64,000 bases of DNA from Sinorhizobium fredii NGR234 (GTDB taxonomy: Bacteria; Pseudomonadota; Alphaproteobacteria; Rhizobiales; Rhizobiaceae): the NCBI RefSeq assembly GCF_000018545.1, contig NC_012586.1, positions 682,001-746,000 of the forward strand, given 5' to 3'. Positions 1 through 64,000 of the stretch are shown piece by piece. The position numbers and the translations under genes are program-made. The notes under the pieces are model-generated. The model ran no database searches and was not told the origin of the DNA. It was given only the letters and a program-made list of their open reading frames with translations. The first letter of the stretch is position 1. The number at the start of each line of letters is the position of its first letter.

Positions 1-1
1 C

Positions 2-676
2 TTTTCTCATCGTTATGGTATCGAACTGCCAGTCGCCAACATCGCCGGGACTGCGATCAAGACAACCCCGGCGCCCGAAATCGTTCAAGCAGGGTGCCTA
101 TCGGCTTCGAACTTCGTGTTGCGGCGTCGGATTGACGGCTCCTACACCATTGCCGTACCCGGTCATGGTACGCTCGACATCACGCCGCGAGGGATGCGAT
201 ATGCGTTCAAATTCTACGAGATGTATCGCAGCAAGATCGGCAAGAAGCTCAAATACCGCCTCAACAGCAGCTTCTGGAATGGTCCCGACGCATTCGGCAG
301 CTGGGAGAACGACGAGATCTCGCCGTTTGAAAAGAGCCGCATTCTGGATCCGGCGCCCGACGCGGAACTCGTCAAGCTCGCCGTGAAGAACCTTGAAAGC
401 GAATACCCTACGCTTAAAGGGATCGGGGTCGAGCGCGCCTGGGGCGGGCTTATCGATACCTCTCCGGACCTCGTGCCGGTTATCTCGCGAGTGGAGGAAC
501 TTCCCGGCTACGTAATCGCAGCAGGCTTCAGCGGACACGGTTTTGCGATCGGACCGGGGGCTGGCCGGCTGGTGAGCGAGATCGTCTTGAATAAAGAGCC
601 ACTGACCGACATTTCGCCTTACAGGCTGAGCCGGTTCGGCGATGGCTCGGCGATCCGAAGACCGGAAATGATGTAG
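2..676 (+). CDS. FAD-dependent amino-acid oxidoreductase (DAO family), C-terminal part
   Basis: The reading frame is open from the left window edge, so the N-terminal FAD-binding Rossmann motif lies outside and only about 224 residues remain. What is visible is the substrate/C-terminal half of a DAO-fold flavoenzyme: a D-G-S-Y-T core with T-L-D-I-T-P, then AWGGLIDTSPDLVPVIS and a GFSGHGFAIGPGAGR segment that closes over the flavin in this family. It aligns along its length with the complete paralogue at 15140-16462. Such enzymes oxidise amino acids, often D-amino acids or N-substituted ones, to imino acids. An Lrp-type regulator follows on the same strand. The substrate cannot be told from sequence. 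Confidence 0.85.
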   Translation, partial: FSHRYGIELPVANIAGTAIKTTPAPEIVQAGCLSASNFVLRRRIDGSYTIAVPGHGTLDITPRGMRYAFKFYEMYRSKIGKKLKYRLNSSFWNGPDAFGSWENDEISPFEKSRILDPAPDAELVKLAVKNLESEYPTLKGIGVERAWGGLIDTSPDLVPVISRVEELPGYVIAAGFSGHGFAIGPGAGRLVSEIVLNKEPLTDISPYRLSRFGDGSAIRRPEMM

Positions 677-789
677 CCGTTAGATCGGCTGCCGTTTGGA
701 ATCCAAGGGATTATTGTCACCGGGTCCCGTCCACTGACGAGACTCCAACCGCTCATGCACAGGTCGTGGCAACAACCGGGTGGGCGCAC

Positions 790-1266
790 ATGAAACTGGA
801 CAGAATTGATATCAAGATCCTTTCCGAGCTCCAGAAGAACGGACGTATTACTTATGTCGAGCTCGCTGAGCTCGTCAACCTATCCGCGACCCCTTGTCTC
901 GCGCGAGTAAAGAAGCTGCAGGCAGAAGGCTATATCGGCGGCTACTCTGCGCGGATCAACATGGGAAAGCTAGGCCAGGTTCTGACCGTCTTTACAGAGA
1001 TAACCCTGAGGAACCATCGCCAGGCCGACATCGCCCGCTTCATGTCGGCCATCCAGAATATAGAGCAAATCATCGAATGCCACGTCGTCTCGGGCGATTA
1101 CGACTATCTCGTCAAGTTCGTGGCGAGCAGCATAGGGGAATATCAGTCGCTGATGGAGCGGCTGATAGAAATGGACATCGGAATCGAGAAATACTTCAGT
1201 TTTGTCGTGCTCAAATCGCCGATCACGAAATACCATATGCCCCTGACGAATCTGTTCGACATTTAG
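790..1266 (+). CDS. Lrp/AsnC family transcriptional regulator
   Basis: A 158-residue protein. The N-terminal winged HTH begins MKLDRIDIKILSELQKNGR and continues with a recognition helix (LSATPCLARVKKLQ), followed by a RAM/AsnC ligand-binding domain containing GDYDYLVKF. I take the ATG at 790 because it starts exactly where family members start; an in-frame GTG at 766 would add eight untypical residues. These proteins bind amino acids as effectors and control neighbouring catabolic or transport genes. It lies just after an amino-acid flavoenzyme and converges on a second Lrp gene at 1397-1873, so either flanking operon could be its target. Confidence 0.93.
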   Translation: MKLDRIDIKILSELQKNGRITYVELAELVNLSATPCLARVKKLQAEGYIGGYSARINMGKLGQVLTVFTEITLRNHRQADIARFMSAIQNIEQIIECHVVSGDYDYLVKFVASSIGEYQSLMERLIEMDIGIEKYFSFVVLKSPITKYHMPLTNLFDI

Positions 1267-1396
1267 TGAGCCGTGGATCGACCGGACAGCTCCCTTGATG
1301 GAGCCCGGTTTATCAAGCATTCGACGATAACGCCTCGCAAGGCGAAACAGCCGCAGTACCAAGCCAGCAACCGGGTTACCCTGATCGAAGCAGAAC

Positions 1397-1873
1397 TCAG
1401 AAAGCAGTAAGGTCGATCGGCAATGCAAAGCCGACCTTCACTCTGTCCATGATCACCATTGTCTTGAATCCCTTGATATCCGGGTTCTCATAGAAGAACT
1501 TTCGCGTAAACACCTCATAATCCTCCATGCTTTGGGCTGTAACGATCAAGACAAAGTCCGACTCGCCGGTGATGTAATAGCCGTTCATCACCTCAGGTGT
1601 TTGGCGGATAGATTGCTTGAAGCGGTCCACTATGTCGGCGCGTTCCCGTTCCAAGGACACAAGCACCAGCATGGCGATCGGCCGGCCGATCATCTTCGGC
1701 TTCACGATCGAGACATCCGCCTCGATGACCCCCTGCTCCCTCAGGCGCCTTACACGTCTCTGCACGGCCGTCGGCGACAGCCCCACCATTTCACCAAGCG
1801 CCTCATAGTTGTGCCGGTTGTTTGTCTGCAAAACGCTCAGGAGGCGAGCGTCTAGCCTGTCGAGTTCCACCAT
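1397..1873 (-). CDS. Lrp/AsnC family transcriptional regulator
   Basis: A 158-residue Lrp-type regulator: HTH near residues 1-55 (MVELDRLDARLLSVLQ, then LSPTAVQRRVRRLREQG) and a C-terminal RAM domain with GESDFVLIV. The frame stays open to 2239, but the ATG at 1873 has an AGGGAG ribosome site five bases upstream and gives the normal family length. It is divergent from the aminotransferase and ABC transporter operon that begins at 2396, the usual place for a local regulator of an amino-acid uptake and breakdown operon. It is one of four Lrp-type genes in the window. Confidence 0.93.
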   Translation of the reverse strand: MVELDRLDARLLSVLQTNNRHNYEALGEMVGLSPTAVQRRVRRLREQGVIEADVSIVKPKMIGRPIAMLVLVSLERERADIVDRFKQSIRQTPEVMNGYYITGESDFVLIVTAQSMEDYEVFTRKFFYENPDIKGFKTMVIMDRVKVGFALPIDLTAF

Positions 1874-2011
1874 ACACTCCCTATGCAGTTTATCTTCGCT
1901 TGAGCGCCGCAAAAGCAGGATTCCTGCGCGCGGGGCCCTCAGTCCGTTAAAATCGATCGCTCGGATGCACATAAGCTCTCGCTCATTGGACACGCCAATC
2001 CGAGAGAAAAT

Positions 2012-2242
2012 ATGCTGAATAATGGGCTGTCGGCGCGGGATGCGCTGAAAACAAGGAGCAATCCGACGCTTCTCCGCACCCGAACTTTTGTGGCGGGGAG
2101 ATGGTATGGATCGGGTGGCGCCGCGCTCGTCGATCCTGCAGGCGAACGGAAAATCTCCCATGTCGATGACGGAGACCTTAGCCGCTTTAGCGAGGCGATC
2201 GAGCGCGGCCCGATAGGCGGCGTCTCTGTACAGCATCACTAA
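2012..2242 (+). pseudogene. Remnant of an aldehyde dehydrogenase N-terminus
   Basis: A 76-codon open frame reads LLRTRTFVAGRWYGSGGAA, then VDPAGERKISHV and a SEAIE segment. That matches the first 50 or so residues of succinate-semialdehyde-type dehydrogenases (F-I-x-G-x-W, D-P-A-x-G-E, and an x-A-I-x-A helix). The frame then ends at a stop with none of the catalytic domain. It sits between the divergent Lrp gene and the aminotransferase, so it is probably debris of an older operon in which a semialdehyde dehydrogenase preceded or followed the aminotransferase. The similarity is judged by eye and is convincing only for residues 20-70. Confidence 0.5.
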
Positions 2243-2395
2243 ACGCGCAATGGGCCTCTATTCGGCGAGGTCACAGCTCAACGCGGCGACGCGTGCACCG
2301 ATCCCTTTTGGCGTTTGAAGCAATCGGCTCCCCAGAAGGCATCCATCAATTTTGAAACGTGTGTTTCGGCGGTTGTGCCGCCTGAGGAAGTTGCA

Positions 2396-3796
2396 ATGAA
2401 AACTGTTGTTGAAATAGGCGAAATGGATAGGCGCTCTGTCCTGCATCCATTCACATATCTGAAGGACTACGCAGAAGGTGCGACCGCGCCGACCATTGTG
2501 GAAACCGGCAAGGGTGTTCGCATCAAGGATGCGAGTGGGCGCGAATATATCGATGGTTTTGCGGGTCTTTATTGCGTAAACGTCGGCTATGGCCGAACGG
2601 AGGTGGCCGAAGCCATCGCTCGTCAGGCGTACAAGCTGGCCTATTATCACTCCTACGCCGCTCATACCACGGAAGAACTCGCCCGGCTTTCCGATCGGCT
2701 TGTGAAAATGGCACCCGGGCACATGTCCAAGGTCTTCTTCGGCCTTTCCGGGTCGGACGCCAACGAGACGCAGGCTAAAATCGTTTGGTATTACAACAAT
2801 CTTCGCGGCAAGCCCGCGAAGAAGAAGATCATTGCGCGCGAACGTGGCTATCACGGATGCTCCGTAGTGTCGGGCTCGATGACCGGCCTCAGCTTCTACC
2901 ACGACCACATGGATCTGCCGGTAGCCGGCATACTGCGCACCGGCGTGCCCCATCATTATCGGGGCGCCTTACCGGGCGAGACCGAAGAGACGTTTTCCGA
3001 ACGTCGCGCACGTGAGCTTGAAGCCCTTATCCTGGCCGAAGGCCCGGAAACGGTGGCCGCACTCATCGCTGAACCGGTGCTCGGCACCGGCGGTATTATC
3101 CCGCCGCCCTCAGGCTACTGGCCAAGAATCCAGGCGGTGCTGAAAAAGTACGACGTCCTGTTGATTGCTGACGAGGTGATCTGCGGTTTTGGCCGCACGG
3201 GAGCAATGTTCGGCTCCGATTTGTACGGCATGGTGCCTGACCTCGTCACGGTCGCGAAGGGGTTGACATCGGCATATGTGCCGCTTTCGGCCTCGATTGT
3301 GTCCGAACAGGTTTACGAGGTCATGCAGGAAGCTACGCCTCAAGTGGGCGCCTTCTCGCACGGCTACACCTATTCCGGCCACCCCCTCGGCGCAGCAGCC
3401 GCAAACGCAGTGCTCGATATCGTAGAGCGCGACGACCTTCCCGGACAGGCGGCGAAGAAGGGGGCCTATCTCATGGGCCGGCTCAAAGCCGAATTTGAAC
3501 AGAACCCAATCGTCGGCGAAGTGCGCGGCGTGGGCATGATGGCGGCGGTCGAATTTGTCCCGGACCGCGGGGCGAACGTGCCATTCAGTCCTGCGTTGAA
3601 GGTCGGCGCGCGTATTTCTCAGGCGGCGCGCAACCGGAACCTCATCGCTCGCGCCATGCCCCATGGCGACATCCTGGGCTTCGCACCACCTCTCACCATG
3701 AGCGAAGCGGAGATCGACGAGATGGTCTTCATCGCAAAGGCTGCAGTGGATGAAGTCCTGCGCGAACTTTACGCGCAGGGTGCGGTGAAAGGCTGA
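2396..3796 (+). CDS. Class III (omega-type) PLP aminotransferase
   Basis: A 466-residue fold-type I class III aminotransferase. Visible motifs are GLSGSDANETQ for phosphate binding, LLIADEVICGFGRTG containing the PLP-ring Asp, and VTVAKGLTSAYVPLSA with the Schiff-base Lys. Family members move an amino group from a terminal amine, omega-amino acid, putrescine or taurine to pyruvate or 2-oxoglutarate. The frame extends upstream, but ATG 2396 has GAGGAAG eight bases before it and fits the family start. The next gene is an ABC importer ATPase about 15 bases on, so enzyme and importer are probably co-transcribed and the imported compound may be its substrate. The exact amine donor is not determinable. 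Confidence 0.9.
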   Translation: MKTVVEIGEMDRRSVLHPFTYLKDYAEGATAPTIVETGKGVRIKDASGREYIDGFAGLYCVNVGYGRTEVAEAIARQAYKLAYYHSYAAHTTEELARLSDRLVKMAPGHMSKVFFGLSGSDANETQAKIVWYYNNLRGKPAKKKIIARERGYHGCSVVSGSMTGLSFYHDHMDLPVAGILRTGVPHHYRGALPGETEETFSERRARELEALILAEGPETVAALIAEPVLGTGGIIPPPSGYWPRIQAVLKKYDVLLIADEVICGFGRTGAMFGSDLYGMVPDLVTVAKGLTSAYVPLSASIVSEQVYEVMQEATPQVGAFSHGYTYSGHPLGAAAANAVLDIVERDDLPGQAAKKGAYLMGRLKAEFEQNPIVGEVRGVGMMAAVEFVPDRGANVPFSPALKVGARISQAARNRNLIARAMPHGDILGFAPPLTMSEAEIDEMVFIAKAAVDEVLRELYAQGAVKG

Positions 3797-3812
3797 GGAT
3801 ACGGCATTGGTG

Positions 3813-4592
3813 ATGACGGCAAACGTGCTGAAGGTCCGTGAACTCTGCAAATCCTTTGGGCCAACCAAGGTTTTGAACGGCGTCAGCTTTCGAATGACAG
3901 AGGGCGAGGTCATTTCGCTGGTTGGATCGTCCGGTTCGGGCAAGAGCACGGCGCTACGCTGCGTGAATTTCCTTGAGACGCCCACCTCCGGTGAAATCGA
4001 GGTTATGGGGGACGCCGTTTCGGCGGTCGTGAACGAGCATGGCAAGACCGTGGTCCACGGTGCTCACAACATACATAACTTCCGCCGTCGCATCGGCATG
4101 GTGTTCCAGAATTTCAATCTGTGGCCGCACCAGACTGTCCTCGGCAACGTGACCCTGGCGCTGCTCTACGCCCTGGGAAAGAACAAGCGCGACGCGAAGG
4201 AGATCGCGCTCTCGGCACTTTCGAAGGTCGGCATGGCCGATTTTCGCGACCGATATCCTCATCAACTCTCCGGCGGCCAGCAACAGCGTGTCGCGATCGC
4301 CCGCGTGCTCGCGATGAGCCCGAAGATCATGCTTTTCGACGAACCCACCTCCGCCCTCGATCCGGAGCTGGTCGGGGAGGTTCTGAGGGCCATCAGAGGG
4401 CTTGCAGATGAGGGAGCCACCATCCTTCTCGTCACCCACGAGATGCGGTTCGCGCGAGACGTCTCGAACCGAATGATCTTCCTGCACAAAGGTGAAATTG
4501 AGCAGGACGGTACGCCGGAAGAATTGCTTCGCAATCCAGCGTCTGACGCTGTGGCGCGATTCCTTTCCAGCGTGATGCCACTGGCCGCCTGA
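3813..4592 (+). CDS. Polar amino-acid ABC transporter, ATP-binding protein
   Basis: A 259-residue ABC ATPase of the HisP/GlnQ type: Walker A GSSGSGKST, Q-loop in VFQNFNLWPH, signature LSGGQQQRVAIARVLA, Walker B IMLFDEPTSALDPE and the switch His in LVTHEMRFA. In-frame TTG 3807, GTG 3810 and ATG 3813 are all possible starts after a GAGGA site at 3795-3799; I give the ATG, although the TTG is better spaced. It energises the two permeases encoded at 5502-6897 together with the periplasmic binding protein at 4626-5441. Confidence 0.92.
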   Translation: MTANVLKVRELCKSFGPTKVLNGVSFRMTEGEVISLVGSSGSGKSTALRCVNFLETPTSGEIEVMGDAVSAVVNEHGKTVVHGAHNIHNFRRRIGMVFQNFNLWPHQTVLGNVTLALLYALGKNKRDAKEIALSALSKVGMADFRDRYPHQLSGGQQQRVAIARVLAMSPKIMLFDEPTSALDPELVGEVLRAIRGLADEGATILLVTHEMRFARDVSNRMIFLHKGEIEQDGTPEELLRNPASDAVARFLSSVMPLAA

Positions 4593-4625
4593 CGGCCGCT
4601 TTCAAACGAAAAGAGGGGTAACTCC

Positions 4626-5441
4626 ATGTCGACAATCACGAAACTTCGCTCAGTTCTCGCATCCGGACTCTTCCTGGTCTCAGCCGCGGCATCGCAAGCC
4701 GAAGAAGGCGTGCTGCGGATCGGCACTGAAGGAGACGCACCGCTGTTCAGCATGGCCGACGCTGACGGTAACGTTACCGGCTTCGATGCCGACATAGCGA
4801 ACGGCATCTGCGCTGAACTCAAGTTGAAGTGCAAGTTCGTTGTCCAATCCTTCAGCACGCTTGTGCCTTCCATGGACAGCGACCGGTTTGACGTCATCAT
4901 CTCCGGTTTGGGCATCACGGCGGAACGCCAGAAGAAAATCGACTACTCCATTCCGTATGCCACCACGCCCCTCTATTTCGTGGTGGCGAAGGACTCTCCC
5001 CTTGCCGGTCTCAAGAGCCTGGATGAGATCGTAAAGGCGCTCGACGGCAAGAGCCTCGGCGTGGTCACCGGAACCACATACGCCAAGTTCATCCAAAAAC
5101 ATGTTCCCGGCGCAGATCTGAAAACCTACGACGCCACGACGCAGCAGACGGCTGACCTTGCTGCAGGCCGCCTTGATGCCGCCTTCGGCGACTCTCCGAC
5201 CTGGGCGGATTTCCTCGCCACTCCGGACGGGGCGGGGTTCACCCGAGTGGACGTCAAGATCATGGCGATGGACGATCCAACGTCGCTCGGTCACGGCATG
5301 GGCGTCGGGATGCGCAAGGGCAATTCCGAGCTCAAGGCAAAACTGGATGCGGCGCTCTGTAAGATGGTCACCGAAGGCGAGGTGAAGAATGCCAGCCTTC
5401 ATTGGTTCAAGGACGATTACACCATTCCCTGCACGAAGTGA
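4626..5441 (+). CDS. Periplasmic amino-acid-binding protein of ABC transporter
   Basis: A 271-residue solute-binding protein of the lysine/arginine/ornithine-type family 3. A cleavable signal peptide covers about residues 1-25 (MSTITKLRSVLASGLFLVSA, cut near SQAEE). The mature part opens with LRIGTEGDAPLFS and GFDADIANGICAEL, then has the hinge-proximal FDVIISGLGITAERQKKIDYS typical of the family. It captures the ligand in the periplasm and hands it to the permease pair that follows. Position between the ATPase and permease genes supports one operon. It does not look like EhuB, the ectoine-binding protein, despite the EutB/EutC-like genes downstream. Confidence 0.9.
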   Translation: MSTITKLRSVLASGLFLVSAAASQAEEGVLRIGTEGDAPLFSMADADGNVTGFDADIANGICAELKLKCKFVVQSFSTLVPSMDSDRFDVIISGLGITAERQKKIDYSIPYATTPLYFVVAKDSPLAGLKSLDEIVKALDGKSLGVVTGTTYAKFIQKHVPGADLKTYDATTQQTADLAAGRLDAAFGDSPTWADFLATPDGAGFTRVDVKIMAMDDPTSLGHGMGVGMRKGNSELKAKLDAALCKMVTEGEVKNASLHWFKDDYTIPCTK

Positions 5442-5501
5442 GGCTGAGATCCACACGTCGTCGCGGCCGAAGTCGCGACGACGTCACGGGAGATATGTCC
5501 G

Positions 5502-6215
5502 ATGTCTTTTGACCTATGGGTTCTATTGGTTGAGCGGGGGTGGGGATTTGCCCTTCTGCGCGGCGCGACGGTGACACTGGCTGTCGGCCTGCTCGGGATG
5601 CTCGCTGGGATCATCGTGGCAGTGCCGCTGGCCCTTTTGAGGTGGCGACGCCTTCCCATATTCTCGCAAGCGGTGGACGGCTACAGCATTCTTGTGCGCG
5701 GCGTTCCCGGACTGCTCGTCATCTACCTCTTGTTCTTCGGCTCGATCGAGTGGGTTCAGCGGCTGGCAACCGCTTTCGGTTATCAAAATAGCGCCGACGA
5801 CGCTTATCCCTTCGTCATCGGCGTTGTTGCGATCGCGGCTATATCATGTGCCTATTCGATCGAAGTGTTCCGCGGCGCGCTCGAAGCCGTGCCGGTGGGC
5901 TTGCTAGAAGCGGCAAAATCCCTTGCTCTGCCGAACCACGTCACCTTCTTCCGCGTCACGCTGCCTATCGCTTTGCGACTGGCGCTCGGCGGCCTCAACA
6001 ATGTTTGGCAGATGACCATTAAGGACACCTCGCTGGTGTCGGTCGTGGGTATGCAGGAATTGATGCGCTCCGCGGCGATCGCCGCCGGCATTACTCGCTC
6101 TCCACTTTTGTTCTACTGCGCTGCTGCCGGGATGTTTTTTGCGCTGACGGCAATCAGCCAGACGCTCTTCAGTCATACGGAGCGCTTCTTCAACCGTGGC
6201 TTCAGTCGGGGATAA
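5502..6215 (+). CDS. Polar amino-acid ABC transporter permease (first)
   Basis: A 237-residue HisM/HisQ-type inner-membrane permease. Hydrophobic segments start with GFALLRGATVTLAVGLLGML and continue through LLVIYLLFFGS. The cytoplasmic EAA loop, which docks on the ATPase, reads EAAKSLALPNHVTFFRVTLP around residue 145. It is preceded by the binding-protein gene and followed after one base by the second permease (6217), so the two are probably translated together as a heterodimer. Confidence 0.91.
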   Translation: MSFDLWVLLVERGWGFALLRGATVTLAVGLLGMLAGIIVAVPLALLRWRRLPIFSQAVDGYSILVRGVPGLLVIYLLFFGSIEWVQRLATAFGYQNSADDAYPFVIGVVAIAAISCAYSIEVFRGALEAVPVGLLEAAKSLALPNHVTFFRVTLPIALRLALGGLNNVWQMTIKDTSLVSVVGMQELMRSAAIAAGITRSPLLFYCAAAGMFFALTAISQTLFSHTERFFNRGFSRG

Positions 6216-6216
6216 G

Positions 6217-6897
6217 ATGGAACTAGATCTTGTCACATACGCGGTTCCGTTCCTTCTGGTGGGCGCCAAGATAACCTTGCTGATCAGCGTCTTCGGCGTC
6301 GCTCTCGGATTACCGTTCGGCATTGCATTGGCTGTCATCCGCGCATCCAAGCACCGGATGTTGAGCAGGAGCGCGGATATCTACTGCGCGGTCTTTCGCG
6401 GCACGCCCATGCTGGTGCAGATCTTCGTGATCTACTATGGGCTAGGCCAGCTTAGCGCCATTCGAAGCAACCCGGTGATCTGGTGGATCGTCGGCGACAG
6501 CCTGCATGCGGCGATCCTGGCCGTCGTGCTCAACACCGGTGCCTATACCGCGGAAATCTTCCGGACGGCACTGCTTTCCCTTCCGCGGGGTCTGATCGAG
6601 GCGTCGCAAGCCTGCGGCCTGTCGGTGTGGTCCACTTTTCGCCACGTCAGGTTTCCGCTGGCGGTTAGGCAAGCCTTGCCTGCCTATAGCAGCGAAGTGG
6701 CCATCATCGTCAAGGAATCAAGCCTTGCATCGACGATCACGGTCCTCGAGATCACCGGCTATGCCAAACGGTTGATGAGCGAAACCTTCGCCATCATGGA
6801 CATCTTCATCATCACCTCGGCGTTTTACCTGATGATGAATGTGATCAGCTTAACTTCGCTAAAGTTGATCGAAAGAAAATTGTCTTTCGACAAGTAA
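6217..6897 (+). CDS. Polar amino-acid ABC transporter permease (second)
   Basis: A 226-residue permease of the same family, with transmembrane segments from PFLLVGAKITLLISVFGVAL onward and an EAA loop beginning EASQACGLSVWSTFRHVRFP. I start it at ATG 6217, one base after the stop of the first permease; an in-frame GTG at 6196 would overlap that gene without benefit. It should pair with the 5502-6215 product to form the channel of the importer. Confidence 0.91.
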   Translation: MELDLVTYAVPFLLVGAKITLLISVFGVALGLPFGIALAVIRASKHRMLSRSADIYCAVFRGTPMLVQIFVIYYGLGQLSAIRSNPVIWWIVGDSLHAAILAVVLNTGAYTAEIFRTALLSLPRGLIEASQACGLSVWSTFRHVRFPLAVRQALPAYSSEVAIIVKESSLASTITVLEITGYAKRLMSETFAIMDIFIITSAFYLMMNVISLTSLKLIERKLSFDK

Positions 6898-6919
6898 TCC
6901 TCAACTAGAAAGGTGATTT

Positions 6920-7273
6920 ATGTCCAAGCTAACCTTCATCGACCAGAACAATCTCCCGACGCCGCGCAAGGGCGCCCCGCCTCCCGAGCGGCTGGTCGAC
7001 GGACAGCCGCAGTTTCTTGCCTGGGACATAGCCGCGACCGCAGACGGAAAGATGCGGACGGGCGTATGGGAGGCAACTCCAGGCGCCTACCGTTCGATCA
7101 AGGGCGAGACCTTTGAATTCTGCGTCATTCTTTCCGGAGTGTCCGAACTCACCGAGGATGGAGGCGAGCCCCGCAGGATCAGTGCTGGTGACGCATTTGT
7201 GATGCATCCCGGATTCGTCGGCACATGGCGGGTTATCGAGACCACACGAAAACTTTGGGTCGCGCGCGACTGA
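6920..7273 (+). CDS. Small cupin-domain protein (DUF861/EutQ-like), paralogue 1
   Basis: A 117-residue single-domain cupin. Recognisable pieces are the TGVWEATPG strand, SIKGETFEFCVILSGVSEL (first cupin motif, here with Glu/Glu/Cys instead of the usual two His), SAGDAFVMHPGFVGTW (second motif) and a closing ETTRKLWV strand. It is related to the two cupins at 12997-13350 and 14649-15002, but is the most divergent of the three. AAAGGTGATTT lies in front of the start. It follows the permease by 22 bases and so ends the importer operon. Such cupins accompany many rhizobial amino-acid catabolic genes; their function is not established. Confidence 0.88.
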   Translation: MSKLTFIDQNNLPTPRKGAPPPERLVDGQPQFLAWDIAATADGKMRTGVWEATPGAYRSIKGETFEFCVILSGVSELTEDGGEPRRISAGDAFVMHPGFVGTWRVIETTRKLWVARD

Positions 7274-7536
7274 GGGCGCCAACATCCGCGCAAATCGGTG
7301 AAGTGCGCGCGACCGCCAGCTTTGTGAAATAGCGGCGCGCGCAATAACCTGAACCTGTTTCTGCGGCAGGCTCCTGATTGTGATTCACATAGCGTCTGGC
7401 TGTTCGACGGTGCCACCAACTCGGTGGCGTACGATGAACTGGGCGGTCGCGCCGAGTTGCTGCGTCAGCACCTCCGATGAGGAGCCGGGACCATTCCGCC
7501 GATCATGACCGGTTTAAGCAGGTGAAATATAACGCA

Positions 7537-8502
7537 ATGATTAGCCATGACCTGATCAAGCAGGCACGTGAGCGCATCGCCAGTCACGTCCTCCGTACTC
7601 CTCTAACGATATCGACATCGCTCTCCGAACGCACCGGAGCGCAGGTCAGTTTGAAGCTCGAGCATCGCCAATCGACCGGTAGCTTTAAGCTCCGGGGTGC
7701 AACAAATGCAGTTCTTCAACTCAGCCAAGTGGAGCGCGATCGCGGCGTCATCGCAGCCTCAACCGGCAACCACGGAAGGGCATTGTCCTATGCTGCCCGG
7801 GCAGTCGGTTCCTGCGCGACCATCTGCATGTCACGTCTGGTGCCGGAGAACAAGGTCGCGGAAATCCGACGGCTGGGCGCAACAGTACGCATAGTCGGTT
7901 CTTCGCAGGACGATGCGCAAGCGGAAGTCGAGCGGCAGGTTGCAGAGGAAGGGCTCAGCATGATCCCGCCTTTTGATCATCCTCACGTCATCACCGGCCA
8001 GGGAACGGTCGGGCTTGAAATTGTCGAGGAGATGCCCGAGGTCGCGACCGTTCTTGTTCCTCTTTCTGGAGGTGGGTTGGCCGCAGGCGTCGCGGCAGCC
8101 GTAAAGACGATCCGACCCCAGGCCAAGGTAATCGGCGTCACTATGGACCGGGGGGCAGCCATGAAGGCTAGCATCGACGCCGGCCACCCGGTGCAAGTGA
8201 AGGAATATCGCAGTCTGGCCGACTCGCTCGGCGGCGGAATCGGCGTGAATAACACCTGGACTTTCCCGATGTGCAAAACCCTTCTCGACGACATCGTCCT
8301 CGTCAATGAAGGCGAGATAGCTGCCGGTGTGCGGCACGCGTACGAGCAAGAGCGTGAGATTGTCGAAGGCGCTGGCGCCGTTGGTATCGCGGCGCTGCTT
8401 TCCGGCAAGCTGGCTCATCTTAAAGGTCCGGCAGCAGTCATATTGTCGGGTCAGAATATCGACATGACGTTGCACCGAAAAATCGTCAACGGACGCATAT
8501 AG
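7537..8502 (+). CDS. eutB: EutB-like threonine dehydratase-family PLP lyase
   Basis: A 321-residue fold-type II PLP enzyme. The Schiff-base Lys is in TGSFKLRGATNAVLQ, the substrate loop is AASTGNHGRALSYAA, and the glycine-rich phosphate loop is VPLSGGGLAAGVAAAVK. The short length without an ACT domain fits catabolic dehydratases: EutB of (hydroxy)ectoine utilisation, L-threo-3-hydroxyaspartate dehydratase (BhcB type) or catabolic threonine/serine dehydratase. ATG 7537 is preceded by GGTGAAAT. The EutC-like gene follows after 16 bases, which is the reason for choosing the EutB name, but eutA, eutD and eutE are not here. Expected chemistry is removal of water and ammonia from a beta-hydroxy amino acid. 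Confidence 0.78.
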   Translation: MISHDLIKQARERIASHVLRTPLTISTSLSERTGAQVSLKLEHRQSTGSFKLRGATNAVLQLSQVERDRGVIAASTGNHGRALSYAARAVGSCATICMSRLVPENKVAEIRRLGATVRIVGSSQDDAQAEVERQVAEEGLSMIPPFDHPHVITGQGTVGLEIVEEMPEVATVLVPLSGGGLAAGVAAAVKTIRPQAKVIGVTMDRGAAMKASIDAGHPVQVKEYRSLADSLGGGIGVNNTWTFPMCKTLLDDIVLVNEGEIAAGVRHAYEQEREIVEGAGAVGIAALLSGKLAHLKGPAAVILSGQNIDMTLHRKIVNGRI

Positions 8503-8518
8503 CGACTGAGGTGGAGTG

Positions 8519-9514
8519 ATGCCTATTATCAGAATACTTACTGAGCCTGAGCTCAGACAGATCATTCCGCTCGACGTCGATGCGGTTGAATGCACGGAAC
8601 GCGCGTTTCGCGCGCTGGCCGTCGACAATCAGGTGGAGATGCCGCCCATTCTGCGTCTGGATGTGCCTGAGAGCAGGGGCGAAGTCGATGTGAAAACCGC
8701 CTATATTCCAGGCTTGAGCGGTTTCGCGATCAAGATCAGTCCCGGTTTCTTTGACAATCCAAAGCTCGGCCTTCCGAGTACAAACGGGATGATGGTTTTG
8801 CTCTCAAGTCAAACCGGACTGGTTCAGGCACTCCTCCTGGACAATGGTTACCTGACCGACGTCAGGACAGCTGCCGCTGGTGCAGTCGCGGCAAAACACC
8901 TGTCGCGAAACGATGCTTCGATCGCAACCGTCTTCGGCGCCGGTGTTCAGGCGAGACTGCAACTCCAAGCGCTCAGTCTGGTGAGACCAATCCAGGAAGT
9001 CCGTATCTGGGCGCGTGATCACTCCAAGGCGGAGGCGCTCGTCGGACAGTTAAAGCTCGAGCACAGCGTGCGGGTTACTGCATTCGCCGATCCGAAGGAG
9101 GCAGTCGCGGGTTCCCATGTCATTGTGACAACGACACCCGCAGACCGGCCGATCCTGAATGCCTCTTGGCTTGAACCCGGGCAGCACGTGACAGCCATGG
9201 GCTCCGACGCTGAACATAAAAACGAGATCGATCCGATGGCGATTGCGCGCGCAGACATTTATGTGGCGGACAGCCTGAAACAGACGCGGAGGCTGGGGGA
9301 ACTTCATCATGCCATAGAGGCTGGGGTGGTTGCGAGCGACGCGGATTTTCCGGAACTCGGCCACATCATTGCAGGCGGGAAGGTCGGACGTACTCGCGAT
9401 GCGGACATCACAATAGCCGATCTTACCGGTACAGGTGTTCAGGACACCGCAATTGCCACGTTGGCCTTTCAGCGCGCCGAGGAACTTAAGACCGGCAAAA
9501 TGTTTGAGTGCTGA
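8519..9514 (+). CDS. eutC: EutC-like ornithine cyclodeaminase/mu-crystallin family protein
   Basis: A 331-residue NAD(P)-dependent protein of the ornithine cyclodeaminase family. The N-terminal half carries DNGYLTDVRTAAAGAVAAKH (substrate-binding Arg), and the Rossmann half has VFGAGVQARLQLQAL and ATPADRPIL. A GAGGTGGAG site precedes ATG 8519. Family members include ornithine cyclodeaminase, imine reductases such as iminosuccinate reductase (BhcD) and EutC. Pairing with an EutB-like dehydratase suggests that it reduces or processes the imine formed by that enzyme. The exact reaction is inference. Confidence 0.78.
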   Translation: MPIIRILTEPELRQIIPLDVDAVECTERAFRALAVDNQVEMPPILRLDVPESRGEVDVKTAYIPGLSGFAIKISPGFFDNPKLGLPSTNGMMVLLSSQTGLVQALLLDNGYLTDVRTAAAGAVAAKHLSRNDASIATVFGAGVQARLQLQALSLVRPIQEVRIWARDHSKAEALVGQLKLEHSVRVTAFADPKEAVAGSHVIVTTTPADRPILNASWLEPGQHVTAMGSDAEHKNEIDPMAIARADIYVADSLKQTRRLGELHHAIEAGVVASDADFPELGHIIAGGKVGRTRDADITIADLTGTGVQDTAIATLAFQRAEELKTGKMFEC

Positions 9515-9937
9515 GCCGGTTTGTGTCTTTGCGTCGCGCTCAGGTTCGGGCACCCGCCGACTGCGGGCTCAAAGGTGACCACAAAGATCGCAGCAAGGAA
9601 GCATCGTCGCTGCGGAAAATCGTGCAGCTGAACTCGCGACATCGTTAAAGTCTAATACCAAGGTGCGCTGATGCCGACCTATGAGACCGTTTGCTGGCGA
9701 GCAGGAGTGGCGAAGGCGATGTCGTGCATCGTCGAGCCGCTCGAAGCCCAGCGGGCGGAATCGACAACCCTGCGGGCCAGCTTGCGGCGGCCCTCGGACT
9801 GCGTCGCGCCCTCGGTCCGATCAAGACATCACTCCTTCGGACGCGGCGCAGTCATGAGGCTATGACGACGCAGGGGCTGTTCGGTGCGTCAGTGGCGTTT
9901 GTTATTCTGACGATCAATTGTGGATTGGGGACGCCTC
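9515..9937. other. Intergenic region between eutC-like gene and ltaE, no gene seen
   Basis: This stretch of 423 bases separates two convergent genes. Short open frames exist in it, for example plus strand 9671-9865, but their codon use and residue composition (Arg/Ser-rich) look like chance readings of GC-rich DNA and I recognise no motif. I also see no clear hairpin with a T-tract. Confidence 0.5.
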
Positions 9938-10972
9938 TCACGTCCGGCTCTCAGTGATGTCGCGCACTGCCGCGATGGCCTCGTCGACAGCGGCACGGTT
10001 CACATCGAGATGGGTGACCCAGCGCATTCGCCCACCGGGCCAGAAACTCGCCGCGATGCCGAGCTCGCGTAGCGCCTCGGACAGCCGGGTCGCCAGATCG
10101 GGCGCGAGCTCGACAAAGACCACGTTGGACTGCGGCGGGGTCACCTTCATCCCCTCGATTCCCGCAAATGCTTGCGCAAGCACCTGAGCATTGGCGTGGT
10201 CCTCGACCAGCCGGTCGACATGATGGTCGAGGGCGTACAGCCCCGCCGCTGCAATTATTCCTGCCTGCCGCATCCCTCCGCCGAGCATCTTGCGCCAACG
10301 GCGCGCGCGCGCGAGCAAGGGGGCATCCCCGACCAGCACCGATCCGAGCGGCGCACCGAGTCCCTTCGACAGGCACAGCGACACGGTGTCGTAGCCATCG
10401 GCCAGGCACCCGACGTCAACGCCGAGCGCCGCGGCCGCGTTGAACAGCCGCGCACCGTCGAGATGGGTGGCGAGCTTCCGCTCCCGCGCGAAGTCGGCAA
10501 CCTCGGCCAGATGATCGCGCCGCAGGACCCGTCCGGCGAATGTGTTCTCGATGGTTACCAGTCGCGTGATCGCAAAATGCGGATCGTCGTCCTTCACCGC
10601 GGCGTGAAGGTCCTCGAGGGGGATCGTGCCGTCGGTGCGCACCGGCAAGGGCTGCGGCTGGACCGAGCCCAGCACCGCAGCGCCTCCGGCTTCCCACAGA
10701 TAGGCATGAGCGCCGGTTGCGCAGAGAAATTCCTCGCCGCGCTGGCAATGGCTCATGATCGCAGCGAGATTGGACATGGTGCCGGTTGGCACGAACAGTC
10801 CCGCTTCCTTGCCGAGCAGTGAGGCAAGTCGGGCCTCGAGCGCCTTGACCGTGGGGTCGTCGCCCAGGACATCGTCGCCCACCTCGGCGGCAGCCATCGC
10901 CGCACGCATGCCAAGGGTCGGACGAGTGACCGTATCGGAACGGAAATCAAGGCGGATGACAGGGGTTTGCAT
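9938..10972 (-). CDS. ltaE: Low-specificity L-threonine aldolase
   Basis: A 344-residue fold-type I PLP aldolase that cleaves L-threonine or L-allo-threonine to glycine and acetaldehyde. It begins RLDFRSDTVTRPTLGMRAAM, a signature of the family, then GDDVLGDDPTVKALEARLA. It carries THLDGARLFNAAAALG (PLP-ring Asp) and CLSKGLGAPLGS (Schiff-base Lys). I chose ATG 10972 because the conserved sequence starts a few residues later; the frame upstream to 11257 is not family-like. It stands alone on the minus strand, convergent to the eutC-like gene and divergent from an aldehyde dehydrogenase that could oxidise the aldehyde product, though that dehydrogenase resembles semialdehyde enzymes more. Confidence 0.92.
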   Translation of the reverse strand: MQTPVIRLDFRSDTVTRPTLGMRAAMAAAEVGDDVLGDDPTVKALEARLASLLGKEAGLFVPTGTMSNLAAIMSHCQRGEEFLCATGAHAYLWEAGGAAVLGSVQPQPLPVRTDGTIPLEDLHAAVKDDDPHFAITRLVTIENTFAGRVLRRDHLAEVADFARERKLATHLDGARLFNAAAALGVDVGCLADGYDTVSLCLSKGLGAPLGSVLVGDAPLLARARRWRKMLGGGMRQAGIIAAAGLYALDHHVDRLVEDHANAQVLAQAFAGIEGMKVTPPQSNVVFVELAPDLATRLSEALRELGIAASFWPGGRMRWVTHLDVNRAAVDEAIAAVRDITESRT

Positions 10973-11254
10973 AGTCCATATCCATCGTTGCGGCTGCCTG
11001 GTGATACACCCAAGCGACCGCACCGGACTATCGAATTTTGCTGACGGCTTTTGGTGATGCAGGGTCACCAATACGGCGATCAGTATTTCCTCGATTGATG
11101 AGTGTCGCGACGGATTATTGTGACCGAGAACCGGTACCAAGGCGCATTGATCAGCACCAGAGAGCGGCGGGGAAGTTAAAAGCGGCCGCTTCGAGATCGT
11201 TTTGCGCGTAGTGGCGTTAGTCGAAGAACCTGGTGCTTCGGGGGGGAGCGCGTT

Positions 11255-11463
11255 CATGAGCGTCGCAAATTATTTCCGCAACCAATTTGATCTATGTTGA
11301 CACCAATTCGAAAACCAATCTTATATTGATCGCGTGTCGAACCTGATTGGTAGCGAAGGTGCTGAACGTGAAGCCAACTCCCGCGCAAAAAACAACCCCG
11401 CTTGTCTCTCCCGCCTCGGCTGCAGTAGTCCGCGATGCTCCTACGCGACTGTTCATCGGCGGC
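11255..11463 (+). repeat. Repeat copy A: divergent promoter plus dehydrogenase start (pair of 62830-63040)
   Basis: About 200 bases here match 62830-63040 with scattered substitutions. The shared part starts at a leftward ATG (CAT at 11255-11257). It then covers a conserved block with several ACCAAT/ATTGGT half-sites, a TTGACA (11297-11302) and TATATT (11322-11327) promoter pair, and about 32 codons of the aldehyde dehydrogenase start, aligned without net frameshift. In this copy the rightward dehydrogenase is intact, but the leftward regulator gene found beside copy B is gone immediately after its start codon. The repeated ACCAAT motifs are candidate operator half-sites for the GntR protein at 62164-62832. 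Confidence 0.8.
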
Positions 11464-12864
11464 CAATGGGTTTCTGCAAAAGAAGACCGCACCTTTGAAG
11501 TGGTCGACCCCGCGACCGGAGATGTGATCGCCACCGTTTCCGATGGCGATATCGCCGATGGAATATCCGCGGTCGATGCAGCGGAAAAGGCCGCAGCGGC
11601 TTGGAAGGCGACCTCGCCGCGGCGTCGCTCGGACGTTTTGATGAAGTGTTTTCACCTTGTGCTCGAACAGGCTGAATGGCTGGCACAACTGATCACCGTG
11701 GAAAACGGCAAGGCACTCGCGGACGCCAGGTCGGAGGTCGCCTATGCCGCCGAATTTTTCCGCTGGTACGCGGAAGAAGCTGTACGGGCGCCGGGCGAAT
11801 TCGGACCTGCGCCCTCCGGCGCCAACCATATCATCGTCAACCATGAGCCGATTGGTATCGCCGTATTGGTGACACCCTGGAACTTCCCCGCGGCAATGGC
11901 GACCCGAAAGATGGCACCCGCACTGGCCGCGGGCTGCACGTGCATCCTGAAGCCCGCAGCGGAGACCCCGCTGACGGCGCTGGCGATCGGCGAGATCATG
12001 CGTCAGGCCGGCGTTCCGGCCGGAGTGGTCAACATCGTGACAACGCGGAAGGCCGGCCCCGTGGTCAGCGCCATGCTGCATGACAAGCGGGTACGGAAAC
12101 TGTCGTTTACCGGCTCGACAGGCGTCGGCCGGACATTGCTGCGCGAGGCTGCGGACCAGGTCGTCAGTTGTTCCATGGAACTCGGCGGCAATGCGCCCTT
12201 CGTTGTGTTCGACGATGCCGACCTCGAGACGGCTGTCGCCGGAGCAATGGTTGCCAAGATGCGCAACGGCGGCGAGGCATGCACTGCTGCGAACCGCTTC
12301 TATGTCCAGAAGGGGATTCTGGCGGACTTCACGCGGCGGTTCGCGGAAGAGATGGCCGTACTCAATGTCGGACCAGGGCTGGCTCCGGACACGCAACTCG
12401 GGCCACTGATCACCGAGGCCGCGGTCGCCAAGGTGGAACGCCTGGTGGACGACGCCATTGCCAAGGGAGCCCGCCTGATCACGGGTGGCAGCAGGTTGAA
12501 CGGCGATGGATTCTATTATCTGCCTACCGTACTGGCAAACGTTTCTCCCGATGCCGAGATCCTTCGCGAAGAAATCTTCGGGCCGGTTGCGCCAGTCATT
12601 GCATTTGAAACCGAGGACGAGGTCGTCCAGATGGCCAACGACACCGAATACGGGCTGGTGTCCTATGTGTTCAGCAGTGACCTCAAACGTGCGCTTTCGG
12701 TCGCCGGACGGTTGGAAAGCGGCATGGTCGGAATCAACCGAGGCGTCGTCTCCGACGCTGCCGCGCCGTTTGGCGGCATGAAGCAGAGCGGCCTCGGCCG
12801 CGAGGGAAGCCACCACGGCATGCTCGAATATCTCGAAACGAAATACATCGCCGCAAGCTGGTAG
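11368..12864 (+). CDS. Succinate-semialdehyde-type NAD(P)+ aldehyde dehydrogenase
   Basis: A 498-residue ALDH-superfamily enzyme that oxidises an aldehyde, most likely a small semialdehyde, to the acid. Seen: LFIGGQWVSAKEDRTFEVVD N-terminus, cofactor region TPWNFPAAMATRK, FTGSTGVGR, general-base Glu in MELGGNAPFVVFDDADLE, catalytic Cys in NGGEACTAANRFYVQ, and EIFGPVAPV. The Cys motif G-G-E-A-C differs slightly from the usual G-Q-x-C. The likely start is GTG 11368, eight bases after GAAGG; TTG 11347 is possible in frame. Its promoter and first codons are duplicated at 62.9 kb next to a GntR gene. A cupin follows at 12997. Confidence 0.87.
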   Translation: MKPTPAQKTTPLVSPASAAVVRDAPTRLFIGGQWVSAKEDRTFEVVDPATGDVIATVSDGDIADGISAVDAAEKAAAAWKATSPRRRSDVLMKCFHLVLEQAEWLAQLITVENGKALADARSEVAYAAEFFRWYAEEAVRAPGEFGPAPSGANHIIVNHEPIGIAVLVTPWNFPAAMATRKMAPALAAGCTCILKPAAETPLTALAIGEIMRQAGVPAGVVNIVTTRKAGPVVSAMLHDKRVRKLSFTGSTGVGRTLLREAADQVVSCSMELGGNAPFVVFDDADLETAVAGAMVAKMRNGGEACTAANRFYVQKGILADFTRRFAEEMAVLNVGPGLAPDTQLGPLITEAAVAKVERLVDDAIAKGARLITGGSRLNGDGFYYLPTVLANVSPDAEILREEIFGPVAPVIAFETEDEVVQMANDTEYGLVSYVFSSDLKRALSVAGRLESGMVGINRGVVSDAAAPFGGMKQSGLGREGSHHGMLEYLETKYIAASW

Positions 12865-12996
12865 GCACCCGGCGATTCTGACCGCTTCCTCTACCGTTTA
12901 TTTGACAATCCCGTACCGAGGTCGGGGCCGACTCGCGTCCGTCTTGTCTGTCGATGACGCGGATTTGCTTTCACTCGGGTGAAAATGGAGAACCAG

Positions 12997-13350
12997 ATGT
13001 CACTACTCAAATCGATCGACCCGAATCCTTCCTTCGAACCGAAGCACGCGACGCCCGCGCCGGATCGCCTTATTGCCGGGGCACCCGCCTTCAAAACCTG
13101 GGCGCAGGACAGCGACAAAGAGGGCAAGGTGAATACCGGCGTCTGGGAGGCCACTCCCGGCGAGACGCACTCCATCAAGGGCGAGACCTTTGAGTTCTGC
13201 CATATCCTGCAGGGAGTGGTGGAGCTGACAGAGAACGGTAAGGAGCCGGTCATTTATCGCGCCGGCGACAGCTTCGTGATGAAACCCGGTTATGTCGGGG
13301 TCTGGAAAACGATCGAGACGGTACGGAAAATCTACGTCACCGTCACTTGA
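12997..13350 (+). CDS. Small cupin-domain protein, paralogue 2
   Basis: A 117-residue cupin starting MSLLKSIDPNPSFEPKH, with TGVWEATPGETHSIKGETFE, FCHILQGVVELTENGKEPV and AGDSFVMKPGYVGVWKTIE. It is nearly the same protein as the minus-strand gene at 14649-15002, and the leader (TCACTCGGGTGAAAATGGAG versus TCACTCAGGTAAAAAACGGAG) is also shared, so the two are a recent inverted duplication. ATG 12997 has GGAGAACC in front; GTG 12979 would add six residues. It lies 133 bases downstream of the aldehyde dehydrogenase. Role unknown; cupins of this size commonly bind a metal and a small acid. Confidence 0.9.
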   Translation: MSLLKSIDPNPSFEPKHATPAPDRLIAGAPAFKTWAQDSDKEGKVNTGVWEATPGETHSIKGETFEFCHILQGVVELTENGKEPVIYRAGDSFVMKPGYVGVWKTIETVRKIYVTVT

Positions 13351-13519
13351 TCGTTGCCGCCGAGCGCCTGCCTTCTATTTCTAAGGCGAGGACGGAGGGA
13401 CCTGGCAGGGGAGGCCCGCCGGTCGGCAATGCCCAAAACGGGCTGGGCGGATTATTCGCCCCAGCGTCTACTAAACCCAGTCCCGTGCTTCCAAGCAGTA
13501 TGCCCTGGAGATATTCAGG

Positions 13520-14368
13520 TCAGCCAAGAGCCTGGCTGGCCAGGACGAAAGTTCGGACCTCCGGCGTTTGCGGCACGCCGGTAGCGCCTCGAGCCATCGC
13601 AACCACGCCGCCATCGTGAGGCAGCCCCCAACCTTCGAGCAAGGACGAAAGGCCGCTCTGTTCAGGGATGTCGATGCGCACGAAACGGCCTTCCTTACTG
13701 GAGAGGATGAAGGCGATCAAATCCCGCGCCTGTTCGGCGTTCTCTGCCACGACCGGCCCGACGACTTCGCCGATCCCGAAAGGCCGCGTGGCCGCGAAGG
13801 CGACGATATTGTCACCGTTGCGGACAACGGCGAACGGTCCCTCCTTCGCCAGCGCATCGTGGAGGGGGCCCCGATCGGCGCCAAAGGCCGTACGATCGAG
13901 CGCTTTGATTGCCGACAGGGCGTCGTCGGGCGCGATCCATCCGACATTTTCAGGTGTATCGACCCGACCCACAACACCCTGATGGCGAAGGATTTCATGC
14001 GTCGCAACGAACCCCAGCTTCTCGTAAAGAGGTAAGCCGTCACTCGTCGCCGTCAAACGGCATTCCCGATCCCCGGCGAGTTCGATCACGGCGGTGGTCA
14101 ATTGTCGTCCCAGTCCCTGGCCACGCTGGCTTTCGTCGACAATAATCATGTTGATGGCTGAACAGGTGCTGCTGAAGGGGGTCATCAGCGCCGTGCCCAC
14201 CACACGGTCACCCGCGAGCGCAACGCGTCCCTCGCTTATCGACCAAATCATTTTCCAGTCTTCTCTCCTGTGCGCCCAGCCCGCTGCCCGCGACAGCGCC
14301 AGTGCACCATCCAGATGGTGAGCCTCGAAAGGCGCGATAGTGACCGTTTCCGTTTGCATGGGTTTATC
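13520..14368 (-). CDS. GNAT family N-acetyltransferase, two-domain
   Basis: A protein of about 282 residues. The N-terminal GNAT domain shows MIIVDESQRGQGLGRQLTTA, the acetyl-CoA pyrophosphate loop (Q-x-x-G-x-G/A), then LTATSDGLPLYEKLGF. The C-terminal half resembles a second GNAT-like domain (RNGDNIVAFAATRPFGIGE). I favour ATG 14368, preceded by GAGGCC; GTG 14392 and ATG 14359 are alternatives. Substrate unknown. It is the last gene of the minus-strand operon 18095-13520 and is flanked on both sides by near-identical cupin genes in opposite orientation. Confidence 0.85.
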   Translation of the reverse strand, partial: DKPMQTETVTIAPFEAHHLDGALALSRAAGWAHRREDWKMIWSISEGRVALAGDRVVGTALMTPFSSTCSAINMIIVDESQRGQGLGRQLTTAVIELAGDRECRLTATSDGLPLYEKLGFVATHEILRHQGVVGRVDTPENVGWIAPDDALSAIKALDRTAFGADRGPLHDALAKEGPFAVVRNGDNIVAFAATRPFGIGEVVGPVVAENAEQARDLIAFILSSKEGRFVRIDIPEQSGLSSLLEGWGLPHDGGVVAMARGATGVPQTPEVRTFVLASQALG

Positions 14369-14648
14369 CATTTCGTTGGCCTCTAAGCTCACCTCGGCGG
14401 GTTGTCGCGATACGGGTGAAATATTGAAGTTTCAGGCTGTACCCGCGACGACAGCGATGGGCGAACCCTTCTTCGAAGGGGCTTCCGCTGCAAGCGCGAG
14501 CCGGGGTTGGAAGTCGGCATGGGCGGATAGACCGCCCATCCAATTTCGGGATGAAGCCGATCGAAAGGCCCTGCCTGCCGGATCGGTCCGTTCCCACCCT
14601 GAAATCAGGAGACAATGCACCTCGAAACGGCATCGCTCCTTCGAGTGA

Positions 14649-15002
14649 TCAGGTGACTGTGACGAAGATTTTCCGCACCGTCTCGATCGTTTTCCAGACT
14701 CCGACATAGCCGGGTTTCATGACAAAACTGTCGCCCGCGCGATAAATGACCGGCTCCTTACCCTTCTCGGTCAATTCGATCACGCCATGGACAATATGGC
14801 AGAACTCAAACGTTTCGCCTTTGATGGAGTGCGTCTCGCCCGGGGTCGCCTCGAAAACACCGGTATTGACTCTGCCCTCCTTGGCGGTGTCCTGCAACCA
14901 GGTCTTGAAAGCGGGGCTGCCGGCGATCAGGCGATCCGGCTCGGCAGTCCTATGCTTTGGTTCAAACGATGGATTCGGGTCGATGGTTTTCAGTAGTGAC
15001 AT
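14649..15002 (-). CDS. Small cupin-domain protein, paralogue 3
   Basis: A 117-residue cupin beginning MSLLKTIDPNPSFEPKH and ending ETVRKIFVTVT, differing from the 12997-13350 product at only some twenty positions by eye. GGAGAACC precedes the start exactly as in that paralogue. It sits downstream of the FAD oxidoreductase gene with 137 bases between, and upstream of the GNAT gene. The conserved GETFEFCHI motif keeps Glu and His candidate metal ligands. Confidence 0.9.
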   Translation of the reverse strand: MSLLKTIDPNPSFEPKHRTAEPDRLIAGSPAFKTWLQDTAKEGRVNTGVFEATPGETHSIKGETFEFCHIVHGVIELTEKGKEPVIYRAGDSFVMKPGYVGVWKTIETVRKIFVTVT

Positions 15003-15139
15003 CTGGTTCTCCGTTTTTTACCTGAGTGAAAGTGATATCCGCGAATTGGCCCGCGTCGCGGGGGAACTGGGGACGCATCGGGGCTCCTCGCCCAGGCGAA
15101 ACCTGTTGCGCCGACCTCACACGAGCTTCATCCACACCA

Positions 15140-16462
15140 TCAGATTCCGCCCACCTTGATTCTGGAGCCGTCAAAGAAGCGCGACAGCCGGAAGGGCGCG
15201 GGGTCGACACAGGGTGTATCATTGGCAACCAGGTCGGCTGCCAGACGGCCGATGCCCGGCCCGAGCCCGAAGCCGTGGCCGGAACCGCCCGCGGCCAGGT
15301 AAAGGCCTTTCACACCATCGGCCTGCGAGATGACCGGTACCGCGTCCGGCGTACAATCCACATAGCCTCCCCAACTGTCGGCGACTTCGATGCCCGTTAG
15401 TGCAGGGAACTGGTTTGTGACACCTTTCAGAATAGCCGCGATCGTGCGGCGGCTCGGCGCCGGGTCAAGAACGCGCATCCGCTCGAACGGCGACGTCGTG
15501 TCGCTATTCCAGCTAGCGAATGCCTCCGGACCACGAAAGAAGGACCCGTTGATGCCTATTTGCACCGCTTTCAGACGCTTCATGAACATCGGCATGAACG
15601 AGCGGGCGTAGCGAAGGCCTTGTGGAGTGATATCCAATGTAGCCCTGCCGCTGATCGCAAGCGTGTAGCTGCCATCCAACCGGCGGGTCAACGCGCACTC
15701 CGGCGTATAGATCGCCTCACCCAGGTCCGTTGTGGGTCGGGTACGCAGCGCCGTCTGGCGCACGCTCGCCTGCGGGAACAGGACTCCGTACTGGTGACAA
15801 AACATCGACGTCCAGGCACCACCGGCGCAAAGAACGGCTTGCGTCCGGATGGTCCCCTTTTCCGTGATAACCCCCGCCACCGCTCCATTGACCATATCGA
15901 GGCCTCGGGCAGCGCATTCCTGGTGGATCGTCGCCCCAAATTTGCGAGCGCCGTTCGCGATCGTCGGCGCGGCGATCGCGGGCTCGGCCTTGCCGTCATT
16001 GATCGAATGGACCCCGCCAAGCCATTGGCGGCCTTTCGCCGGAATTGCGGCAGCCGCTTCCCTGGCGCTCAGCATCTTCGTATTGACGTTGAACGGGCGG
16101 GCCGTCTCACGCCATGCTTCCCATTCCGCCAGCTGCTTCGGATTGTCCGTGGCGTAAAGCAGACCGCATCGGCGGAAGCCGACGTCGTCACCGATCTTCG
16201 CCGCGAACTCATCCCAAGCTTGCAACGCGATGCCTGAGAGCGGCAACTCGCGCGCATCCCGCATCTGCCGCCGGCACCAACCAAAGTTGCGGCTCGACTG
16301 CTCGCAGCCGACATGGCCTTTTTCGACCAGAGCGACGGACAGCCCCCGCTCTGCGAGAAAGAAAGCTGCCGTTGCACCGACGATGCCGCCGCCGATGACG
16401 ACGACATCCGCCTGGGCGGGAAGCTTTGGATCGTTCTGTATGCGTTTGACGATTGGAGACAT
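15140..16462 (-). CDS. FAD-dependent amino-acid oxidoreductase (DAO family)
   Basis: A 440-residue flavoenzyme. The FAD-binding dinucleotide motif is VVVIGGGIVGATAAFFLAER near residues 18-37, followed by VALVEKGHVGCEQSSRNFGW, the region where DAO enzymes hold the isoalloxazine. It ends with GGSGHGFGLGPGIGRLAADL. The start is ATG 16462, just before the conserved region. It is a full-length paralogue of the truncated gene at 2-676. In the operon it follows a D-threonine-aldolase/D-serine-dehydratase-type gene and a RidA gene, so it probably oxidises a D- or hydroxy-amino acid to an imino acid that RidA then hydrolyses. Substrate not determinable. Confidence 0.88.
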   Translation of the reverse strand: MSPIVKRIQNDPKLPAQADVVVIGGGIVGATAAFFLAERGLSVALVEKGHVGCEQSSRNFGWCRRQMRDARELPLSGIALQAWDEFAAKIGDDVGFRRCGLLYATDNPKQLAEWEAWRETARPFNVNTKMLSAREAAAAIPAKGRQWLGGVHSINDGKAEPAIAAPTIANGARKFGATIHQECAARGLDMVNGAVAGVITEKGTIRTQAVLCAGGAWTSMFCHQYGVLFPQASVRQTALRTRPTTDLGEAIYTPECALTRRLDGSYTLAISGRATLDITPQGLRYARSFMPMFMKRLKAVQIGINGSFFRGPEAFASWNSDTTSPFERMRVLDPAPSRRTIAAILKGVTNQFPALTGIEVADSWGGYVDCTPDAVPVISQADGVKGLYLAAGGSGHGFGLGPGIGRLAADLVANDTPCVDPAPFRLSRFFDGSRIKVGGI

Positions 16463-16491
16463 GGGGGCTGACCTGAACTTTGGCGGCCGAT

Positions 16492-16917
16492 CTAAACGGC
16501 ACTGTTTCCTGCCCCTCCGGCAGGAGCATCTGAGGCAATGACGGCTATCGCATCGACTTCGACGAGATATCCATAGTGCAGTTCCGGCACCGGAACGACG
16601 GTGCGAGCCGGGCGGGAATCCCCTAGTCGCGCCGAATAAACCTGGTTGAAGCGGGGCCAATTGGCCACGCCGACGATGTAGGCGGTCACCCTGACGAGAT
16701 CGGCCGGGGTTCCGCCTGCGGCTTCAAGGATCGCCAGCAGGTTGTCGAGGGCCTGTACCGCCTGGGTCTCGAAGCTGTCGTCCGGCAGGGCTTCTCCACC
16801 CGGTCGGATCGGCAGCTGGCCCGAAATGTAGAGGTGCTGACCGACGAGCTTCGCTTGTGAGTAGTGGCCCGCCGGGCTTGGCGCTCGATCGGTATTCACT
16901 GTCATGGATTTGGGCAT
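16492..16917 (-). CDS. RidA/YjgF family enamine/imine deaminase
   Basis: A 141-residue RidA-type protein. Family landmarks are APSPAGHYSQAKLVGQHLYI, SGQLPIRPGG, NLLAILEAAGGTPADLVRVT and a late Arg in SRPARTVVPVPELHYG that binds the carboxylate of the imine substrate. GGAGG lies in front of ATG 16917, whose A is also the last base of the upstream gene's TGA, so translation is coupled. It should hydrolyse reactive 2-aminoacrylate or other imines released by the PLP lyase and flavoenzyme of the same operon. Confidence 0.9.
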   Translation of the reverse strand: MPKSMTVNTDRAPSPAGHYSQAKLVGQHLYISGQLPIRPGGEALPDDSFETQAVQALDNLLAILEAAGGTPADLVRVTAYIVGVANWPRFNQVYSARLGDSRPARTVVPVPELHYGYLVEVDAIAVIASDAPAGGAGNSAV

Positions 16918-18095
16918 CACCAGCCTCCAAAGCGGGTCCAACGGGCCTCGACAGCGTGCGAGCGGCCGCGGACCACGTGATACGTTTCGTGCTGCGCAGC
17001 GGTCGCACAGGCGTGATTCGGCAGGATCCGCACCCGGTCTCCGACCGCCAGATCCGGGAGTCGTGCATTCGATCCGGGGCGCACCGCTATGATTCCATGT
17101 TCCTGGTTCGCGTCGGCAACGATGATGTCATGATAGGGCGCGCCATCCATGTCACAGACCAGGCCATAGCCCTGGTCGGCGGCCTGCTTGCCAGTGCCGC
17201 GGTCCCGCGACAGAGACATCCATCCGCCATCGGTTATGATCCAGCCTTTCTCGCGCTGGTGTCCGATGACGGTTGCGAGCACGCTGAGCGCGATATCGTC
17301 GATTTGGCAAACACCAAGCCCAGCCATCACCAGGTCGAAGAAGACGAACACGCCCGCGCGGACTTCCGTCACTCCAGCAAGATCCGTTGCGTGATGGGCC
17401 GTCGGGGTCGAGCCGACGCTGACGACCGGGCAGGGCAGCCCCGCGTTCCGCAAAATGCGCGCGGCCTCCACGACGGCCAATCGTTCCGTTTCCGCGTAGA
17501 GCCGCAGCGCCTCGACACCTCCGCCCTTATAGCTGTCGCCGGCATGGGTGAGCACGCCACGCAGCTCGGCACCTGCCGTCAACGCCTGCCCGATTTCCAC
17601 CAGCTGCGCCTGGTCAGTAGGTCGCACACCGGAGCGGTGGCCGTCGCAATCGATCTCGATTATGGCCGGGATGCGCGTCCCGCTCTGCCGAGACGCCTCG
17701 GCCACCGCTTGTGCCTGCAGAACAGTATCCAGAGTGACGACGAGATCGACGCCGCTCGCCCGCAGTTCCGCGACACGCGCGAGCTTCGCTGGGGCGATGC
17801 CGACCGCATAGATTATGTCCCGGACGCCTGCCGCCGCGAACTGTTCAGCCTCCTTCAGGGTAGAGACGGTCGCCGGCCCCTCCGGCGAGCTCATCACCCG
17901 CCGTGCGACTTCGATCGACTTAGCGGTCTTCAAATGGGGCCGGAGTGACACTCCCATGGCGTCAAGTCGGCTCCTGAGCCGCTGAACATTCCTGTCCATT
18001 CGGTCGGCGTGCAGGACCAAACAGGGTGTTTCCAGGTCCTCAAGGCTGGTCGAGGCGGCCAGCCGGGTGGTCGGGTCGATCGTCGCTAGGACCAT
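16917..18095 (-). CDS. D-threonine aldolase / D-serine dehydratase-type PLP enzyme (DSD1 family)
   Basis: A 392-residue alanine-racemase-fold (fold-type III) PLP enzyme. LETPCLVLHADRMDRNVQRL opens the barrel, the Schiff-base Lys is in RPHLKTAKSIEVARR, and the C-terminal domain has a metal-site motif LPNHACATAAQHETYHVV. This family contains D-threonine aldolase, eukaryotic-type D-serine dehydratase and beta-hydroxyaspartate aldolase (BhcC). ATG 18095 has TTGGAGATC at good spacing; GTG 18122 is the alternative. It leads an operon with RidA and an FAD oxidoreductase, with a divergent LysR gene. RidA next door favours a reaction that releases aminoacrylate, as in D-serine dehydration, but aldol cleavage is not excluded. 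Confidence 0.85.
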   Translation of the reverse strand: MVLATIDPTTRLAASTSLEDLETPCLVLHADRMDRNVQRLRSRLDAMGVSLRPHLKTAKSIEVARRVMSSPEGPATVSTLKEAEQFAAAGVRDIIYAVGIAPAKLARVAELRASGVDLVVTLDTVLQAQAVAEASRQSGTRIPAIIEIDCDGHRSGVRPTDQAQLVEIGQALTAGAELRGVLTHAGDSYKGGGVEALRLYAETERLAVVEAARILRNAGLPCPVVSVGSTPTAHHATDLAGVTEVRAGVFVFFDLVMAGLGVCQIDDIALSVLATVIGHQREKGWIITDGGWMSLSRDRGTGKQAADQGYGLVCDMDGAPYHDIIVADANQEHGIIAVRPGSNARLPDLAVGDRVRILPNHACATAAQHETYHVVRGRSHAVEARWTRFGGW

Positions 18096-18186
18096 GATCT
18101 GATCTCCAATTCGGGTTTTCACCTTGCGGTCAAATCATAAAGATGACAATTAATGACAAGTGAATGTTTGCTTCAGGTTTTCATTA

Positions 18187-19116
18187 ATGTTGACGTCCGA
18201 TGACCTTGCCTTCTTTTCGGTGCTGACAGGCTCGAAATCTCTCGCGGAAAGCGCGAGAAAGCTGAACGTTACGCCTCCGGCAGTGACACAGCGCCTGCGA
18301 GCGCTGGAAGAGAAAGTCGGGGTGCGGCTGATCGATCGGTCCGGACGGCGGCTGCGCCTCACGGAAGAGGGCTCGCTGGTTGCTTCTCACAGCGTTATCG
18401 TCAGCGAGACCATCGATTCGCTTGCCGAAGCCCTAGCTGATCGCAGAGGCGCGGTTCGCGGGCACCTCAGGGTCGCCGCACCACACGGCTTTGGACGGCT
18501 CTATGTGGCCCCGGTCGTGGAAGCGTTCGCACGAGAGCACGGCGGCGCGACCGCTACGCTGCAGTTGTCCGATCATCCGGCGGCTCTGCTCGTCGAAAGC
18601 TATGATGTCGTTGTTCACATTGGGGCGCCGGGGCATCTGGACCAGGTCGTCACGACACTGGCGCCGAACCCTCGAATACTCTGCGCAAGTCCGAGGTACC
18701 TCGACTCGGCATCACCGATTTCAACGCCCGCTGATCTTGCTCAGCATCGCTGTCTTGCCGTTCGGGAAAACGACGAGGACGTGACGCTGTGGCGCTTCAA
18801 GGGGCCGCGACAGGAGATGGCGACGGTGCGCGTCAATCCGGTCATGTCGAGCAACGATGGTGCCGTCATCCGCGAGTGGGCGCTTGCCGGTCAGGGCATC
18901 ATGATCCGTTCCGAGTGGAACGTGGCAGAAGATCTCGCTGACGGACGGCTGCAGCAGGTGCTGCCCAACTGGAAGCTCCCACCGGCCGACATCGTCGCGA
19001 TGCTCGGCTCGCGTCACGGGCGAAGCGCCCGGACTACTGCTTTCCTGACGATGCTTCGACAAGCGCTGAAGCCGCCGCCCTGGCAAGCGGCTTGTGCGGA
19101 ACCGGGTGGTCAATAG
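18187..19116 (+). CDS. LysR family transcriptional regulator
   Basis: A 309-residue LysR regulator: N-terminal HTH with SKSLAESARKLNVTPPAVTQ and RLRALEEKVGVRLIDRSGRR, then the periplasmic-binding-protein-like effector domain (VRGHLRVAAPHGFGRLYVAP). It is divergent from the 18095-13520 operon with 91 bases between the starts, the normal arrangement for LysR control of a target operon; the aldolase/dehydratase substrate is the likely inducer. ATG 18187 is preferred; a GTG at 18160 would add nine untypical residues. Its last seven bases overlap the convergent dehydrogenase gene. Confidence 0.92.
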   Translation: MLTSDDLAFFSVLTGSKSLAESARKLNVTPPAVTQRLRALEEKVGVRLIDRSGRRLRLTEEGSLVASHSVIVSETIDSLAEALADRRGAVRGHLRVAAPHGFGRLYVAPVVEAFAREHGGATATLQLSDHPAALLVESYDVVVHIGAPGHLDQVVTTLAPNPRILCASPRYLDSASPISTPADLAQHRCLAVRENDEDVTLWRFKGPRQEMATVRVNPVMSSNDGAVIREWALAGQGIMIRSEWNVAEDLADGRLQQVLPNWKLPPADIVAMLGSRHGRSARTTAFLTMLRQALKPPPWQAACAEPGGQ

Positions 19117-20540
19117 CCCAGAATGGACTTCGTCTCGAGATACTCCTCAAGCCCGTGCACGCCATATTCGCGCCCATTGCCCGAGTGCTTGTAGCCACCG
19201 AACGCGGCCGTCCCGTCCCACGCCGGATAGTTGATGTGAACCTGCCCGGCGCGGATCCGCGCGGCGACTCGTCGAGCCCGCTCCGGATCCGGGGACTGGA
19301 CATGGGCTCCCAGTCCATAGACCGTGTCGTTGGCGATCGTGATTGCCTCTTCTTCGTCCCGGTAGGGCATGATCGCAAGGACCGGCCCAAAGATCTCCTC
19401 GCGAGCAACGCGCATCTCTGGCCGAACCTCGGAAAAAATCGTCGGCTGCGTGAAGAAACCTCGATCGAGACCTGCCGGGCGTCCCAGTCCGCCGCACAGG
19501 AGCTTCGCGCCTTCGTCGATTCCCGCCCGGATCATGGTCTGCACCCGCTCATACTGGGCGCGATTGGCGATGGGCCCCATTGCGGTCGCCGGATCCCTCG
19601 GATCGCCGACGCGGATGGCATGTGCGGTTTTGCTGGCCAGATCCTCGACCTCGGCGAGCCGATGGGCGGGCACGAGCATGCGTGTCGGGGCGCTGCACGA
19701 CTGGCCGACATTGCGCATTCCGGCAAGGACGCCTTTTGGTACCGCCTCGGCGAAATCAGCATCATTCAGCAGGATGTTGGGGGACTTGCCGCCAAGTTCC
19801 TGGACCACCCGCTTGACCGTCGGGGCCGCCGCCTGCGCGACGAGTACCCCCGCACGCGTCGAGCCGGTGATCGAGATCATGTCGACCTCTGGGTGGCTGG
19901 AGAGAGCTGCGCCGACACTCTCTCCAGTGCCATTGACCAGGTTGAACACGCCTGGCGGAGTGCCGGCATCATGCATCAGTTGGGCGAAGAGCAAGGCGCT
20001 GTAGGGGGACAGCTCACTGGGTTTGAGGACGACGGTGCAGCCCGCCGCGATCGCTGGGGCAAGCTTGGCGGTGATCTGGTAGAGTGGCCAGTTCCACGGG
20101 GTGATCAGGGCGCAAACGCCGATCGGCTCCTTGGCCGTTGCGGTGCGCCCATCGACCGTCACGAACCGGTAGTTCTCGAGCACCTCCATCTGGACACGAA
20201 TGTGTTCCGCGGCAAAAGGAACCTGCGAGGCCCGCGCAAAGCTGATCGCCGCCCCCATCTCCATCACGAGCGCCTCGGCGAACAGCTCCGCTCTCTCCTT
20301 CAGGAGCGAATGCACCCTGCCGAGGAGCTCAAGCCTCTCGGGCACAGATGATTGAGAGAAGGCCGGGAAGGCCTTGCGCGCTGCCGCAACCGCGAGATCG
20401 ACGTGGTTTGCCTCTCCGGCGGCGATATGGCCGATAACCCGTTCCGAGGCGGGATCAACGACGGGCAGACTTGTTGCGTCCGCGTGTTCTTGCCACTCCC
20501 CGCCAATATAGAACTGGGTTCCTCGTTCGGTTATCGTCAT
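19110..20540 (-). CDS. NAD-dependent aldehyde dehydrogenase
   Basis: A 476-residue ALDH. It opens QFYIGGEWQEHADATSLPVV; the cofactor segment is ITPWNWPLYQITAKLAPAIA, the general-base Glu lies in VVQELGGKSPNILLNDADF, the catalytic Cys in NVGQSCSAPTRMLVP, and EIFGPVLAIMP follows. The start has AAGAGG upstream. It resembles betaine-aldehyde/DhaS-type dehydrogenases with broad specificity, so the substrate is open. It is a single-gene unit, convergent to the LysR gene and separated from the homoserine-type cluster by an Lrp gene in the same direction. Confidence 0.9.
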   Translation of the reverse strand: MTITERGTQFYIGGEWQEHADATSLPVVDPASERVIGHIAAGEANHVDLAVAAARKAFPAFSQSSVPERLELLGRVHSLLKERAELFAEALVMEMGAAISFARASQVPFAAEHIRVQMEVLENYRFVTVDGRTATAKEPIGVCALITPWNWPLYQITAKLAPAIAAGCTVVLKPSELSPYSALLFAQLMHDAGTPPGVFNLVNGTGESVGAALSSHPEVDMISITGSTRAGVLVAQAAAPTVKRVVQELGGKSPNILLNDADFAEAVPKGVLAGMRNVGQSCSAPTRMLVPAHRLAEVEDLASKTAHAIRVGDPRDPATAMGPIANRAQYERVQTMIRAGIDEGAKLLCGGLGRPAGLDRGFFTQPTIFSEVRPEMRVAREEIFGPVLAIMPYRDEEEAITIANDTVYGLGAHVQSPDPERARRVAARIRAGQVHINYPAWDGTAAFGGYKHSGNGREYGVHGLEEYLETKSILGY

Positions 20541-20608
20541 TTGAACCTCTTGGTAGTGCCATACGGCTGGGGCGGGCCTGCGTCAGAAGCATGCCTCATT
20601 TCACCTGA

Positions 20609-20628
20609 AGGCGACATTTAAGTCGCCT
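20609..20628. promoter_or_regulatory. Short inverted repeat AGGCGAC-N6-GTCGCCT
   Basis: A perfect 7-bp dyad with an ATTTAA centre lies 69 bases upstream of the aldehyde dehydrogenase start (minus strand) and about 125 bases after the Lrp stop. The size and AT centre fit either a regulator operator in front of the dehydrogenase or a weak terminator of the lrp transcript. There is no T-tract, so I favour an operator. Confidence 0.35.
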
Positions 20629-20751
20629 GAATGTCGGCTTAAGAAGGGAGTTAACAAACGCGTCTACGCTCGGTGTCGAGCGATCGCTGATCTGAACGCG
20701 TCTCCTTTTGCGGTAACGTCCAAACAAGATGTGCCCCTGTTTTGCGGCGCT

Positions 20752-21195
20752 CTATTTCCGGATTACAGAGGAGAGGGCAAACGCAGTCAGGGTATCGCGC
20801 ACCCCCGGCATCTCGGCTATCTGCTGCCAAATCTGCCGGATGCGGTCGGCCTCGGGAGACTCGACCCTGACGAGGAGATCGAAGTCGCCGGTCATAACGT
20901 CGCAAGCCACGACTTCCGGGATTTTCCGCAGCGCTTGAATAACGTCGCCGCCCCTCATGCGATCGTGCCGATAGACGAAGATCAGTGCGGTCGTAACGTG
21001 CTGGCTACTCCCCCCATCGCCGGTGACGATCGTATATCCTTTAATGAAGCCTTCGCGCTCAAGTCGTTCGATCCGCACTCGCACGGCGTTACGCGAGAGA
21101 TTCACCTTCGCCGACAACTCCGCGTGCGAGATCCGGGCGTTGGCCTTCAATTCGACAAGTATCTGTTCGTCGGTTCGATCGAGAAGATATTTCAT
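20752..21195 (-). CDS. Lrp/AsnC family transcriptional regulator
   Basis: A 147-residue regulator with HTH MKYLLDRTDEQILVELKANA and LSRNAVRVRIERLEREGF, then a RAM domain with CDVMTGDFDLLVRVES. It is the last gene of the minus-strand cluster hom - aldehyde dehydrogenase - aspA - homoserine-kinase-like - lrp, lying 19 bases after the kinase-like gene. That position suggests it controls the cluster in response to an amino acid such as homoserine, aspartate or threonine, an inference from context. Confidence 0.92.
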   Translation of the reverse strand: MKYLLDRTDEQILVELKANARISHAELSAKVNLSRNAVRVRIERLEREGFIKGYTIVTGDGGSSQHVTTALIFVYRHDRMRGGDVIQALRKIPEVVACDVMTGDFDLLVRVESPEADRIRQIWQQIAEMPGVRDTLTAFALSSVIRK

Positions 21196-21214
21196 GGGGT
21201 CGGTGCCGGGTCGA

Positions 21215-21949
21215 TTAGCCTGTGATTTCGGGCGTTACCGATCGATACGCTACCACGGCGATTTCCGGTAGGAAGGCTCTTTCCTTCTGGCTCGCAAATC
21301 GCTTCGATGTCGAAGCCATTATGAAGCCTGGCAATGCCTCCCTTTCCGCGCCGGTCAGGCCTCGAACCTCTTCATAACCCTGCAGCAGGGCGCGCGCCCG
21401 CTCCTTGTTCAGTTCGCCGTTGGTTTCGTGCCGCAGCCTGAAATTAATGACCCCGCTTACGTCCTCTCCAAGAAAAAAGACATTCTCTCGGGCCAACGCG
21501 CCATGAACTGCCCCAGTTGGAAGATCCGCTGATGTGCGCTTTACCTTTCGTTCCAAGACAGTATGGATTTGAGCCATCACACGACCCAGGCTTCGGCATT
21601 TTGCCGCGCCTGCAATGGTGGATGAGGAACCCGGTACGAAGCTGACGACGGCAACCAATCGACCCGCGGCCCGGCACGTGGCGTGGCCATCGACGGTGCG
21701 CAGCGGTTTGGGGCAGGGGACGCCCTTTCGATGGAGCTCCTCCATGGTTTCGAAGGCTTTTTCGAGATCTAAGGGCTGGGCTCCGTTCTCGAAAAGCGTA
21801 ACGATGAATTCGCCTTCCTGGGCGCGAAACAGGTAGGTGGTCTCAGTGTCGCCGTCAGCGATCCCAATCACTGACAAGAGCGACATAAAACCATAGGCTG
21901 CAGTGATCGATTGGCGATCTTCGTCAGAGAGCTCTGTAAAAACAGCCAT
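21215..21949 (-). CDS. Degenerate homoserine-kinase-like (APH fold) protein
   Basis: A 244-residue protein resembling type II homoserine kinase (ThrB, aminoglycoside-phosphotransferase fold, usually about 320 residues). It keeps the MAVFTELSDEDRQSITAAYG start, GEFIVTLFENGAQPLDL and RKGVPCPKPLRTVDG. The catalytic loop, normally H-A-D-L-F-x-x-N, reads GAVHGALARENVFFLGED, so the catalytic Asp is missing. The metal-binding D of G-x-I-D-F reads GVINF. The C-terminal helices are shortened. The ribosome site AGGGTAGGA and intact frame show it is still expressible. It lies 12 bases after aspA. It may have become a binding or regulatory protein, or be decaying. Confidence 0.75.
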   Translation of the reverse strand: MAVFTELSDEDRQSITAAYGFMSLLSVIGIADGDTETTYLFRAQEGEFIVTLFENGAQPLDLEKAFETMEELHRKGVPCPKPLRTVDGHATCRAAGRLVAVVSFVPGSSSTIAGAAKCRSLGRVMAQIHTVLERKVKRTSADLPTGAVHGALARENVFFLGEDVSGVINFRLRHETNGELNKERARALLQGYEEVRGLTGAEREALPGFIMASTSKRFASQKERAFLPEIAVVAYRSVTPEITG

Positions 21950-21961
21950 TTTCCTACCCTA

Positions 21962-23377
21962 TCAGACCGATGAACTCAGCGAAGTATTTGCGAAATCCGA
22001 GCTGCCTTCAAAGAGCTCGTCAATTTGGCCAGGCGCCAAAATTCCTTCCTCTTCCACGACCTGCCGCAATTCCCGCTTTTCAGTCAGCGCCTTTTTGGAA
22101 AGATACGCTGCCTTGCTATACCCGATAAGCATTGCCAACGGCGTCGCGAGCACGAGAGACTGGTCCAGGAGGGCTTTACAGCGGTCGACGTCGACTTCAA
22201 TTCCGTCGATGCATCGCTGCTTAAAAATATCCATCCCCCGCGTCAGCATCCGCATGGATTGAAGGATGTTGAGAACCATCACTGGCTCCATTGCATTCAG
22301 TTGCAACTGCCCCGCGCTGGCCGCGAGCGTTACCGTGAGATCATTTCCGATAACCTGGAACCCGATCTGGTTCATCATTTCCGGAATGACGGGATTGACT
22401 TTGCCGGGCATGATTGAGGATCCCGCTTGCATAGGCGGCAGTCGGATTTCACCCAGGCCCCCGCGAGGTCCACTGCTCAGTAGACGTAAGTCATTGCAGA
22501 TCTTAGTCAGCTTCACTGCGATTCGTTTCAGAACACCGGAGAACGAAACGAACCCGCCCGCATCAGATGTGGCCTCAATCAGGTTTCGGGCCGGAAAGAC
22601 GTCGATTCCCGAGATCTGCGTAAGGTGCACGCAAGCTGCGCCGGAAAATCCGGGAGGGACGTTGATTGAGGTGCCGATTGCAGATCCACCGAGATTGACC
22701 TCTTTCAACAGCTTGGAAGCTGACTGCAGTTGGATGATATCTTCGTCGAGGAGCTCCGCGAACGCTTCAAATTCCTGCCCTACTGTCATCGGAACAGCAT
22801 CCTGCAACTGAGTGCGGCCGACCTTCAACGCAGCCGCATACTGACTTGCCTTTGCACGGAATGCGCCGCGCAAGCCGACCTGGGACGCTATCAGCCCGTC
22901 ACAAGCGCGAAGTATGGTCAGACGGAGCGCGGTGGGATAGACATCGTTGGTCGACTGGGAAAGGTTCACATCATCATTGGGATGCAGCTTTGCGTAATCG
23001 CCGACATCGGCCCCGAGCTTCAAGAGCGCCAGGTTCGTTACCACCTCATTAACATTCATATTCGTCGACGTCCCAGCGCCGCCCTGCATCATATCGATCG
23101 GGAAGTTCTCATCGACACCCTTCAATTCGATGAGATCATCGCAGGCTTCGGAGATCGCCCATGCTTTTTCCACCGGCAGAAGACCAAGCTCAGCGTTCGC
23201 GAGAGCGGCCGCTTTCTTGACCGTAGCCATAGATTGGATAAGTTCGGGAAAGTCTTTCAGCCGAAGGCCCGAAACGTCGAAGTTGAGCTCGGCTCGACGA
23301 GTGTGGACGCCGTACAGAACATTACGAGGGATCGGAAGAGACCCGATCAAGTCGGCCTCTATGCGTACAGTTCCCAT
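21962..23377 (-). CDS. aspA: Aspartate ammonia-lyase
   Basis: A 471-residue member of the aspartase/fumarase superfamily that turns L-aspartate into fumarate and ammonia. Seen: MGTVRIEADLIGSLPIP, MMQGGAGTSTNMNVNEV, HPNDDVNLSQSTNDVYPTA and the superfamily signature AGSSIMPGKVNPVIPEMM with the catalytic Ser loop. GGGGAG precedes the start. The N-G-G-D variant of class II fumarase is absent, and the aspartase-like residues plus neighbours (homoserine dehydrogenase, semialdehyde-type dehydrogenase) favour aspartase. It would deliver the carbon skeleton to the TCA cycle. Confidence 0.88.
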   Translation of the reverse strand: MGTVRIEADLIGSLPIPRNVLYGVHTRRAELNFDVSGLRLKDFPELIQSMATVKKAAALANAELGLLPVEKAWAISEACDDLIELKGVDENFPIDMMQGGAGTSTNMNVNEVVTNLALLKLGADVGDYAKLHPNDDVNLSQSTNDVYPTALRLTILRACDGLIASQVGLRGAFRAKASQYAAALKVGRTQLQDAVPMTVGQEFEAFAELLDEDIIQLQSASKLLKEVNLGGSAIGTSINVPPGFSGAACVHLTQISGIDVFPARNLIEATSDAGGFVSFSGVLKRIAVKLTKICNDLRLLSSGPRGGLGEIRLPPMQAGSSIMPGKVNPVIPEMMNQIGFQVIGNDLTVTLAASAGQLQLNAMEPVMVLNILQSMRMLTRGMDIFKQRCIDGIEVDVDRCKALLDQSLVLATPLAMLIGYSKAAYLSKKALTEKRELRQVVEEEGILAPGQIDELFEGSSDFANTSLSSSV

Positions 23378-23491
23378 TCTCTACTCCCCGTAGCCTGAAT
23401 TCCGGCGTGTGCATTGCATCAGTGATTGCCTTTTGAGCACGTGGGCTCACCTAGACGCATTGATGAGCTGACCTGAAGGAAGCGGCGCCTG

Positions 23492-24907
23492 CTACCGCTT
23501 CAGCCGATTGATGCAGACGACCTTCGGCTGGGTCATGTCTTCGTAGGCAAACCGAACGCCTTCACGTCCCATGCTGCCGTATTTGAAGCCGCCAAAGGGC
23601 ATCGCGTCGAACCGATAGTCGGACGAGTCATTGATCATGACACCCCCGGCGTCGATTTGATTGGCGGCATCGAGAGCCTCCTCCAGATCGTTGGTGAAGA
23701 TACCAGCGTGGAGGCTGTATTCCGGGCTGTTTGCCAACCGGATTGCCTCCTCCAGTTCATCGAACGTCTGCAGGATGGCAATCGGTGCAAAGACCTCCTC
23801 ATTCCACAGGTCGCACGTTGCTGGCACGTTCTCCAGCACTGTTGGAGGGTAAAGATTGCCGGAGGGCCTATGCCCGCAAAGGAGAGTGGCGCCAGCGGCG
23901 ATTGCGCGCTCGACCATGGCAGCAGCTCGGCTGACCGCCTTTTCGGAAATCATCGGCCCCACGTCAGTGTCTGCTTCCAACGGATTGCCGGTCTTGAGCT
24001 TTGCAGTCTGAGCCACGAACTCTGCTTTGAACCGTTCATAGATCGGTCGCTGGACCAGAATCCGCTGCGTGCCGATGCAGTTCTGGCCCGCCGCCCAGTA
24101 GGCACCCGACACGCACCCTTGAACCGCCGCGTCAAAATCGCTGTCTTCCATGACGATAACCGGTGCATTTCCGCCGAGATCCATCGCGAGCTTCTTGATG
24201 CCGGCACTCTTTGCGATGGCCTCGCCGGTGGAAAAACCACCCGTGAAGGAGACCATCCGGACGTCCTTGGCCGAGACGAGGGCTTTGCCCAGATCCGCCC
24301 CGCCGACAGCTACCGTGATGACTTCCTCCGGCAACCCGCTTTCGAGCAGCACTTCCACCAGCTTGATGGCCGAGAGAGGCGTAAGCTCCGACGGCTTCAG
24401 GAGTATCGCATTGCCGCCGGCGATAGCCGGGCCGAGCTTGTGGGCCACGAGATTGAGCGGGTCATTGTAAGGTGTGATTGCAGTGATGATGCCGAGCGGC
24501 TCCCGTGTGTACCAGCCTTGACGGGATTCCGAGCCGCCATAGGAATCGAAGGGGATCACCTCGCCAGCATTCCGCTTGGCTTCGTCCGCCGAGAGCTTCA
24601 AAGTATTGACGCACCGCGTAGCTTCTTTGCGGGCCTGGGTGATTGTCTTCCCCGCCTCCCGCACGATAAGGAGTGCAAATTCTTCCTTGCGGGCTTCAAC
24701 GGTCGCTGCCGACTTTTCCAGGATTGCGGAGCGCTTATGACGGGGCAGGAACCGCGCGATCTGCGCACCCCGATTGGCGCGCTGAAGCAGCAGGTACACA
24801 CTGTCGGAATTGGTCTCAGAGACTGTTCCGACAAAGCTGCCGTCGAAGGGATTGCTGATAATGATCTCGTCCACGGATGTCTTCTTGCTGAAGGCGAGGC
24901 TCTGCAT
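23492..24907 (-). CDS. Aldehyde dehydrogenase (PhnY/lactaldehyde-type), probable aspartate-semialdehyde oxidiser
   Basis: A 471-residue [23 protein letters not shown] start, [20 protein letters not shown] cofactor segment, [13 protein letters not shown], general-base Glu replaced by Asp in [19 protein letters not shown], and catalytic Cys in [15 protein letters not shown]. The subfamily includes phosphonoacetaldehyde, lactaldehyde and glyceraldehyde-3-phosphate dehydrogenases. The ATG overlaps the homoserine dehydrogenase stop as TGATG, so translation is coupled. Placed between homoserine dehydrogenase and aspartase, the simplest role is oxidation of aspartate 4-semialdehyde to aspartate. That assignment is inference from context. 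Confidence 0.82.
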
Positions 24908-25965
24908 CAGGCGGCCTCCCTCTTAGCAGTGGCCTGGGCATTGTGGATGGCGATAATGTCGGAGAGCAGCGCATAAGCGGTCTCAATTCGGCCGGCGCCA
25001 GGGCCGGTGATGGTGACAGAGCCGAGTAGTTCGGTGTTAAGCGACACGGCATTGGTCGCGCCGTTTACACCAGCGAGTGGATGCTCGAAGGGAAGTTGCT
25101 TCGGAGAAACACTGCCTGTTACCGTCCCGTCTTCATTCCGAACCGCCGATCCGACCAACTTCCAACGGCTATTTGCTGCTGCCGCGTTTTCGATATCGGA
25201 CGGAGAAAGCTTGGAGATCCCCTTGCACGTGACCTCTTCGGGCTTGAGGCTTGCCCCCAGCAGCTCGTTTGCCAGGATCACCACCTTGAGGCGAACGTCA
25301 AAACCTTCGACATCGGCGGTCGGATCGGCTTCCGCATAGCCGAGTATCTGCGCTTCCTTGACTGCAGTGGCGAAGTCAAGGCCTCCTTCCATACGGCCGA
25401 GGACGAAGTTCGAAGTCCCGTTCAAGATCCCCTCGAAACCCTTCACCTCCGCGCCCGCAAGCGTCCTTTCCGCCATGCGGATGACAGGGGTACCGCTCAT
25501 GACGGAGCCCTCATATTCGAAATGAACGCCGTTCGCGTGCGCAACGGCCTTCAGTTCCTGGGCAGCGATCGCGACCGGCCCTTTGTTCGTGGTGACGACA
25601 TGCTTGCCGGATTGGAGGGCCCAGCGGCAGTGCGAAACAGCCGGCTCGCCGTCCTTCGGGTTTGTAAATGTCGCTTCCACGATGAGGTCAGCAGGCGCCG
25701 TCTTGATGATTGTTTCGTTGTCTGCTTCCGCACTGCCTCCAGAGAGCTGGCCAAACCCGCCTTTCGCGAAGTTCGCTTCAACGAGGGTCTTGGCATCAAG
25801 CCCGTTGGGCGAAATAACGGACCCGAGATAGAGGTCGCTGACAGCTACGATGTTCAGGCGAAAGCCGAGGTCTCGTTCCCACAGCGGGTTCTTCGTCGCG
25901 ATGAGCTCGGCCAAAGCGCGATTGACGCCACCAAACCCGATAAGTGCAATGTTGTAGGTTGTCAT
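24907..25965 (-). CDS. hom: Homoserine dehydrogenase without ACT domain
   Basis: A 352-residue NAD(P)-dependent enzyme interconverting homoserine and aspartate 4-semialdehyde. The nucleotide-binding motif is [18 protein letters not shown], the catalytic region has [20 protein letters not shown] (Lys), and [20 protein letters not shown] plus [20 protein letters not shown] are diagnostic. It ends at about 350 residues, so the C-terminal ACT domain that confers threonine feedback in the roughly 430-residue biosynthetic enzyme is absent. GGAGG precedes ATG 25965. As first gene of the cluster with an aldehyde dehydrogenase and aspartase, it probably runs in the oxidative, catabolic direction. Confidence 0.9.
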
Positions 25966-26193
25966 GTGGATCCTCCGGTGAAGCATTCTGCTCCGCAATG
26001 ATGAGATGCGGATCGCTCAGTCGGAACGGCACAAACAGACCAATCTACCGAGCGTTTTGCTCATTCCACCGCCGTCGTGGCCGGTGACCCGGGTTGAGCC
26101 GACGGCAACCGTCGTCCAACATCCCACGTGCGGGCAGCTGGAACCCGGGTCAGGCGGTTCGAGAAGAAATCCGAGGGCGATTCGGATGAAATG

Positions 26194-26286
26194 TCAGCCC
26201 GTCCATGCGGATTGTTGCGGCTGCTCGCCGGGCTTAGGCGGCCGCTGTCCCGCCAGATCACACTCGATGGCAAGGATATAAGGCAG
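26194..26286 (+). pseudogene. Possible remnant of an ABC transporter ATPase (PotA-like)
   Basis: About 30 codons read CGLLRLLAGLRRPLSRQITL followed by DGKDI. This is close to the post-Walker-A stretch of PotA/UgpC-type ATPases (T-T-L-L-R-L-I-A-G-F-x-x-P-T-S-G-x-I-x-L-D-G-x-D-I). The Walker A lysine and everything else are missing. It lies in the untranslated region upstream of hom. A lost importer next to a catabolic cluster would make sense, but the fragment is short and judged only by eye. Confidence 0.35.
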
Positions 26287-26469
26287 AGCGAGGACATACC
26301 GGCTCTTTCCACCCGCCCCACTCCGAGGTGCCGTGACGTGGATACTTAGGAGCCTACAAGAAAAGCGTAAGCTAATTTAGCTGTATCGCTGTCAATTAAC
26401 GGATGAACATGCTTGCGAGCTTCGGAATGCGGCAGCCCATCCGCCGCTTCGCTGTTAGGATATAGATCG

Positions 26470-26582
26470 ATGGTGGGGACCACGAAGCCTCTTTTATTCG
26501 CCGTGTCCACCGCGTCGCCCTTCCTCCCCAGGGCAAAATTTGGCTGCCGTCGCACAGGTCCCGACGGCAGCCGTGCTTTTTT
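26470..26582 (+). ncRNA. Candidate trans-acting small RNA, copy 1
   Basis: A gene-free segment has the build of an intrinsic-terminated small RNA. A TGTTAGGATATAGATCG promoter-like stretch (26453-26469) precedes a first hairpin (GGTGGGGACC at 26472 pairing with GTCCACC near 26510). Then comes a C-rich unpaired element (CCCTTCCTCCCCAGGG, able to pair with Shine-Dalgarno sequences), then a perfect 10-bp terminator stem GGCTGCCGTC (26542-26551) and GACGGCAGCC (26563-26572) followed by GTGCTTTTTT. The same architecture, promoter motif and terminator stem recur on the minus strand at 61487-61599. Rhizobiales are known to carry multicopy small RNAs with CCUCC-type loops. Confidence 0.6.
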
Positions 26583-26648
26583 CAGGCCAAATTCGGGACG
26601 ATCAATGGTGCAGCGGCGCCGGTACACGTCGGCTCGATTGACTCGACT

Positions 26649-27113
26649 TCACCGTTGCCCCTTGATCCGGGTGGCCAAGACGTTACGAATTGAGAAGCTT
26701 GAATGAATTCTCAGGACGCCGGGCAGTGTCGAGAGAATCTCCTTATGGATCTTCTCGAACTCGCCCGCGCCCCCCACTTCCACCCTAAGCAGATAGTCCG
26801 AGCCGCCGGTCATCAGAAAGCACTCGCGGATTTCCGGGTGCTTGCGTACGGCAGCTTCAAAACGGTCGAGGTGTTCCTCGGTCTGCCGCTCGAGCGTGAT
26901 GTTGATGATCACCGCAATCGTGTCCTCAGAACTCCCGCTGTCCACCAGGGCCGTGTAGCCGCGGATGACGCCGGCTTCCTCGAGCAATCGTATGCGACGC
27001 AGACAAGCCGAAGGTGAGAGGCCAACTTCCTCCGCAAGGCGCGCATTGCTCAACCGAGCATTCAGCCTCAGCAGACGCAGGATATTGCGGTCGATCGCAT
27101 CAATGGCGGCCAT
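26649..27113 (-). CDS. Lrp/AsnC family regulator of the dad operon
   Basis: A 154-residue regulator. Its HTH opens MAAIDAIDRNILRLLRLNAR and continues LSPSACLRRIRLLEEAG; the RAM domain has CFLMTGGSDYLLRVEVGGAG. The frame extends to 27170, but ATG 27113 matches the family start. It is divergent from alanine racemase and D-amino-acid dehydrogenase genes with about 125 bases between them. An Lrp-type activator next to dadXA is a common arrangement, with L-alanine as usual effector. Confidence 0.93.
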   Translation of the reverse strand: MAAIDAIDRNILRLLRLNARLSNARLAEEVGLSPSACLRRIRLLEEAGVIRGYTALVDSGSSEDTIAVIINITLERQTEEHLDRFEAAVRKHPEIRECFLMTGGSDYLLRVEVGGAGEFEKIHKEILSTLPGVLRIHSSFSIRNVLATRIKGQR

Positions 27114-27237
27114 GCATAATCTTCCATTTGTTCGCAGTTTATTCGACGAATGATCATACATCGAAACCATCGATTATAAGTAGGAGGGATATTCAACGAA
27201 AGTTTCAATATGTTCCGGTGCAACGAAAGGGTTGCAC

Positions 27238-28371
27238 ATGAACTGTCATGCTTCGCATATTCAAAGTTGGGATGCAGACGCTGTTACGGGCTCTTCAGGC
27301 CACCTGACCATTGATCTCGCCGCCTTACAGCGAAACTACCGCAAGCTTTCAGCCGCGGTCGCCCCCGCATCGGCCGCCGCTGTGGTCAAGGCCGACGCGT
27401 ATGGGCTTGGCGCCGAGCAGGTCTCCAAAGCGCTTCATGCGCAGGGCTGCCGGCACTTCTTTGTTGCACATCTCCCTGAGGCGCTGAAACTCAGACCGCT
27501 TCTGCCGAACGACACGCACATATTCGTGCTCAATGGGCTGCAGCCGGGAGCAGAGATCACTTGCACCAATGCCGACGTCGTTCCGGTTCTCAACTCTCTC
27601 GAGCAGTTCCGGCGGTGGTCCTTCACCGCTGAGAAGCTCGGACGCGTTTTTCCTGCCGTTCTGCAGTTCGACACTGGCATGTCGCGTCTCGGCGTACCTC
27701 CACAGGAAAGAACCGCGCTCGCCGCCGAACTCAAGGGCTGCGGGAACCTCGAAATCCTCTTCATCATGAGTCATGTCGCCTGCGCCGACGAGGCCGACAA
27801 AAAGCAGAATGCCGATCAGCTCGCCGAGATGCGCGTTATCGCCGCCGAGTTCGCAGGGCTCGATGTCTGCTTTGCCAATTCGGGCGGCGTCTTTTTGGGC
27901 GGGGACTATCACGGCGTGCTGGCTCGTCCCGGTATCGCCCTCTACGGCGGCGCCCCCACTGCCGGCAGATACAACCCCATGGAGCCCGTCGTTCGGCTCG
28001 AGGTCGCTGTCATCCAAACAAGGACGGTCCCTGCCGGAACGCGTGTCGGATACGGCGGTGCGCACGTGACCTCCGCTAAGACCAGGCTCGCTACAATCGC
28101 TGCAGGTTACGCCGACGGTCTTCCCCGCAGTCTCAGTGATTGCGGCGCCGTTTTCTACGATGGCGTTCGCCTGCCAATCGTTGGCCGCGTCTCGATGGAC
28201 AGCATCACGGTGGATATCACCGCCTTGCCCGAGGGCACGCTTTCCCTGGGCAGTCTCGTCGAGGTTCTCGGTCCCCATCAGACGCTTGAGGATGTCGCCG
28301 AAGCCGCCGGCACGATCTCCTACGAAATCCTGACCAGCCTCGGCCGGCGTTACGAACGTCGGTATCGCTGA
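27238..28371 (+). CDS. dadX: Alanine racemase, catabolic (DadX-type)
   Basis: A 377-residue fold-type III PLP racemase converting L- to D-alanine. Seen: LTIDLAALQRNYRKLSAAV, Schiff-base Lys in AAAVVKADAYGLGAEQV, LQFDTGMSRLGVPPQE, ARPGIALYGGAP, and the second catalytic base Tyr in TRVGYGGAHVTSA. ATG 27238 follows a GAAAGGG ribosome site. It is followed after 21 bases by D-amino-acid dehydrogenase, so the racemase feeds L-alanine into oxidation as D-alanine; hence the DadX name rather than the biosynthetic Alr. Confidence 0.92.
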   Translation: MNCHASHIQSWDADAVTGSSGHLTIDLAALQRNYRKLSAAVAPASAAAVVKADAYGLGAEQVSKALHAQGCRHFFVAHLPEALKLRPLLPNDTHIFVLNGLQPGAEITCTNADVVPVLNSLEQFRRWSFTAEKLGRVFPAVLQFDTGMSRLGVPPQERTALAAELKGCGNLEILFIMSHVACADEADKKQNADQLAEMRVIAAEFAGLDVCFANSGGVFLGGDYHGVLARPGIALYGGAPTAGRYNPMEPVVRLEVAVIQTRTVPAGTRVGYGGAHVTSAKTRLATIAAGYADGLPRSLSDCGAVFYDGVRLPIVGRVSMDSITVDITALPEGTLSLGSLVEVLGPHQTLEDVAEAAGTISYEILTSLGRRYERRYR

Positions 28372-28392
28372 GCAAACATCATCGAGGAAAGC

Positions 28393-29640
28393 ATGAAAGT
28401 CATCGTTCTCGGCGCCGGCGTCATCGGCGTGACCAGCGCGTACCGGCTTGCCAAGGCAGGACACGAGGTCACAGTCATCGACCGCCAACGGGGGCCGGCT
28501 CTGGAAACCAGCTTCGCCAATGCAGGGGAGGTCTCTTTCGGTTACTGCTCGCCATGGGCCGCACCGGGCATCCCGATGAAGGCGCTGAAATGGCTGTTCA
28601 TGGAGCACGCGCCGCTGATCCTGCGCCCGAAGCTCGATCGCGCCATGCTCACATGGATGTTCCAGATGCTGAGAAACTGCACCGCTGAACGCTACGCGAT
28701 CAACAAGAGCCGAATGCTGCGTCTCGCGGGCTACAGTCGGACGTCTCTGGCGGAGGTGCGGGCGGAGACCGGCATTGCCTATGACGAGCGCATGCAAGGC
28801 ACCCTGCAGCTCTTCAGGACGCAGCAGCAGCTCGACGCTTCGGCCAAGGACGTCAAGGCGCTCGCCGCCGACGGTGTGCCGTACAAGGTGCTCGATCGCG
28901 ACGGCTGCATCCGGGTCGAGCCCGCGCTGAAGCATGTCCGCGACAAAATCGTCGGCGGGCTGCTGACGCCGAAGGACGAGACGGGTGACTGCTTCAAGTT
29001 CACCAACGCACTTGCCGCCAAGGCCGCGGCGCTTGGCGTTCGCTTTGTCTACGGCAGGCAAATCGCGGGACTGGACGTCGAGAGTGGCCGCGTGCGTGGC
29101 GTGCTGACTGACCGCGAACGGATGAGCGCGGACGCCGTCGTCGTCGCACTCGGCAGCTATTCGCCGCTGCTCCTCAAGCCCCTCGGCATCAAGCTGGCGG
29201 TCTATCCCGTCAAGGGCTATTCCCTGACGATCCCGATCACCGACGCATCGCGCGCACCGGAGTCGACGGTAATGGACGAGACCTACAAGATTGCGATCAC
29301 CAGGCTGGGCGATCGGATCCGCGTCGGCGGCATGGCGGAAATATCCGGCTACACCAATGACCTCGGCCACGCGCGGCGTCGCACGCTCGACCATTCGGTA
29401 ACCGACCTGTTTCCCGGCGGGGATTTGCAAAAGGCATCATTCTGGTCGGGGCTGCGGCCGATGACCCCGGACGGGACCCCGGTGATCGGGCCGACAAAGG
29501 TTGCCGGCCTTTTCCTCAACACGGGCCACGGGACGCTGGGATGGACGATGAGCTGTGGCTCGGCGCGACTGATCAGCGATCTGGTCAGCGGGCGAAAGCC
29601 GGAAATCGACGCGGCCGATCTCGCGATCAGCCGCTACTGA
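28393..29640 (+). CDS. dadA: D-amino acid dehydrogenase small subunit
   Basis: A 415-residue flavoprotein oxidising D-alanine and other D-amino acids to 2-oxo acids and ammonia, passing electrons to the respiratory chain at the inner membrane face. FAD motif [20 protein letters not shown] at the extreme N-terminus, [20 protein letters not shown] (a DadA hallmark), and [19 protein letters not shown] with [18 protein letters not shown] at the C-terminus. GAGGAAAGC precedes the start. It lies between dadX and a RidA gene, forming a complete alanine degradation operon. Confidence 0.94.
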
Positions 29641-29675
29641 TCAATCACTCACCCAGAAACAACTTGGAGCCAGCA

Positions 29676-30056
29676 ATGATCGAGGCGGTAACAACAACTG
29701 AGGCACCGGGCGCGATCGGCCCGTTCTCGCAGGCGATTAAAGGGGGCAATCTGCTTTTCGTCTCGGGGCAACTCCCGATCGATCCCGCAACCGGAGAGCT
29801 CGTTTCGAACGATCCCGTCGAGCAGGCGACGCAGTGTTTGAGAAACATCGCCGCGATCGCCGAAGCGGGGGGATCGGGAATCGAGAGGACCGTCAAGACG
29901 ACCGTGTTGCTGACGGACCTTTCCCGTTTCGCCGACATCAACAGCGTATATGCGACATTCTTCCAGAAGCCATTCCCTGCCCGCGCGTGCTATGAGGTCA
30001 GCGCGCTGCCAAAAGGGGCACAAGTTGAAATCGAGGCGGTGATCGCGCTGGGATAA
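29676..30056 (+). CDS. RidA family enamine/imine deaminase
   Basis: A 126-residue RidA: APGAIGPFSQAIKGGNLLFV, SGQLPIDPATGEL, NIAAIAEAGGSGIERTVKTT, and the substrate Arg in FPARACYEVSALPKGAQVEI. TTGGAGC precedes ATG 29676. Closing the dadX-dadA operon, it should hydrolyse the imino acid made by DadA to the keto acid before it can damage PLP enzymes. Confidence 0.93.
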   Translation: MIEAVTTTEAPGAIGPFSQAIKGGNLLFVSGQLPIDPATGELVSNDPVEQATQCLRNIAAIAEAGGSGIERTVKTTVLLTDLSRFADINSVYATFFQKPFPARACYEVSALPKGAQVEIEAVIALG

Positions 30057-30712
30057 GTGCCGCCAAGCCGGCAGTCTCGCGCCGCCCCGACCACCGACGG
30101 GTGGCCGCCACGCAGCTGTCCGGCTCAACGCGATTTTCCCCACTCATGATGGGACGCGAGAATTGGCCGCCCATGGAAAGCCGGCAGCCGATAAACGAAA
30201 CGCCGCATTTCATGACTCTGGTGAATACTTAAGCGAGTTAAAGAGCCGGATAGTTGCGGACCCGCATGCGCCACGCGAACCACCGCGATGCTCGGGCGTC
30301 GGTTCTTGACCGAGGACCGCTTTTGGTTACGTCAGCAGGCATTGGACCATCGCATGTTGAAGTTCAGCAACGGGTCGATCTTTCTGGTTCCCGGAGGGTG
30401 GCCGCACTGGGTGGTGAGCAGAAGTCCAACGTGAGGAAACCATACAGCGGCTTTGCAGGACTTAGCTGCCAATCAAACCCCGTCCGACACCGCATGCAAC
30501 AAGCACGCTGGCGGTTAGGCTCACACGAATAATGCCGATTTCCTCGCGCCTCTGCCTCGTCGCCGATGCTTGGCATTGTACCGACGTACCGCCTTTAAGG
30601 GAGGTAGGGAGCGGGGGGTACGGTGACTATAGGGTCTCAGCGGAGCCTGTGCCGCTATATGGCACCCTGACACAGTCGTTTCTCATCCGAATACTATCGG
30701 CGATACCGTGAC
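30057..30712. other. Long intergenic region, no gene recognised
   Basis: About 650 bases between the convergent ridA and DUF305-type genes. Small open frames on both strands (for example 30254-30532 plus and 30364-30576 minus) have no recognisable domain, no good ribosome site and atypical composition. This region marks the boundary between the amino-acid catabolism part and the metal-resistance part of the window, so it could contain decayed mobile DNA, but I cannot identify any. Confidence 0.5.
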
Positions 30713-31207
30713 TTACTGCCCTCGATCCAACCTCGCGCGAATGGCATTCATCTGCTCGATTTCTTGCCGCTGTCCTTGCGAGATGTTTCTGCAAAGATCC
30801 TTAAGTTCTTCGTCCTCAAGACGGGCCTCGCGACACATTAGGATCGCCCCAGAGTGATGCGGGACCATCGAAGCAATGAACTGCCGGTCGCCGATTCCCG
30901 ATTGGATACGGGTACCCGCGAAAGCAGCGCAGAAGAGCGCGAGCAATCCGATGTAAAGGAGGACGTTTAGCCGCCTGTTCTTGTACATGCCCGCCATCGT
31001 CGCGAGCATAATGATCCCCATCGGAGCCACCATGGTTAGCGCCATGTAGAACGTATTCAGGTTGTTGCGGAAATCACCCCATCCGTCGATCATCGAAAAC
31101 ATTACGAAGTACATGACGACAACGCTGAGGATCACGTTGACGGCGAACATCAGATAATGGTGCCCAATCGTGCCATGCTGCTCCGTTGGTTTGCCGTGCG
31201 TTACCAT
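30713..31207 (-). CDS. Membrane-anchored DUF305 protein
   Basis: A 164-residue protein. A His-containing N-terminus (MVTHGKPTEQHGTIGHHYLM) is followed by three transmembrane segments (FAVNVILSVVVMYFVMF, ALTMVAPMGIIMLATMAG, NVLLYIGLLALFCAAFAG) and a C-terminal DUF305 helix pair with the characteristic MVPHHSGAILMCREA. DUF305 proteins are often found next to copper genes and their His/Met residues are thought to bind copper. GGAGG five bases before ATG 31207 decides the start although the frame runs to 31339. First gene of the metal island. Confidence 0.85.
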   Translation of the reverse strand: MVTHGKPTEQHGTIGHHYLMFAVNVILSVVVMYFVMFSMIDGWGDFRNNLNTFYMALTMVAPMGIIMLATMAGMYKNRRLNVLLYIGLLALFCAAFAGTRIQSGIGDRQFIASMVPHHSGAILMCREARLEDEELKDLCRNISQGQRQEIEQMNAIRARLDRGQ

Positions 31208-31355
31208 GACGACCTCCATCTTCCTACGCTCAACCATTCGCCATTCGATTTTAGGGTGCGGAACCGACAAGATCGTCGTTCGTTCCATCACAACCTTTCC
31301 GCCAATAACCAGCGAAGGTGCCCTCCTTTCCCTGCCCATCCATACGGGATAGAAT

Positions 31356-31907
31356 TTGTTTGCTGGATATTGCTCAACCGCGAACCGCCTGCATCGTGAA
31401 GAGTGCTATCCAGAAAAGGGCAGCGTTTCTTGCGATGACGAAACAGCCGAACCTACCAAACGTGAATTTCTCTATCTGGTGACAGCCATGGCCGGGGTGA
31501 TGGGTGTCGCAGCCGCCTCTTGGCCGTTCATTGACCAGATGCGTCCTGACGCGTCCACGCTCGCAATGGCCTCCATCGAGGTGGACGTATCGTCCCTGGT
31601 GGAAGGTGTGTCGCTGACCGTCCAATGGCGGGGCCGGCCTGTTTTCATTCGCAACCGGACCCAGCCTGCGACCGATCTCGCACGCTCTGCGGGGGAGGGG
31701 AGGGAGAACTGGATCGTGATGATTGGAGTGTGCACGCACCTCGGCTGCGTACCTCTCGGACAGGCCGGTGACTTCGGGGGCTGGCTCTGCCCTTGCCACG
31801 GATCGCATTATGACACCGCCGGGCGTATCCGGAAGGGACCCGCACCGGAGAACCTCGCGATTCCCCGCTTCGAATTCGTCTCGGAAGCCGTCGTTCGCAT
31901 CGGATAA
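31356..31907 (+). CDS. Lone Rieske iron-sulfur protein (PetA-like, shortened)
   Basis: A 183-codon frame for the Rieske subunit of ubiquinol-cytochrome c reductase. [20 protein letters not shown] is a Tat-like N-terminal anchor in which the twin Arg is Lys-Arg, [15 protein letters not shown] follows, and cluster ligands lie in [12 protein letters not shown] and [17 protein letters not shown]. Compared with standard PetA, about 25 residues are missing between [11 protein letters not shown] and the conserved [12 protein letters not shown]. No cytochrome b or c1 gene is nearby. No ATG precedes the conserved part; the first possible start is TTG 31356, so the true start may be lost and expression is uncertain. 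Confidence 0.8.
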
Positions 31908-32018
31908 GCCGCGCACCAGGTGGAGCACTCGCAACGCGCCGCTATATGTCGCATCTTCTTCAATCGTGAAGCGCCCTCCTCCTCCGGCCCCGCTGGGGAA
32001 TTTGGTGTGGGCACGTTT

Positions 32019-32735
32019 CTAGGATCGGTCAGGCCTGTTGTTCGACAGGTCCGTGACAAGGATCGGGGTTCCGTCCGCAACTCGGTCATAGAGATCGATG
32101 ACATCCTGGTTGATCATCCGGACGCAACCGGACGAGACATGCTGGCCAATGGTCCACCATTCCGGCGAACCGTGAACGCGGTAGAGCGTGTCCTCGCCAT
32201 TCTGGAAAATGTAGAGAGCGCGGGCTCCGAGCGGATTGTCTGGACCGGGCTCCATTCCGCCGCGCTCCAGACTGTATTTCTTAAGCTTCGGCTCCCGCTC
32301 GAGCATCTCATCCGCTGGTATCCAGCGGGGCCACTTGCGCTTGTACTGCACGACACCACGACCTGACCACTCGAAGCCGGCGCGGCCCAGAGCGACGCCG
32401 TACCGCAAAGCCTGACCCTTCACCTGCACGAGGTAGAGGAAGTGGTTGCCGACGTCGACTACAAGAGTTCCGGGCGGGTCGCCCGTCGGGTCTGCCACGA
32501 CCTGTCGGTGAAACCGGGGGTCGATCTTTTGGTAGGGAACCGCCGGCACTGGGTAGGGTTCTGTCGGCCTTTCCCCGTACATCTGCGCCAGGATTGAGCC
32601 TGTGCCTGAAGCAGGCGGCGTGCGGCCCTCGTTCTTTGGGGCGCTTACGGCGGCGGTGCGGCCAGTCCAGCCCAGGGCCGCCATCATGGCAGCGAGTTTC
32701 AAGAACGAGCGGCGGCAGACCTCGTATCCATCCAT
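32019..32735 (-). CDS. L,D-transpeptidase (YkuD domain), exported
   Basis: A 238-residue exported protein. A Tat-like signal (CRRSFLKLAAMMAALGW) is followed by a YkuD catalytic domain: TLVVDVGNHFLYLVQVKGQA at its start, the active-site His in YRVHGSPEWWTIGQ and Cys in SSGCVRM. Such enzymes make or remodel 3-3 peptidoglycan crosslinks or attach lipoproteins to peptidoglycan. AGGTGAG lies just before ATG 32735. It converges on the Rieske gene. Members of this family are frequently found in copper-resistance neighbourhoods, where direct copper inhibition of the active Cys is a known issue. Confidence 0.9.
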   Translation of the reverse strand: MDGYEVCRRSFLKLAAMMAALGWTGRTAAVSAPKNEGRTPPASGTGSILAQMYGERPTEPYPVPAVPYQKIDPRFHRQVVADPTGDPPGTLVVDVGNHFLYLVQVKGQALRYGVALGRAGFEWSGRGVVQYKRKWPRWIPADEMLEREPKLKKYSLERGGMEPGPDNPLGARALYIFQNGEDTLYRVHGSPEWWTIGQHVSSGCVRMINQDVIDLYDRVADGTPILVTDLSNNRPDRS

Positions 32736-32916
32736 CTTTCTCACCTGTCTCGATCTCCCGCAGCCGCGGACGAGAACGAGTACGCTTAGATGTTGATCCG
32801 TGAATTTTGAACGGGGAGCGGCGGCATCGGTTCCCGTGGGATCGCGGAAATGGTGATCGCAGGCGGGGCCTCGTCATGATACAATCTGATCAGCGCATGA
32901 ACCATGGGAGGTGGGA

Positions 32917-33285
32917 ATGCGTCACCTTGCATCCGCACTAGCGGCTGTGATGCTCGCCGCTCCGAACGCGGCAGCCGAGGAGCCCGTTGTTTTCCATACG
33001 GCGCAGTTCGACGACGCCACAGTCGTCAGCCTCGGGCTCGTCAGCAACATGATGACCGAACGCCCCGGATACGACTACGACGTCATCATATCGCTTTGGC
33101 AGACCGACTCCCGTAGCGGGGCGGTCTACAGCGATCCCGGAAAGCATCGGGCACTGGTAAAGTGCGGCGATCCGGCCATGGTGTCGGTCAGGGGCGTCGA
33201 CTATACGGTACCTGCGTCCGGCGCAGGTGGAGAAGACTGGAAGACGGATCTCTGGCGAGCGGTCTGTGAGACGCCCGTTTCGTAA
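32917..33285 (+). CDS. Small exported protein of unknown function
   Basis: A 122-residue protein with a clear signal peptide (MRHLASALAAVMLAAPNAAA, cleaved before EEPVV). The mature part of about 100 residues has two Cys (VKCGDPAM and RAVCETP) that could form a disulfide and a VSVRGVDYTVPASG strand region. GGAGGT five bases before ATG 32917 sets the start. I do not recognise a family. Its last 85 bases overlap the end of the convergent cyclase gene. Confidence 0.7.
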   Translation: MRHLASALAAVMLAAPNAAAEEPVVFHTAQFDDATVVSLGLVSNMMTERPGYDYDVIISLWQTDSRSGAVYSDPGKHRALVKCGDPAMVSVRGVDYTVPASGAGGEDWKTDLWRAVCETPVS

Positions 33286-34556
33286 GCCGGCACATGCTCC
33301 ACGGCTCGGGAATCCATCGCTCCGAGCAGATACCAGACATCTATGGGAAGCCGCCGACCTGGCAGGGCGGCTGATTTCAAGGACATCCATGTGGCGTCCG
33401 CGACCGGCATTCGCAGCCGCGCGACCAGGTCGGAAGAGATCACAAGCGAAGCGTCGAGGGATTTCGCCAGAATTTCAAGGCGCTGAGCGACGTTCACCGC
33501 GTCACCGATGACCGTGAACTCGCTGTGGCAGCCGCTGTCGAGAACGCCGCCGACCACCGTGCCGTAGTGCAGCCCAATTGCGACATCGAGGGCGGGATAG
33601 CCCTTCAGGAGGTTGTTGTTTTTCCAGTCGTTCAGTGCATCGACGAGATCGAGAGCGCATGCGAGCGCCCGATCCGCATCGTGGGCGGTCGGTTTGGGCT
33701 GCCCGAACACCGCCATGACGCCGTCGCCGATAAACTTGTCGACGGTTCCGCCATGGTCGAAGATCGTCTGGGAGACGAGCTGGCGATATTCCGCCAGCAC
33801 GAAGGCAAGCTCCGGAGCGGGCGCGGTCTCGGCAAAGCTCGTGAAGTCGCGCAGGTCGACGAACATGATTGCGGCGTTCCGGCGCTCGAGACCGAGACCG
33901 ACGCCTCCGTCCTGAAGCTCCGCCACCACCAGCGGCGAGAAGAAGTGTGAGAGATTGAGACGCCGCCGGTCCGCTTTCAGCGCCTCCTTGCGCGTCCGGT
34001 CGTGATCCCGCGCGAGCAGGTAGATGGCAAAGGCGGTAAAGGCGAAACTGACGGTCAGGCCCAGATCCTGGTTGAAGAACGCCGCGAGCAACGATGCCAC
34101 GTCAGCGGTGTGATGTCTGACGGCGGTGATCGCCAGCATCGCCACCCAGGAGACGAGGACGATGCCGGAGAAGACCAGCACGAGCCGACGGTCCAGCTTG
34201 AGGCCCACATGGTTGAGCAGGATGAACGCCACCACCAGGCTCGTCGTCGTCAGGTTGTGATTTTCGGTGACGGGGCCTGCAAGAATATGGGCGTAGAGAA
34301 GCAGCGCTACCAGCAACGCATCGAGGACGACAAAGAGTGTCTTGAGCCAGGAGCGGTCAGGCAGGTGGGGCGCGGTTGCGACCGAGGCGATGCTGATGAC
34401 GAGATAGCTGAGGACGACAATTGAATGCATGCCTTCGGCTCCCTCGTTGCCGCCGAGCAACAGGTTGGCGAGAAGAATCACGAAGGCGACAAAGCGCAGA
34501 AGGATCGAGCGCATTTCGCGCGCGGAATCCCAGTGGGGGTGGAGTGTAGACCTCAT
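33201..34556 (-). CDS. Class III adenylate/guanylate cyclase with membrane domain
   Basis: A 451-residue protein. Residues about 15-210 hold roughly six hydrophobic segments (ILLRFVAFVILLANLLLGG onward). A short linker (FFSPLVVAELQDGG) leads to a class III cyclase domain: AAIMFVDLRDFTSFAETA with the first metal Asp, DKFIGDGVMAVFGQP with the second, and FTVIGDAVNVAQRLEILA with the Asn/Arg transition-state pair. The C-terminal 50 residues are poorly conserved and overlap the convergent gene. ATG 34556 is chosen; the frame is open to 34598. It probably makes cAMP in response to a membrane or periplasmic signal. Confidence 0.9.
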   Translation of the reverse strand: MRSTLHPHWDSAREMRSILLRFVAFVILLANLLLGGNEGAEGMHSIVVLSYLVISIASVATAPHLPDRSWLKTLFVVLDALLVALLLYAHILAGPVTENHNLTTTSLVVAFILLNHVGLKLDRRLVLVFSGIVLVSWVAMLAITAVRHHTADVASLLAAFFNQDLGLTVSFAFTAFAIYLLARDHDRTRKEALKADRRRLNLSHFFSPLVVAELQDGGVGLGLERRNAAIMFVDLRDFTSFAETAPAPELAFVLAEYRQLVSQTIFDHGGTVDKFIGDGVMAVFGQPKPTAHDADRALACALDLVDALNDWKNNNLLKGYPALDVAIGLHYGTVVGGVLDSGCHSEFTVIGDAVNVAQRLEILAKSLDASLVISSDLVARLRMPVADATWMSLKSAALPGRRLPIDVWYLLGAMDSRAVEHVPAYETGVSQTARQRSVFQSSPPAPDAGTV

Positions 34557-34644
34557 GTCTTTCGACTTGCAATAGCAGGGATTGAGAACAAACAGCACTC
34601 CGCGCCTATCAGACGCGGATGGGCCGCTGCTGCACTTTGGATTA

Positions 34645-34688
34645 CTGCATAATTCCTCAGATCGTATTCGATCTGAGGAATTATGCAG
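34645..34688. repeat. Perfect palindrome with 20-bp arms and 4-base loop
   Basis: CTGCATAATTCCTCAGATCG (34645-34664), loop TATT, then the exact reverse complement (34669-34688). It lies between the end of the copper operon (34759) and the start of the cyclase gene (34556). A perfect dyad of this size at the end of an operon could be a transcription terminator or transcript-stabilising hairpin. The AT-rich outer arms and CTGCATAATTCC edges look like a dispersed rhizobial palindromic repeat, which I recall but cannot verify here. Confidence 0.9.
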
Positions 34689-34758
34689 GAGCCGCTCTAT
34701 ACGTCGTGAACGCGCGCGGCAAAGGACGCGGCCGGGTAGGGCCGCGTCCTGATCTGGA

Positions 34759-35043
34759 TTACTTGACCTGCGTGACGGTCAGCTTGCCGCCGACGCGCTC
34801 GGCGACGAACTCGATATTCGCGCCTTCCTTCAGCTTCTCCATCAGCGCCTCGTCCTGGACGCGGAACACCATCGTCATCGCCGGCATTTCGAGGCTCTTC
34901 AGTTCCTCGTGGATCAGCGTGACCTTTTTGGCTTTGGCGTCGACCTTCTTGACGGTGCCCTTGGTGAACTCCTGCGCCAGCGCGCCGTAGGCAGTTCCGA
35001 GGGCAAGCGTAGCGGCGAGCGTGAGCTTGACGAGGCTTTTCAT
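34759..35043 (-). CDS. CusF-like periplasmic copper-binding protein
   Basis: A 94-residue protein: signal peptide MKSLVKLTLAATLALGTAYG ending near ALAQ, then a small beta-barrel. KKVTLIHEELKSLEMPAMTM matches the CusF metal site (His, then W-P-x-M-T-M), except that the Trp capping Cu(I) is replaced by Met. AAAGGAGT precedes the start. It is the last gene of the CueR-driven copper operon and probably shuttles Cu(I) to the oxidase or outer-membrane protein encoded upstream. Confidence 0.9.
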   Translation of the reverse strand: MKSLVKLTLAATLALGTAYGALAQEFTKGTVKKVDAKAKKVTLIHEELKSLEMPAMTMVFRVQDEALMEKLKEGANIEFVAERVGGKLTVTQVK

Positions 35044-35062
35044 ATTGGACTCCTTTCGATGA

Positions 35063-35542
35063 TCACTTCTTGGCAACGGTGACGTCGCCGTGCATGCCTG
35101 CGTCGTAGTGGCCCGGCACGAGGCAGGCGATCTTGAACGTGCCGTCGTTGGTGAACTTCCAGATGATCTCACCGGATTCGCCGGCAGCGAGGCGGATGGC
35201 GTTCGGGTCGTCGTGCTCCATCTCCGGGAACTTCTCCATCACCGCCTTGTGCTCCATGATCTTGTCTTCCTGATCGAGCACGAACTCGTGGTCGAGTTCG
35301 CCGGCGTTCTTGATCGCGAAGCGGACGGTCTGGCCCTTGCGGACCTTGAACGTCGATGGCGTGAAGATCATCTTGCCGTCTTCCGTCTCCTTCATGGTGA
35401 CGCGGATCGTCTGGGTGGCGTCGGCTTTCTTGCCGGGTTCGCCGACGGCCATGGCTTCGCCATGCCCGCCTGCGTGATTGCCGGTGGCGAGCGCCGGAGT
35501 GGCGAGCGCGGCGATGAGAAGTCCAAAGGTTTGAGCTTTCAT
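35063..35542 (-). CDS. Exported cupredoxin
   Basis: A 159-residue type-1 copper protein: signal peptide MKAQTFGLLIAALATPALA, a His-rich mature N-terminus (NHAGGHGEAM), and a plastocyanin fold with ligands His in GELDHEFVLD and Cys, His and Met in IACLVPGHYDAGM. An internal MEHKAVMEKFPEMEHDDP segment adds Met and His that may bind additional copper. TAAGGACC precedes ATG 35542. It lies between the multicopper oxidase and the CusF-like gene and is likely the periplasmic electron or copper carrier of this operon. Confidence 0.92.
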   Translation of the reverse strand: MKAQTFGLLIAALATPALATGNHAGGHGEAMAVGEPGKKADATQTIRVTMKETEDGKMIFTPSTFKVRKGQTVRFAIKNAGELDHEFVLDQEDKIMEHKAVMEKFPEMEHDDPNAIRLAAGESGEIIWKFTNDGTFKIACLVPGHYDAGMHGDVTVAKK

Positions 35543-35581
35543 TGTGTGGTCCTTAGGTTTGTTGAACATCGGCATGCGGGA

Positions 35582-36931
35582 TCAGCCGTGGCTTGAGTGT
35601 TTCGGCGTGATCTGGGTCTTGGCGTCTTTGGACTTGGTCGCGTCGGGAACTTCGCCCGTCCACTCCCAGGCCTGGGTACCGGGTGGGTTTTCGTACCAGC
35701 CGGGATCGGCGTAATCGCCGGCCGAGATGCCTTCGCGCACCTTGACGACCGAGAACATGCCGCCCATCTCGATCGGGCCGTGCGGACCCCAGCCGGTCAT
35801 CATCGGGATGGTGTTTTCGGGGATCTCCATCTCCATCTCGCCCATGTCGGCCATGCCCTTGGTGCCCATCGGCATGTATTCCGGGCGGATCTTCTTGATC
35901 TTCTCGGCGACCTTCGTCTTGTCGACGCCGATGAAGGTCGGGATGTCATGTCCCATGGCGTTCATGGTGTGGTGCGACTTATGGCAGTGGATCGCCCAGT
36001 CGCCGGCGTATTTGGCGTCGAACTCATAGGCCCGCATCGCTCCGACCGGAATGTCGATGCTGACCTCCGGCCAGCGCGCCTCCGGCCGCACCCAGCCGCC
36101 GTCGGTGCAGGTGACCTCGAAGTCGTAGCCGTGCATGTGGATCGGGTGGTTGGTCATCGTGAGATTGCCGACCCGGACCCGCACCCGGTCGTTCTTGGAC
36201 ACGACGAGCGGGCTGATGTCCGGGAACACCCGGCTGTTCCAGCACCACATGTTGAAGTCGGTCATCTCCATGACCTTCGGCACGTAGGAGCCGGGGTCGA
36301 TGTCGTAGGCGTTGAGCAGGAAGACGAAATCGCGGTCGACCGACATGAACTTCGGGTCCTTCGGATGGACGACGAAGAAGCCCATCATTCCCATGGCCAT
36401 CTGCACCATCTCGTCGGAATGCGGGTGGTACATGAAGGTGCCGGACTTCACGAGATCGAACTCGTAGACGAAGGTCTTGCCGACCGGGATGTGCGGCTGC
36501 GTCAGGCCGCCGACGCCGTCCATGCCGGAGGGAAGGATCATGCCGTGCCAGTGGATCGTCGTGTGCTCCGGCAGCTTGTTCGTGACGAAGATGCGCACCC
36601 GGTCGCCTTCGACCGCTTCGATGGTCGGACCCGGCGACTGGCCGTTATAGCCCCAGAGATAGGCGGTCATGCCCTCCGCCATTTCCCGCTCGACCGGTTC
36701 GGCGACGAGGTGGAATTCCTTGACGCCGTTGTTCATCCGGTAGGGCAGTGTCCAGCCGTTGAGGGTAACAACAGGGTTGTAGTCCGGACCGGACGTCGGC
36801 TTTACCGGCGGCTGCGTCTCCGCCTTCTCCATCACGGCGGCCTCCGGCAGACCCATGTTGGAAGTCTTCGCCCAGGCGGCGGTCGACACCAATGCGGCGC
36901 TCGCGCCGAGCAACTGTCTTCTGTTGAACAT
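35582..36931 (-). CDS. Multicopper oxidase (PcoA/CopA-type), Tat-exported
   Basis: A 449-residue multicopper oxidase with Tat signal FNRRQLLGASAALVSTAAWA. All four copper-binding motifs are visible: TTIHWHGM, FMYHPHSDEM, HPIHMHGYDFEV and IHCHKSHHTMNAMGHD, giving the trinuclear centre and type-1 site. A Met-rich C-terminal part (MPMGTKGMADMGEMEMEIPE) is suited to holding Cu(I). It oxidises Cu(I) to less toxic Cu(II) in the periplasm. GAAAGGAAC precedes the start, and the TolC-like gene ends 14 bases upstream, consistent with one operon. Confidence 0.94.
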   Translation of the reverse strand: MFNRRQLLGASAALVSTAAWAKTSNMGLPEAAVMEKAETQPPVKPTSGPDYNPVVTLNGWTLPYRMNNGVKEFHLVAEPVEREMAEGMTAYLWGYNGQSPGPTIEAVEGDRVRIFVTNKLPEHTTIHWHGMILPSGMDGVGGLTQPHIPVGKTFVYEFDLVKSGTFMYHPHSDEMVQMAMGMMGFFVVHPKDPKFMSVDRDFVFLLNAYDIDPGSYVPKVMEMTDFNMWCWNSRVFPDISPLVVSKNDRVRVRVGNLTMTNHPIHMHGYDFEVTCTDGGWVRPEARWPEVSIDIPVGAMRAYEFDAKYAGDWAIHCHKSHHTMNAMGHDIPTFIGVDKTKVAEKIKKIRPEYMPMGTKGMADMGEMEMEIPENTIPMMTGWGPHGPIEMGGMFSVVKVREGISAGDYADPGWYENPPGTQAWEWTGEVPDATKSKDAKTQITPKHSSHG

Positions 36932-36945
36932 CGTCTGTTCCTTTC

Positions 36946-38409
36946 TCAATGGCCGCCACCGCCGCTTTCGGCGGCGGCCGCGACTTCCGTCCCGCCGGAG
37001 GTCGATCCCGCGCCACCGCCGTAGATCGCGGGGGCGAGATTGGCCTCGGCCAGCCAGAAGTCGCGCTTGGCGTTGACGGCAAGCAGGATCGAATTGACCT
37101 TCTCGCGGCTATCGGCGAGCAGTTCGAAGGTGTTGGTGATCATCGCGTTGTAGGTGAGGAGGGATTCCTCCTCGATCTTGGTGCGCAGCGGCACGACGCT
37201 GTTGCGGTAATGCCGGGCGATGTCGTAGTTGGCGCGATAAGCCTGGTATGCCGAGCGTGCTTCCGACCGCACATTGACGGCCTTTTCGGCAAGCAGGTTG
37301 GCCGACCGCATGTAGGCGAGCTCGGCCTTGCGCATGCGTGCCCTGCCGCTGTCGAAGATCGGGATGACGAATTCGACCTCGCCTTGCCCCGTTGTTTCGC
37401 TCTTGATGTCCCCGTCTTCAAGTTCCCTCTCGGTCTCGAATCCCGCCAGGAGTTCGAGGTCCGTCACGTAACGGGTCGCTTCGGTGAGCTTGTAGGATTT
37501 GGCCGTCGCCTCGAGATCGAGCTTCGCCATCTGCAGGTCGACGCGGCGCTGCAACGCTTCCGCCTCGATCAGGTCACGCTTCATTATTCCCGTAGGCAAC
37601 TGCGGCAGACGGTTCGGAACCTGATAGTTAATGCCCGAACCCCAGAGCCCCATCAGCCGCGTCAGTTCTTCCTTGGCGAGCCTCGCCTCCAGCCGCGCCT
37701 TTGCCGTCTGTCCCGCCAGCTCGGCATAGAACACATGCTCGCGGGCCTGACCTTCTTTCGTCAGCGCGCCGCTCTTGCCGAGTTCCTGTGCAAGTTCCGA
37801 GGCCGCATCCGCCGCCGCCTGCGCCTGATTGAGCTGGGCCACCGTTTCCCAGGCAGCCACCGCATTGATCCAGGCACGGCGGGTATCCGAGGCAAGCTGC
37901 AGCGTGCGAAGCGCGGCATTCAACTGCGCCTTTCGGAATTCGGTATCGGCGATGGCGATGTTCCGGTCTCGCGTGGCGAGCGCCAGGATGTTGTTGGCGA
38001 TCATGCCTTCGACGGTCTTGAACGCTTCGAGCCCCGGCGTGCCGATGCCCGTAAACCCGACAGAGACGGTCGGATTGACGAGCATGGTGGACTGCCAGGC
38101 CTCGGCGGCCGAGTCGCCGAGGTCCGCGTAGGCCGCCTGCAGACCCTTGTTGTTCAACAGCGCCACCTGAACGGCGGTCTCGACGTCGATGGTCTTCTTC
38201 GCCATCAGCGTCTTCACCCGGTCGGAGACGACACGTGCCTGCTGTTGGTTCTGGATCCAGACCGTCTGCTTGCCTGCGGCCTCGGAGGTCTTGGCCTCGA
38301 CCGACGAGAAGCCAGCGTTCTTCGCTGCATATTCGCTGGCGGACACGCAGCCGCCGAGCACAAGCGGTAGGGCGAAGGCCGCAGCCAGTTTGACAGTGGC
38401 TCTCATCAT
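36946..38409 (-). CDS. TolC-family outer-membrane lipoprotein
   Basis: A 487-residue outer-membrane efflux family protein with a lipobox (FALPLVLGGC, Cys near residue 20) and two OEP repeats rich in Ala/Glu coiled-coil helices (for example KAQLNAALRTLQLASDTRRA and RKAELAYMRSANLLAEKAVN). GGAGG lies six bases before ATG 38409, which overlaps the stop of the upstream lipoprotein gene (ATGA). No RND pump or adaptor gene is beside it, so it may serve the periplasmic copper proteins of this operon or act with a pump elsewhere. Confidence 0.92.
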   Translation of the reverse strand: MMRATVKLAAAFALPLVLGGCVSASEYAAKNAGFSSVEAKTSEAAGKQTVWIQNQQQARVVSDRVKTLMAKKTIDVETAVQVALLNNKGLQAAYADLGDSAAEAWQSTMLVNPTVSVGFTGIGTPGLEAFKTVEGMIANNILALATRDRNIAIADTEFRKAQLNAALRTLQLASDTRRAWINAVAAWETVAQLNQAQAAADAASELAQELGKSGALTKEGQAREHVFYAELAGQTAKARLEARLAKEELTRLMGLWGSGINYQVPNRLPQLPTGIMKRDLIEAEALQRRVDLQMAKLDLEATAKSYKLTEATRYVTDLELLAGFETERELEDGDIKSETTGQGEVEFVIPIFDSGRARMRKAELAYMRSANLLAEKAVNVRSEARSAYQAYRANYDIARHYRNSVVPLRTKIEEESLLTYNAMITNTFELLADSREKVNSILLAVNAKRDFWLAEANLAPAIYGGGAGSTSGGTEVAAAAESGGGGH

Positions 38410-38633
38410 GACGCGCCTCCTTCCGGAGTCTGCGCGCCGTTCTGGTTGCGCCATGGCTGGGGATCGACCGGTACGCGGTGGGTGTAGCCCGAAACCGGAC
38501 TCGTATATCTGATTGGGCGGACCTCGGTCTGGGAGGCGGCGAGGTCGCCCGTAGCAATGACATCGGGAGGCAATGTGGCGGCGCATCCGCTGGCAAATAG
38601 CGGCAGGGCGGCCACGAAGAACAATGGTTTCAT
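38406..38633 (-). CDS. Small lipoprotein of the copper operon
   Basis: A 75-residue protein with lipobox MKPLFFVAALPLFASGCAAT (Cys 17) and a short hydrophilic mature part (YTSPVSGYTHRVPVDPQPWR). It is translationally coupled to the TolC-like gene by a four-base overlap, a frequent pairing in alphaproteobacterial copper operons. Function unknown; presumably helps assemble the outer-membrane component. Confidence 0.82.
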   Translation of the reverse strand: MKPLFFVAALPLFASGCAATLPPDVIATGDLAASQTEVRPIRYTSPVSGYTHRVPVDPQPWRNQNGAQTPEGGAS

Positions 38634-38727
38634 GGTTTTATCCGAATAGGAAATTGCAGCGGCGCTCGAGAGCGAAACTGCTCGCGAACACTCCCTAGAC
38701 CCGTGAGAAGAACGGGTGAGATCCTAT

Positions 38728-39108
38728 TCAGATGTTCGGGGGTCGGTGCAGAGGCGGAAGCTCGCCTGTGGTCCGGGCGTCGTCGATGAACTCGCGGATG
38801 GAGGCTACCCGCGGTCCACCAACAGGGTCGGTTTCCGCGACAATCGCCATGCTGGCGCAGAATCCCTTGCAGCACTCGGTCTTCGCGAGCTTCTGCGCAT
38901 CGTCTGGGGAGGATTTCTGGTCACCGTGTGTATGTCCGCCGCTCGCCAGCTCATGATGATGGCCCTCGGACTGCGAAATTTCCGGAGTGGACCAAGCGTC
39001 GTGCATGGCAGCAGTGGCGGTCGGCAATGAGTACACCGTCAGCGACATGACCATCGCCAACCGGAGCAGAACCAACATCCTTTGCAATGTGATTCGAACC
39101 ATACCCAT
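38728..39108 (-). CDS. Exported His/Cys-containing protein heading the copper operon
   Basis: A 126-residue protein. The hydrophobic N-terminus (MLVLLRLAMVMSLTVYSLPT) is a signal peptide; the mature part has EGHHHELASGGHTHGD and KTECCKGFCASM, good candidate metal-binding clusters. It is the first gene after the CueR-type promoter at 39225-39255, so copper-inducible expression is likely. Start codons at 39108, 39102 and 39078 are all possible and none has a strong ribosome site. It resembles CopL-like small proteins by composition only. Confidence 0.7.
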   Translation of the reverse strand: MGMVRITLQRMLVLLRLAMVMSLTVYSLPTATAAMHDAWSTPEISQSEGHHHELASGGHTHGDQKSSPDDAQKLAKTECCKGFCASMAIVAETDPVGGPRVASIREFIDDARTTGELPPLHRPPNI

Positions 39109-39224
39109 GCCCGAGGACTACCATCGGTCCCGAAGTTGTCAATTGTCAGCTCGTATCAACACGCGATTCGCGTCGATAGTGTGGCACGGCTACAGCGGCA
39201 AACCCAACCTGCAGCCCGGTTCGA

Positions 39225-39255
39225 GTTCTAGGGCTTACAACAGTGGTAAGGTCAA
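39225..39255 (-). promoter_or_regulatory. CueR-type promoter of the copper operon
   Basis: Minus strand: -35 TTGACC (39255-39250), a 19-base spacer containing the dyad-like TTACCACTGTTGTAAG, and -10 TAGAAC (39230-39225). MerR-family activators work at promoters with an over-long 19-bp spacer, and the ACCTT/TAAG half-sites match the copper-responsive CueR/HmrR consensus. It is nearly the same as the two promoters at 60.5-60.7 kb. It faces the 39108-34759 operon. A leader of about 110 bases lies between it and the first start. Confidence 0.82.
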
Positions 39256-39283
39256 TTGGAAAAAAAATCAAACAACACTGTGA

Positions 39284-39313
39284 ACTGCTGCTGCCGCTGG
39301 TGGCAGCAGCAGT
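39284..39313. promoter_or_regulatory. Strong hairpin ACTGCTGCTGCC / GGCAGCAGCAGT
   Basis: A perfect 12-bp inverted repeat with a six-base loop lies 70 bases upstream of the YqaA-like gene and just beyond the CueR promoter. No T-tract follows on either strand. It may be an operator or a leader hairpin of the rightward transcript. Confidence 0.5.
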
Positions 39314-39382
39314 GTGTGGCGATAGATTGGTGGTTCTCCTCCTGGCAAAGCTGATGACATCGTCAAACTTGGACGTGACCGG

Positions 39383-39835
39383 ATGCTGGCATTGAGCGCC
39401 TACCTCGGATTGTTCACCGTCGCCTTCGGTGCGGCAACCCTGCTGCCGTTCCAGTCCGAACCGCTGCTGGTCGGCCTTCTTCTGTCCGGAGAGTTCTCAA
39501 CCCTCGGGCTTGTCGCCGTTGCGAGCTTCGGAAATGTCCTCGGCGCTGTTTGCAACTGGATTGTCGGGCTTTTCATCGACCGCTTCCACGACAGGCCTTG
39601 GTTCCCGGTCAAGCCCTCCGCCTTGGAAAGGGCGAGCGGCTGGTATAGGCGCTATGGTCGGTGGTCGCTGCTTCTTTCCTGGATGCCGCTGTTCGGGGAC
39701 GCCTTGACCGTGCTTGCCGGAGTGCTGCGGGAGCCGCTGTGGTCCTTTCTCATTCTGGTGACGGTCGCGAAGACGGGACGCTATCTTGTGCTGGCGGCCG
39801 CAACACTCGGAACGAAGGCGGCGATCGGCTTCTGA
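39383..39835 (+). CDS. YqaA-like (SNARE-associated/DedA-type) membrane protein
   Basis: A 150-residue inner-membrane protein with four or so hydrophobic segments (LGLFTVAFGAATLLPF, LVGLLLSGEFSTLGLVAV, LLSWMPLFGDALTVLAGVL, FLILVTVAKTGRYLVLAAA). The layout and the FGDALTVLAGVLRE and GKTGRY-like elements match E. coli YqaA, a small relative of DedA proteins. Such proteins have been linked to membrane homeostasis and lipid carriers. The ribosome site is weak. It starts the rightward gene series to 42308. Confidence 0.82.
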   Translation: MLALSAYLGLFTVAFGAATLLPFQSEPLLVGLLLSGEFSTLGLVAVASFGNVLGAVCNWIVGLFIDRFHDRPWFPVKPSALERASGWYRRYGRWSLLLSWMPLFGDALTVLAGVLREPLWSFLILVTVAKTGRYLVLAAATLGTKAAIGF

Positions 39836-39909
39836 TCCGGTTCCGCACAGCCCATACGGGAACTTTCGTCGACAAGGCGGGTTTGGCCGACGAAAGGGAA
39901 TCCGGCCCG

Positions 39910-40236
39910 ATGCCCGTCCTCAGAACAATATCCCGGTTCATCCGGTTCGCCGTCCTATGCTTCGCTTTGGTGAACCTCCATGGCTTTGCGGCGGCGGCAT
40001 ATTTCCAGGCGGACCATCAGTGCCCATCAATAGCCGCGTCAGATCACGACGGCTCCCAGAAGGCGATCCACCCCGGACCCTGTTGCCCAAAACTTCACTG
40101 CTGCCCGATCCTGCAGGTGCCGCCGTCCGAATCCATGCACGGGATTTCGCGAACCTGGCCGACGCTTCTTGCCGGAGCGCAGCCGTTCCTGCTCATACGG
40201 GCGCTCTATCCTCCCCCCAAACCTCGGTTCTCCTGA
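39910..40236 (+). CDS. Small exported Cys-rich protein of the copper island
   Basis: A 108-residue protein with a signal peptide (ISRFIRFAVLCFALVNLHGF) and a cluster GPCCPKLHCCPILQVPPSE in the mature part; four Cys and a His in this spacing suggest a metal site. It is followed 46 bases later by a DUF305 gene. I chose ATG 39910 because the signal peptide begins there; the same frame is open upstream from 39661. Function unknown; the setting suggests periplasmic copper handling. Confidence 0.6.
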   Translation: MPVLRTISRFIRFAVLCFALVNLHGFAAAAYFQADHQCPSIAASDHDGSQKAIHPGPCCPKLHCCPILQVPPSESMHGISRTWPTLLAGAQPFLLIRALYPPPKPRFS

Positions 40237-40282
40237 CCAGATTACACAAGCAAGTTCAATCGTGAGATGACAGGAGAATGAA

Positions 40283-40705
40283 ATGAACAGAATTCTCAGG
40301 ACCGCGGTCGTGGCTGCGGGCGTGGCGGCCATCAGTCTTACTGCTGCGACCGCGGCGTTGGCCCAGATGACAATGCCGGAAGCCTGCAAAGCCAAGATGT
40401 CTGCGAGCGGCATGATGCAGATGCCGGATGCCGACATGGGCCAGATGGCCGAACACCAGAAGGCAATGATGGAAGGAATGCGGGAGACGGAACCCGCCAT
40501 GATGCAGGGCATGATGGCGAAGAATCCGGACGTAGCGTTCGTCTGCGGCATGATCGCCCACCACACGGCCGCGATCAACATGTCGGAGGTCGAGTTGAAG
40601 TATGGCGGCGACCAGCAGGCGAAGTCGATGGCCGAGAAAATTATCGCGGCGCAGAAGAAGGAAATCGAAGAGATGACCGAGTGGGTGAAGCAACACGCCA
40701 AGTGA
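40283..40705 (+). CDS. Periplasmic DUF305 (CopM-like) Met/His-rich protein
   Basis: A 140-residue protein with signal peptide (AAISLTAATAALAQ) and a Met-rich helical region (MMQMPDADMGQMAEH, GMRETEPAMMQGMMA) ending with the DUF305 signature CGMIAHHTAAINMSEVEL. CopM from cyanobacteria, a copper-binding protein, is of this family. CAGGAGA precedes ATG 40283. Expected role: Cu(I) binding in the periplasm. It lies directly before the copper-storage gene remnant. Confidence 0.88.
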   Translation: MNRILRTAVVAAGVAAISLTAATAALAQMTMPEACKAKMSASGMMQMPDADMGQMAEHQKAMMEGMRETEPAMMQGMMAKNPDVAFVCGMIAHHTAAINMSEVELKYGGDQQAKSMAEKIIAAQKKEIEEMTEWVKQHAK

Positions 40706-40735
40706 GCCCTTCAGTCTCTCGAAAGGAGGTTTGCC

Positions 40736-41070
40736 ATGCATCATCATCAATCGCCGGAAATGAAAGCTTGCACTGCCGAGTGCCTGGCCTGCTATCAGGA
40801 ATGTCTCTCTACGGCGATGCAACACTGCCTGGAGACCGGTGGCGAACATACCGGCCCCAAACACTCAGGTTGATTTCGGCTTGCGCGGAGATCTGCCGGA
40901 CGGCGGCCCATTTCATGTTGATCGGCTCGGAACATCACAAGCATGTCTGCCGTGAATGCGCCGAAATCTGCACCGAGTGCGCGGCGGACCGCGAGCGGAT
41001 CGGCGATATGCAGGGCTGCGTCGATGCGTGCCGCCGATGCGCCGAGAGCTGCCGCAAGATGGCGGCCTAG
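40736..41070 (+). pseudogene. Four-helix-bundle copper-storage protein (Csp/DUF326), frameshifted
   Basis: The gene starts well (AAAGGAGG then ATG 40736): MHHHQSPEMKACTAECLACY, then ETGGEHTGPKH, and hits TGA at 40871-40873. Moving by one frame at about 40865 restores the family sequence RLISACAEICRTAAHFMLIG, HHKHVCRECAEICTECAAD and CRRCAESCRKMAA to the TAG at 41070. A single lost base (CACTCAGG where CACTTCAGG would give H-F-R-L) explains it. Csp proteins store many Cu(I) ions on inward-facing Cys. As written the gene is broken, unless this is a sequencing error. Confidence 0.85.
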
Positions 41071-41092
41071 TTCAACGGCGCGCTGCCAGGAA

Positions 41093-41126
41093 CGTCCGGC
41101 AGCGCAAGGTGTTGCGCTGCCGGACG
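41093..41126. promoter_or_regulatory. Perfect 15-bp hairpin upstream of the monooxygenase
   Basis: CGTCCGGCAGCGCAA, loop GGTG, TTGCGCTGCCGGACG, ending 15 bases before the ATG of the next gene and just before its ribosome site (AAAGGA). There is no T-run after it. It could act as a terminator or attenuator separating the copper genes from the monooxygenase gene. Confidence 0.7.
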
Positions 41127-41141
41127 AAGAAAGGACACATC

Positions 41142-42308
41142 ATGCGCACAGTGATCGTCGGCGCGGGCATTGCCGGATTGACGGCGGCGCAGGGACTGCG
41201 TCTCATTGGATGGGATGCAGAGATCTACGAGCAGGCAGAGACGCTCGAGCCGCTCGGAGCAGGGCTCAGTCTAAGCGCCAACGCGCTTCGGGCCCTTCGC
41301 ACGCTTGGTCTTTATGACGCGGTCACTGCCGCGGCGCAGCCGATTCAGCGGCTTGAGCTGCTGGACCAGGGCGGGGGAGTTCTGCAATCCACCGACTTCC
41401 AGGATTTCGGGAGCCGTTACGGACATCTGGGGATGGCCGTGCTTCATCGAGGCGACCTTCACAAAGCGCTTCTTTCGCAACTCCCTGAGAGGATGATCCG
41501 GACGGGCATGGAGTGCGTGGGCGCACGCAAGGCCGACGATCGTATCGTACTGGATTTCGCAAACGGCGAAGCAGTCGAGGCTGATTTCGTCCTCGCCTGC
41601 GACGGCATTCACTCTGCGGTGCGTAAGGCCCTCTTTCCGGAAGCGCGTGAGCATTTTGCCCGCTACACGTGCTGGCGGGCAATCTCGCCGGGCGTGCCTG
41701 GTGGCATGAATCCGGTTCGCCTTACCGAGAGTTGGGGTGCTGGCAATCGACTCGGCCTCGCCGCATTGCCAGGCGAGCGAGTGTATTGGTTTGCCTGTTG
41801 CGGGTCCGAGAGGACAGATGATCCTGCCTTGGCCCAGCTCGATCTGGAGGGTGTTAAGGACATCTTTGCGAACTTCCATGAGCCGATCCCGGAGGTGCTC
41901 GATTGCACGCCACCAGACTCGCTGATCTGGACCGACATTCTCGATCTCGATCCGATGCCCTCGTTCACCCGGGGCAAGATCGTGCTGCTAGGGGATGCTG
42001 CCCATGCGGTGACGCCGGACCTCGGGCAGGGGGCCAGCCTGGCGATCGAGGATGCCGCAGTTCTTCCAGCGTTGCTCGGAGGCCTACCCATTGAGAAAGC
42101 CTTAAGCGAATACGACGCGCGCCGGGTCAATCGTGCGCGCCGCATAGCGAAGGCGTCCCGACTTTATGCGCGGGTGGCGCAATGGAGCAATCCGCTGGTC
42201 GTTCCGATCCGCAATTTGCTGATCAGCAGCATTCCCCATGGCTTCATGGACCGGCAGCTCAATGCCGTTCTCGACATCGGTTTCGAGCCCATCCGGTCAG
42301 CCGCGTAG
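41142..42308 (+). CDS. FAD-dependent aromatic-type monooxygenase
   Basis: A 388-residue class A flavoprotein monooxygenase. The GxGxxG motif is MRTVIVGAGIAGLTAAQGLR, the D-G motif FVLACDGIHSAVRKALFPE, and the G-D motif KIVLLGDAAHAVTPDLGQGA. This architecture matches salicylate/6-hydroxynicotinate-type hydroxylases and other NAD(P)H-dependent hydroxylases. The substrate is unknown and there is no obvious aromatic pathway around it. AAAGGA precedes ATG 41142. A strong hairpin lies just upstream, and the convergent Cu-ATPase gene ends ten bases after it. Confidence 0.88.
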   Translation: MRTVIVGAGIAGLTAAQGLRLIGWDAEIYEQAETLEPLGAGLSLSANALRALRTLGLYDAVTAAAQPIQRLELLDQGGGVLQSTDFQDFGSRYGHLGMAVLHRGDLHKALLSQLPERMIRTGMECVGARKADDRIVLDFANGEAVEADFVLACDGIHSAVRKALFPEAREHFARYTCWRAISPGVPGGMNPVRLTESWGAGNRLGLAALPGERVYWFACCGSERTDDPALAQLDLEGVKDIFANFHEPIPEVLDCTPPDSLIWTDILDLDPMPSFTRGKIVLLGDAAHAVTPDLGQGASLAIEDAAVLPALLGGLPIEKALSEYDARRVNRARRIAKASRLYARVAQWSNPLVVPIRNLLISSIPHGFMDRQLNAVLDIGFEPIRSAA

Positions 42309-42317
42309 ACCACAGTT

Positions 42318-44543
42318 TCATGGCTGTGAAGTCCTCAGCCTGAGCGAATTGCCGATCACGCTGACGGATGAGAGCGCCATCGCGGCGGCGGCGATAATCG
42401 GCGACAGGAGGAGTCCGAAGGCGGGGTAGAGGACGCCCGCGGCGACCGGCACGCCGGCGGCGTTGTAGATGAAGGCGAAGAACAGGTTCTGCCGGATGTT
42501 CCTCATCGTGGCGTGGCTGAGCTGCCGCGCCCGCACGATGCCCTGAAGATCGCCCTTCAGCAGTGTGACGCCGGCGCTCTCGATCGCCACGTCGGTTCCC
42601 GTTCCCATGGCGATGCCGACGTCGGCGGCGGCGAGGGCAGGGGCGTCGTTCACCCCGTCGCCTGCCATGGCGACGATGCGGCCTTCGCCCCGCAGGCGCG
42701 CGACGATCTCGCTCTTGTGCTCCGGCAGGACTTCCGCCTCGACCTCAGTGATGCCGAGCTTCCGTGCAACGGCGTTAGCGGTCGTCTTGTTGTCCCCGGT
42801 GAGCATCACGACGCGTATGCCGTCCTTCACCAGCGTCTCTACCGCGGCGGGCGTTGTCTTCTTGATCGGGTCGGAGATCGCGAATATCCCGCCGACGCGG
42901 CCATCGACCGCGGCAAAGATTACGGTCGCGCCTTCGCCGCGAAGAGTCTCCGCCTTGTCGGCGAGCGGGCTCAGATCCACTCCTTCCTCGGTCATGATGC
43001 GGTGGCTTCCGATAACGAGCCTGCGGCCGTCGACCGTGCCGGTGACGCCCTTGCCGACGGGGCTGTCGAAGTCCTTCGCCGCGCCGAGCGCCACGCCGCG
43101 TTCACTGGCAGCCTCGACAATTGCTGTTGCGAGCGGGTGCTCGCTGGACCGCTCAAGGGTGGCGGCCAGTCGCAGCAGTTCGTCTTCCGCGAGACCGTCG
43201 ACGGCCACGATCGATGTGACCTTCGGCCTGCCCTCCGTCAGGGTGCCCGTCTTGTCGACGACGAGCGTGTCGACCTTCTCGAAGCGTTCAAGCGCCTCGG
43301 CGTTCTTGATGAGCACGCCCTGGCGCGCGCCCTGTCCAACGCCGACCATGATCGACATCGGAGTGGCGAGGCCGAGAGCGCAGGGGCAGGCGATGATGAG
43401 AACGGCGACGGCGCTGACAAGCGCATGTGCAAAACGCGGCTCCGGTCCGAGCGACATCCAGGTTGCGAAGGCGATGAGGGCGATGAGAATGACGGCGGGG
43501 ACGAACCAGCCGGAGACATCGTCTGCGAGCCGCTGAATGGGGGCGCGCGAGCGTTGTGCCTCGGCGACCATGCGGACAATCTGCGACAACATGGTGTCGC
43601 GGCCGACCTTTCCAGCTTCCATGACGAAGCCGCCCGTCTTGTTCATAGTACCGCCAATCAGATTCGCGCCGACCTCCTTGGTCAGGGGCATCGGCTCCCC
43701 GGTGATCATCGATTCATCGACCGAACTGCGGCCTTCGACGAGCTTCCCGTCGACCGGAACCTTCTCACCCGGACGAACGCGCAGTCGGTCGCCGACGGCG
43801 ACCGCCTCGAGCGGTACGTCTTCGTCGGTGCCATCACCGCGGACGCGACGAGCGGTCTTCGGCGCAAGGTCCAGCAGCGCGCGGATGGCACCACCAGTCT
43901 GCTCGCGGGCACGCAGTTCAAGCACCTGGCCGAGCAGGACGAGCACGGTGATGACGGCGGCCGCCTCGAAGTAGACCGGGACGGAGGCGTCGGCGGATCG
44001 GAGCGCTGCCGGAAACAGACCGGGAACGAGCGTTGCGAACACGCTGTAGACCCAGGCGGCACCAGTGCCCATGGCGATCAGTGTGAACATGTTCAGGTGT
44101 CTGGTGACGAGGGACCGCCAGGCCCGTTCGAAGAAGGGAGCGCCCGCCCAGAGCACAACCGGCGTCGCGAAGACCAGTTGCAGCCAGTTCGAGGTCTGAG
44201 GACTGAGCAGCATGTGGAGATCAATAAAATGGCCCCCCATCTCCAGGATGAGAACGGGGATGGTGAGCGCCAGTCCGATCCAGAACCTCCGCTGCATGTC
44301 GACAAGTTCCGGGCTTGGACCTGTTTCCGCTGTCACGAATTCGGGTTCGAGGGCCATACCGCAGATCGGGCAGTTGCCGGGGCCGATCTGCCGTACCTGC
44401 GGGTGCATCGGGCAGGTGTAGATGACGTCCTCACGCTCTTTCGTGCGCGCTGCCTGCGCGGACTCTGCAGCGATATTCCCGGTGGCGGAATGATGGTGAT
44501 GGTGGTGCTCGTGCCCATCAGGCTGGTGTTTGTGTTCATCCAT
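42318..44543 (-). CDS. P1B-type copper-exporting ATPase with CPMHP metal-binding N-terminus
   Basis: About 741 residues. The N-terminus is His-rich ([18 protein letters not shown]) followed by a heavy-metal-binding [15 protein letters not shown]...CPICGM element instead of an HMA domain. Core P-type motifs: [10 protein letters not shown], translocation CPC in [19 protein letters not shown], phosphorylated Asp in [32 protein letters not shown] and [27 protein letters not shown] and [16 protein letters not shown] fit the Cu+ P1B-1 group. Starts at 44543 and 44558 are both possible. It exports Cu(I) from cytoplasm to periplasm. No CueR-like promoter is obvious upstream. Confidence 0.92.
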
Positions 44544-44733
44544 GGTCAACAGCTCCATGACGGGACCCGCTCGGAGCAAAGATAGAGCCGGAAGCCTCAG
44601 GGCCAATGCCACGCCCCAAAATGGCCAATATCCCTGACGATCTCGCTGCAGGCCTTTGTGCTCACATTGCGGCGAGGGTCGAAACGGTTACCTTGATCCT
44701 GGTCAACAGTCGACGTGTTAGGAAGGTTTGTGA

Positions 44734-45297
44734 ATGGGCTCGACGGCGGTGAAGATGTTCGGTCTCATTCTGCTGGCGAACGCAGGCGCAGCGTTGTCCG
44801 TCACGGCGGCAGAGGGGCTGCAGTCGGACAATGTCGCGCAAAGACAGCAGGGCATGAAGGCAATGGCGGCAGCCGCCAAGACCATCAATGCCATGTTCAA
44901 GGGATCGTCGGCCTATGACTCGAAGGCGTTCAAGGCCGCCGCAGAAACGATCGGGTCTCATTCGGGGGAAGGCCTGTCGTCCCTCTTTACCGGTTCCGTC
45001 ATTGCGCCGGGTTCCAAGGCCAGCGCGAGCATCGCAGCCGAGCGCGAGCAGTTCGACAAGCTCGCCGCCGACCTTTTAATCTATGCTTCCGCGCTCTCAG
45101 CCGCGGCGGATCGCAACCCGAATGTTCTCAGCCCTCAGATGCGCATGCAGGGCGGCGATGCGATGATGGGCGGACCGCTCGCGAAGAAACCGCAGGCGGC
45201 ACGGGACGTCGCGTCGATGCCCGCCGAACACGCGTTTCACATGCTGCTGCAGACTTGCACCTCTTGCCACGCCAAGTTTCGCATGAAGGACGAATAG
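44734..45297 (+). CDS. Cytochrome c' (monohaem c-type cytochrome)
   Basis: A 187-residue periplasmic protein: signal peptide to about residue 26 (MFGLILLANAGAALSVTAA), a four-helix-bundle body with RQQGMKAMAAAAKTINAMF and a single haem motif near the C-terminus, LLQTCTSCHAKFRMKDE. The late C-x-x-C-H is the hallmark of cytochrome c' (CytC_2). These bind NO or relieve oxidative/nitrosative stress and can carry electrons. GGAAGG precedes the start. It is divergent from the Cu-ATPase. Confidence 0.9.
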   Translation: MGSTAVKMFGLILLANAGAALSVTAAEGLQSDNVAQRQQGMKAMAAAAKTINAMFKGSSAYDSKAFKAAAETIGSHSGEGLSSLFTGSVIAPGSKASASIAAEREQFDKLAADLLIYASALSAAADRNPNVLSPQMRMQGGDAMMGGPLAKKPQAARDVASMPAEHAFHMLLQTCTSCHAKFRMKDE

Positions 45298-45324
45298 CCG
45301 GAGGCTTGAAGCTAACCCGTATCT

Positions 45325-45846
45325 CTACGGTCGCTCGCGGAGTTGGCTCTGCTGCTTTCGCCAACCGTATCGTGTCAGACCGCGCGGCTTGTAGATCGAA
45401 AGCACCGTCGTCATGAGCAAAACGACGATCCCGCCGGCGGCGTGGACTACGAGCGAGCGCCTCATGCCGAGAAGATCGCCTTCCGCCAAGCCTTTCGCGG
45501 CCGCCCCCGCGACGTAGCTTATCAAATCCAACTGTAGCAGCAGCACGACCGCGGTCAGCAGGGTCAGCAGCAATTTCGCGAGCACCCAATAGTGTCGGAA
45601 CAGGCCCCAAGTGGTGCCGAGCGCCTGCACGAGGCCCGTAAGGAGCGACGCGAAGACCAGCGGGACGATGACGAGGCGTGCGATGGCGTCCATCGCGGCA
45701 TACGGGCTTTGCGCCGTCTCAGCTCCCGTGCTGACCAGCCCGACTACGCCGAGCGCTAGGAAGCACGCCACCGCACCAAGTGAACTCACCGATGAAATGA
45801 CATGAAGAACGAGGGTGAACTTGCGGAGAGCACCAGGCATTGTCAT
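45325..45846 (-). CDS. DUF2269-like integral membrane protein
   Basis: A 173-residue protein with four transmembrane segments (KFTLVLHVISSVSSLGAVAC, IVPLVFASLLTGLVQALG, WVLAKLLLTLLTAVVLLL, HAAGGIVVLLMTTVLSIY). The layout and the first-helix His match DUF2269-type membrane proteins of unknown function, possibly haem-binding. It overlaps the stop of the small upstream membrane protein gene (ATGA), so they are expressed together. Confidence 0.8.
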   Translation of the reverse strand: MTMPGALRKFTLVLHVISSVSSLGAVACFLALGVVGLVSTGAETAQSPYAAMDAIARLVIVPLVFASLLTGLVQALGTTWGLFRHYWVLAKLLLTLLTAVVLLLQLDLISYVAGAAAKGLAEGDLLGMRRSLVVHAAGGIVVLLMTTVLSIYKPRGLTRYGWRKQQSQLRERP

Positions 45847-46022
45847 GGGCGGTCATTCGCGGGCGGCGTTTCGCTTGCGGGAGACATGTGGCGGCCCGGC
45901 CCATGGGGACCGCCGATGTCAAACGCGATGACAATCACCGCCAGCGATATGAGCATCGCGGCAACGACCCCGGAGATTTTCACCCAACGTGGCATGCCAG
46001 GGTAAGGGGACTGATCTGCCAT
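45843..46022 (-). CDS. Small single-pass membrane protein
   Basis: A 59-residue protein: a short cytoplasmic head (MADQSPYPGMPRWVKISG), one transmembrane helix (VVAAMLISLAVIVIAFDIGG) and a tail with GPHGPGRHMSP. The His/Met-containing tail would be periplasmic. Gene order, coupled to the DUF2269-like gene, suggests a two-protein membrane complex. Start ATG 46022 has a GAGGCG site; 46043 is an alternative. Confidence 0.72.
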   Translation of the reverse strand: MADQSPYPGMPRWVKISGVVAAMLISLAVIVIAFDIGGPHGPGRHMSPASETPPANDRP

Positions 46023-46150
46023 CTTTGCTCGCCTCGTGGCCATTGCTTATCTCGATAGCGCAATTCTACATGAGTGATCACTAAAATTAGCTCCCAACTG
46101 TCGGAGTCTGGCGTAGAATCGGTTGGGCCAGGCAGCGCGTGAGGGGTCGA

Positions 46151-46501
46151 ATGACATTCAAACCGTTCTCCGTGTCGGTGATCAGCTTAGCCGTCATGTC
46201 GATTGGCCTCGTTGTAGCGAGCGACGCCCATCAGGCCAGCAGTGGATGGAGCTATCCTCCGGCCTGCTGCAAGGGCAACGACGTCGGAGGGGACTGTCAT
46301 GCGATCCCCGGCTCGGGCGTCAGCAAGGGCCGCCGAGGTTTCTCGGTTGTCCTCAACCCCGGCGACCATCACCTCGCAACCAAGCCACACAGTTTTTTCA
46401 TTCCCTACAGGGGGCACGGCTCGCTTCTTCTGCTTCCTGTTGTCGCCGGCGGCGGAACTCTGTCTCGATCCTCATTTGGCTTGACCTTGCCACCGTTGTA
46501 A
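46151..46501 (+). CDS. Exported GW-YP-CC family protein, probably C-terminally altered
   Basis: A 116-residue protein with a signal peptide (MTFKPFSVSVISLAVMSIGL) and mature motif SSGWSYPPACCKGNDVGGDC, then PGDHHLATKPHSFFIPYRG. It is a paralogue of 47044-47376 (SPSGWYYPYQCCSDRDCQPV ... CLFVPP). After IPYRGHGS the sequence becomes LLLLPVVAGGG and no longer matches, while the next frame reads ARFFCFLLSP, so a frameshift near 46420 may have changed the tail. GAGGGG precedes ATG 46151. Function unknown. Confidence 0.62.
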   Translation: MTFKPFSVSVISLAVMSIGLVVASDAHQASSGWSYPPACCKGNDVGGDCHAIPGSGVSKGRRGFSVVLNPGDHHLATKPHSFFIPYRGHGSLLLLPVVAGGGTLSRSSFGLTLPPL

Positions 46502-46530
46502 GCCGTAGCATTATCGGGTGGAGACTACTT

Positions 46531-46749
46531 ATGACGAACCCTCGCCGCAAATTGGAGGAGGACATCCTCGCGCTGTTCGAACGGGCGTGTCGCCTGCGTG
46601 AGCTCGCTGTGGCCGAACACCTGTTGCGGGCATTGGAAGCGGCTACCGAAGCGAACGACCCTGACAGACTGGCTGATGGCAGCGGCGCGCTAGCGGATGC
46701 TTACCATGCCGTCGCAAGGATGCGGCCATATCGCCGGCGCTCGCGCTGA
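46531..46749 (+). CDS. Small helical protein of unknown function
   Basis: A 72-residue soluble protein, predicted mostly helical: MTNPRRKLEEDILALFERAC, ELAVAEHLLRALEAATEAND, DAYHAVARMRPYRRR. It resembles short conserved rhizobial hypothetical proteins by style only. GGTGGAG lies upstream of ATG 46531. It lies between the two paralogous exported proteins at 46151 and 47044. Confidence 0.65.
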   Translation: MTNPRRKLEEDILALFERACRLRELAVAEHLLRALEAATEANDPDRLADGSGALADAYHAVARMRPYRRRSR

Positions 46750-46795
46750 CGCAGTGCCGGCAGGTCATGTCGGGGATATCAAGATGGTGCGTTTG
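46740..46795 (-). pseudogene. Possible HMA-domain fragment
   Basis: Read leftward, these bases give HHLDIPDMTCRHCVSA, the start of a heavy-metal-associated domain (x-x-I-P-D-M-T-C-x-x-C-V). There is no in-frame Met close by, and the sequence after CVSA does not continue as an HMA fold, overlapping instead the end of the 46531-46749 gene. It may be a decayed copper chaperone gene like the intact one at 60687-60935. Confidence 0.35.
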
Positions 46796-47043
46796 GAAGT
46801 CTCCTTTGATCTGACTTGGCCGAAAATCGAGTTTCCGGTGTGCGCGAAAATCTTTGCCGATGTTGGCGCGCGCGGCGCACCATCTTCGCTGGTGTTGATG
46901 CTGCTGCCATTGCTTATGACCAGGTCGAGAGGGCCGGCCGAAGGCATCCCCCGGTTCGCGAGTTTCTAAGCTTTCAGCAGATGGGACGTCGAACGGAGTA
47001 GAGCTAGGCGTGTTTACCGAGGCCGTGAACAAGAGGATTCGCC

Positions 47044-47376
47044 ATGCGCAGCACGAGACCGCCTGCACGTATGCTGTTTCTGCACTTCGGCTTCGTCGTT
47101 GCCGTCTGCATTGGAAGGGAGGCGTCGGCGCATAGCTCCCCGTCGGGATGGTATTATCCCTATCAGTGCTGTAGTGATCGGGACTGCCAACCGGTCCATG
47201 GTGCCGCCATCACGGAAGGACCGGAAGGATATGTGGTCGAGGAAACAGGCGAGGTCATACGTTACCGCGATTCGCGAGTGAAATCGTCTCCGGATGGCGA
47301 GTTTCATCTATGCATGCAACCGGGTAAGGTTGGCTCTCGAGCGATATGTCTCTTTGTGCCGCCGCGGTCTTTTTAG
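47044..47376 (+). CDS. Exported GW-YP-CC family protein
   Basis: A 110-residue exported protein: signal peptide (MLFLHFGFVVAVCIGREASA), conserved SPSGWYYPYQCCSDRDCQPV, then HLCMQPGKVGSRAICLFVPP. Six or so Cys suggest disulfides or metal binding. Its paralogue at 46151-46501 shares the first half. AAGAGGA precedes ATG 47044. Family function is unknown to me. Confidence 0.75.
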   Translation: MRSTRPPARMLFLHFGFVVAVCIGREASAHSSPSGWYYPYQCCSDRDCQPVHGAAITEGPEGYVVEETGEVIRYRDSRVKSSPDGEFHLCMQPGKVGSRAICLFVPPRSF

Positions 47377-47656
47377 GCTGAATTCACCAGCGTCGGGCGC
47401 ACGCTCGAGTGGAATGCGTTTGGAGCGGATCGGTCGTTTTTCGTCGCTGGGACCTCACCGAAACCTGGCATGGTAGCCCCCGCACAATCGCGGCTGCCCC
47501 CGTGGTCAGATGGCAGAGTACTCGGTCGGGATGATGCTACGTGTGACCGGAGGCATCATGCGGCCGGCGCGGGCATCCGGCCGCTCCTTCCTCCACCTCA
47601 AGAGTGAGCCCGTTCACTTCGAACATTTGAAACGAGAGTGCGTGCAAAACGACGCC

Positions 47657-48880
47657 TCATTGCTCGCGGTGATCGTCGCTGACGATAGCCGCTACGGCGG
47701 CATGATCGGCGGGCCAGACTAGCGCGGCGACGAACAGCCCGGCCGCGGACATGGCAGCGAGAATTGCGAACGTGAATGCGATGCCAACAGCCGCCCCCGC
47801 CATCCCGGCCGTCAGATAGGCAACGAACCAGCAAGCGTGGGTCAGGGCAAACTGGGCGGCAAAGAGAACGGACCAGTCCGACCTTCCCGCCGCCCGCGCG
47901 ACTAACCGGCCAGCCGGCGTGAGGATCAGTGCGTAACCCGACCCAAGGACCAACCAGAGCAGCAGCATAGTTGCATAGCCGGTGACCGCAGCACCGGCGC
48001 CCAAGCCGCCCGAGCAGAGACACGCGCCCGCCAGCATTACGACACGTTCCGGAAAGCGGTCGAGCAGCCTCGGTATGAGCATGGCCGCTGACATGGATCC
48101 AACCCCGAAAACACCGACTGCAAGGACAGTGGCTTTCGGCCCCAGGCCCAGTTCCGACTGGACGATTACAACCGTGTTGACGAGCACCATGGCGCTGGCG
48201 GTGGCCGCGCAGAAGGTAAGAGCGAGAAGACATCGCAACCTCGGCGTGCCGACGTAAATCCGAAGACCTTTCACTGCGCGCGCGCCCACGCCGAGACCGA
48301 CGGCAAGGTTCTGCGCCGGGAGAGACACGGACGCGATCAGGGCCGCCGAAACCAAAAACCCTGCGACAGCAACGATGAAAAGCCCGTCGAGCGGGACGAG
48401 GCTCAGCAGGAGGAGGGCGAGCAGGGGACTCGCCACCGTCTCCATGTCGTAGGAGAGCTGGGTGAGTACTAGGGCCCGGGTGTAATCCTTCTCGTCGGGC
48501 AGGATGTCGGGAATGGTGGCCCGCACGCTCGGCACGAGACCGGCGGAAACCGAATGCAGCAGCACGATCAGGAGGTAGACCTGCCAGACTTCCGTGACGA
48601 ATGGGAAGAGGAACATCACCGCCCCGCGGGCGATTTCGAGCCCGATCAGGACGCTGCGTCGGGAGAACCGCTCAAGCCCGGCGGTGACGAAGGGAGAAAG
48701 TCCGACCGTGGTCAGCGTCTTCAAGGCAAGCGCGGTGCCGAGCACAGCGCCGGCCGCACTGCCGGCCAGTTCGAAGGCCATGAGCCCGAGCGCGACGGTC
48801 GCCAGCCCCGATCCGACGAGCGAGGCGACCTGTGCAAGGTAGAAGGCACGGAAGGTCGGATTGGAGAGGACACTGAGCAT
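47657..48880 (-). CDS. Major facilitator superfamily transporter
   Basis: About 407 residues with twelve hydrophobic segments, beginning FYLAQVASLVGSGLATVALG and including VLGTALALKTLTTVGLSPFV. The loop between helices 2 and 3 carries ERFSRRSVLIGLEIARG, a variant of the MFS motif, and a cytoplasmic segment IPDILPDEKDYTRALVLTQL. ATG 48880 and 48934 are equally plausible starts. It lies 149 bases downstream of the binding-protein gene of the peptide/nickel-type importer, same strand, so an export partner of an imported chelator or peptide is possible. Confidence 0.85.
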   Translation of the reverse strand: MLSVLSNPTFRAFYLAQVASLVGSGLATVALGLMAFELAGSAAGAVLGTALALKTLTTVGLSPFVTAGLERFSRRSVLIGLEIARGAVMFLFPFVTEVWQVYLLIVLLHSVSAGLVPSVRATIPDILPDEKDYTRALVLTQLSYDMETVASPLLALLLLSLVPLDGLFIVAVAGFLVSAALIASVSLPAQNLAVGLGVGARAVKGLRIYVGTPRLRCLLALTFCAATASAMVLVNTVVIVQSELGLGPKATVLAVGVFGVGSMSAAMLIPRLLDRFPERVVMLAGACLCSGGLGAGAAVTGYATMLLLWLVLGSGYALILTPAGRLVARAAGRSDWSVLFAAQFALTHACWFVAYLTAGMAGAAVGIAFTFAILAAMSAAGLFVAALVWPADHAAVAAIVSDDHREQ

Positions 48881-49028
48881 CTGACGCGCCTGCAGGTTCT
48901 GGGATCCGGCGGTTCCGACGTGACTCACGCGCATGGCTGCGCCTGCCGACGCATGGACTGAAACGCGCGGGGAGAGATTGAGTCGGTGTGGGATCGCTCG
49001 GAGAAGCCCGCGCGATCCCGAGACGAAG

Positions 49029-50522
49029 TTATTCGACGGAAAGATCCTTGGTCATGAGGTAGTAGACTAGAGGATGCATGTCGTAGTTCTTCACCCGCTC
49101 ACTGCGAGCGTCGAATGACGTCTCGTTCACCAGATAGACGGTAACCGCCTCATCGAACAATTTCTTGGCAAGCTGCGCATAGATCTCGTAACGCGCCTGC
49201 GGATCGATGAGCGAGGATGCCTTCTCGATCAGTGCATCGACGTCTTCCGAGCAGTAATGCGACATGTTGTAACTGCCGCCGCAGGAATAATCGGCCGTCA
49301 GAAAGCCGTAGGGATCGGCAATGTCGGTGAGGTATCCACGCGACATCAGCGCCATGTCATAGTCGCCGGAGATCATCTGGGGTTCGATCGCAGTATACTC
49401 GGCCACGCGCAGATTGACCTTGATGCCGATCTCGCCAAGTTGTGCCTGGATGATGGCACCAACGTCCCTTAGTTCAGTTCTTGACGTATAGGCCAGAAGT
49501 TCAAGCTGCAATTGCCCCGGCCGGATTCCGGCCTCCTCCAGCAGCGCCTTCGCTCGAGCCGGATCGTAGATCGGCTTGAGATCCTTCGGCGCCCAGGGAT
49601 CGTCAGGCTTGAAGGCAGAAGCGGCCGCCGTCACCGTGCCTTCATAGACGCTTGCCGCAATCGCCGCGCCGTCGATTGCGGCCTGGATGGCCTGGCGGAC
49701 GCGAACATCGTTGAGCGGTTCCTTCTTGTTGTTGAGCAGCAATTCGGTCACGCGCGGCGTTTTAAGCTGTATCAGGTCGATCCCCTGCGCCCCTTCCAGT
49801 TGCTTGACGCCATAGGCCGGGATCAGCCGTGCGATATCGGCCTCGCCGCTGCGAACCTGGGTCATGCGGGTATTGGCATCGGGAATGAAAACAACCATGC
49901 CTCCCTCGAGCACGGGCTTGCCGCCCCAGTAATTGTCATTGCGCTTGAATTTCAGATATTCCTTGGGCTTGACTTCAACGATCTCGAAGGGGCCGGTGCA
50001 ACGGCCGACGGGATCGATCGTCGCGCCCTGATAGGCGGCGGGCGACAGGATCGTGGTGTTTGGCGCAGCGAGTTGCGCCGGCAGCAGAACCGAAGGGGTC
50101 TGGGTGATGATGCGAACCACCTTCTCCCCGACCGCCTCCACGGACTTGATCAGTTTGGGCGAGAAGGGCCGCGCCGGCATTTCTGCGGCCAACAAATGCT
50201 TCAGCGCGCCGACCACGGCTTCGGCCGTCAGAGGCGCACCGTCCTGGAATTTAACGCCATCGCGCAGCGTGAACTCCCACACCATCGGCTCGACCTGTTT
50301 CCACGACGTGGCGAGACCCGGTTCAAGCTGCAATTGCCAATTGAGACGCACAAGCGTCTCGAAACAGCCGGCGCGGCTACCAAGGTAGGAATCGTCGCTG
50401 GCCATCTGCCAGTTGGTCTGAACCGTCTGAAAATCAGCATAGGTCAGCGTTTTGCCTTCCTGGGCACTGGCGCTTGTAGCCAATGCCGTCGCGCAGACTG
50501 CCGCCATTGTGTATCGCTTCAT
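49029..50522 (-). CDS. Peptide/nickel-type ABC transporter substrate-binding protein
   Basis: A 497-residue family 5 binding protein. The signal peptide is MKRYTMAAVCATALATSASA; body motifs are WEFTLRDGVKFQDGAPLTAE (family signature), RNDNYWGGKPVLEG, NKKEPLNDVRVRQAIQAAID and ARAKALLEEAG. AGAGGAGG precedes ATG 50522. It follows the two ATPase genes of the same operon. Family 5 proteins bind oligopeptides, nickel-chelates, opine-type metallophores or other compounds, so the ligand remains open. Confidence 0.9.
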   Translation of the reverse strand: MKRYTMAAVCATALATSASAQEGKTLTYADFQTVQTNWQMASDDSYLGSRAGCFETLVRLNWQLQLEPGLATSWKQVEPMVWEFTLRDGVKFQDGAPLTAEAVVGALKHLLAAEMPARPFSPKLIKSVEAVGEKVVRIITQTPSVLLPAQLAAPNTTILSPAAYQGATIDPVGRCTGPFEIVEVKPKEYLKFKRNDNYWGGKPVLEGGMVVFIPDANTRMTQVRSGEADIARLIPAYGVKQLEGAQGIDLIQLKTPRVTELLLNNKKEPLNDVRVRQAIQAAIDGAAIAASVYEGTVTAAASAFKPDDPWAPKDLKPIYDPARAKALLEEAGIRPGQLQLELLAYTSRTELRDVGAIIQAQLGEIGIKVNLRVAEYTAIEPQMISGDYDMALMSRGYLTDIADPYGFLTADYSCGGSYNMSHYCSEDVDALIEKASSLIDPQARYEIYAQLAKKLFDEAVTVYLVNETSFDARSERVKNYDMHPLVYYLMTKDLSVE

Positions 50523-50598
50523 CTTCTGTTCCTCCTCTTTTTGTTTCGTATCGACCTGTTCCACCATGCCGGGATGTGACCGACGGCCACGACCCTCT

Positions 50599-51651
50599 CT
50601 AGGCCGAGCTCGCCTCTGCCGACTTGTCAGGCTGCAACTCCCGCCAGAAGTGGCAGCGCACCTGATGGCTCTCGCTCGCCGACTCGAATTCCGGCTCGGC
50701 CTGTGAGCACTTCGCCTGTGCGTGGGCGCAGCGGGTGTGGAAACGACAGCCGCGGGGTGGGTTGAGCGGGCTCGGAAGGTCGCCGCGCAACTGGATCTCC
50801 GGCGCATAGAGCCCCGTCCGATCGAGCATGGAGGCGGCGATCAGCGCCCGCGTATAGGGGTGGCGCGGCGTCTTGAAGAGCGCATCACGGTCGGCGACCT
50901 CGACGATCCGCCCCAGATACATCACGGCGATGCGGTCGCAGATGTGGCGCACCACCCTGAGGTCGTGGGAGATCATCAGCATCGTCAGGCGGTGGCGGCG
51001 CTTCAGATCCGTCAACAGGTTGAGGATCTGCGTGCGCATCGAGGCGTCGAGCGCCGATGTCGGCTCGTCGCAGATCAGGAACCGCGGCTCGAGGAGCAGG
51101 GCCCGACCGATGACGACTCGCTGCAATTGTCCGCCCGAGCATTGCCGCGGGTAGCGTTCATAGAAGCTTTCGTCCAGGCCGACTTCCGCGAGCATGCGCA
51201 TGACCTTGTCGCGGCGCTCCTCGCGCGTTCCGATGCGGTGCTGCGCCAGCGGTGCCTCCATGCTCGTGCCGATCCGCATACGCGGGTCGAGCGCCCCGAA
51301 CGGGTCTTGGAAGACGAGTTGCACGGTGCGCCGGAGGCGCTTCAGATCCTCGCCGCAGACGTCGGCAATCTCCTGCCCGGCGATTCTCACCTGGCCGCTC
51401 GTCGGCGGTGTTTGCCGTGTCAGCAGCCGGGCGATCGTACTCTTACCGCACCCCGACTCGCCGACAAGGCCGAGCACTTCGCCTTGTCGAATGGCGAAAG
51501 AGACACCGTCGACCGATTTGATCGAGAACAACCGGCTGAGGAAGTAGTGCTTGGCAAGCTGCTCGACCTCGACGAGTGGCGATTGGACGGCCTGGCCGGC
51601 GGGCTCCGAGACATTCCTCGGAACGGTCTGCAAAAGCGTGTGGCTGTTCAT
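50599..51651 (-). CDS. Peptide/nickel-type ABC transporter ATPase (OppF/DppF-like)
   Basis: A 350-residue ATPase: Walker A LVGESGCGKSTIARLL, Q-loop LVFQDPFGALDPRMRIG, signature CSGGQLQRVVIGRALL, Walker B LICDEPTSALDASM, and the C-terminal oligopeptide-transporter extension with CRFHTRCAHAQAKCSQAEPE, whose Cys set in some family members holds an iron-sulfur cluster. ATG 51651 overlaps the preceding ATPase stop (ATGA). It forms a heterodimer with the 51648-52652 product. Confidence 0.92.
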   Translation of the reverse strand: MNSHTLLQTVPRNVSEPAGQAVQSPLVEVEQLAKHYFLSRLFSIKSVDGVSFAIRQGEVLGLVGESGCGKSTIARLLTRQTPPTSGQVRIAGQEIADVCGEDLKRLRRTVQLVFQDPFGALDPRMRIGTSMEAPLAQHRIGTREERRDKVMRMLAEVGLDESFYERYPRQCSGGQLQRVVIGRALLLEPRFLICDEPTSALDASMRTQILNLLTDLKRRHRLTMLMISHDLRVVRHICDRIAVMYLGRIVEVADRDALFKTPRHPYTRALIAASMLDRTGLYAPEIQLRGDLPSPLNPPRGCRFHTRCAHAQAKCSQAEPEFESASESHQVRCHFWRELQPDKSAEASSA

Positions 51652-52652
51652 GCGGCCGTCTCCTTTTCGGCTTCGACGGCCCAGCAGCGCGTCACGTGGC
51701 CATCCGGATCAGGTTTGAGCGCCGGTTCGGATCGCATGCACCGGCCGGCGACGCCGTGCTGCGACGCCGCACTGCAACGCGGATGGAAGCGGCAGCCGCA
51801 GGTCAGTTCTCGCGCATGCGTCCCCGAGCCGGGGATCGACAGCAATTGCCCTCTCGGATCAGGAACGAGCAGCGAGCAGCGCATCAGTGCCTGCGTATAG
51901 GGGTGTTGCGGCGATTGAAGCACCGCCTTCGCCGGTCCCTCCTCGACGATCCGCCCGGCATACATCACCGCTACCCGGTCGGCGAGCGCCGCGACGACGG
52001 CGAGGTCGTGGGTGATGAGCAGCGTCGCCAGGTTGCGCTTGCGCCTCTCCTCGTCGATAAGCCGCAGGATCTGCGCCTGCACGGTGACGTCGAGCGCGGT
52101 CGTTGGCTCGTCCGCGATCAGCATATCCGGATCCCCGCTCAGGGCCGCCGCCATCATAACGCGCTGCGCCATGCCGCCGGAGAGTTCGTGCGAGAAGCAC
52201 CGCGCCCGCACCGCCGGATCCGGGATGCCAACGTCGCGCAGGAGATCGAGCACCCGGTCCATGGCCGCCCGTCGCCCGAGGCCACGATGCAGCCGCAGCG
52301 GTTCGGCAATCTGGGCGCCGACCCGCGAGGTCGGATCGAGCATCGCCTGTGGCTGCTGGAACAGCATCGCCATGCGGCCGCCGCGCAGCCGGTTCATCTG
52401 CCGGTCCGGCAGCGACAGGACGTCCTCGCCGTCGAAGCGGATGCGCCCGCCGGCAATCGCGCCGCCGGCCGGCAGCAGCCGCATGAGCGATAGCGCCGTC
52501 ATGCTCTTGCCCGAGCCCGATTCGCCGACGAGCGCCAGGACCTCGCCCCGGTCGAGCATCAGGCTGAGCCCGTCGATCACCGGCGTCGGCTGGCCGGGGA
52601 AGGCGACCGTGAGATCCTCGATCACCAGCAATGGTTCGTTCGTCTTATTCAT
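51648..52652 (-). CDS. Peptide/nickel-type ABC transporter ATPase (OppD/DppD-like)
   Basis: A 334-residue ATPase: Walker A LVGESGSGKSMTALSLM, Q-loop MLFQQPQAMLDPTSRVG, signature LSGGMAQRVMMAAALSG, Walker B LIADEPTTALDVTV, and C-terminal CGCRFHPRCSAASQHG. The ATG at 52652 overlaps the end of the permease gene by eight bases (ATGAATAA), which decides the start against a longer frame. Partner of the OppF-like ATPase. Confidence 0.92.
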   Translation of the reverse strand: MNKTNEPLLVIEDLTVAFPGQPTPVIDGLSLMLDRGEVLALVGESGSGKSMTALSLMRLLPAGGAIAGGRIRFDGEDVLSLPDRQMNRLRGGRMAMLFQQPQAMLDPTSRVGAQIAEPLRLHRGLGRRAAMDRVLDLLRDVGIPDPAVRARCFSHELSGGMAQRVMMAAALSGDPDMLIADEPTTALDVTVQAQILRLIDEERRKRNLATLLITHDLAVVAALADRVAVMYAGRIVEEGPAKAVLQSPQHPYTQALMRCSLLVPDPRGQLLSIPGSGTHARELTCGCRFHPRCSAASQHGVAGRCMRSEPALKPDPDGHVTRCWAVEAEKETAA

Positions 52653-53556
52653 CGCCCGAGTCTCCATCTCTGGCTTCGATCTCCAGCCCATGGCCGATCC
52701 AGGTGACGCTGAGCGCGGCCACGAAGATCGCCAGACCCGGCGCGATCATCAGGATCGGCAGCCGCTCGACATAGGGCTGTGCATCGGCGAGCATCAGCGC
52801 CCAGTCGGCCGCTGGCGGCTGTACGCCGAGCCCGAGGAAGGAGAGCGCTCCGACCGTGATCAGCTTGTGGCCGAAGCGCAGGAAGCTCACCGCCGCGATC
52901 GGACGGATGATGTTCGGAATGACGTGGCGAAGGATGATGAAGGACCGGCTGCAGCCCAGCACCTCCGCCGCCCGGATGTAGCCCTGAGCGTTGATCGCCA
53001 GGGTCAGCCCGCGGGCGAGCCGCGCAAACGGCGTCCAGCCGATGACCGTGAGCGAGGCGATCAGCGTCGCATAGCCCGGGCCGAAAATGGCCACGAGGAA
53101 GATCGCCACCACGACGTCCGGGATCGAGATCAGCACGTCGATGATCCGCATCGTGATCTCGTCGAGCAGACTGCCTTGGACGCGTCCGGCGACGACGCCG
53201 GTCAGCGTGCCGATGGCAAAGGACAAGAGAACGGTGATCATGGCGATGGTGACGGTGAAGCGACCGCCAACAAGGAGGCGGCTGAAGAGGTCGCGCCCGA
53301 GATGGTCCGTGCCCAGCCAGTGCTCGGCGCTCGGCGCAGACAGCCGTGCAACCAGGTTCTGCACCGCCGGATCATGAGGAACGATCCACGGCGCCAGGAT
53401 GAGCGTTATCACGAGCGCCACCAGGATCACGACCCCCGTGCGGAAGGTCCAATGGCGTCCGCGGAGGAACCGCCACAGCCGCAGCGCCGCCGGGTGCCTC
53501 GGCATCGGCAGAAGCGAGCTGGCAGCGACACCTTGTGAAGTGTTGTCAATGCGCAT
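52645..53556 (-). CDS. Peptide/nickel-type ABC transporter permease (DppC-like)
   Basis: A 303-residue inner-membrane permease of the OppC/DppC/NikC type. First helix VVILVALVITLILAPWIVPH is followed by HWLGTDHLGRDLFSRLLVGG (family signature), and the cytoplasmic loop YIRAAEVLGCSRSFIILRHV docks with the ATPases. It overlaps the DppB-like gene end by eleven bases. Confidence 0.92.
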   Translation of the reverse strand: MRIDNTSQGVAASSLLPMPRHPAALRLWRFLRGRHWTFRTGVVILVALVITLILAPWIVPHDPAVQNLVARLSAPSAEHWLGTDHLGRDLFSRLLVGGRFTVTIAMITVLLSFAIGTLTGVVAGRVQGSLLDEITMRIIDVLISIPDVVVAIFLVAIFGPGYATLIASLTVIGWTPFARLARGLTLAINAQGYIRAAEVLGCSRSFIILRHVIPNIIRPIAAVSFLRFGHKLITVGALSFLGLGVQPPAADWALMLADAQPYVERLPILMIAPGLAIFVAALSVTWIGHGLEIEARDGDSGDE

Positions 53557-54490
53557 GGCCGGACCTCACTGCCGGGTTGAGCGCGACATAGAGCATGTCG
53601 GCGATTGTGTTGATCAGGATCGACAGCGCCACGATGGCGACGAAACCGCCTTGCAGCATCGGGACGTCGCGATTGATGACAGCCTCATAGAGCAGCCGCC
53701 CCATGCCGGGGATGGCGAAGATGACCTCGATCACGACCGAGCCGCCGAGGAGCCCGGCAAGCCACAGCGCGAAGAAGGTGACGACCGGCAATGAGCCGTT
53801 TCGCAGGCCGTGGCGCATCACCGTCTGGCGCATGCTGAGGCCGCGGCTGCGCGCTGCGGTGATGTAAGGGGCTTGGAGCACATCCATCATCGCGGCCCGC
53901 GTCACCTGCGTGAAATAGGCCATCGGGCGCAGCGACAGCACCGTGGCCGGCAGCACGAGCGCAGTCCAACTCGTCCAGCCGGCCGACGGCAGCCATCCGA
54001 GGTAAAGCGCGAAAACGAGAATGCCCATCGGCGCCAGCCAGTATTCCGGCGTCGCCACGAAGGTCTGGACCATCAGCGTCGTGGCGCTGTCGACCGTCCC
54101 GCCCGGCCGCGTTGCCGCCAAGGTGCCCAGCGGTATGGCGACGGCAGCGGCAATGCCGAGCGCCGTCAGCGCCAAGGTTATCGACACGCCGAGCGCCCGC
54201 CCGATCTCGGAGGCAACGGGCCTGCCGCTCGCGAACGAATAGCCGAGATCTCCCTGGAGCGCCTGCCACAGCCAGGCGCCATATTGCACCGGCAGCGGCC
54301 GGTCGAGGCCTAAATGGACGCGCATCGCCTCAACGGCGGCAGGATCGACATCAAGATCGCGAACCCGAGACATCAGGATCGTCCGCACCGGATCGCCACC
54401 GCTTACATACGGCACGAGGAAAGCCAGAAGCGAGACGCCAAGAAGCATCAGGCCTAAGATCAAGAAACGTTGAAGCCACGTCGTCCACAT
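53546..54490 (-). CDS. Peptide/nickel-type ABC transporter permease (DppB-like)
   Basis: A 314-residue OppB/DppB/NikB-type permease: FLILGLMLLGVSLLAFLVPY start, HLGLDRPLPVQYGAWLWQAL and GDLGYSF signature, EAA-like loop YITAARSRGLSMRQTVMRHG, and C-terminal IEVIFAIPGMGRLLYEAVIN. First gene of the importer operon, which runs permease, permease, ATPase, ATPase, binding protein, and then an MFS gene. Confidence 0.92.
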   Translation of the reverse strand: MWTTWLQRFLILGLMLLGVSLLAFLVPYVSGGDPVRTILMSRVRDLDVDPAAVEAMRVHLGLDRPLPVQYGAWLWQALQGDLGYSFASGRPVASEIGRALGVSITLALTALGIAAAVAIPLGTLAATRPGGTVDSATTLMVQTFVATPEYWLAPMGILVFALYLGWLPSAGWTSWTALVLPATVLSLRPMAYFTQVTRAAMMDVLQAPYITAARSRGLSMRQTVMRHGLRNGSLPVVTFFALWLAGLLGGSVVIEVIFAIPGMGRLLYEAVINRDVPMLQGGFVAIVALSILINTIADMLYVALNPAVRSGHAH

Positions 54491-54930
54491 GCCCGTTCTC
54501 CCATTTTCGCGCCGCGGTTACGAGTCGCCTCGTCACTACAGGACGCCGTGCAGAGGGAGTCTAAGCTCCGCCGAGGCCCCACTCCTGCGGAGCTCGAACA
54601 AGATGCGGACATCTCAGTCCTCCCATTTCCGGCGAGCGCCTGCCCCCTCTGGCTTATTGCGCTCCCAACCCGGCTGGCTGTCGCAAAGGTCACACTGGAC
54701 CTTCGCTTCCGTTCATTCCTTCATCGCTCGTCACTTCGGTCAAACAGAGTGTACTGCATTTCAAAAAGACGAATATGCTAAATTAGGACCACTAAAAGCA
54801 TTTGTTATTGTTTCTAAGAACTTTTTCGAGAACTCCGGATATAGTCCAAATAAAAATGTCACAACGTCCCCGAGATATATTCACCGAGATACAAATTCTC
54901 ATAACGTCACCTGACGAGCTGTAGAAGAAT
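54491..54930. other. Intergenic region with an A+T-rich block, no gene seen
   Basis: This 440-base gap lies upstream of the importer operon and downstream of the multicopper oxidase gene. The part 54,750-54,920 is visibly A+T-rich compared with the flanks (runs such as TTTCAAAAAGACGAATATGC and CAAATAAAAATGTCACAACG), unlike the high-GC genes around it. Promoters for the leftward importer operon should lie in the left part. I see no protein with a recognisable family. Confidence 0.5.
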
Positions 54931-56421
54931 CTAGGTTTGATACTCGACCGCCGTCATCATTCCTCCGTTCATATGGTAGAGGTGGTGGCAGTGAAGCGCC
55001 CACTTGCCTGGGTTCACCGCATCGAAAGCGATTGTCACGCTACCCTGCGACGGCACGAGGACGGTGTCGCGCACCGCGCCCGGGAACCGCTTGCCGTTGA
55101 TGGCAACCACCTGAAAGTGATGGCCGTGCAGATGCATCGGGTGCGCCATCGTGGTGTGGTCACGGAAGGTGATCTCGACGCGCTCGCCCTCGGCCACCGG
55201 GAGCGGCGCATCCTCACCGTGCCTCTTGCCGTTCAGCATCCAGACATAACCGGGTGCCTCGGTGATGGTGACCGTGTGCTCGCGGTCGGCCGGACGTCCC
55301 GCCAGCGGCTGCGCAGCCCGTAATTTTCCTTCAAGCGCGAGCCCTACGGCGGCGGCGGCTTCGTCTGCATCTCCGCCGACGCGCTCTACGGCACCGGAGG
55401 CGGTGGCCAGTATGAAACCGGTGCGCGCACGCTCTCCCTCGCGGATGGCAAAGATCGGCCATGCGCCTTCGTTCTTCGGCAGGTCCAGCGCGATATCGAG
55501 GCGTTGCGCGATGGCGAATTCGAAACGCCGTCCGCGGACCGGCTCGACCGGCATTCCGTCGACCGCGATCAGGCGCCCCTCGAGCCCGCCAAGATCGATC
55601 CAGAAGTTTGTCGCAGCAGCGCCGTTGATCAGCCGCAGGCGCACCCGCCCACCGCGCTCCACCCGGAAGATTTCGGGATCGTCAAGCGTACGGTCATTGG
55701 CGAGGAAGGCGTCGTATTCGACATCGTTCAGGTGCGCACCTGCGGGCGCAGCCACGCCCCTTCCGCCGGAATGCCCGCCTGCGGCGGGCGCCGGAGCACC
55801 ATGACCCATCGCTGCGTGGCCCATTGCGGCATGGTCCGGCGCGGCCGGTGCCTGGGCAACCTGTTCAACACCCTGCAGGCCGGCCAGCACCTCAGCCGGA
55901 TCGCGGAACGTGAAATCGTGGAAGAGGACGACCACTTCCTGCACGTCTTCGCGAGCTTCGGCAGGGCCGCGCACGACAAGCGGCGCCGCCAGCAGGCGCT
56001 GTTCCTGCAGACCGTGATGGGAGTGCATCCAGTTGGTGCCGGCCCGGTTCAGCAGGAAGTCGTAGTTGTGCGCGCCGCCGGGGGAAAGCAGCGCCTGAGA
56101 GACATTCGGAACACCGTCTTGCTTCCACGGAGGGGTAAGGCCGTGCCAATGAATCAGCGTCTCCTCGTCGAGCCCGTTTTCCAACCGCACTTGGAACGGA
56201 CCGCCTGCCTCCGCGATAAGCCCGTGCGTGCCGTTAGCCTGCATCAGACCGTACACCGTGGCGGCCCGGCCGTTGACCTCTATCGTCCTGGTTCCGGCCC
56301 TGATCAAGGTTGCCGGCGTTGCGGAAGCGTGGCGCGCGGGGACCAGCAATGACGGACTGGCTACAGCCATACCGGCGGCGGCGCAGGAAGTGAGAAACTG
56401 ACGACGTGAGAAGTCTGGCAT
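54931..56421 (-). CDS. Multicopper oxidase (CueO-type), Tat-exported, second copy
   Basis: A 496-residue multicopper oxidase with Tat signal FSRRQFLTSCAAAGMAVAS. Copper motifs: TLIHWHGLTPP, NWMHSHHGLQEQ, AHPMHLHGHHFQVV and LHCHHLYHMNGGMM. A His/Met-rich insert PDHAAMGHAAMGHGAPAP in the middle recalls the Met-rich regulatory loop of CueO. It oxidises Cu(I) in the periplasm. GGAG six bases before ATG 56421 sets the start. Its gene ends the operon copA - flavoreductase - cueR. It is only a distant relative of the 35582-36931 oxidase. Confidence 0.93.
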   Translation of the reverse strand: MPDFSRRQFLTSCAAAGMAVASPSLLVPARHASATPATLIRAGTRTIEVNGRAATVYGLMQANGTHGLIAEAGGPFQVRLENGLDEETLIHWHGLTPPWKQDGVPNVSQALLSPGGAHNYDFLLNRAGTNWMHSHHGLQEQRLLAAPLVVRGPAEAREDVQEVVVLFHDFTFRDPAEVLAGLQGVEQVAQAPAAPDHAAMGHAAMGHGAPAPAAGGHSGGRGVAAPAGAHLNDVEYDAFLANDRTLDDPEIFRVERGGRVRLRLINGAAATNFWIDLGGLEGRLIAVDGMPVEPVRGRRFEFAIAQRLDIALDLPKNEGAWPIFAIREGERARTGFILATASGAVERVGGDADEAAAAVGLALEGKLRAAQPLAGRPADREHTVTITEAPGYVWMLNGKRHGEDAPLPVAEGERVEITFRDHTTMAHPMHLHGHHFQVVAINGKRFPGAVRDTVLVPSQGSVTIAFDAVNPGKWALHCHHLYHMNGGMMTAVEYQT

Positions 56422-56453
56422 TTTCGTCTCCAACTCTTTTCCCTAGCGGCCGC

Positions 56454-56927
56454 TCACAGGATTTCTTTCTTACGGCGCACGGGGTCGACACCGCCCGCCC
56501 CAAAGCGCGTAAGGTCCATGTGCCTGGCTTCAACCTCAATCGCGCCGGCCAAGTCCTCGAGGATCGGACACTCCGGGCGGTGGTCGCCATGACAATGTTC
56601 GGCCAGGTGTTTCAGTGCGTCTGTCATCGCCCGGAGTTCCTGGAGCTTGTGTTCCAGTTCCGCGATGTGCTGGCGGGCTATGCGCTTGACGTCTGCGCTG
56701 GCGCGATGGCCATCCGACCAAAGGGCCAGCAACTCGGTCAGTTGCGTCACGGAGAAGCCGAGATCCCGCGCCCGCCGGATAAAGCGCAGCTTGTGCACAT
56801 CCTTCTCGCAGTAGATGCGGTAGCCCGCCTCAGTCCTATGAGCGGCCGGAATGAGCCCGATCTCTTCATAGTAGCGGATCATCTTTGTGGAAACGCCCGA
56901 CTCTCGGGAAACATCACCAATATTCAT
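56454..56927 (-). CDS. cueR: Copper-responsive MerR-family regulator CueR/HmrR
   Basis: A 157-residue MerR-type activator: winged HTH MNIGDVSRESGVSTKMIRYY, a coiled-coil dimerisation helix (IARQHIAELEHKLQELRAM), and the Cu(I)-binding loop HCHGDHRPECPIL with Cys112 and Cys120, the same positions as the E. coli CueR ligands. It should activate promoters with the CTTGACCTTCC-type sites found at 39.2 and 60.6 kb. The start overlaps the stop of the flavoreductase gene (ATGA), so it is made as part of the operon it controls. Confidence 0.94.
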   Translation of the reverse strand: MNIGDVSRESGVSTKMIRYYEEIGLIPAAHRTEAGYRIYCEKDVHKLRFIRRARDLGFSVTQLTELLALWSDGHRASADVKRIARQHIAELEHKLQELRAMTDALKHLAEHCHGDHRPECPILEDLAGAIEVEARHMDLTRFGAGGVDPVRRKKEIL

Positions 56928-57967
56928 TTCACATCCTCCAGTTCCTGCTCCGGCTCGGCCGGTGCTTCAGGTGTGAAAAACACATCGACATGCAGATTTT
57001 CCGGCCTGAGCCCGCACTCGAGAAGGATCGGCGTCGCGCTGTCGGTCATTGCCGGCGGACCCGCCATATAGGCTTGCCAGCCATCGAGATCCTGCAGATC
57101 CTCCGCGATCGCCCGGGTAACCATGCCCGTCCGGTAACCAGCACACTGCTGGATCTGCGAAAGGACCGGGATAAAGGACAGGTTTGGATGGTGCTGGCAC
57201 AAGGTCCGGAAGTGGTCCACCAGGTAAAGGTCCCGCTCCTCGCGCACGCCGAAGTACAAGTGGATAGGCTGCCGGAATCCCTGGTTCAACGCCGTGTCCA
57301 CGATAGCCTTCATCGGCGCCATGCCGGACCCGCCGGCAATGGCCAATATCGGCCCCGTATGGCGCTGGCGCAGGAAAGCGCTCCCGAAGGGGCCGCGCAC
57401 CGTCACCTCGTCTCCGACGGCCAGCGTGCTGGCTACCCGTTCGCTTGCCGCTCCATTGGGGATGCGGCGTATGTGGAACTCGAGTTCCCTTTCGCCAGGC
57501 CGGTTTGCCATGGAATAGTCGCGCGTCGGCGCTCCCGGAAAGGAAAGCTGTGCATATTGCCCGGCGCTGAAGGAGAGCGGCAGGCCGCTTTCCGGCATAA
57601 TCCTCACACGCTTTATATCATGCGTGGCGTCGTCCAGCGAAATGACCTGTGCCTGAAACGTCTCAACCGAATGGTCCGCCCGGTCTTCCTCTCTGCCCAG
57701 CCAGGCGACCGTCGCGTCCGTCTTCGGCTGCGCCCGGCAGGCAAGGATCAGCCCGATAGCCCGCTCTTCGGGCGTCAGAGCGAAGGGCGTGTGCGGCAAC
57801 AAGTCAACCTCACCTGTTATCAGGCGCGACTTGCAAGAGCCGCAGCGACCTGAGCGGCAGCCGTGAGGATAGGCGATACCCTGCTCCAGGGCAGCCTCGA
57901 GGATGGTGCGCTCGTCCGCTACAGCAATCTCCCGGTCCGCCTGACGGATATGGACTGACTTTCCCAC
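56924..57967 (-). CDS. 2Fe-2S ferredoxin-NAD(P)H flavoreductase in the copper operon
   Basis: A 347-residue electron-transfer protein. The N-terminal plant-type 2Fe-2S domain has ligands in YPHGCRSGRCGSCKSRLI and ILACRA. The FAD domain has R-x-Y-S as APTRDYSMANRP, and the NAD(P)H domain has ILAIAGGSGMAPMKAIVD and WQAYMAGPPAMTDSATPILL. The fold matches phenol-hydroxylase or CDP-glucoseen reductase components. GTG 57967, six bases after GAGGAGG, is the likely start. It lies between copA and cueR in a coupled operon without any oxygenase, so a role in copper redox chemistry is an open possibility. Confidence 0.9.
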   Translation of the reverse strand: MGKSVHIRQADREIAVADERTILEAALEQGIAYPHGCRSGRCGSCKSRLITGEVDLLPHTPFALTPEERAIGLILACRAQPKTDATVAWLGREEDRADHSVETFQAQVISLDDATHDIKRVRIMPESGLPLSFSAGQYAQLSFPGAPTRDYSMANRPGERELEFHIRRIPNGAASERVASTLAVGDEVTVRGPFGSAFLRQRHTGPILAIAGGSGMAPMKAIVDTALNQGFRQPIHLYFGVREERDLYLVDHFRTLCQHHPNLSFIPVLSQIQQCAGYRTGMVTRAIAEDLQDLDGWQAYMAGPPAMTDSATPILLECGLRPENLHVDVFFTPEAPAEPEQELEDVK

Positions 57968-57989
57968 GAGTACCTCCTCCTCACCATTG

Positions 57990-60512
57990 CTATTGCGCTG
58001 CCGCCAGGCGGCCATTCAAGTCAGTCTGCACCGCATCAAATTTCATGGGAGCCCGGAAGCGCTTGAGCCGCAGCGCGTTGCCCAAGACAAAAACACTGGA
58101 CAGCGCCATCGCGCCGGCTGCGATCATGGGCGAGAGCAGCAGCCCATAGGCGGGAAACAGCGCGCCGGCCGCAACGGGTACTAGTACCGTGTTATAGGCG
58201 AAGGCCCAGAACAGGTTCTCCTTGATATTGCGGATCGTCGCCTTCGAAAGGGCGATGGCATTCGGCACCCCGCGCAAATCGCCGGACATCAGCACGACGT
58301 TTGCACTTTCGATGGCCACGTCGGTCCCCGTGCCGATAGCAATGCCGACATCAGCGGCCGCCAAAGCAGGGGCATCGTTGATGCCGTCCCCCACGAACGC
58401 CACCTTGCGGTCACCGGCGCGCAAGTTTTCCAGAGCCTGAACTTTTCCGTCTGGAAGCACCTCGGCCACCACCTCGTCGATCTTCAGCCGGCGAGCAATC
58501 GCCTCGGCGGTCTTTCGGTTATCGCCGGTGATCATCGCAACTCTAAGCCCGAGCTTGTGCAGCGTGTTGACGGCCTCGATGGTTGTCTGCTTGATCGGGT
58601 CCGATACGGCGATCACCGCGGCGATCTTGCCGTCGATGGCTGCGAACAGCGGGCTCTTGCCCTCATCGCCAAGCCGATTCACTTCGCCTGCGAAGGCGGA
58701 GACATCGAGGCCGAGCTTTGTCATCAGCCGGTCAGCACCGACCTGGACAGTACGCCCCCCCACCTGCGCCTTGGCGCCGAATCCGGGGATAGCGTCGAAC
58801 CCTTCCACTTCAGGCAGAGTAAGACCTGCACGGTTCGCCGCCGCGATGATGGCTTCTCCGATGGGGTGCTCCGACCGCGTTTCGACGGCGGCCACAGCGG
58901 CGAGCACCTCCTCCCTGTCGAACCCCCCGGCGGGGATGAGATCCGTGAGTTCGGGACGGCCCTTGGTCAGGGTGCCTGTCTTGTCCACGGCGATTACATC
59001 AGCGCTTTTAAGCGTTTGGAGCGCCTCGCCCTTGCGGAAGAGAATACCCATTTCGGCGGCACGACCCATACCGACCATGATCGAGGTTGGAGTAGCAAGG
59101 CCCATCGCGCACGGGCAGGCGATGATGAGGACGGCCACCGCGTTAACGAGTGCGAAACTGAGTGCCGGCGTCGGACCAAAGAAAAGCCAGACGACGAAGG
59201 TGGCGGCGGCTGCCAGCATCACTGCCGGAACGAACCATGCCGTGACCTTGTCGACAAGCGCCTGGATCGGCAACTTGGCGCCCTGTGCCTGCTCAACCAT
59301 TCGGATGATCTGGGCGAGCACCGTATCGGCGCCGACCTTGGTGGCGCGGAAGGTGAAGGCGCCTGTCTTATTAATCGTGCCGCCGACCACGCTCGCCCCC
59401 AAGCCCTTTGCAACGGGCACGGGCTCTCCGGTGATCATCGATTCGTCGACATAGGACGAACCGTCCACCACCTCGCCATCGACTGGCACCTTGTCGCCCG
59501 GGCGCACGAGAATGAGGTCCCCCATCTGCACCTGATCGAGCGGGACCTCGACAGTCTCGCCATCGCGCACAACTCTGGCAGCCTTGGCCTGCAGGCCAAC
59601 GAGGCGCTTGATCGCCTCGGACGTGCGGCCCTTGGCGCGGTTTTCCAGATAGCGGCCGAGCAGGATGAGGGTCACGATCACTGCAGCGGCCTCGTAATAA
59701 ATATTGGCCGTGCCGTTGGGTAGGATCGACGATGCGAAGGTGGCGACGACGGAGTAGCTCCATGCCGCAGCCGTGCCGAGCGCCACGAGGCTGTTCATGT
59801 CGGGGGCCCCACGCAAGAGAGCGGGCACGCCCTTGCGGAAGAAGCGGAGGCCGGGTCCGAAGAGCACGATCGTCGCCAGCAGGAACTGCAAATACCAGCT
59901 CTCCTGCATGCCAATACTGGTCATGACGAAATCATGGATCGCCGGCACGAAATGCGAGCCCATTTCAAGCACGAAAACGGGAAGCGTCAACACGGCCGAG
60001 ACGCTCAAGGCGCGCGCGAGACTGCGCGCCTCGCGCTCGCGAGCCTCTGCCTGTACATCCTCGGGGTTTTCGGCCGCGACTGCCCGGGCGGTGTAACCCG
60101 CCCGCTCAACGGCCGTCATCAGGTCGTGGACACTGGCAGCGCCGCTGACCACACGCAGGAAGGCCCTCTCGGTGGCAAGGTTCATCGCGGCGTCGAGGAC
60201 ACCCGGCACCCGTTTTAGCGCCGCTTCAATGCGATTGACGCAGGAGGCGCACGTAGCGCCCTCGACTGCGAGTTCTATGCTGTCCGTTCTCGTGGAATAG
60301 CCGGCGTTCTGAACCGCCTTTAAAATGGCACCCAAATCGGCCGGGCCTGTGAACGCCACATCGGCGCGCTCCGTCGCCAGGTTCACGGCGGCGGACTTCA
60401 CGCCAGGTACGGTTCGAATAGCCTTCTCGATTCGATTGACGCAGGAAGCGCAGCTCATTCCTTCGACATAGATGCCGAGAAGAGCAGGATCTGTAGCAGT
60501 CGCCGGGCTCAT
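57990..60512 (-). CDS. copA: Cu(I)-exporting P-type ATPase CopA with two HMA domains
   Basis: An 840-residue P1B-1 ATPase. There are two HMA domains, with [20 protein letters not shown] near residue 18 and [20 protein letters not shown] near residue 85. Pump motifs follow: [13 protein letters not shown] in [53 protein letters not shown] and [13 protein letters not shown]. Sensor residues [10 protein letters not shown] and [19 protein letters not shown] fit Cu(I). GGAGGA precedes ATG 60512, and a CueR-type promoter lies 30-60 bases upstream. It pumps cytoplasmic Cu(I) into the periplasm, where the operon's multicopper oxidase can oxidise it. Confidence 0.95.
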
Positions 60513-60542
60513 ATTGCTCCTCCGAAAAATCGACTGCATCTA

Positions 60543-60573
60543 TTTGTGGGGCTTACAACGGTCGGAAGGTCAA
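60543..60573 (-). promoter_or_regulatory. CueR-type promoter of copA
   Basis: Minus strand: -35 TTGACC (60573-60568), then TTCCGACCGTTGTAAGCCC as a 19-base spacer with the CueR dyad, and a weak -10 (CACAAA or ACAAAT). The start codon of copA lies about 30 bases further. It shares the divergent region with the chaperone promoter at 60621-60651. Confidence 0.8.
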
Positions 60574-60620
60574 GCCCCAAAACAAAATTTATTTCGGCCG
60601 CGTAAAGGCGAAAAAAGCTC

Positions 60621-60651
60621 TTGACCTTCCAACCGTTGGAGACGGCAGGAT
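60621..60651 (+). promoter_or_regulatory. CueR-type promoter of the HMA chaperone gene
   Basis: -35 TTGACC (60621-60626), a 19-base spacer TTCCAACCGTTGGAGACGG with the near-perfect dyad CCAACCGTTGG, and -10 CAGGAT (60646-60651). The length and sequence are those of a MerR/CueR-activated promoter. The chaperone start lies 36 bases on. Confidence 0.85.
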
Positions 60652-60686
60652 GCGCCTGCATCAATCATAACCAGGAGATGAATTTC

Positions 60687-60935
60687 ATGTGCGGAGAACA
60701 TCAGCATCATGCTTCCAGCTCTAGCGAACCTGCCGTTTCGGGGGTCCGCTTCAAGGTAGCGGACATGACCTGCGACCATTGCGCGGGTACCATACGCAAG
60801 GCCTTCGCGACGACCATGCCGGGGACCGAAATCTCTATTGATCTGGCCTCTCGGGAGGTCACTGTAGCAGGAGACGCGGCCGCAGCCGCAGAGACCCTTC
60901 GGACAGCCGGATACGAGCCCCAGCCGATCGGCTGA
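60687..60935 (+). CDS. HMA-domain copper chaperone (CopZ-like)
   Basis: An 82-residue cytoplasmic protein: a His-containing leader MCGEHQHHASSSSEPAVSGV followed by one HMA domain, RFKVADMTCDHCAGTIRKAF with the Cu(I) Cys pair, ending LRTAGYEPQPIG. AGGAG nine bases before ATG 60687 fits; an ATG at 60678 is in frame. It should deliver Cu(I) to the N-terminal domains of CopA, encoded divergently, and both promoters carry CueR sites. Confidence 0.92.
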   Translation: MCGEHQHHASSSSEPAVSGVRFKVADMTCDHCAGTIRKAFATTMPGTEISIDLASREVTVAGDAAAAAETLRTAGYEPQPIG

Positions 60936-61486
60936 TCCACGAGAGCAGCCGCTCGGCAGCGATCAAGGCAAACCTCTGAGGCTCCGACATCGACGGGCCT
61001 CGGAGGCGTGCCTGGGGAGCGGCGGCGTCTGAAAGATGTTTCCGCCATGTTCCAAGAAAGCTGCCGGCTGCCTTTGGCGCAGGTGCGCATAGCCATCGCA
61101 CCAGGTTTTGGTTCGCGGCGCGTCCAGGGCCGCCGCAGATCCTGGGCCCCATGTCAAAAGTTGTCAGCCACTTGCGATTGGGCAGCCGAAGTGGCTCGGC
61201 CCAGATGCAGCCGTCACGATCGATCTCCTTGTGAGTCATGCCGTTCGGCCGCTAGCACCTTGACCCCTTGGCGGAGGCATCAAGCTGCTGCTGCGGAATG
61301 CTGCGAGGCCCTGAGTTCGGCGAACCGGCGCAGCCAATCATTCTTCCCGAAGACCGTTACGACCATGTCGAAAGGGCGCAAACCCGAACCGAGATATAAC
61401 GTGGTCTTACGGCTTAGTCGGGCATGCTCGAAAAAAGTGGTTGACGGACTCCTGTGGTCGAACAGTGAAGCTCGTCCGTTACGTCC
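60936..61486. other. Intergenic region with no recognised gene
   Basis: About 550 bases after the copper chaperone gene. A minus-strand frame (61239-60859) begins MTHKEIDRDGCIWAEPLRLP and continues RKWLTTFDMGP, which reads more protein-like than its neighbours for about 45 residues and may be the stump of a lost gene, but I cannot name it. Nothing else is supported. Confidence 0.45.
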
Positions 61487-61599
61487 AAAAAGAAAAGTGG
61501 CTGCCATCGTCCCTTGGACGGCAGCCAATCTGGTTCACGAGGGGGAATATGAAGGATGGAAGGCTGTGATGCACTCGGCTTCGGAAGTCTCCATCCAAC
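61487..61599 (-). ncRNA. Candidate trans-acting small RNA, copy 2
   Basis: Minus strand: promoter-like TGTTAGAATAGCAATCG (61615-61599), then a hairpin GGATGGA (61596-61590) with TCCATCC (61560-61554). An unpaired pyrimidine-rich segment with ATTCCCCCTCGTG follows, then a terminator stem GGCTGCCGTC/GATGGCAGCC (10 pairs, one G-U) followed by ACTTTTCTTTTT (61498-61487). Length about 113 nt. Start motif, GAAGCC box, C-rich linker and terminator arms correspond one by one to the locus at 26470-26582. No protein gene overlaps it convincingly. Confidence 0.62.
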
Positions 61600-61615
61600 G
61601 ATTGCTATTCTAACA

Positions 61616-62163
61616 CCGGCGCCACCGGTGGGCTGCGGTATTTGAAGGATTACAAGGCATATCATTTGGTTTTCGGCCGCTCTACAGCTATTTTGGCTGG
61701 CGCTCCCTCGCTCTCAATCGTCGCCAGAATGGTGTCAAACCGGAACTCAGTCTAAGGACGCAGTTGCCCAATTTGGGGGAGAGGTGATCGCCGCTGAAAA
61801 AGCAGATTTTCGGGTCAATAGACGGAGGAAGTCTTCCCGTTCGGCAGATTAAAGAGAGATGGTGCACTTGTCTCCTTTTCATCTGAACCCGTCGACCCTA
61901 ACCCGAGAGGTAGAATGGGATGGTTCCGGGCGCGCTTGTGCGCCTGCGCCATGCCACGCCTCAGCCTCCCCACGCCATAGACGGATGCCGGGGCTGATGC
62001 AGCCGCCGATCAGGCCCGGCAAGAGCTTCCTGTACGAGTTCATCCCGCCGAATGCTCCCCCCGCATGCCACTGTCTCGAGCTCGGCCGCGGACGCCTGAG
62101 CCCGAACCGATCGCTATCAACCGTGACGACAACACGCACTCAATAGACCGCTTAAATAGATGC
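61616..62163. other. Intergenic region with no recognised gene
   Basis: About 550 bases between the candidate small RNA and the end of the GntR gene. Small open frames on either strand (for example 61859-62146 plus) show no family motif or ribosome site. I see no strong hairpin here. Confidence 0.45.
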
Positions 62164-62832
62164 TCAGGTATTTGGGCCAAGTATATTTGCTCTGGCTTCG
62201 ACAATGTGGTCGTACATGTTTAGCTCGGCTGCCCCGCTGTCGCGATCTTTGATTGCGTCAAGAATGGCCTGATGCTTGGCGATATAGGCCTTCATGCGCT
62301 CAGGGGTTAGTGACTGCTCCTTCATTTTCCCCCAGAGGTTTCCTGCCCGTACCGTGTGAATGCCTTCATAGAGCGAGGCGAGCAAACCATTACGGGCGGC
62401 TCCGACAATGATGCGGTGAAAGACGGCGTCCCATTTTTCGAATTCGACCAGGGTTTCTGCCGCGCTCCCCCGATCGATCGATTTCTGCATTTCGTCGATC
62501 TGCTGGCTGGTCGCCCGTAACGCCGCCAACGCGGCGATCTTGGGTTCCATGATCAGCCGAGCCTCGAAAACCTCGGCCGGATAGGTGCGCAACGCGTCTC
62601 CGGTGCTGCCTGGCGAGCGACGCAGGGCCGTCGAGGTAACCCCGCTGCCAGCGATAAATGTTCCCCTGCCCACATGCCTGATGAGCCGGCCCTCCTTTTC
62701 CAGAGAAGCAAGCATCCGTCGAAGTGCGGTGCGGGGCAGTCCAAGTTTGAGCGCCAGATCGCGCTCGGGCGGCAACCGATCCCCCGGCTCCAGACCTTCC
62801 GCCTCGATGAAATTCTTCAAGACTACGCTCAT
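62164..62832 (-). CDS. GntR/FadR-type (FCD) transcriptional regulator
   Basis: A 222-residue regulator. N-terminal winged HTH: LEPGDRLPPERDLALKLGLP and RTALRRMLASLEKEGRLIRH; C-terminal FCD all-helical effector domain with EARLIMEPKIAALAALRATS and metal-type His in AVFHRIIVGAARN, AYIAKHQAILDAI and NMYDHIVEAR. FCD proteins respond to small acids. It is divergent from the dead copy of an aldehyde dehydrogenase start (62860-63066), and the promoter region between them also occurs in front of the intact dehydrogenase at 11368. It may therefore still regulate that distant gene. Confidence 0.92.
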   Translation of the reverse strand: MSVVLKNFIEAEGLEPGDRLPPERDLALKLGLPRTALRRMLASLEKEGRLIRHVGRGTFIAGSGVTSTALRRSPGSTGDALRTYPAEVFEARLIMEPKIAALAALRATSQQIDEMQKSIDRGSAAETLVEFEKWDAVFHRIIVGAARNGLLASLYEGIHTVRAGNLWGKMKEQSLTPERMKAYIAKHQAILDAIKDRDSGAAELNMYDHIVEARANILGPNT

Positions 62833-63066
62833 GAGCCCTCGCTAATTATTTTCCGCAACCAAATTGATCTACATTGACACCAATTTCAAGACCAATCCTC
62901 TACTAATCGCGTGTCAAACCTGATTGGTAGCGAAGGGTGCTGAACCTGGACCCAACTCCCGCGCAACAAACCAATCCCCTTGCCTCTCGGCCTCGGCTAG
63001 CAGTAGTCGGCGATGCTCCTGCCCAGTTGTTCATCCCCGCCGTGATCGTGACCCAGACACTCGGGT
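62830..63066 (+). pseudogene. Repeat copy B: divergent promoter plus dead aldehyde dehydrogenase start
   Basis: This copy matches 11255-11463. The promoter block with ACCAAT/ATTGGT motifs is kept, but the -10 TATATT has become TACTAA, and the likely GTG start codon has become CTG (62946). About 32 codons (PTPAQQTNPLASRPRLAVVG, then DAPAQLFI) line up with the intact dehydrogenase (PTPAQKTTPLVSPASAAVVR, DAPTRLFI) before the sequence diverges and stops at TAG near 63066. The leftward GntR gene is intact here. So this is the regulator-keeping, enzyme-losing half of a duplicated module. Confidence 0.8.
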
Positions 63067-63221
63067 AGCTGCTGAGCCAATTGTTCTATGTACGCTTTCC
63101 GCCCAGCTGGGAGCAATTGCCGCAGCATTCTCGCCGGCGGCTTGATCACACACCGACGACGGCATTCGTCACTGGTATTCTAAGCTTGCATTCAGCAGAC
63201 AGGCGTTGCCCTCTGTCGTCC

Positions 63222-63245
63222 ATTATAGTATACCCCCCTATGTCA
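63222..63245. promoter_or_regulatory. Possible DmeR/RcnR-type operator before dmeF
   Basis: ATTATAGTATACCCCCCTAT followed by GTCATT: AT-rich half-sites around a tract of six C. RcnR/DmeR-type nickel/cobalt repressors bind such G/C tracts flanked by AT-rich inverted repeats. It ends 24 bases before the dmeF start. The usual dmeR gene is not between this site and dmeF, nor elsewhere in the visible sequence. Confidence 0.6.
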
Positions 63246-63269
63246 TTATCCGAGTAGTTTGGGAACTTC

Positions 63270-64000
63270 ATGATGCCATCCCACAACCTGCATGGTCATT
63301 CCGACCCTCACAGCCAGGATCACGGACATCGCCACGAGTCCAGTCGGGCGCTCAACGCGGCTCATGATCATCTTTTCCTCGGCGACAGCCACGCTCGCAA
63401 CGAGCGGCGGACCTGGCTCGTCATTGCCATCACCGCCACTATGATGGTGGTGGAGATCGTCGCAGGAAACCTGTTTGGGTCGATGGCGCTTGTGGCCGAT
63501 GGTTGGCACATGTCGACACATGCCACCGCCCTGCTCATCACGGCGCTCGCCTACCTCTATGCTCGCAAACACGCCCATAACCGGCGTTTTTCTTTTGGCA
63601 CCGGCAAGCTCGGTGACCTTGCCGGCTTTGCCAGCGCCGTCGTGCTCGCCCTGATTGCTCTGCTGATCGGCTGGGAAAGCCTCATGCGTCTCAGAAGTCC
63701 TGTCGCCATCGACTTCAATGAAGCGATTTCTGTTGCTGTCGTGGGCTTGGCTGTCAATCTCCTTTGCGCATGGCTTCTGAAAGACGATCATCACCACCAC
63801 GGGCACGATCACGGTCATCACGCGCATCATGGCCATGCGGGCGAGGACAAGAACCTTCGGGCAGCCTATCTCCATGTCCTGGCCGATGCACTGACGTCGG
63901 TACTGGCGATCGCAGCGCTGGCCCTTGGCAGCCTTTATGGTTGGACCTGGCTGGACCCCGCCATGGGCATCGTCGGCGGCTTGGTCATCGCGCGCTGGTC
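63270..64000 (+). CDS. dmeF: Cation diffusion facilitator DmeF (Co/Ni efflux), 5' part
   Basis: The frame is open to the right edge, showing about 243 residues. The His-rich N-terminus (MMPSHNLHGHSDPHSQDHGH) is followed by NERRTWLVIAITATMMVVEI, then LVADGWHMSTHATALLITAL with the CDF metal-site residues His/Asp in helix 2, and RRFSFGTGKLGDLAGFASAV. A His-rich cytoplasmic loop follows (DDHHHHGHDHGHHAHHGHAG), then YLHVLADALTSVLAIAALAL with the second metal site. These match rhizobial DmeF, an exporter of cobalt and nickel. It starts at ATG 63270 or 63273. Confidence 0.92.
   Translation, partial: MMPSHNLHGHSDPHSQDHGHRHESSRALNAAHDHLFLGDSHARNERRTWLVIAITATMMVVEIVAGNLFGSMALVADGWHMSTHATALLITALAYLYARKHAHNRRFSFGTGKLGDLAGFASAVVLALIALLIGWESLMRLRSPVAIDFNEAISVAVVGLAVNLLCAWLLKDDHHHHGHDHGHHAHHGHAGEDKNLRAAYLHVLADALTSVLAIAALALGSLYGWTWLDPAMGIVGGLVIARW

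Follow-up and report, generated by a model that had tools for sequence, protein, structure and literature searches.

A stretch of 64,000 nucleotides from Sinorhizobium fredii NGR234 (the window) carries five consecutive minus-strand genes that resemble a route for amino acid breakdown, which raises the question of what the route degrades and where its substrate comes from. The original prediction read these genes, from content, as hom, an aldehyde dehydrogenase (ALDH) gene, aspA, a homoserine-kinase-like gene and lrp, joined by coupled or short junctions. All five open reading frames were confirmed in these places and in this order:

26007..26064, minus strand: 58-bp element conserved some 40-100 bp ahead of hom; probable operator/promoter
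24907..25965, minus strand: hom, 352 aa, NAD(P)-dependent homoserine dehydrogenase without an ACT domain
23492..24907, minus strand: aldehyde dehydrogenase using NAD(P), 471 aa; proposed to act as a non-phosphorylating aspartate-semialdehyde dehydrogenase
23378..23491, minus strand: spacer of 114 bp where most relatives have dapA; probably the decayed 3' end of that gene
21962..23377, minus strand: aspA, aspartate ammonia-lyase, 471 aa
21215..21949, minus strand: pseudo-homoserine-kinase, 244 aa
20752..21195, minus strand: Lrp/AsnC-family regulator, last operon gene

The start of hom was placed at the ATG at 25965; the mechanical open reading frame extends to a TTG at 25998. From the coordinates, Hom and ALDH overlap by 1 base, and gaps of 12 bp and 19 bp separate AspA from the kinase-like gene and the kinase-like gene from Lrp. 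The predicted tight junctions are therefore present except between ALDH and AspA, where the gap is 114 bp. Scans for Rfam families and tRNA genes found nothing in the window, and a simple search for promoters and terminators found fewer sites in it than in shuffled sequences.

We consider it probable that these genes form an accessory operon for the use of homoserine as a carbon and nitrogen source, probably including homoserine that has been released from a larger amino acid of plants. Hom would convert homoserine to aspartate semialdehyde, from which the aldehyde dehydrogenase would make aspartate, and AspA would release fumarate and ammonia. Profile matches placed Homoserine_dh (1.9e-59) and NAD_binding_3 domains in Hom, which scored 482 bits against PRK06270 (cut-off 373). 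No ACT domain was among the matches listed, bearing out the predicted lack of this feedback domain, and the Homoserine_dh domain with its substrate motifs identifies Hom as a short-form homoserine dehydrogenase. The aldehyde dehydrogenase matched Aldedh (2.5e-142); its catalytic Cys (GQNC) is found in 50 of 50 relatives, as is the Asp that replaces the usual Glu in DLGGN. Because it reached no NCBIfam equivalog cut-off among the matches listed, aspartate semialdehyde is its putative substrate from context. AspA passed the curated family cut-off for PRK12273 aspartate ammonia-lyase (645 bits, cut-off 510) and missed that of the stricter TIGR00839 equivalog (573 of 681.2 bits). Its motif GRTQLQDA occurs in 39 of 39 relatives, and its next best match in the same genome is only 38% identical. 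The product of the last gene belongs to the AsnC/Lrp family by its profile matches.

With the kinase-like protein as bait we collected 62 loci, 47 of which were of the operon type, a recurrence of gene order that is not due to chance. A generic cluster of stray genes was ruled out on the same count. Of the 47 operon-type loci, 46 contain Hom and ALDH, and 44 have them upstream in the same orientation (in L018 and L019 the orientation is opposite, and L035 is a 3.4-kb contig). At least 80% of the length of aspA was found in only 34 of 47 loci, and the gene is absent from L006, L009 and L026; as judged from sequence, the fumarate-forming last step is less constant than those catalyzed by Hom and ALDH. 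The proposed route from homoserine to fumarate is still the preferred reading, by its enzyme logic and by the catalytic motifs of Hom, ALDH and the aspartase.

The enzyme set was originally not known as a described pathway, and a direct search of the open-licence literature found no paper that describes it as one. It does, however, correspond to the lower half of the canavanine locus known from rhizobia, part of a route that leads from the plant compounds homoserine or canavanine into central metabolism, as seen in L091 (R. leguminosarum Norway) and strain WSM2304, so that a supposedly stand-alone homoserine operon is now joined to rhizobial canavanine use. In R. leguminosarum these genes follow a homologue of canavanyl-tRNA deacylase, an ABC transporter and a canavanine-gamma-lyase, and Hauth 2022 reportedly found "these three activities" to be induced during canavanine use. 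Genes in L091 are ordered B3/4, ABC transporter, PLP lyase, SMR, Hom, ALDH, DapA, AspA, kinase-like and Lrp, which matches PMC10018355, where CtdA is placed immediately ahead of an R. leguminosarum canavanine operon. The canavanine strain WSM2304 has a lyase (P0134, with a UniRef name beginning 'Canav') just upstream of Hom, only a partial aspA and no kinase-like gene. The canavanine locus and the window operon share orthologous Hom, ALDH, AspA and Lrp in the same downstream order, usually with DapA and the kinase-like gene in the former, whereas the window operon has no adjoining lyase, transporter or CtdA and no dapA.

By sequence, the window operon does contain the Hom, aspartate-semialdehyde-type ALDH and aspartase of a canavanine operon. 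We rejected its classification as one, since it has neither a canavanine-gamma-lyase nor a CtdA directly upstream. No canavanine-type lyase was found in its genome at E <= 1e-130 and no CtdA-like protein either, a stand-alone B3/4 protein on another contig being only 31% identical to that of L091. The only lyase is of the b-type, 42-43% identical to the canavanine type. It is encoded at C2:347845-349122, together with a transporter and a methyltransferase in C2:346821-352344, 350 kb from the operon but on the same replicon. The window operon corresponds to the lower module found behind canavanine-gamma-lyase in other rhizobia. In this genome it occurs on its own, with no lyase of that kind beside it, and the distant lyase and transporter module may feed it.

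In 21 of the 47 loci the fetched flank includes a lyase (13 canavanine-type, 8 b-type), and the lower half of the route recurs with two different lyases, both predicted to release homoserine. We surveyed 199 genomes of the family, with no more than 9 candidate lyases scored in each. Of the 7 genomes that carry the operon, 6 have a lyase of one type or the other, as against 4 of the 192 that lack it (Fisher p 1.8e-8, ignoring kinship). In two of these 6, G138 and the genome of the window itself (G000), the lyase lies far from the operon on the same contig. This co-occurrence argues against a reading in which the operon serves only free root-exudate homoserine and the distant module is unrelated. 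We regard that reading as possible, if short of probable: in 26 of 47 loci the fetched flank contains no lyase, G194 has the operon and no lyase at the cut-off, and in L091 hom retains its own conserved upstream element even directly behind the lyase genes. It also draws on an ortholog in R. leguminosarum.

The pRL8 homoserine region of R. leguminosarum has the same gene order as the window operon, with identities of 86% for Hom, 81% for ALDH, 60% for the kinase-like protein and 83% for Lrp; it differs in that just 62% of the length of aspA and 25% of that of dapA are kept. By our own mapping, its hom ortholog is pRL80071. A homoserine mutant cluster on pRL8 that Vanderlinde 2014, cited in PMC10228743, is said to describe lies near this gene and is reported to be close to the operon and not identical to it. 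The open-licence literature held no match for pRL80083. PMC3333776 reports that pRL80071 is induced in the homoserine-rich pea rhizosphere, and it is assigned to a homoserine-oxidising dehydrogenase family in PMC3333776 and PMC10228743. Besides suiting the free-homoserine alternative, this ortholog fits the downhill, homoserine-oxidising flux originally predicted, a direction that we infer.

At least 80% of the length of dapA is present in 31 of 47 loci, and substrate-site motifs are present in the 17 copies scored; the DapA lysine motif reads VKDATG. The gene is missing from the window, where the 114-bp spacer takes its position. A dapA remnant at this position is clear in L008 (score 66) and weak in the window alone (score 31; 83 of 1000 shuffles score as high), where it is credible only because of L008, L007 and L044; the spacer is probably a decayed dapA 3' end. 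Such loss might indicate that the whole pathway is being lost in this lineage and that the kinase-like gene is drifting. That gene has a 17-residue in-frame deletion in the window relative to three compared relatives, its dN/dS against L008 and L009 is 0.32-0.37 (family median 0.18), and it is frameshifted in L026 and L044, as aspA is lost from the three loci named above. Decay is nonetheless unlikely, because none of the five window reading frames is interrupted, Hom, ALDH, AspA and Lrp have dN/dS values of about 0.02-0.16 among the pairs listed, the 58-bp element is intact, and the 244-aa form of the kinase-like protein represents 11 contigs in the protein collection.

The fourth gene was called homoserine-kinase-like, and databases name it homoserine kinase, a label that cannot be taken to describe its activity. 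The protein has the APH fold and scored 145 and 125 bits against homoserine-kinase models, well below their cut-offs of 271 and 256 bits. It resembles type II homoserine kinase (ThrB; 2PPQ) in fold (best Foldseek hit: E 8.8e-19 and TM 0.75, but an rmsd of 7.4) and in N-terminal sequence, but is shorter (261 aa, 244 in the window, against 312-340), lacks a stretch of about 40 residues present in 2PPQ, and lacks the catalytic Asp of the HxD...N loop and the metal-binding Asp of xDF that mark these enzymes. In the window, HxD reads HGA and IDF reads INF. Both aspartates are absent from 49 of 49 intact operon-type copies, neither is kept by any of the 120 database proteins listed, and both are kept in 16 of 16 distant ThrB kinases. 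Because both are lost, kinase activity should not be assumed, and by its sequence the protein is a conserved pseudokinase, a finding new in this analysis. The family median dN/dS of 0.18 shows selection on the gene. Among the open-licence papers listed that pair homoserine kinase with pseudokinase, none, judged by description, concerns this operon. A lysine or threonine biosynthetic or salvage role built on DapA, Hom and homoserine kinase, as the frequent dapA with its substrate-site motifs and the database name might suggest, is very improbable and was ruled out, since the kinase is dead, the aldehyde dehydrogenase and aspartase have no place in such a route, dapA is absent from the window, and the genome encodes another Hom (41% identical, on contig C3) and a ThrB with the catalytic Asp. 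A 'homoserine kinase' annotated beside hom need not mean threonine synthesis.

Returning to homoserine use, the gene for the pseudokinase, a protein descended from homoserine kinase, adjoins the Lrp gene in 47 of 47 loci (all found with the pseudokinase as bait), and the two products probably form a control unit acting on the 58-bp element. This element contains the inverted repeat GAGC-AAAAC-GCTC, and its mean pairwise identity among 15 chosen loci is 0.68, against 0.25-0.29 upstream and 0.39 downstream, which suggests a probable operator or promoter. In L018 and L019 the pseudokinase-Lrp pair is separate from hom; no copy of the element was seen by eye in the 250 bp upstream of the pseudokinase there. 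At up to 3 mismatches, the element has a single copy in its own genome and was not found before the distant lyase module. We rejected a regulatory element common to the operon and that module, given the single copy.

We tentatively propose that the pseudokinase senses homoserine and signals to Lrp and the 58-bp element, while the distant module (a basic-amino-acid-type ABC transporter, the b-type PLP lyase and a homocysteine-S-methyltransferase homologue) splits S-methylmethionine into dimethyl sulfide and homoserine. One lower pathway may in this way serve two different plant compounds. The pseudokinase would still bind homoserine or a close relative and would be a dead biosynthetic enzyme reused as a metabolite sensor; if so, an enzyme of amino acid synthesis would have been turned into a switch for the breakdown of the same amino acid.

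ORF and domain searches bore out the original prediction of five minus-strand genes at 20752..25965, namely hom, an aldehyde dehydrogenase gene (ALDH), aspA, a homoserine-kinase-like gene and lrp, all with the expected domains, and confirmed that Hom is without an ACT domain. The start of ALDH overlaps the stop of Hom by 1 base, and the later genes are separated by 114, 12 and 19 bp. The window (C2:682001-746000, in a three-contig genome of 6.89 Mb) has Sinorhizobium fredii GR64 (92.8%) and S. americanum CCGM7 (91.8%) as its nearest named relatives in the plasmid collection. The predicted route from homoserine through aspartate semialdehyde and aspartate to fumarate and ammonia holds in outline, but the enzyme set does not appear to be new. 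Canavanine use reportedly induces the activities of homoserine dehydrogenase, aspartate-semialdehyde dehydrogenase and aspartase (Hauth et al. 2022), and on that account the set was already described. Worth following are the conserved pseudokinase, a detached gene arrangement and a 58-bp element.

Searching genome contigs for the kinase-like protein as bait returned 62 loci. The operon type is present at 47 of them (L006-L050, L052, L067), and the other 15 hold distant homoserine kinases (22-30% identity). Lrp was present in 47/47 operon loci, although this link and the presence of the kinase-like gene are partly by construction because of the bait. Hom (truncated by the locus edge in two cases) and ALDH were each found in 46 of the 47, the exception for both being L035, a contig of 3.4 kb. 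With a length coverage of 80% or more, AspA was counted in 34 loci (partial in 2, absent in 11) and DapA in 31 (partial in 1 and missing from 15). Such coverage does not equal an intact frame; DapA in L021 and Hom in L037, for example, are in two pieces. The usual order is Hom-ALDH-DapA-AspA-kinase-like-Lrp, with dapA lost in the S. fredii group. In a bait-independent survey of 199 family genomes, operon-type Hom occurred in seven and the kinase-like protein in the same seven, with the two genes on one contig and <10 kb apart in all seven.

The window kinase-like protein aligns with the solved homoserine kinase 2PPQ in three stretches, with ~40 residues missing; the catalytic loop HADLFxDN has become HGALxxxN and the metal site IDF has become INF. 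Among 51 operon-type rows, two frameshifted ones (L026, L044) were excluded, and HGA and INF were found in all 49 intact rows; two of these, L001 and L036, both come from pRL8, which leaves 48 distinct loci. Both Asp residues are kept in 16/16 rows that represent distant or genuine ThrB, the ThrB of the same genome among them. Neither Asp was kept in any of the 120 database relatives listed out of 354 matched (109 scored by pattern and 11 by eye); among those scored by eye, four have HGS for HGA and one has also lost the Asn. An AlphaFold model of the ortholog in L002 (mean pLDDT 88.9, pTM 0.86) had 2PPQ as its best structure match (E 8.8e-19, TM 0.75 by query, rmsd 7.4). The median pairwise dN/dS of the kinase-like gene was 0.18 (47 sequences, 202 pairs) versus 0.06-0.12 for Lrp, Hom, AspA, ALDH and DapA; the gene is thus under purifying selection, weaker than on its neighbours. 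The window copy gave 0.32 and 0.37 against L008 and L009, in the order given. PMC2860764 describes pseudokinases with a related fold among spore kinases.

The operon ALDH (23492-24907) keeps the catalytic Cys in 50/50 relatives and has Asp in place of the usual Glu of the ELGGN motif in all 50 scored; the comparison structure 5KF0 has Glu. The GRTQLQDA motif of AspA was found in 39/39, and the next best AspA match in the same genome is 38% identical.

A conserved element was anchored upstream of hom in 47 of the 48 regions examined, with a diverged form in b-type operons, which carry the second of two PLP lyases. The window copy is as follows:

26064-26007: 58-bp element upstream of hom, containing GAGC-AAAAC-GCTC

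Across 15 chosen, divergent loci, mean pairwise identity was 0.68 in the element core, a value somewhat inflated because the anchor was picked inside it; the unanchored left 20 and right 14 bases gave 0.64 and 0.66. Flanks at the same loci gave 0.25 and 0.29 in two upstream blocks and 0.39 downstream. The window element is single copy in its genome at up to three mismatches. We infer that it is a putative binding site for the operon's Lrp.

On R. leguminosarum Norway pRLN3 (L091), the annotation gives a B3/4-domain protein, an ABC transporter (ATPase, binding protein, two permeases), a Cys/Met-type PLP enzyme and an SMR transporter, then Hom, ALDH, DapA, AspA, the kinase-like gene (annotated 'phosphotransferase') and Lrp. 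The canavanyl-tRNA deacylase CtdA is a B3/4 protein encoded directly upstream of the R. leguminosarum canavanine degradation operon, according to PMC10018355. P0134, the WSM2304 PLP enzyme of the pRLN3 type, is 88% identical to the L003 copy and has a UniRef name beginning 'Canav'; a further relative, P0230 (73%), is a canavanine-gamma-lyase by JGI naming. P0134 lies just upstream of Hom on pRLG201 of WSM2304 (L094), which has Hom, ALDH, DapA, Lrp and a partial AspA (residues 1-286 matched); the kinase-like gene was not found beside them on this plasmid. L094:12154-16930 keeps the canavanine-type lyase and the rest while missing the kinase-like gene and the aspA end.

A second operon type (L043, L045-L050, L067; eight loci) has an insert downstream of ALDH and ahead of AspA or the kinase-like gene. 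It consists of an ABC transporter whose binding protein is of the Lys/Arg/Orn type and of the b-type PLP lyase, which shares 42-43% identity with the canavanine type. In five of the eight, Lrp is followed by a homocysteine-S-methyltransferase homologue, and the L050 homologue has a GGCC motif. A lyase of either type fell inside the fetched flank at 21 of 47 operon loci. In the window's own genome, the b-type set stands by itself, with no hom-type lower pathway genes at the site:

C2:346821-352344 (L088:7822-13345): ATPase, binding protein, two permeases, b-type lyase (77%), methyltransferase homologue (69%)

A lyase survey of the 199 genomes, scoring at most nine candidates per genome, found the b-type in eight and the canavanine type in three, and no canavanine type in the window's own genome. 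Either lyase occurred in 6/7 operon genomes versus 4/192 others (Fisher p 1.8e-8, kinship ignored and own genome counted). Because a methyltransferase homologue and a basic-amino-acid-type transporter accompany the b-type lyase, we suggest S-methylmethionine as a candidate substrate, and the C2:346821-352344 set may possibly serve its use. In the plasmid collection, 165 Salmonella records were further hits of the b-type query; all listed matches at ≥60% identity were from other genera, so the Salmonella matches appear to be <60% identical and probably represent a general member of this enzyme family.

As pRL8 has a single place matching the window operon region, we take its hom copy, by our own mapping, to be pRL80071. 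This putative homoserine dehydrogenase gene was up-regulated specifically in the pea rhizosphere, according to PMC3333776. PMC10228743, following Liang 2022, places its ortholog RLV_0467 in a novel dehydrogenase family that strongly prefers to oxidise homoserine, and notes that the gene is near the homoserine cluster described by Vanderlinde 2014. On pRL8, only 62% of the aspA length is retained, so the route there may stop at aspartate.

Beside the window operon are a BhcC-like/D-serine-dehydratase-like gene (16917-18122) and a second aldehyde dehydrogenase (19110-20540), with homologues (59-66%) near genuine homoserine-kinase-like genes at three Bradyrhizobium loci (L053, L056, L057). At 26649-30056, a second Lrp gene adjoins alanine racemase, D-amino-acid-dehydrogenase-like and RidA-like ORFs, these names except Lrp coming from ORF reading alone.
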